A program made the translations under genes and the position numbers. The notes under the pieces were generated by a model. It saw nothing but the letters and a program-made list of their open reading frames with translations, did no database searches and was not told where the DNA came from. This document shows positions 1 to 42,661 of a DNA stretch of 42,661 nucleotides, piece by piece (position 1 is the stretch's first letter; every line of letters begins with the position of its first letter). The stretch is from Thioalkalivibrio sp. (GTDB taxonomy: Bacteria; Pseudomonadota; Gammaproteobacteria; Ectothiorhodospirales; Ectothiorhodospiraceae): contig RECA01000100.1 in assembly GCA_007692435.1 (NCBI GenBank), forward strand, positions 1 to 42,661, given 5' to 3'.

Positions 1-2
1 GA

Positions 3-47
3 GGGTGCCAGGCGGCGGGTGCCAGGCGGCGGCGGGTGCCTGGCGGC
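3..47. repeat. GC-rich short tandem repeat (GGGTGCCAGGCGGC, about 3 units)
   Basis: Units at 3-16, 17-30 and 34-47 (last unit GGGTGCCTGGCGGC) with a GGC insert at 31-33; abuts the first stem-loop element. Confidence 0.8.
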
Positions 48-150
48 GGATCTGGCGGGCTGGCCGGTGGGACGCCGTGAATACATCCATGTAGGCTTGA
101 CGGCAGCATCCTTGCTGCCGACACCCACCGGCCAGCCCGCCAGATCCGCC
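45..150 (-). repeat. Conserved-loop/variable-stem element, copy 1
   Basis: 27-bp perfect inverted repeat 45-71/124-150 (GGCGGATCTGGCGGGCTGGCCGGTGGG on the minus strand) enclosing a 52-nt loop (72-123). The loop's reverse complement is nearly identical to copies 2 and 3. Confidence 0.9.
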
Positions 151-342
151 TCCCCAACGCCGGGGTGATCCCCGACCGGTACCTCCACCCCTCTCCAGCG
201 TGGGGGCACAAATCCGCCGCGAGCGGATTTCCAACCGCCAGAGGCAAGGCCCAGGGACGTTCGCCAGGAGACCCCGTGTAACGGTTGCGAAGAGGGCATG
301 CGGCGTCCCGCGTGGATTCACGCCTGCTGTCCACGGCTGAGA

Positions 343-426
343 GATGCGGAGCCGCCCCCCGGTCTGCGGGTGTCGGCAGCAGCATCCCTGCTGCCGACAG
401 CCACCGGCCAGCCCGCCAGATCCGCC
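343..426. repeat. Hybrid/fused element: left arm of copy-2 type plus right arm of copy-1 type
   Basis: 343-381 resembles 571-610 (arm plus TGTCGGCAGCA). 389-426 resembles 113-150 (TGCTGCCGACA plus arm). The two meet at a perfect 12-bp hairpin TGTCGGCAGCAG-CATCC-CTGCTGCCGACA; the rest of the loop is missing. Confidence 0.85.
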
Positions 427-570
427 GCCCCAGCGCCTGGGTCGTTCCTGACCCTAACCTCCGGCCCCGTTACTCCAGGCATCCTGCCCTCCGCCGTTCG
501 CGCCCGCACGCGGGAAAGGGTTGGGGCGGGGCACCCGGCCTCCCCCACCGATCCACGTCCGCGGTTGAGA

Positions 571-680
571 GATGCGGAGCCGACCTCCCGGTCTGCGGGT
601 GTCGGCAGCAGGGATGCTGCCGTCAAGCCTACATGGAGGTATTCACGGCGTCCCGCAGACCGGGAGGTCGGCTCCGCATC
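571..680 (+). repeat. Conserved-loop/variable-stem element, copy 2
   Basis: 29-bp perfect inverted repeat 571-599/652-680 (GATGCGGAGCCGACCTCCCGGTCTGCGGG) enclosing a 52-nt loop (600-651). Confidence 0.92.
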
Positions 681-746
681 CGGGCACCCACCGTCACGGC
701 AAAGCTCTCGTGCCAGATCCCGGCACCCGCCTCAGACGGAACGGGG

Positions 747-1487
747 TCAGCCCACCCGCCAGATCAGGGTGGCCATGCGGCCGCAGGTGCCGTCGCGGCG
801 ATAGGAGAAGAAGGTCTCGGACTCGGCGTGGGTGCAGCGGCCGCCGCCGTGGATTTCGCGCAGGCCGGCGCGCTCGAGCCTGAGGCGCGCGAGGCGGTAG
901 ATGTCGGCGAACCAGCGGTCGCCGGTGCCTGGCCTGAAGGCGCCCGTGGCTTCGGCATCCTGGCCGATAAAGGCCGCGCGGACCTCCGGTCCGACCTCGA
1001 AGGCCTCCGGGCCGATCGCGGGTCCGAGCCAGGCGGTGACCTGTGCCGGGGGATATCCCAGGGCATCGAGGGTGGCCTCCAGCACGCCGCCGGCCAGGCC
1101 GCGCCAGCCCGCGTGCGCGGCGGCGACCTCGCGTCCGTCGAGGGTCGCGAAGAGCACCGGCAGGCAATCGGCGGTCTGCACGCTGCAGACCTCGCCCGGA
1201 CCCCGGGCGACCACCGCGTCGGCCTCGAGCGCGCCGGCCATCGCCGCCGCCTCAGCCACCGCGGTACCGTGCACCTGTGTCGGCCACAGCGGCGGCCGCG
1301 GCAGGTCCAGTGCCGCGCCCAGCAGGCTCCGGTTGCGGTGGACGGCCGCGGGGTCGTCGCCCGTGTGCAGCGCGAGGTTGAGGCTCTGCCAGGGCCCGGT
1401 GCTGACGCCACCGGCACGGGTGGTCTGGACCGCGCGCAGGTTCGCCGGCAGCGGCCAGTCGGGAACGATCAGCGGCAGGGCGCTCAC
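747..1487 (-). CDS. pgeF: Purine nucleoside phosphorylase / laccase-domain protein (YfiH/PgeF family)
   Basis: VSALPLIVPDWPLPANLRAVQTTRAGGVS...VHGTAV...CSVQTADCLPVLFA...AAAHAGWRGLAGGVLE...GPAIGPEAFEVG. GTG start overlaps the rluD stop. Confidence 0.9.
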   Translation of the reverse strand: MSALPLIVPDWPLPANLRAVQTTRAGGVSTGPWQSLNLALHTGDDPAAVHRNRSLLGAALDLPRPPLWPTQVHGTAVAEAAAMAGALEADAVVARGPGEVCSVQTADCLPVLFATLDGREVAAAHAGWRGLAGGVLEATLDALGYPPAQVTAWLGPAIGPEAFEVGPEVRAAFIGQDAEATGAFRPGTGDRWFADIYRLARLRLERAGLREIHGGGRCTHAESETFFSYRRDGTCGRMATLIWRVG

Positions 1488-2461
1488 GGCCGCCCCCCGG
1501 AGGTCTCCATCACCACGGCGTCGCGTTCCAGTGCCTCGAGCAGGGCCTGGAAGTCCGCAGGCAGCGGGGCCTCGAAACGGCACTCGGCACCGGTGACCGG
1601 GTGCAGCAGGCCGAGAACGGCGGCGTGGAGGGCCTGGCGCCGGAAGGCCGCCAGGGCCTGTGCCGCCGGCTCGGTCATCCCGCGTACCGGCCGCGGCCGC
1701 CCGCCATAGGTCGGGTCGCCCACCACCGGGTGCCCGACCTGCGCCATGTGCACGCGGATCTGGTGGGTGCGCCCGGTATCCAGACGGACCGCCACCAGGG
1801 TGTGTGCGCGCAGGCGCTTCAGGAGGCGGTAGTGGGTCACCGACGGCCTGCCGCCCCCGACCACCGCCATGCGCTTGCGGTCGACCGGATGGCGGCCGAT
1901 CGGCTGGTCGATGGTCCCGCCGCTGATCGGCAGGCCACGGATCAGCGCCCGGTACTCCCGGTGCACGCTGCGCTGCTGGAGCTGGCGCACCAGGCTGGTC
2001 CGGGCGGCCGGCGTGCGCGCGATCACCATCAGGCCCGTGGTGTCCCGGTCCAGGCGGTGCACGATGCCGGCCCGCGGCAGCGCCGCGAGTTCCGGGGCGT
2101 AGTGCAGCAGCGCGTTCACCAGCGTGCCGGAGGGATGCCCGGCCGCCGGATGCACCACGAGCCCCGCCGGCTTGTTGACCACGATGATCGCCGTATCCGC
2201 GTATACCACGTCGAGCTCGATGGCTTCTGCGCGCGAGGCGGACTCGGGGGCCTCCGGGACCGCCAGACAGACCTCCTCTCCGCCGCGCACGGTCGTCTTC
2301 GGCTTCGGCTGACCGCCATCGACCGTCAGCACCCCCTCCCGAAGCCACTGGCTCAACTGGCTGCGTGAGTATTCCGCGAAGACGCGCGCAAGCGCCGCGT
2401 CCAGGCGCTGCCCCGCGAGTTCCTGCGGCAGCATCACGGACCGTTGTTCAGTACCGGCCAT
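1484..2461 (-). CDS. rluD: 23S rRNA pseudouridine synthase RluD
   Basis: S4 domain then VNKPAGLVVHPAAGHPSGTLVNALLHY...GIVHRLDRDTTGLMVIARTPAA; ATG chosen at MAGTEQRS. Confidence 0.93.
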   Translation of the reverse strand: MAGTEQRSVMLPQELAGQRLDAALARVFAEYSRSQLSQWLREGVLTVDGGQPKPKTTVRGGEEVCLAVPEAPESASRAEAIELDVVYADTAIIVVNKPAGLVVHPAAGHPSGTLVNALLHYAPELAALPRAGIVHRLDRDTTGLMVIARTPAARTSLVRQLQQRSVHREYRALIRGLPISGGTIDQPIGRHPVDRKRMAVVGGGRPSVTHYRLLKRLRAHTLVAVRLDTGRTHQIRVHMAQVGHPVVGDPTYGGRPRPVRGMTEPAAQALAAFRRQALHAAVLGLLHPVTGAECRFEAPLPADFQALLEALERDAVVMETSGGRP

Positions 2462-2531
2462 TGCCGCCACGCGGCCCCCGGCCGCATTGTTGTAGAATCC
2501 ACGCCTGATGCATTGTTCTCGAGGCCCCACC

Positions 2532-3362
2532 GTGTCGGTAGTTCGCTGGTTGATCGTTCTGGCCGTTATCTTAACCGTGTCCGGCTGCGCGGCCTTGCGG
2601 GACGACCCGACGGCGGACTGGTCGGCGAGCCAGCTGTACGGGGAGGCGAAGGCGGCGCTGGATTCCCGGAACTACCAGCAGGCGGTCGAATATTACGAGC
2701 TGCTGGAGGCCCGCTTCCCCTTCGGCCGCTTTGCGCAGCAGGCGCAGATCGAGATCCCCTACGCGTATTACAAGGCCGGCGAAGCCGAGGCGGCGCTGGC
2801 CGCGGTCGACCGCTTCGTGCAGCTGAACCCCCGGCACCCGAACCTCGACTACGCCTACTATCTGCGCGGGCTGATCAATTTCGACCCCGACCAGGGCTTC
2901 CTGAGCCGGATCTTCCCGATGGACCCGGCGGAGATGGACACCGGCCCGCTGGAGCAGGCCTTCCAGGACTTCGGCCGGCTGGTCAGCGAATACCCGGAGA
3001 GCCGTTACGCAACCGACGCCCGGCAGCGCATGGTCTTCATACGCGACGCGCTGGCCGCCCACGAGCTGCGGGTGGCCCAGTTCTACATCGAGCGCCGGGC
3101 CTGGGTCGCGGCCGTGCAGCGCGCCCGTTTTGTGGTGGAGCGCTACCCGGGTGCGGCGGTGATGCCACAGGCACTGGCCATCCTGTACCAGAGCTACGAG
3201 GCGCTGGACCTCGACGATCACGCCGAGAACACCCTGGCCGTGCTGGAACTGAACCACCCCGACCAGGCGGAGGCGGTTCTGGCCGGACAACCCGTGGTCA
3301 TCGGCGAGCAGGCGGGCGGAGTGCGCGGCTTGCTCGAGCGCCTGCCCTTCTTCGCGAACTGA
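2532..3362 (+). CDS. bamD: Outer membrane assembly lipoprotein BamD
   Basis: Signal peptide with lipobox VSGC, TPR-like LYGEAKAALDSRNYQQAVEYYELLEARFPFGRFAQQAQIEIPYAYYKAG; GTG start preceded by GAGG (ATG at 2508 is the alternative). Confidence 0.93.
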   Translation: MSVVRWLIVLAVILTVSGCAALRDDPTADWSASQLYGEAKAALDSRNYQQAVEYYELLEARFPFGRFAQQAQIEIPYAYYKAGEAEAALAAVDRFVQLNPRHPNLDYAYYLRGLINFDPDQGFLSRIFPMDPAEMDTGPLEQAFQDFGRLVSEYPESRYATDARQRMVFIRDALAAHELRVAQFYIERRAWVAAVQRARFVVERYPGAAVMPQALAILYQSYEALDLDDHAENTLAVLELNHPDQAEAVLAGQPVVIGEQAGGVRGLLERLPFFAN

Positions 3363-3409
3363 AGCGGGCCGGGTCCGACCCGACGGGCGCGCGACGCCGG
3401 TTCTTGCCG

Positions 3410-5490
<2,081 letters not shown>

Positions 5491-5520
5491 CGTAGGGGCC
5501 CGGATCCGCTTGCGCGCGCT

Positions 5521-6386
5521 TCAGCCGAGGGCCCGGGCCATTGCGGCACCGAGTTCAGCCGGACTCGCCGCGATCTCCGCACCCGCGTCGCGCAGGGCCG
5601 CGATCTTCTGGGCGGCGGTACCCTGCCCGCCCGCGATGATCGCACCCGCATGGCCCATCCGGCGGCCCGGCGGCGCGGTGGCCCCGGCGATGTAGGCCGC
5701 GACCGGCTTGTCGAAGGATTCCCGGATGAAGGCTGCGGCCTGTTCCTCGGCCTCACCACCGATCTCGCCGACCAGCAGCACCCCCTCGGTCTCCGGATCC
5801 TCGGCGAACAGCCGGAGACAGTCGACGAAGTCCAGCCCCTGGATCGGGTCCCCGCCGATCCCGATGCAGGTGCTCTGTCCCAGGCCGAGATCACTGGTCT
5901 GCTTCACCGCCTCGTAGGTCAGGGTGCCCGAGCGCGACACGATGCCCACCCGGCCGCGGCGGTGGATGTAACCCGGCATGATGCCGACCTTGCAGGCCTC
6001 GGGCGTGATGATTCCCGGACAGTTCGGACCGATCAGCCGCGTCGGGCCCTGGGCCAGGTACTGCTTCACGCGGATCATGTCCTGCACCGGGATGCCCTCG
6101 GTGATGCAGACCACCAGTTCGATGCCCGCATCGGCCGCCTCGCAGATCGCATCCGCGGCAAAGGCGGCCGGCACGTAGATCATCGTGGCCTCCGCGCCGG
6201 CCTCCTGCACGGCGTCGGCGACGGTATCGAAGACCGGCAGCTCCAGGTGCCGCTGTCCGCCCTTGCCCGGCGTCACGCCCCCGACCATCCGCGTGCCATA
6301 GGCGATGGCCTGTTCCGAGTGGAATGTGCCCTGCCTTCCGGTGAAGCCCTGGCAGATCACCCGGGTGTCGCGGTCAACGAGGATGC

Positions 6387-6390
<4 letters not shown>
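5521..6390 (-). CDS. sucD: Succinyl-CoA ligase alpha subunit
   Basis: [45 protein letters not shown]...[10 protein letters not shown]. Confidence 0.95.
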
Positions 6391-7547
<1,157 letters not shown>

Positions 7548-7674
7548 GCGACCTGAGCATAGCGAGCCGCCGGTCCAGCCACAACCACCATCGGCGGCGG
7601 CACGGGTTCCGGCGGCCGTGGCGGTGCGCCGCGGCGTGCACCGCGCCAACGGGCCCTGGTGTTAGAATCGCGGC

Positions 7675-7917
7675 ATGAGACTTCTGCTGCTGATTGCCGC
7701 GATCGTGGGCGTGTTCCTGATTGTCCGCACGCTGCTTCGCAGTTCGGGACGTAAGCGGCCGGAGACGCCCGAGAGGCTGAAACAGCAGGGCGCGGTGGTG
7801 CGCTGCGCACACTGCGGCGTCCACGTGCCACAATTCGAGGCCCATCGTTCCGGCAACCGGATGTACTGTTCCCGGGAGCATGCCCTCGCGGACAAGCGCG
7901 ACAGCAACGAAGGCTGA
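7675..7917 (+). CDS. Small PP0621-like membrane/zinc-motif protein
   Basis: One N-terminal TM (LLLLIAAIVGVFLIVRTLL) then CAHCGVHVP...YCSREHA; directly upstream of pilS. Confidence 0.8.
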   Translation: MRLLLLIAAIVGVFLIVRTLLRSSGRKRPETPERLKQQGAVVRCAHCGVHVPQFEAHRSGNRMYCSREHALADKRDSNEG

Positions 7918-7922
7918 TCCCC

Positions 7923-9566
7923 GTGATCGCCCATGACGAGATTTCCCGGTCACTCTGGCTGACCGCGCTGTACCGGCTCTTCGTCGCCCTCTTCCTGATC
8001 TGGCTGGCCACGCTCGCCCCCGGCGACCCGGGCTTCGTGCCCCCGGCCCCCGTGCCCTACCTGTTCATCAGCGTCGCGTACCTGGCCTTCGCGCTGGTGA
8101 TGGTGGTGCTGGCACGCAATCCCGGCGAGGAATTCAGGGGCCTGTCCCCGTACAAGGCCATCGGCGGCGCGCTGCTCGACATCCTCGCGATCAGCCTGAT
8201 CCTGCTCACCGCCGGGGGCGTGCAGAGCGGGCTCGGCCTGCTGCTGATCCCGGCGGTCGCCGCGATCGCCACCATGACCAGTGGCCGGACCAGCCTGTTC
8301 ATCGCGGCGCTGGCGACGCTGATGATCCTGCTGACCGAACTGCTGATCGGGCCCGCCCTGCCGTGGCCATTCGAGCCGGGACCGACACAGGCCGGCCTGC
8401 TGGGCGCAACGCTCTTCATCGCGGTGGTGCTGACCTCGCGGCTGGCCCAGCGGGCGGGCAGCAGCGAGGCACGCGTCGCGCGCCAGGAGCTGGCCCTTGC
8501 CAGCATGGCCGAGCTGAACGCCCAGATCATCGCCCGGATGGGCGCCGGGGTCATCGCGCTGGATCCGGACGGCCAGGTGCTCAGTATCAACGAGGCGGCC
8601 CGCCGCCTGCTGCCGCCCCGAAGCGGGTCGACCATCGACGCGCTGTCGCCGCGGCTCAAGGCAATCGTTGAACAGTGGCAGGAGAACAGCGGCCGTTCGG
8701 AACTCCACGTGATCCCCGGAGACGAGGAACAGACGGAACTCGAGGTCCGGCTGGCGCCGCTCGGGATGTTCGGCGAACAGGGCGCGCTGCTGCTGGTCGA
8801 CGACGCCGCGGAGAGCAAGCGCCGGGCCCAGGCCGCGAAGCTCGAGGCCATCGGCCGCCTGACCGCCAGCATTGCCCACGAGATCCGCAACCCCCTCGGC
8901 GCGATCAGCCACAGCGCCCAGCTGCTCGCGGAATCGCCGAAGCTGGGCGCCCCCGACCAGCGCCTGCTCGACATCATCCTCAAGCAGAGCCAGCGGGTCG
9001 ACGGGGTGATCCGCAACGTCCTCGGACTGACCCGCGGCGGTTCCCCCCAGCGGGAGACCTTCAACCTGAAGGAACGGCTCGAGCGCTTCGCCGAGGAGTT
9101 CTGCAGCGCGGCGCAGATGCCCCGCAGTTCGCTGCGCATCAGTGTCCACCCCGGGGACTCGGAGGTGCTGTTCGACCCCTCCCAGCTCAACCAGGTGCTG
9201 TGGAACCTGTGCATGAACGCGCGCCTGCACGGCGGTCACGACCGGCCCGAGAGCCCCCCGGTGATCCTGCGCGGCGGCGCCGGCCAGATCCGCCGCTCGG
9301 TCACCCTCGACGTGATCGACGACGGTCCCGGGATACCGCCCGCGGACCGCGAGGGCCTGTTCGAGCCATTCTCCTCGAAGTCGGCAGGCGGCACCGGCCT
9401 CGGGCTTTACATCTCCAGGCTGCTCTGCGAAAACAATGGCGCTGCACTCGAGTATGTTCAGCAGCCTCGGGGCGGATGCTTCCGGATCCTCTTCGCGCCC
9501 ACGGATTCGCCGGTCCATGGGTCGAACCTCAAGGAACCGCCAACCCTGGCCGACAACCCCGGATGA
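7923..9566 (+). CDS. pilS: Sensor histidine kinase PilS
   Basis: Multi-TM N-terminus, PAS-like region, H-box ASIAHEIRNPLGAISHSAQLL, ATPase boxes DDGPGIP and GTGLGLYI; GTG start; adjacent to pilR. Confidence 0.9.
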   Translation: MIAHDEISRSLWLTALYRLFVALFLIWLATLAPGDPGFVPPAPVPYLFISVAYLAFALVMVVLARNPGEEFRGLSPYKAIGGALLDILAISLILLTAGGVQSGLGLLLIPAVAAIATMTSGRTSLFIAALATLMILLTELLIGPALPWPFEPGPTQAGLLGATLFIAVVLTSRLAQRAGSSEARVARQELALASMAELNAQIIARMGAGVIALDPDGQVLSINEAARRLLPPRSGSTIDALSPRLKAIVEQWQENSGRSELHVIPGDEEQTELEVRLAPLGMFGEQGALLLVDDAAESKRRAQAAKLEAIGRLTASIAHEIRNPLGAISHSAQLLAESPKLGAPDQRLLDIILKQSQRVDGVIRNVLGLTRGGSPQRETFNLKERLERFAEEFCSAAQMPRSSLRISVHPGDSEVLFDPSQLNQVLWNLCMNARLHGGHDRPESPPVILRGGAGQIRRSVTLDVIDDGPGIPPADREGLFEPFSSKSAGGTGLGLYISRLLCENNGAALEYVQQPRGGCFRILFAPTDSPVHGSNLKEPPTLADNPG

Positions 9567-9666
9567 GCGGGTGCCGATGCCCACAGACTTGCCGAGCCGA
9601 GAGCCATCCCAGGTCATGTACGCGAACGCAGCAACGATCACGAGCACTGCATCCCGAGGGCGGCGG

Positions 9667-11028
9667 ATGAGCATCAAGCACGTGCTGGTCGTCGATGACG
9701 AACCGGACATCTGTGCACTGCTGGAGATCACGCTGCAGCGCATGGGCATCGAGGCCACCAGTACCACGCGCATGCGGGAGGCCCTGGACCTGGTCGGCAG
9801 GCGCGCCTTCGATCTGTGCCTGACCGACATGCGGATGCCCGACGGCGACGGCCTCGAGCTGGTGCAGCACATTCAGCGGCACTGCCCCGACCTCCCGGTG
9901 GCGGTGATCACCGCCCACGGCAGCGTCGACAGCGCGGTGAACGCGCTGAAGCTGGGCGCCTTCGATTTCGTGACCAAGCCGGTGAACCTGGAGATGCTGC
10001 GCCGGCTGATCGACAGCGCGCTGAAACTGGGGACGGCACCGGCCCTGGACGACCGGTTGCAGGACACCGGGGAATCAGGGGACTCCGGTCCGCTGCTCGG
10101 ACGTTCCGGGGCCATGGACCAGCTGCGCGCGCGGGTCGGGCGCCTTGCGCGCAGCCAGGCGCCGGTGATGATCCTCGGCGAATCCGGCTCCGGCAAGGAG
10201 CTGGCCGCGCGCGAGATCCACCGCCTCGGGTCCCGCAGCGACCAGCCCTTCGTTCCGGTGAACTGCGGCGCGATCCCCGCAGAGCTGATGGAGAGCGAGT
10301 TCTTCGGACACTGCAAGGGCGCCTTCACCGGGGCGGTGCGGGACAAGCAGGGCCTGTTCCGCGAGGCGCACGGAGGCACCCTGTTCCTGGACGAGATCGC
10401 CGAGCTGCCGCTGGCGCTGCAGGTCAAGCTGCTGCGGGCCTTGCAGGAGCGCGCGATCAAGCCGGTGGGTTCGGCACGCGAGGAGAGCGTCGACGTGCGC
10501 ATCCTGTCGGCCACCCACAAGGACCTCGCGGCCGAGGTGGACGAGGGGCACTTCCGTCAGGACCTGTACTACCGCCTGAACGTCGTCGAACTGCGGATGC
10601 CCCCGCTGAGGGAGCGTCCCGAGGATATCGGATCCCTGGCCACGCACATCCTCCGCCAGATCGCGGACCGCTGGGGTCTCCCGCCGCTGTCGCTGGAGTC
10701 CGCGGCGATGGACCGCCTCACCGGTTATCACTTCCCGGGCAATGTGCGCGAACTGGAGAACATCCTGGAGCGGGCCGCCGTGATGGTCGACGGGCCGGTG
10801 ATCGACGCCGAAGCGCTGGAGTTCCCGGAGCGCGGGGCCGCGCAGCGCAACGCGGCACTGACGGTCAACGACAGTGTGGGGCTGGACGATCAGCTCGCGG
10901 AACAGGAACGGGCCGCGCTCGAGGCGGCACTGGCGAAGACCGGCGGCAACCGGACCGCAGCCGCCCGGCTCCTCGGCCTCAGCTTCCGGCAGCTCCGCTA
11001 TCGCCTGAAGAAGCTCGGGATCGACTAG
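9667..11028 (+). CDS. pilR: Sigma-54-dependent response regulator PilR
   Basis: REC domain (VLVVDDEPDICALLEITL), AAA+ GESGSGKE and GAFTGA motif, Fis-type HTH (GNRTAAARLLGLSFRQLRYRLKKLGI). Confidence 0.93.
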   Translation: MSIKHVLVVDDEPDICALLEITLQRMGIEATSTTRMREALDLVGRRAFDLCLTDMRMPDGDGLELVQHIQRHCPDLPVAVITAHGSVDSAVNALKLGAFDFVTKPVNLEMLRRLIDSALKLGTAPALDDRLQDTGESGDSGPLLGRSGAMDQLRARVGRLARSQAPVMILGESGSGKELAAREIHRLGSRSDQPFVPVNCGAIPAELMESEFFGHCKGAFTGAVRDKQGLFREAHGGTLFLDEIAELPLALQVKLLRALQERAIKPVGSAREESVDVRILSATHKDLAAEVDEGHFRQDLYYRLNVVELRMPPLRERPEDIGSLATHILRQIADRWGLPPLSLESAAMDRLTGYHFPGNVRELENILERAAVMVDGPVIDAEALEFPERGAAQRNAALTVNDSVGLDDQLAEQERAALEAALAKTGGNRTAAARLLGLSFRQLRYRLKKLGID

Positions 11029-11041
11029 CAGCCTGTCGGCT

Positions 11042-11626
11042 TCAGACCTGCCCGGGCGGGTCGGGCAGCCCGCGCATTATCGCGTCCAGTTCGAACAGCG
11101 GCAGGCCCACGACATTGCTGTAGGAACCCGCGATGCAGCGCACGAAGGCGGCCGCACGGCCCTGGATCGCATAGGCGCCGGCCTTGCCCAGCGGCTCCCC
11201 CGTCTCCACGTACGCGGTGATCTCGGAATCCCCGAGCTCGCGCATCCACACGCGCGTGCGGACGGTTCGCCCGTGACCGGAGAACGCCGTGTGCGCAAGA
11301 TAGAGTCCGCTGTAGACGGTGTGCACCCGGCCTGACAGCCGCCGCAGCATCGCCGCCGCGGCCGCGGCGTCTCCGGGCTTGCCGAGGATCTCCTGGCCCA
11401 CGGCAACGACGGTGTCGGCGCCGAGCACCCACTGCGGCGGATCGGCTGCGCTGAGCGCGGCCTCCGCCTTGGCCCGGGACAGCCGTGACACCAGCGCCCC
11501 GGGCCCCTCGCCGGGCCGCGGCGACTCGTCGATGTCCACCGGCGCGACCGTGAACCGCAGACCGAGCTGCGCCACCAGTTCCCGGCGCCGCGGTGAAGCC
11601 GAGGCCAGCAGCAATGGCCGGGTCAC
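11042..11626 (-). CDS. maf: Maf family nucleoside triphosphate pyrophosphatase
   Basis: LLLASASPRRRELVAQLGL...VLGADTVVAVGQEILGKP...GKAGAYAIQGRAAAFV...SYSNVVGLPL. Confidence 0.92.
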   Translation of the reverse strand: MTRPLLLASASPRRRELVAQLGLRFTVAPVDIDESPRPGEGPGALVSRLSRAKAEAALSAADPPQWVLGADTVVAVGQEILGKPGDAAAAAAMLRRLSGRVHTVYSGLYLAHTAFSGHGRTVRTRVWMRELGDSEITAYVETGEPLGKAGAYAIQGRAAAFVRCIAGSYSNVVGLPLFELDAIMRGLPDPPGQV

Positions 11627-12093
11627 GCGCGGTGGTAGGGATGATGGTTGAGCAGCGACCAGGCCCGGTAGATCTGCTCGGCCACCAGCACCCGCACGAG
11701 CATGTGCGGGAAGGTCAGCGGCGACAGCGACCAGAGCCAGTCGGCGCGCGCGCGCACCGCGTCGTCGAGCCCGGCCGCCCCGCCGACGACCAGCGCCACG
11801 TCGCGACCCGACTGCTGCCAGCCTGCGAGACGGTCCGCCAGGCCCCGGGTATCGACCGCCCGTCCCCGCTCATCCAGCGCAACGACCAGCGCCTGCCCGG
11901 GAATGGCCGCGAGCAGGGCCTGGCCCTCGAGCCGGCGCAGCGTGGCGGTGTCCATCGCGCGCGAGCGGGCCGGACTGGGCAGCGCCCGCAGCGCCATGGG
12001 CAACTCGCGGGGCATCCGGGCCGCGTAGTCGTCGAAGCCGGCGGCCACCCAGTCCGGCATGCGCTGGCCGATCGCGAGCAGATGCAGGCGCAC
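11623..12093 (-). CDS. rlmH: 23S rRNA (pseudouridine1915-N3)-methyltransferase RlmH
   Basis: MRLHLLAIGQRMPDWV...VVGGAAGLDDAVRARADWLWSLSPLTFPHMLVRVLVAEQIYRAWSL...HPYHR. Confidence 0.95.
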   Translation of the reverse strand: MRLHLLAIGQRMPDWVAAGFDDYAARMPRELPMALRALPSPARSRAMDTATLRRLEGQALLAAIPGQALVVALDERGRAVDTRGLADRLAGWQQSGRDVALVVGGAAGLDDAVRARADWLWSLSPLTFPHMLVRVLVAEQIYRAWSLLNHHPYHRA

Positions 12094-12103
12094 GGGGCCG
12101 CAT

Positions 12104-12505
12104 TCAGCGCCGCATGCGGCGTACCAGGTCCGGCCCCGGAACGGACTCGGCGCCGGCCGGTGCCGCCGTGTCCCCGCTTCCGTCCTCTGCCAGCCACAGC
12201 TTTTCGAGGTTGTAGAAGTCCCGGACAGCAGGCAGCATCACGTGAACGATCACGTCGTTCAGATCGACCAGCACCCACTCCTGGCCATCCTGGCCCTCGA
12301 CGCCGAGGGCCCTGACGCCGGACTCCTTCGCCTTCTCGACCACCGTGTCCGCCAGCGACTTCACATGCCGGTTGGACGTGCCGCTCGCGATCACCATGTA
12401 ATCGGCGAGCGGCGTCTTGCCGCGCACGTCCAGCACACGGATCTGCTGGCCCTTCATGTCCTCGAGGGCCTCTGTCACGAGATCGACGAGCGGTTCACTC
12501 TGCAT
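12104..12505 (-). CDS. rsfS: Ribosome silencing factor RsfS
   Basis: [48 protein letters not shown]...[17 protein letters not shown]. Confidence 0.95.
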
Positions 12506-12526
12506 GCTTTCCTTCCTGGTCTGTGC

Positions 12527-13171
12527 TCATTCGGGTGGGCCGGCATTGTCGTGATAGAGCCGATGCTCGGCAATGTAGTGCAGGACACTGCCAGGCAACA
12601 GAAACCGGGGGCTGCGCCCGGAACGCAGGCCTTCGCGGATGGCCGTTCCGGAGATGTCCAGCTGGGTGACCGGCTGGAAACAGACCCGGCCGCTCGGCGC
12701 GCTCTGCAGTGCCACCACGGAATCCGCGACCTCGGCCAGCGCCATGCAGGGCGAATCCGTCGCAGGCTCCGTCCCCGGGCGATGGGTCGCCACGACATGA
12801 GCCAGCCGCGGAATCTCCCGCCACCGGTGCCAGCTGTCCAGACCGATGAAGGCGTCCATCCCCATCACCAGCAGCAACGGGCACTCCGCGCCGATCTCGC
12901 GCCGCAGCTCGCCGAGCGTATCGACCGTGAACGAGGGGCCGGGCCGTGACAGCTCCCGGGCATCGGCAACGAAGCCGGGGACCCCGGCAATCGCGCGCTC
13001 GACCATGGCCAGGCGGTGATGCGACGCCACCTCCGGCGGATCCCGGTGCGGCGGCACGTGGCTGGGAATGAAACGCACCTCGGAAAGGCCGAGGGACTCG
13101 CGCACCTCGAGGGCCGGACGCAGGTGTCCGAAATGGACCGGATCGAAGGTACCGCCGAGGATACCGATCAC
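12527..13171 (-). CDS. nadD: Nicotinate-nucleotide adenylyltransferase
   Basis: MIGILGGTFDPVHFGHLRPALEV...FIPSHVPPHR...ISGTAIREGLRSG. Confidence 0.95.
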   Translation of the reverse strand: MIGILGGTFDPVHFGHLRPALEVRESLGLSEVRFIPSHVPPHRDPPEVASHHRLAMVERAIAGVPGFVADARELSRPGPSFTVDTLGELRREIGAECPLLLVMGMDAFIGLDSWHRWREIPRLAHVVATHRPGTEPATDSPCMALAEVADSVVALQSAPSGRVCFQPVTQLDISGTAIREGLRSGRSPRFLLPGSVLHYIAEHRLYHDNAGPPE

Positions 13172-13248
13172 GAACCCGAGAGCCTCCCGGATCTACCGCA
13201 CCCGCGACCGGTGACCCGCCGCCGGGGGTCGCTCACCGGCCGCCCCGT

Positions 13249-14541
13249 TCAGGCCCGGACATGCCCGTCACCGAGCACCACGTATTTCTGGGTGGTCAGG
13301 CCCTCCAGCCCGACCGGACCACGCGCGTGCAGCTTGTCGGTGCTGATGCCGATCTCGGCGCCGAGCCCGTACTCGAAACCGTCCGCGAAACGGGTGGAGG
13401 CGTTCACCATCACGGAACTGGAGTCGACCGCACGCAGGAAACGCCGCGCTGCGGACCAGTCCTCGGTGAGGATGCTGTCCGTGTGCCCGGAACCGTGGGT
13501 GTTGATGTGATCGATCGCCTCATCCAGGGAATCCAGCACCCGGATCGCGAGCACCGGTGCGAGGTATTCCTCGGTCCAGTCGCTCTCCGCCGCGGGACGG
13601 ATGTCCGGCAGTACCGCGCGGGTCCGTTCGCAGCCGCGCAGCTCCACGCCGTGTTCCGCATAGGCCCGCTGCAGCCGCGGCAGCATGGCCGCCGCCTGAT
13701 CGCGGTGCACCAGCAGGGTCTCCATGGTGTTGCAGGTGCCGTAGCGCTGCGTCTTTGCATTCACCGCGACCGCGAAGGCCTTGTCGGCATCCGCGGCGGC
13801 GTCGATGTACACATGGCAGACCCCGTCCAGGTGCTTGATCACCGGAATCAGGGATTCCCGGCTGACCCGTTCGATCAGCCCCTTGCCGCCGCGCGGCACC
13901 AGCACGTCGACGTAGGCCGACATCCGCAGCAGTTCGCCCACCGCCGCGCGGTCGGTGGTGTCGACGATCTGCACCGCGGACCGGGGGAGGCCGGCCGCGG
14001 CAAGCCCCGCCTGGATGATTCCGGCCAGCGCCCGGTTCGAGTGCACGGCCTCGGAGCCGCCCCGCAGGATCGTCGCGTTCCCGGACTTCAGGCACAGGGC
14101 CGCGGCGTCGATGGTCACGTTCGGCCGCGATTCGTAGATGATCCCGATCACGCCCAGGGGCACCCGCATGCGCCCCACCTGGATGCCGCTGGGCCGGTAG
14201 GCCAGGTCGGTGATCTCGCCCACCGGGTCCGCCAGCGCCGCAACCTGGCGACAGCCCTCGGCCATCGCCTCGATCCGGGCGTCGTTGAACGCGAGGCGGT
14301 CCAGCAGTGCCGCGTCCAGACCGCGGGCGCGGCCGGCCTCCAGATCGCGCCGGTTGGCCTCCATCAGCGGCTCGCGCTGATCCAGGATCACCTCCGCGAT
14401 CGCCGTCAGCGCGCTGTTCTTGCGGCCCGCGTCCGCCTCGGCCAGCACGCGCGATGCCGCGCGCGCGGCCTCCCCCAGCCCCTGCATGTAGGCGGGGATG
14501 TCGGCGATCACGGCCTCGGTTCGAGGGCTTGCCACGCTCAT
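13249..14541 (-). CDS. proA: Gamma-glutamyl phosphate reductase
   Basis: [27 protein letters not shown]...[38 protein letters not shown]...[10 protein letters not shown]. Confidence 0.96.
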
Positions 14542-15563
14542 CTGAATCCTTCCTCCAATCCCTCAAGGGGGCGGCCCGACAGGGCCGCCACCAAGTCTAG
14601 CAACTGCCTGCCCGCATTGCCCGCCTCACGCCCCTTGATCACGCGATCCACGCGCGCTGCGCGGGCGAGCAGGTCCCGCGCCGTGTCCGGCTGCACCCGT
14701 TCCAGCGCCTTGCCCAGCGCCGCCGGATCCGTGCCCCGGAAGGCCTTCACGAGCTGCGCCGTCGACTCGCCGGCGGACCGGCGCTCCGCGGCGAGGGCCA
14801 GCGCCCGGATATCCCGGCTCAGCGCCCAGAGGATCAGCGGTTCCGGCTGACCCTCGTCCAGCATCGCACGCAGCATGCGCAGCGCGCGCGCAGTCTGCCC
14901 CGACAGGGCCACCGGCGGCAGGTGGAACAGGTCGAAACGCGCCGAATCGGCCAGACCCTCCTGCAGGGTGCCCAGATCGACGTCGGCAACCCCGGACAGC
15001 GCCAGCTTCTCCACCTCCTGGCGGGCGGCCAGCAGGTTCCCCTCGACCCGGGCGGCCAGCATCGCCAGGGCATCCGGCTGGATGGCGATGCCGGCCCGGG
15101 CGAGCCGTTCCCGGATCCACGCGCCCAGCCGCGCCGGGGGGACCGGCCGCGCATGCACCACCACCCCCGCCTTCTCCATCGCCCGGAACCAGGCGGTCCG
15201 CCGCATGTCCCGGTCGGGACGCGGCAGTTGCAGCAACAGCACGAGATCGGGCGGAGGCTGCTCGGCATAGCGCTTCAGGTGCTCGCCGCCGACCTTGCCG
15301 GGCTTCCCCGAAGGCAGCCGCAGGTCGACCAGGCCGCGCTCGTCGAACAGCGACCGGTCGCGGACCGCGGCCTCGAAGCGGGTCCAGTCACCGCTGCCGG
15401 ACAGGTCCAGCACCGTCCGCGCGGCGAAGCCCGCCGCGCGCGCCGCCGCACGCACCGCATCGGCCGCCTCCAGGGCCTGCAGCGGTTCCTCGCCGAGGAT
15501 CACGTAGACGGGCCGCAGGCCGCGTGACAGCGCCGCATCCAGTTGCAGTGGATCGAGCGGCAC
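14538..15563 (-). CDS. holA: DNA polymerase III delta subunit
   Basis: [21 protein letters not shown]...[11 protein letters not shown]; located between lptE and proA. Confidence 0.92.
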
Positions 15564-15571
15564 GGCGGGCC

Positions 15572-18711
<3,140 letters not shown>

Positions 18712-18827
18712 TCAGAATAGCAGTCGCGAACCGCGGCCACCAAGCCGGATGCGGCGGGTCGCGAAGGCGGCGTAAAGACCTTCCGACGTGCTAAGTTAAG
18801 CCGAGGAACGGCCAAGGAGAAGAACCG

Positions 18828-19364
18828 ATGAGCGAGAATGGCAGCCCGCAGGACGACCGCCTGGAGAAGGCCTACCAGGAGATGCTGGAAATGGTGGCCG
18901 AGGAGCTGGAGGGTCTCCCGGATCGCAGCAGCGTCGCGCTGAACGAGATCCTCGAGAACGCGCGCAAACGGGTGGCCGAGGCGGAACACCTCACGAAGGA
19001 TGAGACCGAAACGGTCATGGAGTACGTCCGCCGGGACCTGCACGACCTCGGTGCATTTCTCGAGTCCAGCGACTCGGACTGGCGGGGCTGGCTGCGCATC
19101 GACCTCGCACTGATCGAGGCCGGCCTGCTGAACGCGCTCGGCACGGTCGCGGACCGGACCAAGCTGGAGCTCGCCGCGCTGGCGGAACGCGCCTACCGCG
19201 TGGGGGAGTGGCACACCGGCGAGATCACCGGACCGGGCGAGCTGACCTGCCTGCAATGCGGCGGCACCACGCACCTGTCCCGGGTGGGCCGCATCCCGCC
19301 CTGCCCGCATTGCCACAACACCACCTTCCATCGGGGCGGCCCCGCACCGGAGGGTTCCGAGTAG
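18828..19364 (+). CDS. Zinc ribbon-containing protein (YbeL/DUF1451 family)
   Basis: LTCLQCGGTTHLSRVGRIPPCPHCHNTTF zinc ribbon; divergent from leuS; SD AAGGAG upstream. Confidence 0.87.
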   Translation: MSENGSPQDDRLEKAYQEMLEMVAEELEGLPDRSSVALNEILENARKRVAEAEHLTKDETETVMEYVRRDLHDLGAFLESSDSDWRGWLRIDLALIEAGLLNALGTVADRTKLELAALAERAYRVGEWHTGEITGPGELTCLQCGGTTHLSRVGRIPPCPHCHNTTFHRGGPAPEGSE

Positions 19365-19373
19365 GCGCAGCGC

Positions 19374-20909
19374 TCAGGCCGCGCGGCGGGAACGCAGTGC
19401 GGGCAGCAGCAGCACCAGGGCGATCGCCAGCGCCGGCCACGGACCGAGAAGCGCGGCCGGCGTCCGGCCCGCCACCGGCTGCACCTCGCCACGCAGCACC
19501 TCGCGCGTGAACAGCCCGGCACGGGCGGTGACCCGCCCGTCGGCATCGATCAGCGCCGAGATCCCGGTGTTGGTCGCCCGGATCATCGGCCGCCCCAGCT
19601 CCAGGGCCCGCACCCGCGCGATCTGCAGGTGCTGGTGCGGTGCCAGCGTCGCGCCGAACCACGCGTCGTTACTCACGTTCAGCAGGAAGGCCGCCTCCGG
19701 CAGCGCGGTGCGCAGGCGGCGGGCGTAGGCTGCCTCGTAGCAGATGGACAGGCCCGCCGCCCGGCCGGCCATCTCCACCAGGCCACGGCCGGTGCCCGGC
19801 GCCAGGTCGGACATCGGGATGTCCAGCAGCCGGTGCAGCCAGGCCAGGCGATCGCGCAGCGGGAGGTATTCGCCAAAGGGCACCAGCTGGCGCTTGTCGT
19901 AGGTCTCGCCGCTGGTGACGTGACGGATGCTGTTGTACATCGAGCGATCGACCGGATCGTGTTCGAAGATGCCGGTCACCAGCTCGGTGCCCGCGTCCTC
20001 CAGCCGCGCGGCGAACGACTCCAGTACCGGGTATACCTCGAAATAGAATGCCGGGATCGCGGTCTCCGGCCAGACCAGCAGTTCGACCCCCGCAGCCTCC
20101 TCGCTCATCCCGGTGTACAGGTCGAGCGCGTGCTGCACCCCGTCCTCCTCCCATTTCCGGGCCTGATCGATATTACCCTGCACCATGGCGACGGTGACCG
20201 GTTCCCCGGACGCGCGCACCCACTGCCAGGGCATGGCCGCCAGCGACACCGCCAGCAGCGGCGCCAGCACCAGCGCGGCGCCGGCGAAGCGCCCGGCAGT
20301 CAGCAGGACGAGGACCGCGGCCAGCAACGCCACCAGGAGCCCGGCGCCCGTCTCGCCCGCCAGCGGCAGCCAGAAGCCTCCCGGGGTATCCAGCAGCACG
20401 TGCCCCGTCAGCAGCCACGGAAACCCGGAAAAAAGCCAGCCGCGCAGGAGCTCCAGCAGCACGAAGCCGGCGGCCAGCGCCAGCAGCCAGGACAGCAGCG
20501 GGGCCCTGCCCAGGTAGCGCGAGGCCACCCAGCCGAGCACGGCCGGATAGAGCGCGAGGTACAGCACGAACAGCACCGTGATCAGCGTTGCAAGGAGCCA
20601 GGGCGCCTGCCCGAAGATCAGCAGGCTGTTGAAGACCCAGCTGACGCCGAAGCCGAACAGGCCCAGGCCAAAGGCGAAGCCGTGGCGGAAGGCGATCCCC
20701 GGCGGCGCGCCCCGCAGCACGGCGAACCACAGCGCCAGGCCAACCGGGGCCAGCAGGAAGAGGTTGAAGGGCGCGAAGGCCAGCACCACGACCGCGCCGG
20801 CCAGCAGGGACACCACCGTCGCCGGCCATCCGGACAGCGGCCGGCCGGAGAGCCAGAGCAACGGTCCCGGCCCGCCGCGCGACACCGGCGCTGGAGCAGC
20901 GGCCTTCAT
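19374..20909 (-). CDS. lnt: Apolipoprotein N-acyltransferase
   Basis: Multi-TM N-terminus then ELLVWPETAIPAFYF...LVPFGEYLPLRDRL...CYEAAYARRL...LLNVSNDAWFGATLAPHQHLQIARVRALE. Confidence 0.95.
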   Translation of the reverse strand: MKAAAPAPVSRGGPGPLLWLSGRPLSGWPATVVSLLAGAVVVLAFAPFNLFLLAPVGLALWFAVLRGAPPGIAFRHGFAFGLGLFGFGVSWVFNSLLIFGQAPWLLATLITVLFVLYLALYPAVLGWVASRYLGRAPLLSWLLALAAGFVLLELLRGWLFSGFPWLLTGHVLLDTPGGFWLPLAGETGAGLLVALLAAVLVLLTAGRFAGAALVLAPLLAVSLAAMPWQWVRASGEPVTVAMVQGNIDQARKWEEDGVQHALDLYTGMSEEAAGVELLVWPETAIPAFYFEVYPVLESFAARLEDAGTELVTGIFEHDPVDRSMYNSIRHVTSGETYDKRQLVPFGEYLPLRDRLAWLHRLLDIPMSDLAPGTGRGLVEMAGRAAGLSICYEAAYARRLRTALPEAAFLLNVSNDAWFGATLAPHQHLQIARVRALELGRPMIRATNTGISALIDADGRVTARAGLFTREVLRGEVQPVAGRTPAALLGPWPALAIALVLLLPALRSRRAA

Positions 20910-20921
20910 CGTGCGGGCAAC

Positions 20922-21800
20922 TCAGGAGCCCGCCGGTTCGGCAGGCGGGGGCGGTTCCGCCACCCGGCGCATCTCCACCAGGTGCAGGCGCCGGTTGTCG
21001 GCACGCAGTACCCGGAACTCCATCCCGTCGATGGACACGCTTTCCCCGCGTCTGGGCACGTGTCCGAAGCGCGAGAGCAGCAGGCCGCCGATGGTGTCGA
21101 AGTCCTCCTCGCTGAAGTCGGTCCGGAAGAAGGCATTGAACTCCTCGATCGGCGTCAGCGCCTTGATCGTGTAGCGCTCGCCGGGGTGCTGCAGGATCTG
21201 GGTCAGGTAGTCGTCGACGTCGTGCTCGTCCTCGATCTCGCCGACGATCTGCTCGAGCACGTCCTCGATGGTCACCAGGCCCGCCACGCCGCCGTACTCA
21301 TCGACGACGATGGCCATGTGATTGCGGCTCAGCCGAAACTCCTTCAGCAATACGTTCAGACGCTTGCTCTCCGGCACGAAGACCGCCGGCCGCAGGATCT
21401 CCTGCATGTCGAAGGCCTCGCCGCTGGCATCGGGAAAGAAGCGCAGCAGGTCCTTGGCGAGCAGAATCCCGACGACCTCGTCACGGCTGTCGACGATCAC
21501 CGGGAGGCGTGAATGCGCGGAGGCCACCACGTCGGGCACGATCTCCTGCAGGCCCGCTTCCCGCCGCACCACCTCCATCTGCGCCCGGGGCACCATGATG
21601 TCGCGCACCTGCATGTCGGCGACGTTCAGCACGCCCTCCAGCATCGCGAGCGCCTCCGGGTCGATCAGTTCGCGCGTCTGCGCGGTCCGGAGCTGCTCGA
21701 CCAGCTGCACGCGATCGCGCGGCTCGCTGGACAGCATGGAGCCCAGGCGATCCAGCAGACCGCGCAACGCCGGGCCGTCGGGGCGGCCGGACTCAGACAT
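20922..21800 (-). CDS. corC: CBS/CorC-HlyC domain protein (CorC/YbeX)
   Basis: VADMQVRDIMVPRAQMEVV...SRLPVIVDSRDEVVGILLAKDLL...HMAIVVDEYGGVAGLVTIEDVLEQIVGEIEDEHD. Confidence 0.93.
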   Translation of the reverse strand: MSESGRPDGPALRGLLDRLGSMLSSEPRDRVQLVEQLRTAQTRELIDPEALAMLEGVLNVADMQVRDIMVPRAQMEVVRREAGLQEIVPDVVASAHSRLPVIVDSRDEVVGILLAKDLLRFFPDASGEAFDMQEILRPAVFVPESKRLNVLLKEFRLSRNHMAIVVDEYGGVAGLVTIEDVLEQIVGEIEDEHDVDDYLTQILQHPGERYTIKALTPIEEFNAFFRTDFSEEDFDTIGGLLLSRFGHVPRRGESVSIDGMEFRVLRADNRRLHLVEMRRVAEPPPPAEPAGS

Positions 21801-21850
21801 CGGCGCCCGCCCGAAGCGAGCGGGCCTGCAGCGCGGGTCGCCGGGCCAAC

Positions 21851-21955
21851 TGAACCCGGGCCCACCGAACCCGGGCCCACCGAACCCGGGCCCACCGAAC
21901 CCGGGCGCACTGCATCCGGGCGCACTGCATCCGGGCGCACGGTGCCCGGGCCTGA
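21851..21955. repeat. 15-bp tandem repeat array (7 units, CGAACCCGGGCCCAC-type)
   Basis: Units at 21851, 21866, 21881, 21896 (tgaacccgggcccac, 2 x cgaacccgggcccac, cgaacccgggcgcac), 21911 and 21926 (tgcatccgggcgcac), 21941 (degenerate). CCCGGG core conserved. Confidence 0.95.
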
Positions 21956-22085
21956 CCGGCAGCCGGCCGGAATGCCCCGTGTCCCTGCGGTCCCGGAGTG
22001 GAAGAGTCCGGGACGGAAGCACCCGGGGGCCGCCTCGACGCCGACTCGCGGCACGGGAGGCCGCTCCTGTGGATTGCAGCCATGT

Positions 22086-22544
22086 TCAGGACATCTCCGC
22101 GTACGGGTCCGGGTAGCCTAACCCGCCCAGTATTTGCCGCTCAATTGACTCCATGGCCTCCGCCTCTTCCGGCGTCTGGTGATCCAGGCCCTGCAGGTGC
22201 AGCATCCCGTGCACCACCATGTGCGCGAAGTGCGCCCGCAGGTCCTTGCGCTGCGCGCCGGCCTCCTCGGCGAGGACCGGCGCACAGAGCACGATATCTC
22301 CGAGCACCACGGGCATGCCCGGTACCTTCGCCTCCGGCGGCGCCGGAAAGGACAGCACGTTGGTCGGGCGGTCCCGACCGCGGAAGTCCCGGTTCAGCTG
22401 CAGGCCCTCTTGCCTGTCCGCGACCCTCACGACCACCTGCGCGGGGCCGGCATCACGCCACGCCGCGCGCGCGGCCCGGTGCAGGGTCGCGGGCGCCGGC
22501 CAGCCGGCGCGCGGCAGTCCGTACTGCACCCGGACCTCAAGCAT
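22086..22544 (-). CDS. ybeY: Endoribonuclease / rRNA maturation factor YbeY
   Basis: LNRDFRGRDRPTNVLSFP...LGDIVLCAPV...HMVVHGMLHLQGLDHQTPEEAEAME (HGxLHLxGxDH zinc motif). Confidence 0.95.
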   Translation of the reverse strand: MLEVRVQYGLPRAGWPAPATLHRAARAAWRDAGPAQVVVRVADRQEGLQLNRDFRGRDRPTNVLSFPAPPEAKVPGMPVVLGDIVLCAPVLAEEAGAQRKDLRAHFAHMVVHGMLHLQGLDHQTPEEAEAMESIERQILGGLGYPDPYAEMS

Positions 22545-23511
22545 CGTCCTCGTGGCCGGCGGTGCCGCCATAGGCCGCGTAGGCCTCGACGATGCGCTGC
22601 ACCAGCGGGTGCCGCACCACGTCCTCCGCCTGGAAGCGGGTGATGCCGACGCCCTCGACACCATCCAGGATCCGCGCCGCGTGGCGCAGGCCGGAGAGCT
22701 GGCCGCGTGGCAGGTCGATCTGGGTCACGTCCCCGTTCACCACCGCGGTGGAACCGAAGCCGATCCGGGTCAGGAACATCTTCATCTGTTCGACGGTGGT
22801 GTTCTGCGCCTCGTCGAGGATGATGAAGGCCTCGTTCAGCGTCCGGCCGCGCATGTAGGCCAGTGGCGCGACCTCGATCACCTGGCGCTCCATCAGCCGC
22901 ACAACGTGATCGAAGCCGAGCAGTTCATAGAGCGCGTCGTACATCGGGCGCAGGTAGGGATCGATCTTCTGCGCAAGGTCGCCGGGCAGGAAGCCCAGGC
23001 GTTCCCCCGCCTCCACTGCCGGCCTGACCAGCACCAGGCGCCGAACGCGATCCTGCTCGAGGGCCGCGACCGCCGCGGCGACCGCGAGGTAGGTCTTTCC
23101 AGTGCCGGCCGGGCCGATGCCGAAGCTCAGGTCGTAGCGGGCGATCGCGGAGAGGTAACGGACCTGACGCGGGCCGCGCCCGCGGATCACCGCCTTGCGC
23201 AGTCTCAGTACCGGCTCCGGCGGTTCGTCGCCTGGCAGGTCGGCCAGATGGGCGGCCTGCAACGCGGTGTGGACCTGTTCCAGGCTCACCGGCTCTTCCA
23301 GCGCCATCGCGTGCAGTTCCCGGATCAGGGACTCGGCAGCCGTCACCGCGGACTCGGGACCCGTGACGTTGAAGCGCGCGCCGCGGTTGTGCACGTGCAC
23401 GCCGAGACGCGATTCGATCAGCCGGAGGTGGGCATCGAGTGGCCCGCACAGGCGCGCGAGCGTCTCCTGGTCCCCCGGCTCCAGCGTGAAGTCAGTTCGA
23501 TTCTGTGGCAT
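22537..23511 (-). CDS. phoH: PhoH-like ATPase (YbeZ)
   Basis: [22 protein letters not shown]...[34 protein letters not shown]...[26 protein letters not shown]. Confidence 0.95.
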
Positions 23512-24985
23512 CAGCCAGGCGCCTGCCGCCCCCGTCCACCGCAGCCCGGTCCCGAGCCGCTTGGTCCCGGGCCGCTTGGTCCCCGGCGGCATCGCCCGCC
23601 AGCACCCCGCGCAGCGAGTGCGGCTGCGCCTCGGTGATCAGCAGTTCGACCAGGGTCCCGGTCAGATCCGGCGAGCCGTCGAAGTTCACGACCCGGTTGT
23701 TTGCGGTTCGCGCCGCCAGCCGCGACGGATCCCTTCGCGAGCGGCCCTCGACCAGCGCCCGCTGGATGCTTCCGACCATCTGCCGGTTGCGCGCCTGACC
23801 CTGGGCCTCGAGCAGTGCCTGCAGCTCCTGCAGCCGCCGCTTCTTCACGGCCATCGGCACGTCGTCCGGCAGACCGGCCGCCGGCGTGCCCGGGCGGGCG
23901 CTGTAGATGAAGCTGAAGGAGAAGTCGAAGTGCAGCTCCTCCACCAGGCGCATGGTGGCCGCGTGGTCCTCCGCGGTCTCGCCCGGGAAACCGACGATGA
24001 AGTCGGATGACAGGTCGAGATCCGGACGCAGGGCGCGCAGCCGGCGGATCTTCGACTTGTATTCGAGCACCGTGTGGCCGCGCTTCATCAGCGCAAGGAT
24101 CCGGTCCGATCCGCTCTGCACCGGAAGGTGCAGGTGGCTGACCAGCTTCGGTTCGTCGGCGTAGGCCTGGATCAGGCGATCGGAGAACTCCACCGGGTGC
24201 GAGGTGGTGAAGCGCACCCGCTCGATGCCGTCCACGGCCGCCACGTAGTGGATCAGCAGTGCCAGGTCGGCGCTGTCACCGTCGTGGGTCGGCCCCCGAT
24301 AGGCGTTCACGTTCTGGCCGAGCAGGTTGACCTCCTTCACGCCCTGCGCCGCCAGCCCGGCCACCTCCGCGATCACGTCGTCGAAGGGCCGGCTGATCTC
24401 CTCGCCGCGCGTGTAGGGAACCACGCAGAAGCTGCAGTACTTGCTGCAGCCCTCCATCACCGACACAAAGGCGCTGGCGCCGGCGGCCCGCGGCTCCGGC
24501 AGGCGATCGAATTTCTCGATCTCCGGAAAGCTGATGTCCACCACCGGCGTGCGGGTGCGACGGACCTGCCCGATCAGCTGCGGCAGCCGGTGCAGCGTCT
24601 GCGGCCCGAAGACCAGGTCGACAAAGGGCGCGCGCTCAAGCAGCGCGGCGCCCTCCTGACTCGCGACGCAGCCGCCGACACCGATGATCACCTCCGGTCT
24701 GCGCTCCTTCAGCGCGCGCCATCGCCCGAGCAGCGAGAAGACCTTTTCCTGCGCCTTCTCGCGGATCGAGCAGGTGTTCAGCAGCAGCAGATCGGCGCCG
24801 GCCGGATCGTCGGTGACCTCGGCGTGGTTCAACTCGCGCAGGGCGTCCAGCATCCGCGCGGAGTCATACTCGTTCATCTGGCAACCGTGCGTCTGGACAT
24901 GGACACGGCGCACGACCGGTGTGTCACCCGCCGGGGCGGTGCCGTCCGGGAAACCCGCGACCGGCGGGCGGCTAGAAGGGGACAT
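23492..24985 (-). CDS. miaB: tRNA-2-methylthio-N6-dimethylallyladenosine synthase
   Basis: [22 protein letters not shown]...[21 protein letters not shown]...[23 protein letters not shown] domain, then a low-complexity tail. Confidence 0.95.
23538..23597. repeat. Degenerate 15-bp tandem repeat in the miaB 3' end (DQAAR-type pentapeptides)
   Basis: Units 23538-23552, 23553-23567, 23568-23582, 23583-23597; encodes [20 protein letters not shown] on the minus strand. Confidence 0.8.
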
Positions 24986-25424
24986 CGTCATCCTGTATCG
25001 GAGCGCGGCTCGGGGAACTGCCGCCACGCTGATCGTTCCACCCGGCGTCCGGGCCCCGGCCCTGGTCGCCCTGGGGCGCGCCCCCGCCCCGACCGCCCAA
25101 CAGCTGCATCTCGTTGGCCACGACCTCCGTGGTGTAGCGGTCCTGGCCATCCTGGCCCTGCCACTTGCGCGTCTGGATGCGGCCCTCGATGTAGACCTGC
25201 GAGCCCTTGCCCAGGTACTGGGCCGCGATCTCGCCGAGGCGCCCGAAGAGCACCACCCGGTGCCATTCGGTGTTCTCGCGCTTTTCGCCGCTCTGCTTGT
25301 CCGTCCACTGCTCAGTGGTCGCCAGTCGCAGGTTCGTGATGGTCAGGCCCGCCGGCGTTTCACGCTTTTCGGGGTCTGCGCCGAGGTTGCCGATCAGGAT
25401 TACCTTGTTCACTCCGCGGGCCAT
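24972..25424 (-). CDS. ssb: Single-stranded DNA-binding protein
   Basis: [21 protein letters not shown]...[34 protein letters not shown]...; acidic tip DDDVPF. Confidence 0.97.
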
Positions 25425-25592
25425 GGCTCCTCCTTGTCGTTTGCTCGCTGGATCGGGCCCGGAAGTTTAACGTGAAAAAACCCGCTCCGCCCGCCTCGGG
25501 GACCCGCAGGGCAGAAGAGCGCAGCGTCATCCGCCATGCGGCGGCCGCAATGTCCCGGGGCTCGCGGCAGCCCCAGGCGCCGGCCATGCGGG

Positions 25593-26969
25593 TCAGTTCC
25601 GCTCGGTGGACTGCGCCGGCCAGCTGGTGAACAGGGCGCGCAGGCCGCCCTCGTCGAAGCGCGAGGGATCCACCTTCAGGTAGACCGACGCCTCGCGGGC
25701 ACTCACGCGGGCCTCGCCGACGCCGGCCAGTTCCCCGATCCGGGACTCCAGTTCCGCCGGGGCGGCGCGCCAGGGCGCCGGGAGCCCGTAGGCGCGGTTC
25801 GACAGGTGGCTCGGAGGCACCATGGTGCCGGCAACGACGAGCCAGACCAGCGCCCCCACCAGGCCGAGGGCGAAGACCCCGGTCGGCCCGACGTAGGTCA
25901 TCAACGCACCGCCGAGCACCCCGCCGGCGAAGATGCCGAGGAACTGGCTGGAGGCGAAGACCCCCATCGCAGTGCCCTTCTCGATCACCGGGGCGGTCTT
26001 CGCCACCAGCGAAGGCAGCACCGCCTCGAGCAGGTTGAACGCGGCGAAGAACAGCACAAGCACCACGCCCAGGAGCAGCCAGTGATTCGCGATGGGCAGC
26101 AGCCCCTGCACCACCAGCAACACGGCGATGGCCCCCAGCAGAGAGGGCTTCAGCGCACGCCTGCGCTCGGCCCGGATCACCGCCGGAATCATCAGCGCGA
26201 AGCCCAGCACCAGCACCGGAAGGTAGACCTGGTAGTGCTGCGCCGGAGGCAGTTCGAGACCGGTCACCAGCATCAGCGGGAGCACCAGAAAATTCGCCGC
26301 CAGCGTCATGTGCAGGATGAACACTCCGATGTTCAGCCGCATCAGCTCGCGGTCCCGCAGCACATGCGACAGGCCACCGGGGACCGGAACCATGTCCGGG
26401 TGCGGCAGTGACCGCAGCGGCCGCGGTACCCAGACAAACAGCACCACCAGGGCCACCACGCCCAGGCCCGCCGTCACCCAGAAGATGCCCGAAAGCCCGA
26501 ACCACCGGTCCACGATCGGACCCAGCACCATCGCCGCGCTGAAGCTCAGGCCGATCGAAAGCCCGATCACCGCCAGTGCACGGGTGCGCCGCTCCTCCGT
26601 GATCAGATCGGCGGTGAGGGCCAGCACCACCGCCGCCACTGCCCCCGCACCCTGCAGCGCCCGGCCGAGGATCAGCCCGTACACCGTCTCCGCCAGCGCG
26701 GCCACCACGCTTCCGACGATCAACAGCACCAGGCCCAGCGCAATCAGCGGCCTGCGCCCGATACGGTCGGACAGGATCCCGAACGGAATCTGCAGCAGCG
26801 CCTGCGTGAGCCCGTAGATTCCCAGCGCCATCCCCATCAGGAACGGAGTCGCGCCGGGAAGCACGTCCGAATACAGCACCAGCACCGGCAGCACCATGAA
26901 CAACCCGACCATGCGCACCGCGTAGATCGCGGCAAGCCCGGACGTGGCGCGCAGCTCGGTAGGGGTCAT
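25593..26969 (-). CDS. MFS transporter (YajR-like, with C-terminal ferredoxin-like domain)
   Basis: 12-TM MFS pattern (YAVRMVGLFMVLPVLVLYSDVL...GIYGLTQALLQIPFGILSDRIGRRPLI) plus soluble C-terminus LESRIGELAGVGEARVSAREASVYLKVD. Confidence 0.88.
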   Translation of the reverse strand: MTPTELRATSGLAAIYAVRMVGLFMVLPVLVLYSDVLPGATPFLMGMALGIYGLTQALLQIPFGILSDRIGRRPLIALGLVLLIVGSVVAALAETVYGLILGRALQGAGAVAAVVLALTADLITEERRTRALAVIGLSIGLSFSAAMVLGPIVDRWFGLSGIFWVTAGLGVVALVVLFVWVPRPLRSLPHPDMVPVPGGLSHVLRDRELMRLNIGVFILHMTLAANFLVLPLMLVTGLELPPAQHYQVYLPVLVLGFALMIPAVIRAERRRALKPSLLGAIAVLLVVQGLLPIANHWLLLGVVLVLFFAAFNLLEAVLPSLVAKTAPVIEKGTAMGVFASSQFLGIFAGGVLGGALMTYVGPTGVFALGLVGALVWLVVAGTMVPPSHLSNRAYGLPAPWRAAPAELESRIGELAGVGEARVSAREASVYLKVDPSRFDEGGLRALFTSWPAQSTERN

Positions 26970-27108
26970 GGCCTGTGATCGGTCCTCGCCGGTGCAATGG
27001 TTGCGGAATATTACAGGTAATGAACCCGCAGGGAATGGCACCCTGACGCTGCAGGGGGTCAGCTCTCTGGCCGCGGAGCCCCGGTACCAGGCGGCACCCG
27101 GGGCCGAA

Positions 27109-27220
27109 GAGGACGGTGCCGGGGGAGCCGCCCGCGGGTGTCGGCAGCAGGGATGCTGCCGTCAAGCCTACATGGACGTGTCTACGGCGTCCCGCGGGCG
27201 GCTCCCCCGGCACCGTCCTC
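27109..27220 (+). repeat. Conserved-loop/variable-stem element, copy 3
   Basis: 30-bp perfect inverted repeat 27109-27138/27191-27220 (GAGGACGGTGCCGGGGGAGCCGCCCGCGGG) enclosing a 52-nt loop (27139-27190) that differs from copy 2 at 4 positions. Confidence 0.93.
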
Positions 27221-27308
27221 CCTGGCACTCGCAGGAATCCCGGAACGCATTCACGGCGGTGCTACCATATCGGGTTCGGCACAAGAACCTCACCCACTCG
27301 GGGACAGC

Positions 27309-30182
<2,874 letters not shown>

Positions 30183-30276
30183 GCATCGGTGGCTCGAGCC
30201 CTGCGGGAACGGGCCGGAGCCGTTCCCTGGTGGGCCAAGGGCATCGCGGCCGCACCACGGGGCATCGCCGCTGGAA

Positions 30277-30388
30277 GCCGGGGAGGCGGGTGCCGCAGGG
30301 ACGGGCATTCACCGGCCATGGATGGCCGGTGCATAGCGCCCATGGACGGCTCGAGCGTGCCCGTCCCTGCGGCACCCGCCTCCCCGGC
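30277..30388 (+). repeat. Long stem-loop element, second loop type (same layout as copies 1-3)
   Basis: 31-bp perfect inverted repeat 30277-30307/30358-30388 (GCCGGGGAGGCGGGTGCCGCAGGGACGGGCA). 50-nt loop with inner hairpin ACCGGCC-ATGGAT-GGCCGGT followed by CATGGACG. Confidence 0.9.
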
Positions 30389-30440
30389 CGGCCCCACCCG
30401 CACCAACACCACCGGCACGAACACCACCGGCCGCCAGCAA

Positions 30441-30471
30441 CGAAGAAGCCGGCTCAAGGCCGGCTTCTTCG
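30441..30471. terminator. Hairpin terminator, probably bidirectional (uvrA / rplQ convergence)
   Basis: 13-bp perfect stem CGAAGAAGCCGGC / GCCGGCTTCTTCG with 5-nt loop TCAAG between convergent uvrA and rplQ; T-rich 3' arm. Confidence 0.8.
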
Positions 30472-30493
30472 TTTCAGCGAACGCATTCCGGAC

Positions 30494-30871
30494 TCAGTCG
30501 TCGGCCGACGGCTCCGGACGGTCCAGCAGTTCCACGTAGGCCATCGGCGCGTTGTCGCCGGCCCGGTAACCGCACTTGAGGATGCGGAGGTAGCCACCCG
30601 GGCGCTCCTGGAAACGCGGTCCGAGGTCGGTGAACAGCTTGCCGACCATCTCCTTGTCACGGAGGCGGGCGAAGGCCATGCGGCGGGTATGCACCGAGTC
30701 CGTCTTGCCCAGCGTGATCAGCGGCTCGGCCACCCGGCGCAGTTCCTTGGCCTTGGGCAGCGTCGTCCTGATCAGTTCGTGCCGAAACAGGGACACGGTC
30801 AACGCCTGCAGTGTGGCCTTGCGGTGGGAGCTGTTTCGGCTGAGTTGCCGACCGATATTGCGATGACGCAT
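30494..30871 (-). CDS. rplQ: 50S ribosomal protein L17
   Basis: [56 protein letters not shown]. Confidence 0.97.
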
Positions 30872-30913
30872 GAGAGTTACCTGATTTTGTCAGTGCGGCC
30901 TGGGCCGTTGTCG

Positions 30914-31900
30914 TTATTCCGTGGTGTCCTGCAGCCCCGGCGGTGGCCAGTTCTCCAGCCGCATGCCCAGGGACAGGCCGTGACTCGCCAGCGTGTCCTT
31001 GATCTCGGTCAGGGACTTCTTGCCGAGGTTTGGCGTGCGCAGCAGCTCCACTTCGGTGCGCTGCACGAGATCACCGATGTGATAGATGTTCTCGGCCTTC
31101 AGGCAATTGGCGGAACGCACCGTGAGCTCGAGCTCGTCGACCGGACGCAGCAGCACCGGATCGACCGGCCCGGCGCCGGGACGGCCGGGCTCGGGCCCGG
31201 TCTCCTTCAGATCGACGAAAGGCGCCAGCTGGCGCTGCAGGATGCCGGCCGCCTGGCGCACCGCGTCGTCCGGGGCGATCGCACCGGTCGTCTCGAGTTC
31301 GAGCACCAGCCGGTCCATGTCGGTCCGCTGGGCAAGACGCGCGCTCTCGACGCGATACGACACCCGGCGGATCGGGCTGAAGCTGGCGTCCAGCATCAGG
31401 CGCCCGATGGTGGTCTCTTCCATGTCCGCCTGCCGGCGCGCAGCGACCGGCTCGTACCCCCGACCCGTGCGCAGGCGCAGCGACATCGCCAGCTCGACGT
31501 TCTTGGTGATCGTCGCGATCACGTGGTCCGGGTTCACCACCTCGACATCGTGATCGAGCTTGATGTCGGCCGCGGTGACCACGCTCGGGCCCTTCTTGCG
31601 CAGCGAGAGCACGGCCTCCTCGCGGCTGTGCATGCGCAGCGAGACACCCTTCAGGTTCAGCAGGATGTCGACGACGTCCTCCTGCACCCCCTCGATCGTG
31701 GAGTACTCGTGCAGCACGCCCTCGATCTCGACCTCGACGATGGCGGCGCCGTTGATCGAGGACAGCAGGACCCGCCGCAGCGCGTTGCCAAGGGTGTGCC
31801 CGAACCCGCGCTCCAGCGGTTCCAGGACCACCTTCGCCTTGCTGCGATTCTCGGCCTCGACCTCGATGTGCTGCTTGTTCACCAGTTCGTTCACTTGCAT
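30914..31900 (-). CDS. rpoA: RNA polymerase alpha subunit
   Basis: [54 protein letters not shown]...[28 protein letters not shown]. Confidence 0.98.
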
Positions 31901-31937
31901 GTGCGCTCCTGCGGACGGGCGTTACGTCGAGTACAGC

Positions 31938-32558
31938 TCACTTCGAGTACAGCTCGACGACCAGCGACTCGTTGATGTCGGCCGGGAGATCGGTACGATC
32001 GGGCAACGCCTTGAACACGCCCTCGAACTTGCTGCTGTCCACCTCGACCCAGCCCGGAAGCCCGGCCTGTTCGGCCAGCGTCAGCGAGTCCCTGATGCGC
32101 ACCTGCTTGCGGGCCTTTTCGCGCACCGAGATCACGTCGGCGGCCGAGACCTGGTAGGACGGGATGTTCACGGTACGGCCGTTGACCAGAATGGCCCGGT
32201 GCGACACCAGCTGCCGCGCCTCGGAACGGGTGCCGCCGAAACCCATGCGGTAGACCACGTTGTCGAGACGCCCCTCGAGCAGCCGCAGGAGGTTCTCCCC
32301 GGTCGAGCCCTTCAGGCGCGAGGCCTCCTTGTAGTAGTTGCGGAACTGCTTCTCGAGCACCCCGTAGGTGCGGCGCAGCTTCTGCTTCTCGCGCAGCTGC
32401 ACGCCGTAGTCGGAGAGGCGCGTGCGCCGATCCCCGTGCTGTCCCGGCGCCTTGTCCAGCTTGCACTTGGTCTCCAGGGCGCGCGCCCGGCTCTTGAGGC
32501 CGAGGTCGGCTCCCTCGCGGCGGCTCAGCTTGCACTTCGGTCCAATATAACGGGCCAT
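31938..32558 (-). CDS. rpsD: 30S ribosomal protein S4
   Basis: [24 protein letters not shown]...[32 protein letters not shown]. Confidence 0.97.
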
Positions 32559-32577
32559 GAATCAACTCCGGATCGGT

Positions 32578-32967
32578 TCAGACACGCCGCTTCTTCGGCG
32601 GACGGCAGCCGTTGTGCGGAATGGGGGTGATGTCGCTGATGTTCGTGATCTTGAATCCCACGTTGTTCAGCGCGCGCACCGCGGATTCCCGCCCCGGACC
32701 CGGTCCCCTCACGAGCACCTCCAGGTTCTTCACACCGTGCTCCTGTGCGGCGGACCCCGCCCGCTCCGCGGCAACCTGTGCGGCGAAGGGCGTGGACTTG
32801 CGCGAGCCACGGAAACCGGAACCACCGGAGGTCGCCCAGCTCAGCGTGTTGCCCTGGCGGTCGGTGATGGTGATGATCGTGTTGTTGAAGGAGGCAAAGA
32901 TGTGCGCCACCCCTTCGGCCACGTTCTTGCGGACCTTTTTCTTGGTCTTGGATTGCGGTTGTGCCAT
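32578..32967 (-). CDS. rpsK: 30S ribosomal protein S11
   Basis: [46 protein letters not shown]...RPPKKRRV. Confidence 0.97.
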
Positions 32968-32986
32968 TGACTAAATCCCAGAAAGA

Positions 32987-33343
32987 TTACTTGCGAATCG
33001 GGCGACGGGGTCCCTTGCGGGTACGCGCGTTGGTGCGGGTCCGCTGGCCGCGCAGCGGCAGACCACGACGGTGCCGCAGACCCCGGTAGCAACCCAGGTC
33101 CATCAGCCGCTTGATGTTCATGCTGACCTCGCGCCGCAGGTCGCCCTCGACAGGAACCCGGCCAACCTCCGCGCGCAGACTCTCGACTTCGGCATCGGTC
33201 AGGTCGCGCACCTTGATGTCCTCGCGAACACCTGCGGCATTGCAGATCTGCCGGGCGCGGGTCCTACCGATGCCGTAGATCGCCGTGAGCGCGATTACGG
33301 TGTGCTTCTGGTCTGGAATATTGATACCAGCGACGCGAGCCAT
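32987..33343 (-). CDS. rpsM: 30S ribosomal protein S13
   Basis: [39 protein letters not shown]...[28 protein letters not shown]. Confidence 0.97.
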
Positions 33344-33376
33344 CCAACATCTCCATCAAATTCGGCAAAGCCGATT

Positions 33377-33405
33377 ATTATAGCCAAAGACAACCATGTA
33401 CTCAA
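33377..33405 (-). promoter_or_regulatory. Candidate sigma-70 promoter of the alpha operon (rpsM-rpsK-rpsD-rpoA-rplQ)
   Basis: Minus strand: TTGAGT (33405-33400), 17-bp spacer, TATAAT (33382-33377), in an unusually AT-rich gap between rpmJ and rpsM. Confidence 0.75.
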
Positions 33406-33413
33406 GTACCTGC

Positions 33414-33527
33414 TCAGCCCTGGCGCTGCTTGTGGCGCGGGTCGCTACAGATCACACGAACCACGCCATGACGCCGGATCAGCTTGCAGTTGCGGCAGAT
33501 CGGCTTCACTGATGCCCTAACCTTCAT
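33414..33527 (-). CDS. rpmJ: 50S ribosomal protein L36 (not in the supplied ORF track because it is short)
   Basis: Hand translation [37 protein letters not shown]; Cys/His zinc pattern; expected position between secY and rpsM. Confidence 0.96.
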
Positions 33528-33573
33528 TTCTTCTCTCTCCAAAAAACTGGCGGCCAGACCTGGCGGCCAAAGA

Positions 33574-34917
33574 CTAGCGAATGTTGCTGCCGCCGTAACC
33601 CTTCAGATTCGCCTTGCGCATCAGGCCCTCGTACTGGTGCGACATCAGGTGCGCCTGAAGCTGCGACATGAAGTCCATCGTCACGATCACGATGATCAGC
33701 AGCGAGGTGCCACCGAAATAGAACGGCACGTTCCAGTACAGGATCAGGAATTCCGGCAGCAGACAGACCGCGGTGATGTAGGCCGCGCCCACGGCCGTCA
33801 GCCGCGTCATCACGCCGTCGATGAACCGCTCGGTCTGCACGCCGGGACGGATTCCCGGTACGAATGCGCCCTGCTTCTTCAGGTTCTCCGCCGTCTCGCG
33901 GGAGTTGAACACCAGCGCGGTGTAGAAGAAACAGAAGAAGATGATCGCCGCCGCATAGAACGTCACGTACAGCGGCTGCCCGGGCGCAAGGGTGGTCGAG
34001 ATCTCCCGGAGCCACCCCATTCCCTCCGCCTGGCCGAACCACTGCCCCAGCGTTGCCGGGAACAGGATGATACTCGATGCAAAGATCGGGGGAATCACGC
34101 CCGCCATGTTGAGCTTCAGCGGCAGGTGGCTGGACTGGCCACCGATCACCTTGCGCCCCACCTGTCGCTTCGCGTAATTGATCGTGATGCGCCGCTGTCC
34201 GCGCTCGACGAAGACCACGAAGGCGGTCACGGCAAGCGCCAGCACCAGCAGGATGACCACGAAGGCCGCGGCGAGTTCACCCGTGCGCGCGAGTTCCAGC
34301 GTCCCGCCGATCGCGGCCGGCAGCCCCGCGACAATGCCCGCGAAGATGATGATCGAGATGCCGTTACCGACGCCGCGCTCGGTGATCTGCTCGCCCAGCC
34401 AGACCAGGAACATCGTCCCGGTGACCAGCGACACGACCACCGTCGGAATGAAGATGTGGGTCGGTGTCAGCGCCATCGGCATGCCCTGGATGGTCTGCCC
34501 GCTGAGCGCCACCGAGATACCGATACTCTGGAACAGCGCCAGAAACACCGTGCCGTAGCGGGTGTACTGGGTGATCTTCCGGCGACCGGACTCCCCTTCC
34601 TTCTTCAGCTGCTGCAGGTACGGCACCGTCGCCGCCAGCAGCTGCATGATGATCGCCGAGGAAATGTAGGGCATCACGCCGAGTGCGAAGATCGACAGCC
34701 GCTCCAGCGCTCCGCCCGAGAACATGTTGAACATGTCCAGGATCGTGCCGCTGTGCTGCTCGAAGAAGCTCGCGACCGCGACCGGGTTGATCCCGGGCAC
34801 TGGAATGAAGGTGCCGATGCGGTAGACGATCAGCGCACCCAGCACGAACAGCAGACGCTGGCGGAGTTCGGAAAACCCCGTCAGTCCGCCACCTTTCGCT
34901 GTCGCTCCCCGGGCCAT
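33574..34917 (-). CDS. secY: Preprotein translocase subunit SecY
   Basis: [29 protein letters not shown]...[32 protein letters not shown]...VEISTT-type TM pattern. Confidence 0.97.
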
Positions 34918-34919
34918 CG

Positions 34920-35351
34920 TTACTCCTCGACACGCCCGCCGGCGGCCTCGATCGCGGACCGGGCACCCGCGGTGACCGCAACGCCGCGCAGCACGCAGGG
35001 CTTCTCAAGCGTGCCGGAGACGAAGACCTTGGCCCGCTCCGCGGTGACCGGAACCAGACCGGCGGCCTTCAGGGACTCCAGGGTTACCTCGCCTTCCATC
35101 CGCGCGAGTTCGTGCAGACGCACCTCGGCTGTGCGCAGCGGGGTCCGGGAGCGGAAACCGACCTTCGGCAGACGGCGCTGGAGCGGCATCTGGCCGCCTT
35201 CGAAGCCCACCTTGTGGTAGCCGCCGGAGCGGGACTTCTGTCCCTTGTGACCGCGACCGGAGGTCTTGCCGAGGCCGGAACCGATACCCCGGCCGACGCG
35301 CTTGGCCTTGCTTCGGGAGCCCGGGGTGGGAAGCAGTTCGTTCATGCGCAT
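34920..35351 (-). CDS. rplO: 50S ribosomal protein L15
   Basis: [44 protein letters not shown]. Confidence 0.97.
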
Positions 35352-35353
35352 GA

Positions 35354-35533
35354 TCAGGCCTCCTCGACCTTCAGCAGGTACGCCACCTTGCGCACCATGC
35401 CCAGATTCTCCGGCGTGGCCTCGACCACGGAGGTGCTCTGCGTCTTGCGCAGGCCGAGCCCCCGGACGCAGGCCTTGTGGTTGGCCAGTCGGCCCGCTGT
35501 GGAGCGGACCAGCGTGAGCTTGAGCTTGTTCAT
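35354..35533 (-). CDS. rpmD: 50S ribosomal protein L30
   Basis: [59 protein letters not shown]. Confidence 0.96.
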
Positions 35534-35535
35534 GT

Positions 35536-36042
35536 TCAACCCGTGATCTCTTCGAGGGTCTTGCCGCGCTTCGCGGCGACCATTTCGGGATCGTCCACGG
35601 CCGCAAGGCCGTTGATCGTCGCCTGCACCACATTGATCGGGTTGCGCGAGCCGACGCACTTCGCGAGCACGTTGCGCACCCCGGCCACCTCGAGTACCGC
35701 ACGCATCGCGCCGCCGGCAATCACGCCCGTTCCCTCGGAGGCCGGCTGCATGTACACGCTGGCCGCGCCATGATAGCCCTTCACCGCGAAGTGCAGGGTT
35801 CCCTCGTTCAGCGGGACGGAGGTCATGTTCTGACGTGCCTGCTGCATCGCCTTCTGGATCGCCAGCGGCACCTCGCGCGCCTTGCCGTATCCGTAGCCGA
35901 CCCGCCCGGCACCGTCACCGACCACGGTCAGCGCGGCGAAGCGGAACTGGCGCCCGCCCTTGACCACCTTCGCGACCCGATTGACGCTGATCAGTTTTTC
36001 CTGCAGCCCGTCCGTGGCTTCGCTTGATTCGTTACGTGGCAT
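35536..36042 (-). CDS. rpsE: 30S ribosomal protein S5
   Basis: [53 protein letters not shown]. Confidence 0.97.
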
Positions 36043-36069
36043 TGCTCTCTCCGGTGAAATCGGGTCCGA

Positions 36070-36423
36070 TCAGAAGTGCAGGCCGCCTTCGCGGGCGGCC
36101 TCGGCCAACGCCTGCACGCGGCCGTGATAGCGGAATCCCGCGCGGTCGAAGGCGACCTTCTCGATCCCGGCGGCACGCGCTCGCTCGGCGATGAGCTGAC
36201 CGACCCGTGCCGCGGCCTCCGTGTTGCCGGTGTACCCGAGATCGCCGCGGACCCCGGACTCGACCGTGGACGCAGCCGCAAGCACCGCGTCGCCGCTCGG
36301 CGCAACGACCTGCGCGTAGATGTGGCGGGGGGTCCGGTGCACGCACAGACGGTGCACGCCCAGTTCCCGGATCTTGTACCGCGCGCGGCGCGCCCTTCTG
36401 AGTCTCGACTCTTTCTTGTCCAC
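36070..36423 (-). CDS. rplR: 50S ribosomal protein L18
   Basis: [40 protein letters not shown]. Confidence 0.97.
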
Positions 36424-36432
36424 GGTTATACC

Positions 36433-36963
36433 CTACTTCTTCTTGGCTTCTTTACGCAGAATGCGCTCGCCCTTGTACTTGACGCCCTTGCCCTTGTAGG
36501 GCTCCGGCGGACGGAAGCCGCGGATGTTCGCAGCGACCTGGCCGACCTGCTGGCAGTCATGCCCCTTGACCACGATCTCCGTCTGGCTCGGCGTTTCGAT
36601 GGTGACGCCGTCCGGGATGTCGAACGCGATCGGGTGGGAGAAGCCCAGCGACAGGTTCAGCACCCTGCCCTGCGCCTGCGCCCGGTATCCGACGCCCACG
36701 AGCTCCAGCCCGCGCTCGAAGCCCTGGCTCACGCCGTGCACGTGGTTCCCCAGCACCGAGCGGATGGTCCCGGCCAGGGCGGCGTTATCGGCGTTGGCCG
36801 CCGGCGACACCCTGGCGACATTGTCCTCGATGGACACCTCTACCGCTTCAGGGCAGCGCATGCTGATCTCGCCCTTCGGGCCCTTCACCGTGATTTCCTG
36901 CCCGCTCATCTGCATCGACACTCCGGCCGGCAGGTCCAGCGGTCTTTTTGCTACCCGAGACAT
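36433..36963 (-). CDS. rplF: 50S ribosomal protein L6
   Basis: [35 protein letters not shown]...[29 protein letters not shown]. Confidence 0.97.
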
Positions 36964-36973
36964 GACAATTCCC

Positions 36974-37366
36974 TCAGTAGATCTTGCAGAGCACTTCGCC
37001 GCCCTGCCCAAGGGCCCGCGCCGCACGATCGGTCATCACCCCTTGCGAGGTGGAGATGACCGCGACGCCGAGACCCGCGTTGATTCTCGGAAGCTCGTCC
37101 GTGCCACGGTAGATCCGCAGGCCCGGACGGCTGATGCGCTCGATGTTCTGGATCACGCCGCGCCCCTGGAAATACTTCAGCGTCACGCGCAGCTGCTTCG
37201 CCGCACCCTCGCCCTCGGTCACGACGTCGGCGACGTAGCCCTCGTCCGCGAAGACCTTCAGGATGGCCTCCTTGGTGCGGCTGTAGGGCATGGCCACGGT
37301 CTTTTTTTCCGCCCGCTGGGCATTCCGCACCCGGGTCAGCAGGTCGGCAATCGGATCGGTCATCAT
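36974..37366 (-). CDS. rpsH: 30S ribosomal protein S8
   Basis: [39 protein letters not shown]...[31 protein letters not shown]. Confidence 0.97.
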
Positions 37367-37379
37367 GATTCTGTTCTCC

Positions 37380-37685
37380 TTACCAACTTGCCTTGCGAAG
37401 TCCCGGGATCTCGCCGCGCATCGCGAATTCGCGCAGCTTGTTGCGGCCGAGGCCAAAGCGGCGGTAGTAGCCCTTCGGGCGGCCGGTGACACCACAGCGG
37501 TTGCGCTTGCGCACCGGGCTCGAGTCGCGAGGCAGCTTCTGCAGGGCCTGCATGGCCGCCATGCGCTCCTCGCCAGGCAGGGCCTCGTCCAGGACCTTCG
37601 CCTTGAGCTCGGCCCGGCGCGCCGCGTATTTCTGCACCAGCCTTGCGCGCTTCTGCTCGCGCATCATCATCGAAACCTTTGCCAT
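37380..37685 (-). CDS. rpsN: 30S ribosomal protein S14 (long, non-zinc form)
   Basis: [24 protein letters not shown]...[41 protein letters not shown]. Confidence 0.96.
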
Positions 37686-37702
37686 TTCTCGGAAACCTCG
37701 GG

Positions 37703-38242
37703 TTACGTCCGGAAGGGGAAGCGGAAGGCCTCGAGCAGCGCCTTCGCCTCCTCGTCGCTCTTTGCGTTGGTGGTGATGGTGATGTCCATGCCGCGGATCT
37801 TGTCGATGCGGTCGTAGTCGATCTCCGGGAAGATGATCTGCTCCTTCACACCCAGGCTGTAGTTGCCGCGGCCATCGAAGGCCCGCGGGCTGAAGCCGCG
37901 AAAGTCACGGACGCGCGGAATCGCGACGCTGATCAGCCGGTCGAGAAACTCGTACATGCGCCCGCGCCGCAGCGTCACCTTGCAGCCGATCGGATACCCG
38001 TCGCGGATCTTGAAGGCGGCGATGGACTTCCTCGCCTTGGTCACCACGGGCTTCTGTCCGGCAATCGCGGTCATGTCCGACAGGGCATGATCGATCACCT
38101 TCTTGTCGGCAACCGCGTCGCCCAGCCCCATGTTCAGCGTGATCTTGGTGATCCGGGGGACCTCCATCACGTTCGCGTACTGGAATCTCTCCTTCAGGGC
38201 CGGGACCACCGACTCGAGGTACTCTGTTCTCAAACGTTCCAT
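37703..38242 (-). CDS. rplE: 50S ribosomal protein L5
   Basis: [44 protein letters not shown]...[33 protein letters not shown]. Confidence 0.97.
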
Positions 38243-38258
38243 GGCTCTCATTCCGCCC

Positions 38259-38576
38259 TTATACGTCGACGACTTCGCCGTTCGAGCGGAACACCCGAAC
38301 CTTGCGACCGTCTTCGAGGGTCTTGAAGGAAACCCGGTCACCCTTCGCGGCGGCCGGATTGAACAACATCACATTGGACACATGGATCGGCATCTCCTTC
38401 TCGATGATGCCGCCAGTGCGACCCATGTTCGGGTTCGGCTTCTGGTGCTTCTTCACCATATTGATGTTCTGGACCAGCACACGACTGTCCGGGAAGACCC
38501 GCAGCACGGTGCCACGGCGTCCCTTGTCCTTGCCGGTGATGATCGTCACATCATCGCCCTTGCGAATCTTATTCAT
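38259..38576 (-). CDS. rplX: 50S ribosomal protein L24
   Basis: [49 protein letters not shown]. Confidence 0.97.
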
Positions 38577-38583
38577 GCCTGCC

Positions 38584-38952
38584 TCACAAGACTTCGGGTG
38601 CCAGCGAGATGATCTTCATGAACTTCTCGCCGCGCAGTTCACGGGTCACGGGCCCGAAGATCCGGGTACCGATCGGTTGCAGCTGGTTGTTCAGCAGCAC
38701 CGCGGCGTTGCGGTCGAAGCGGATCACCGAACCGTCGGGACGGCGCACCCCGGAGGCGGTGCGGACGACGACCGCGCTGTAGACCTCGCCCTTCCGGACC
38801 TTGCCGCGCGGAATCGCGTCCTTCACGCTCACCTTGATCACGTCACCGACGCGTGCGTACCGGCGATGCGACCCGCCCAGCACCTTGATGCACTGCACCC
38901 GGCGGGCGCCGCTGTTGTCGGCGGCCTCGAGAACGGTCTGCATTTGAATCAT
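38584..38952 (-). CDS. rplN: 50S ribosomal protein L14
   Basis: [65 protein letters not shown]. Confidence 0.97.
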
Positions 38953-38981
38953 GACTAATTCTCCAACGAATGGGCGCCGGG

Positions 38982-39248
38982 TCAGGCCGGGGCGCGGCCG
39001 AGCACTTCCACGAGTGCGAAGCGTTTCATGCGCGACAGCGGGCGGCATTCGCGGATGCGCACGGTGTCACCGGTGCGGGACTCGTTGCCCTCGTCGTGCA
39101 CGTACAGCCGGGTGCTCCGGCGGATGAACTTGCCGTACAGCGGATGGCGCACACGGCGCTCCACCATGACGGTCCGGGTCTTGTCCGCCTTGTCGCTCAC
39201 CACACGCCCGATGATGGACCGCTGGGTTTTGGACGTTTCTTCGTTCAT
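38982..39248 (-). CDS. rpsQ: 30S ribosomal protein S17
   Basis: [74 protein letters not shown]. Confidence 0.97.
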
Positions 39249-39252
39249 GTTC

Positions 39253-39447
39253 TTATCCTGCCAGCTTGCGTTGGTTGATGAGCGTCTTGATCTGGGCGAT
39301 CTCGCGACGGACCTTCTTCACGCGATCCGGCCGCGCGAGCTGGCCCACCGCCTTCTGCATGCGCAGCGCAAACTGCTCCTGGTACAGGCCTTCCAGCTCC
39401 TCGTCCAGCTGGGAGGCATTCTTCTTCTGCAGTTCCGCGAACCTCAT
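39253..39447 (-). CDS. rpmC: 50S ribosomal protein L29
   Basis: [64 protein letters not shown]; overlaps the rplP stop. Confidence 0.96.
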
Positions 39448-39860
39448 CACATCACCTGCCTGCGTGCGAACGTCGTCTTGATCGGGAGCTTGGCCGCGGC
39501 CAGGCGAAAGGCCTCGCGCGCGACGTCCTCGTTCACGCCCTCCATCTCGTAGAGGACGCGACCGGGCTGGACCTTGCACACCCAGTACTCCACGTTGCCC
39601 TTGCCCTTGCCCATGCGGACCTCGAGCGGCTTCTTGGACACCGGAACGTCGGGGAAGACCCGGATCCAGATCTTCCCGCCGCGCTTGATGTGACGGACCA
39701 TCGCGCGGCGGGCCGCCTCGATCTGGCGCGCGGTGATGCGACCGCGGTCCACGGCCTGAAGGCCGTATTCACCGAAGCTCACCTTGGCGCCCGAGGTCGC
39801 GAGACCGCGGTTCTTGCCCTTGAATTGCTTCCGGAACTTGGTTCTCTTTGGCTGCAGCAT
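39447..39860 (-). CDS. rplP: 50S ribosomal protein L16
   Basis: [71 protein letters not shown]. Confidence 0.97.
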
Positions 39861-39883
39861 GACGAATTCCTTGTTGCGCCGGC

Positions 39884-40561
39884 CTAGTTGGCGGCGGCCG
39901 GCCGGGACCCGGCGGCGCTATCCAGGCCGAATACCTCGCCCTTGAAGATCCACACCTTGATGCCGATCACGCCGTAGGTCGTCTTCGCCTCGGCAAAACC
40001 GTAGTCGATGTCGGCACGCAGTGTGTGCAGGGGCACGCGGCCTTCGCGATACCACTCGGAGCGCGCGATCTCGGCCCCGTTCAGGCGGCCGGCGACGTGC
40101 ACCTTCACACCCTGGGCGCCCAGGCGTACCGCATTGCCCACCGCGCGCTTCATCGCGCGCCGGAACATGATCCGGCGCTCCAGCTGCTGGGCGATGCCCT
40201 CGGCCACCAGCTGCGCGTCGACCTCCGGCTTGCGGATCTCCTCGATGTTGATCTTGATGTTGCTCAGTTCGAGTCCGGATCGCGCCGCGACCTCGCGCCG
40301 CAGGGCCTCGATGTCCTCGCCCTTCTTGCCGATCACGATGCCCGGACGCGCGGTGTGGATGGTCACGTGCGCGGCACGCGAGGGGCGTTCGATCTGGATG
40401 CGGCTGACCGATGCGTGCGACAACCGCTTGCGCAGGAAGGCGCGCAGCTCGATGTCATCGTTCAGCGTCTTGCCGAACGCATCGCCGTCCTCGTACCAGA
40501 TCGCCGACCACGGGCGCGAGATGCCGAGACGGAAACCGGTTGGATGTACCTTCTGACCCAT
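39884..40561 (-). CDS. rpsC: 30S ribosomal protein S3
   Basis: [47 protein letters not shown]...[21 protein letters not shown]. Confidence 0.97.
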
Positions 40562-40563
40562 GA

Positions 40564-40917
40564 CTACCTTGCTCCCGTTTCACTGACGCCAATCAGGATA
40601 TGACTGGTCCGTTTCAGGATGCGGTTGCCACGGCCCTTGGCCCGCGCACGCATCCGCTTCATCACCGGACCCTCGTCCACCTGGACCCGGCTGACACGCA
40701 GCTCGTCCACATCGGCGCCATCGTTGTTCTCAGCGTTGGCAATCGCGGACTCGAGGACCTTCTTCAGCATCGCTGCGGCCCGCTTCGGGCTGTAGGTCAG
40801 CTCGTTCAGCGCCTGCTCCACCGCCTTGCCGCGGACCTGGTCCGCCACCAGCCGCGCCTTCTGCGGCGAGATCCGGGCGTAACGCAGCTTCGCGATCGTT
40901 TCATCCGTATTCATCAC
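40564..40917 (-). CDS. rplV: 50S ribosomal protein L22
   Basis: [57 protein letters not shown]. Confidence 0.97.
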
Positions 40918-40923
40918 AGTTCC

Positions 40924-41196
40924 TTAGCGCGACTTCTTGTTGGCCACGTGGCCCTTGAAGGTCCGGGTGGCGGCGAATTCGCCGAGCTTGTGCCCGACCA
41001 TGTTCTCCGTCACCAGCACCGGTACGTGCTGCCGTCCGTTGTGGACGGCCACCGTCAGTCCGACCATCTGGGGGATGATCATCGATCGGCGCGACCAGGT
41101 CTTGATCGGGCGGCGGTCGTTTTTTTCCACGGCGACATCGACCTTCTTCAAAAGGTGATGGTCGACGTACGGGCCCTTCTTCAGTGAACGCGGCAT
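40924..41196 (-). CDS. rpsS: 30S ribosomal protein S19
   Basis: [90 protein letters not shown]. Confidence 0.97.
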
Positions 41197-41208
41197 GCTC
41201 GAACTCCG

Positions 41209-42030
41209 TTACTTCTTCCGACGACGCAGGATCATGCGGTCGGTTCGCTTGTTGTGGCGGGTCTTGTAGCCCTTGGTCGGTACGCCCCACGGGGTCACCG
41301 GCTGCCGGCCGAAGTTGCGGCCCTCGCCGCCGCCATGCGGGTGGTCGACCGGGTTCATCGCGGTGCCGCGCACCGTCGGGCGCACGCCGATCCAGCGCTT
41401 CGCACCGGCCTTGCCGAACTTCTGCAGGGCATGCTCCGAGTTGCCGACTTCGCCGACCACTGCCCGGCACTCCGACAGCACGCGCCGCATCTCGCCGGAG
41501 CGCAGGCGCAGGGTCGCGTGCCGGCCCTCGCGGGCCACGACCTGCACCGAGGTTCCTGCCGACCGCGCCAGCTGCGCGCCCTTGCCCGGCTTCATTTCCA
41601 CGCAGTGCACGACGGTGCCGACCGGGATCGAACGCAGCTCCATCGCGTTGCCCGCGCGGATCGGCGCCTGGCTTCCGCTCAGGACCGTGCCACCCGTCTT
41701 GAGGCCCTTGGGCGCGATGATGTAGCGGCGTTCGCCGTCCGCGTACTTCAGCAGCGCGAGATGGGCGCTGCGGTTCGGGTCGTATTCCAGCCGCTCGACG
41801 ACTGCGGGGACGTTGTCCTTGTTCCGCTTGAAATCCACGAGCCGATAATGCCGCTTGTGGCCGCCGCCAATGTGCCGGGTCGTAATGCGCCCCTGGTTGT
41901 TGCGGCCGCCGGTCCGGGATTTCTTCTCCAGCAGCGGCCCATGGGGCGCGCCGGCATGCAGCTCCGGGTTCCGGACCTTGACTGCGTGGCGCCGCCCGGC
42001 AGAGGTTGGATTGGTCTTCATGATCGCCAT
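41209..42030 (-). CDS. rplB: 50S ribosomal protein L2
   Basis: [25 protein letters not shown]...[53 protein letters not shown]. Confidence 0.98.
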
Positions 42031-42033
42031 GGC

Positions 42034-42330
42034 TTACACCTGGTCTCCTTCGCCCAATTCGATCGTCTGCCCTTCCGCAAGGGAGACGTAGGCCTTCTTC
42101 CAGTGGTTGCGCCGACCGAACTGGCGCCCGAACCGCTTCACCTTCCCGTCCTGGACCAGGGTGCGCACGGAATCGACCTGTACTTCGAAGATCTTCTCCA
42201 CCGCCTGCTTGATCTCGGACTTGGTGGCATCGCGGCGCACCTTGAACACGTGCGTGCCGACTTCACCGGCAGCGGTCGACTTCTCGGACACCACCGGACC
42301 CAGAATCACCTGCAGCAGACGCTGGTTCAT
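42034..42330 (-). CDS. rplW: 50S ribosomal protein L23
   Basis: MNQRLLQVILGPVVSEKSTAAGEVGTHVFKVRRDATKSEIKQAVEKIFEVQVDSVRTL; ATGA overlap with the rplD stop. Confidence 0.96.
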   Translation of the reverse strand: MNQRLLQVILGPVVSEKSTAAGEVGTHVFKVRRDATKSEIKQAVEKIFEVQVDSVRTLVQDGKVKRFGRQFGRRNHWKKAYVSLAEGQTIELGEGDQV

Positions 42331-42661
42331 GCCAACCACTCCTCTATGCGCTTCACCGCGCCCGTGGTGATCACCACGGTCTCGGCACCCACGAGCACCA
42401 CCGGGTTGATCTCCGCCGCGGTGACGATGTCGATCCTCGGAATGTTGCGAAGGGCCTGCCAGGTGCTGGCGTCATGTTCCGCCGTGACGATCAGGCCGGA
42501 TTCCAGCCCCAGCCCGGACAGTGCCGTCACCGCGTCACGGGTCCGGCCGGATTCCACCGCGAAGCCCTCGACGATCTTCAGCCGGTCCTGACGCAGCAGC
42601 TCGGAGAGGATCGAGGCCATCGCCGCGCGGTACATCTTCCGGTTCATCTTCTGGCTGAAGT
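42327..42661 (-). CDS. rplD: 50S ribosomal protein L4 (5' part cut off by the window end)
   Basis: FSQKMNRKMYRAAMASILSELLRQDRLKIVEGF...TWQALRNIPRIDIVTAAEINPVVLVGAETVVITTGAVKRIEEWLA. Confidence 0.95.
   Translation of the reverse strand, partial: FSQKMNRKMYRAAMASILSELLRQDRLKIVEGFAVESGRTRDAVTALSGLGLESGLIVTAEHDASTWQALRNIPRIDIVTAAEINPVVLVGAETVVITTGAVKRIEEWLA

Follow-up and report, generated by a model that had tools for sequence, protein, structure and literature searches.

The window analysed here, that is, the whole stretch of 42,661 nucleotides, is contig C188 of a 2.7-Mb Thioalkalivibrio genome assembled as 244 contigs, and it carries three copies of a hairpin element. Copy 2 lies next to a laccase family gene. 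Copy 3 is flanked by a divergently oriented MFS transporter gene and uvrA, and an ortholog with near-identical arms (L226) is present in genome G026. In each copy, two inverted-repeat arms, which form the outer stem P1, enclose a 52-nt apical part with the hairpins P2 and P3. The element strand is the one that reads GGG-TGTC...GGCGT-CCC. The features of the window are as follows, with bit scores given for matches to the element model R1.

45-150, minus strand: element copy 1; P1 arms 124-150 and 45-71 (27 bp, perfect); apical part 72-123
98-123, minus strand: copy 1, hairpin P2, with AAGGA at 109-113
74-96, minus strand: copy 1, hairpin P3, with ATGGA at 86-90
58-137: copy 1, match to model R1, 97.4 bits
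361-430: hybrid remnant; left half like copy 2, joined within P2 to a right-hand part like copy 1
571-680, plus strand: element copy 2; P1 arms 571-599 and 652-680 (29 bp, perfect); 52-nt apical part 600-651
586-665: copy 2, match to model R1, 96.8 bits
600-625, plus strand: copy 2, hairpin P2, ANGGA loop motif AGGGA at 610-614 (evidence: P2 covariation in alignments A1 and A2, loop statistics)
627-649, plus strand: copy 2, hairpin P3, lower stem GCC..GGC, upper stem TACA..GGTA, ANGGA loop motif ATGGA at 633-637
747-1487, minus strand: gene of the multicopper polyphenol oxidoreductase laccase family (Cu-oxidase_4), stop codon 66 bp from copy 2
25593-26969, minus strand: MFS transporter gene, left of copy 3
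27109-27220, plus strand: element copy 3; P1 arms 27109-27138 and 27191-27220 (30 bp, perfect); apical part 27139-27190
27139-27164 and 27166-27188, plus strand: copy 3, hairpins P2 and P3
27125-27204: copy 3, match to model R1, 89.8 bits
27309-30182, plus strand: uvrA, right of copy 3

An earlier note on this DNA had placed three copies at these positions, with a loop of exactly 52 nt, perfect arms of 27, 29 and 30 bp, and loop differences of two positions between copies 1 and 2 and of four between copies 2 and 3, all of which was confirmed. The home genome contains 17 full copies. In 16 of these, the arms are inverted repeats that measure 18-33 bp, mostly 28-30 bp with a mode of 29, and are mostly perfect. 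The mean core identity among these copies is 0.95, and arm base pairs 4-27 have a mean identity of 0.41 vs 0.31 for shuffled arms. The combination of a constant core with locus-specific paired arms is far beyond chance. Two observations that, according to the earlier note, would have spoken against its description are absent in the genus: arms are not common to different loci and nearly all full copies possess inverted-repeat arms. Its proposal of copy-specific arms holds for this genus and does not extend to the whole family, since in Stenotrophomonas, Methylotuvimicrobium and Yersinia many copies have arms in common. The 'CTACATGGACGT' repeats that it suspected in other gammaproteobacteria were found.

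A comparison of positions 101-345 with 381-625 revealed an identity of 66.5%, vs 45.5% after shuffling. The region 101-625 reads as an old tandem duplication that was broken within P2 of copy 1 and P2 of copy 2, and the hybrid remnant at 361-430 is the junction expected from a duplication broken in this way. At many loci, the base directly outside the left arm is A (63-74% of the copies) and the arm usually starts with G, often as GGA/GG with the slash marking the arm boundary, such that the element has a defined outer boundary where pairing ends.

Structure and predicted ligand of the element RNA

The RNA of the element forms a three-way junction closed by P1, a long outer stem of free sequence and about 23-30 bp in length; the 52-nt apex consists of P2, a linker and P3. 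The consensus of P2 is UG-U-CGGCAGCA-NGGA-UGCUGCCG-U-CA and that of P3 is GCC-UACA-NGGA-NGUA-UUYAC-GGC. Two alignments, drawn from about 30 genera, were used to examine the fold. In A1, consisting of 27 diverse copies, most of which were retrieved with a DNA pattern that fixed P3, 88.9% of the cells are paired, 22 pairs have both bases changed, and covariation reaches a score of 0.599, vs 0.168 for shuffled and about 0.1 for slid alignments. A2 is independent of the P3 pattern; it comprises the best model match from each of 29 other genomes plus the window copy, with R1 and A2 both biased to consensus-like matches. Within A2, 97.0% of the cells are paired, 26 of 31 pairs have both bases changed, with a score of 0.834 vs 0.195 shuffled. 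The lower P3 stem covaries (GCC/GGC, GGC/GCC, GCG/CGC, GCU/AGC), as does the upper P3 stem (UACA/UGUA, CCCA/UGGG, UCCA/UGGA).

The mismatches in P1 indicate which nucleic acid strand is under constraint. Read on the GGA strand, 49 G-U vs 17 A-C mismatches occur in the genus (p=1e-4); the corresponding numbers are 102 vs 19 in other taxa (p=6e-15) and 73 vs 12 in Stenotrophomonas. Palindromy of the DNA alone would result in equal numbers of G-T and A-C, and the excess of G-U therefore points to an RNA-level constraint on the GGA strand. Strand-biased mutation is an unlikely source of the excess, given that the loop can turn round within its locus, as described below; constraint on a folded single strand of DNA is a less probable alternative. 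The element thus very probably has an RNA-level structure on the GGA strand. One of the two readings offered in the earlier note, a structured RNA signal with free stem sequence, receives strong support from the covariation and from the one-strand excess of G-U over A-C.

The P3 loop reads CANGGANG and the P2 loop ANGGA in all 30 sequences of A2. In P2 the preceding C and the following G are likewise invariant, and the full 10-mer is retained in 22 of the 30; in both loop motifs it is precisely the N positions that vary. The two ANGGA motifs start 23 nt apart in 289 of 325 elements. The CsrA consensus in the literature is RUACARGGAUGU. In the structure of RsmE bound to hcnA RNA, optimal contacts are provided by A/UCANGGANGU/A (PMC5864733). 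The commonest form of P3, UACAGGGAUGU, agrees with both the optimal RsmE motif and the CsrA consensus, and the hairpin loops of the element present the A(N)GGA motif, matching A/UCANGGANGU/A, by which binding sites of CsrA/RsmA are recognised. CsrA (PF02599) is encoded in the home genome (G000), with a score of 90 bits, and in every one of the 23 near-complete genomes of the genus. The Rfam model of CsrB has no match in the genus (0 of 30 genomes), and RsmY has none over the cut-off. In addition to the ordinary CsrA of G000 on contig C32, a separate open frame of 162 amino acids with two tandem CsrA domains (46.3 and 52.9 bits) is located at G000:C39:851-1195, and similar double-domain frames are found in G011, G012 and G028.

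From these sequence data, the element is likely to be a dispersed dual-site CsrA/RsmA-binding RNA, and binding of CsrA, considered for itself, is slightly easier to accept. Transcription of the element in this organism is presumed; the RNA may arise by read-through or from a promoter of its own. According to this model, P2 and P3 would each expose CANGGANG, the recognition motif of CsrA, RsmA and RsmE, and one CsrA dimer could clamp both sites since these are about 23 nt apart. The apical sequence would be conserved by whatever binds there and P1 would be selected only for pairing. More speculatively, a perfect P1 duplex of about 28 bp would suffice for RNase III, whose cut would free the apex. 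That titration of CsrA is the main effect can be put forward only tentatively, with chances somewhat below even. Half of the genus lacks the element entirely although CsrA is present, so that the element is dispensable, which counts against the model. If the model is correct, a large share of Gammaproteobacteria would each hold dual CsrA/RsmA sites at tens of dispersed loci, almost none of them catalogued, and CsrA titration would have to be seen anew where classical sponges are undetected, as in this genus, or where copies abound, as in Stenotrophomonas.

The GGA hairpin loops are shared with CsrB/CsrC, RsmX/Y/Z/W and RsmU, in which they sequester CsrA/RsmA; RsmU of Xanthomonas is a 3'-UTR-derived RsmA sponge (PMC7694677). 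However, the CsrB/CsrC and Rsm sRNAs are mostly encoded at a single locus and contain several sites, whereas the element is a two-site module at many loci. Nothing in the window reaches any Rfam cut-off. A high-scoring match to an Rfam microRNA reflects no more than the long perfect stem.

The architecture of the element resembles that of TwoAYGGAY (RF01731), an RNA reported by Weinberg 2010 (PMC2864571) and proposed to bind CsrA on the strength of its loops (PMC4333381). Both have a long, poorly conserved outer stem around two hairpins with GGA loops flanked by A, with GCC..GGC conserved in the stem of the second hairpin. The element relative L033 aligns with RF01731 on the same strand and with both hairpins, at 36.8 bits, below the gathering cut-off of 43 bits; the window copies have no RF01731 match. 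The two hairpins inside the outer stem are present, and their loops agree with AYGGAY only in part, reading ANGGAN with N mostly G or U. The element differs from TwoAYGGAY in its consensus, which is CANGGANG and not AYGGAY, and in its conserved UUYAC, its fixed 52-nt apex and its high-copy dispersal. Matches to RF01731 over the cut-off in the genus are located at places other than those of the element. The element would work in the manner of TwoAYGGAY and is probably its sister, but scores outside that family. A second family of like architecture (long outer stem, two GGA hairpins, e.g. GGCGGCCATGGATGGCCGCC and GCCCAGGGATGGC) occurs in the same genomes, at G000:C33:445-566, G026:C258:9838-9957, G020:C155:7310-7433, G018:C210:702-827 and G025:C1:2448-2573, as well as beside L016 and L225; three of its places exceed the TwoAYGGAY cut-off.

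The element copy of Yersinia similis is a full match to Ysr224 (RF02770) on the opposite strand, with 129.9 bits at a gathering cut-off of 70 bits. Other members score 20-34 bits, below the cut-off, among them the window copy with 29.5 bits, likewise on the opposite strand. Ysr224 is reported to occur in multiple copies and to be differently expressed in Y. ruckeri (PMC12112432), and to respond to temperature in Y. pseudotuberculosis (PMC9029176). The Rfam family differs from the element in being Yersinia-specific, in lying on the opposite strand and in a model devoid of the GGA-loop structure. Its annotation opposite to the GGA strand counts against the CsrA reading; if that reading is true, the Rfam sRNA Ysr224 would be one branch of the element family, possibly modelled on the other strand.

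Distribution and gene context

Model R1 identified the element in 72 of 369 sampled Gammaproteobacteria genomes (about 20%), belonging to 65 of 270 genera. In a phylum-wide sample, it was found in 21 of 299 genomes, all of them Gammaproteobacteria. The element, which is likely to bind CsrA and is widespread but for the most part uncatalogued, is present in 14 of the 30 genomes of the genus and in 8 of 10 Stenotrophomonas genomes, the latter with 17-126 copies each; E. coli genomes and plasmids yielded no match. An origin as a phage element was ruled out by a single match among 2.9 million viral contigs. In Stenotrophomonas G302, G397, G400 and G402-G404, many copies are paired head to head at a distance of about 250 bp and have homologous flanks, resembling a composite repeat unit.

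Copy numbers of up to 126 per Stenotrophomonas genome, often in head-to-head pairs with common flanks, could also be expected of non-autonomous mobile DNA (REP/REPIN- or MITE-like), mobilised in trans by a Y1/RAYT or other enzyme. The enzyme would recognise the folded single strand, the core would be kept for the enzyme and the GGA loops would be transposase recognition features. The subfamilies with common arms in Methylotuvimicrobium, Stenotrophomonas and Yersinia fit this explanation, and a strand-specific hairpin of single-stranded DNA could likewise tolerate G-T better than A-C. Similar to REP, BIME and the GTAG- and CGTC-tagged palindromes, the element is short, palindromic, intergenic and dispersed, often in head-to-head pairs. 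However, REP sequences have stems of 5-13 bp, small loops, a conserved stem sequence and GTAG or CGTC tags (PMC3733652). By contrast, P1 of the element measures 23-30 bp with free sequence and the apex is structured; a P1 of about 28 bp and an apex of 52 nt fall outside the catalogued REP formats (PMC3733652), and no GTAG tag abuts the hairpin. Assignment to the CGTC-tagged repeats (P2 begins T/CGTC) was rejected because the required A-T pairs at the stem base are missing. The co-occurring RAYT/Y1 transposase that the earlier note had proposed to look for did not emerge: Y1_Tnp genes (PF01797) are present in all 23 near-complete genomes of the genus, including those free of copies, so that none tracks the element. 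Also arguing against mobile DNA are the orthologous positions of most copies in the genus and the coincidence of the degenerate positions with those of the CsrA/RsmE motif. Mobilisation is therefore rather improbable as the explanation of the element.

A home-made gene caller identified the genes on both sides of 71 copies. Most often the two genes are convergent (28 copies), followed by co-directional genes in the two orientations (20 and 14) and divergent genes (9). The upstream gene is co-directional with the element in 42 of the 71 cases; the orientation is not clearly biased, an argument against a role in cis as part of a 3'-UTR. The frequency of convergent pairs, together with the extreme stability of the stem (about -87 to -99 kcal/mol), would suit a hairpin at gene ends that acts as a bidirectional terminator, stabilises RNA or insulates transcripts, with the apex as a by-product. 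However, three sets of copies lack, on both strands, the T-run after P1 that an intrinsic terminator would require, 9 copies lie between divergent genes, and both the strongly conserved ANGGA apex and the strand-specific tolerance of G-U would be left unexplained, which makes such a function very unlikely.

Arm drift and loop inversion

A comparison of the flanks revealed that most home-genome copies lie between the same genes, at the same place, in other species of the genus. The species that have copies at orthologous positions are 75-95% identical. Arm identity decreases gradually with divergence, as exemplified by L006/L220 (0.89), L006/L146 (0.68) and L006/L160 (0.57). In equally oriented pairs whose arms are identical to at least 0.6, 55 P1 positions were altered on both sides with Watson-Crick pairing kept, 26 were switched between Watson-Crick and G-U, and 38 were changed to or from a mismatch. 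The locus-specific arms are best understood as the residue of long drift under a pairing constraint, in which old, positionally conserved copies would drift through compensatory and G-U changes. The common arms in Stenotrophomonas, Methylotuvimicrobium and Yersinia are to be expected from a more recent expansion. The perfection of the arms could partly stem from arm-to-arm correction at the DNA level. If true, drift would explain a repeat class in which the stem is different at every locus.

The other reading of the earlier note, that a mobile 52-nt loop has its arms regenerated at each new site of insertion, one flank being copied into the other by fold-back or templated synthesis, could draw on arms that differ between loci within one genome despite a 95% identical core and on the L232 site in G027, where only the left arm and 9 nt of core remain, but it is most improbable: L232 retains GGGACGCCG of the core and is thus a deletion derivative, the arms are inherited together with the copy in other lineages, and orthologous arms are homologous and diverge gradually with paired changes. 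Regeneration of the arms is hence neither needed nor supported. Comparison of orthologous sites, as suggested in the earlier note, disclosed no clean empty junction, bare palindrome or clear single-arm precursor at any site; the element-free sites in G027, G020 and G004 are too diverged or are deletions.

An unexpected finding, well supported in this genus, is the inversion of the loop. Between collinear flanks and matching arms, the 52-nt apex of orthologous copies often points the other way, as it does in about half of the distant pairs. Among position-mapped comparisons in the genus, which share genomes and are not all independent, 16 have the same and 3 the inverted orientation at a flank identity of at least 85%, and 15 the same and 22 the inverted orientation below 85%. 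In the alignments of L177 with L191 and of L165 with L180, flanks and arms match and the loop is reverse-complemented. The inverted cases include G002 and G003, each assembled as a single contig, so that the inversion is not merely an assembly fault. For Stenotrophomonas, 33 position-mapped comparisons, not all independent, at a flank identity of at least 85% revealed no inversion.

Inverted repeats in the DNA would let the loop flip occasionally between its arms, perhaps by recombination or by template switching, and the inversion process could also help to keep both arms alike. The hairpin-associated minute inversions of chloroplast DNA, for example in the trnH-psbA spacer (PMC2903610), come nearest among known phenomena and are similar in that a loop between inverted repeats flips repeatedly in evolution; they differ in that the inverting loops there are short plastid spacers, whereas the loop of the element belongs to a bacterial chromosome and is a module of 52 conserved nt. 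If the proposed CsrA-binding model is correct, the copies would provide a natural set of orthologous hairpins for gauging loop inversion and arm co-evolution in bacterial chromosomes. It is conceivable, though improbable, that flipping switches the transcribed strand, such that a copy would give either a CsrA-binding RNA or the inert complement, depending on how it lies relative to transcription nearby. Such strand switching would amount to a slow, recombinase-free phase variation in CsrA titration, with a genome-wide reservoir of dual sites.

Other palindromes were encountered at or beside sites of the element. At the gpsA-side site of G027 and G020 (L233, L234), a different palindrome (GGGAGCGGCCTCCGGCCGCGAT...GACCGGAGGTCGCTCC) replaces the element. 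At L223 (G026:C16), GGGGACAGATTTCGAATCTGTCCCC repeats, which belong to a separate palindromic repeat family, lie on both sides of the element.
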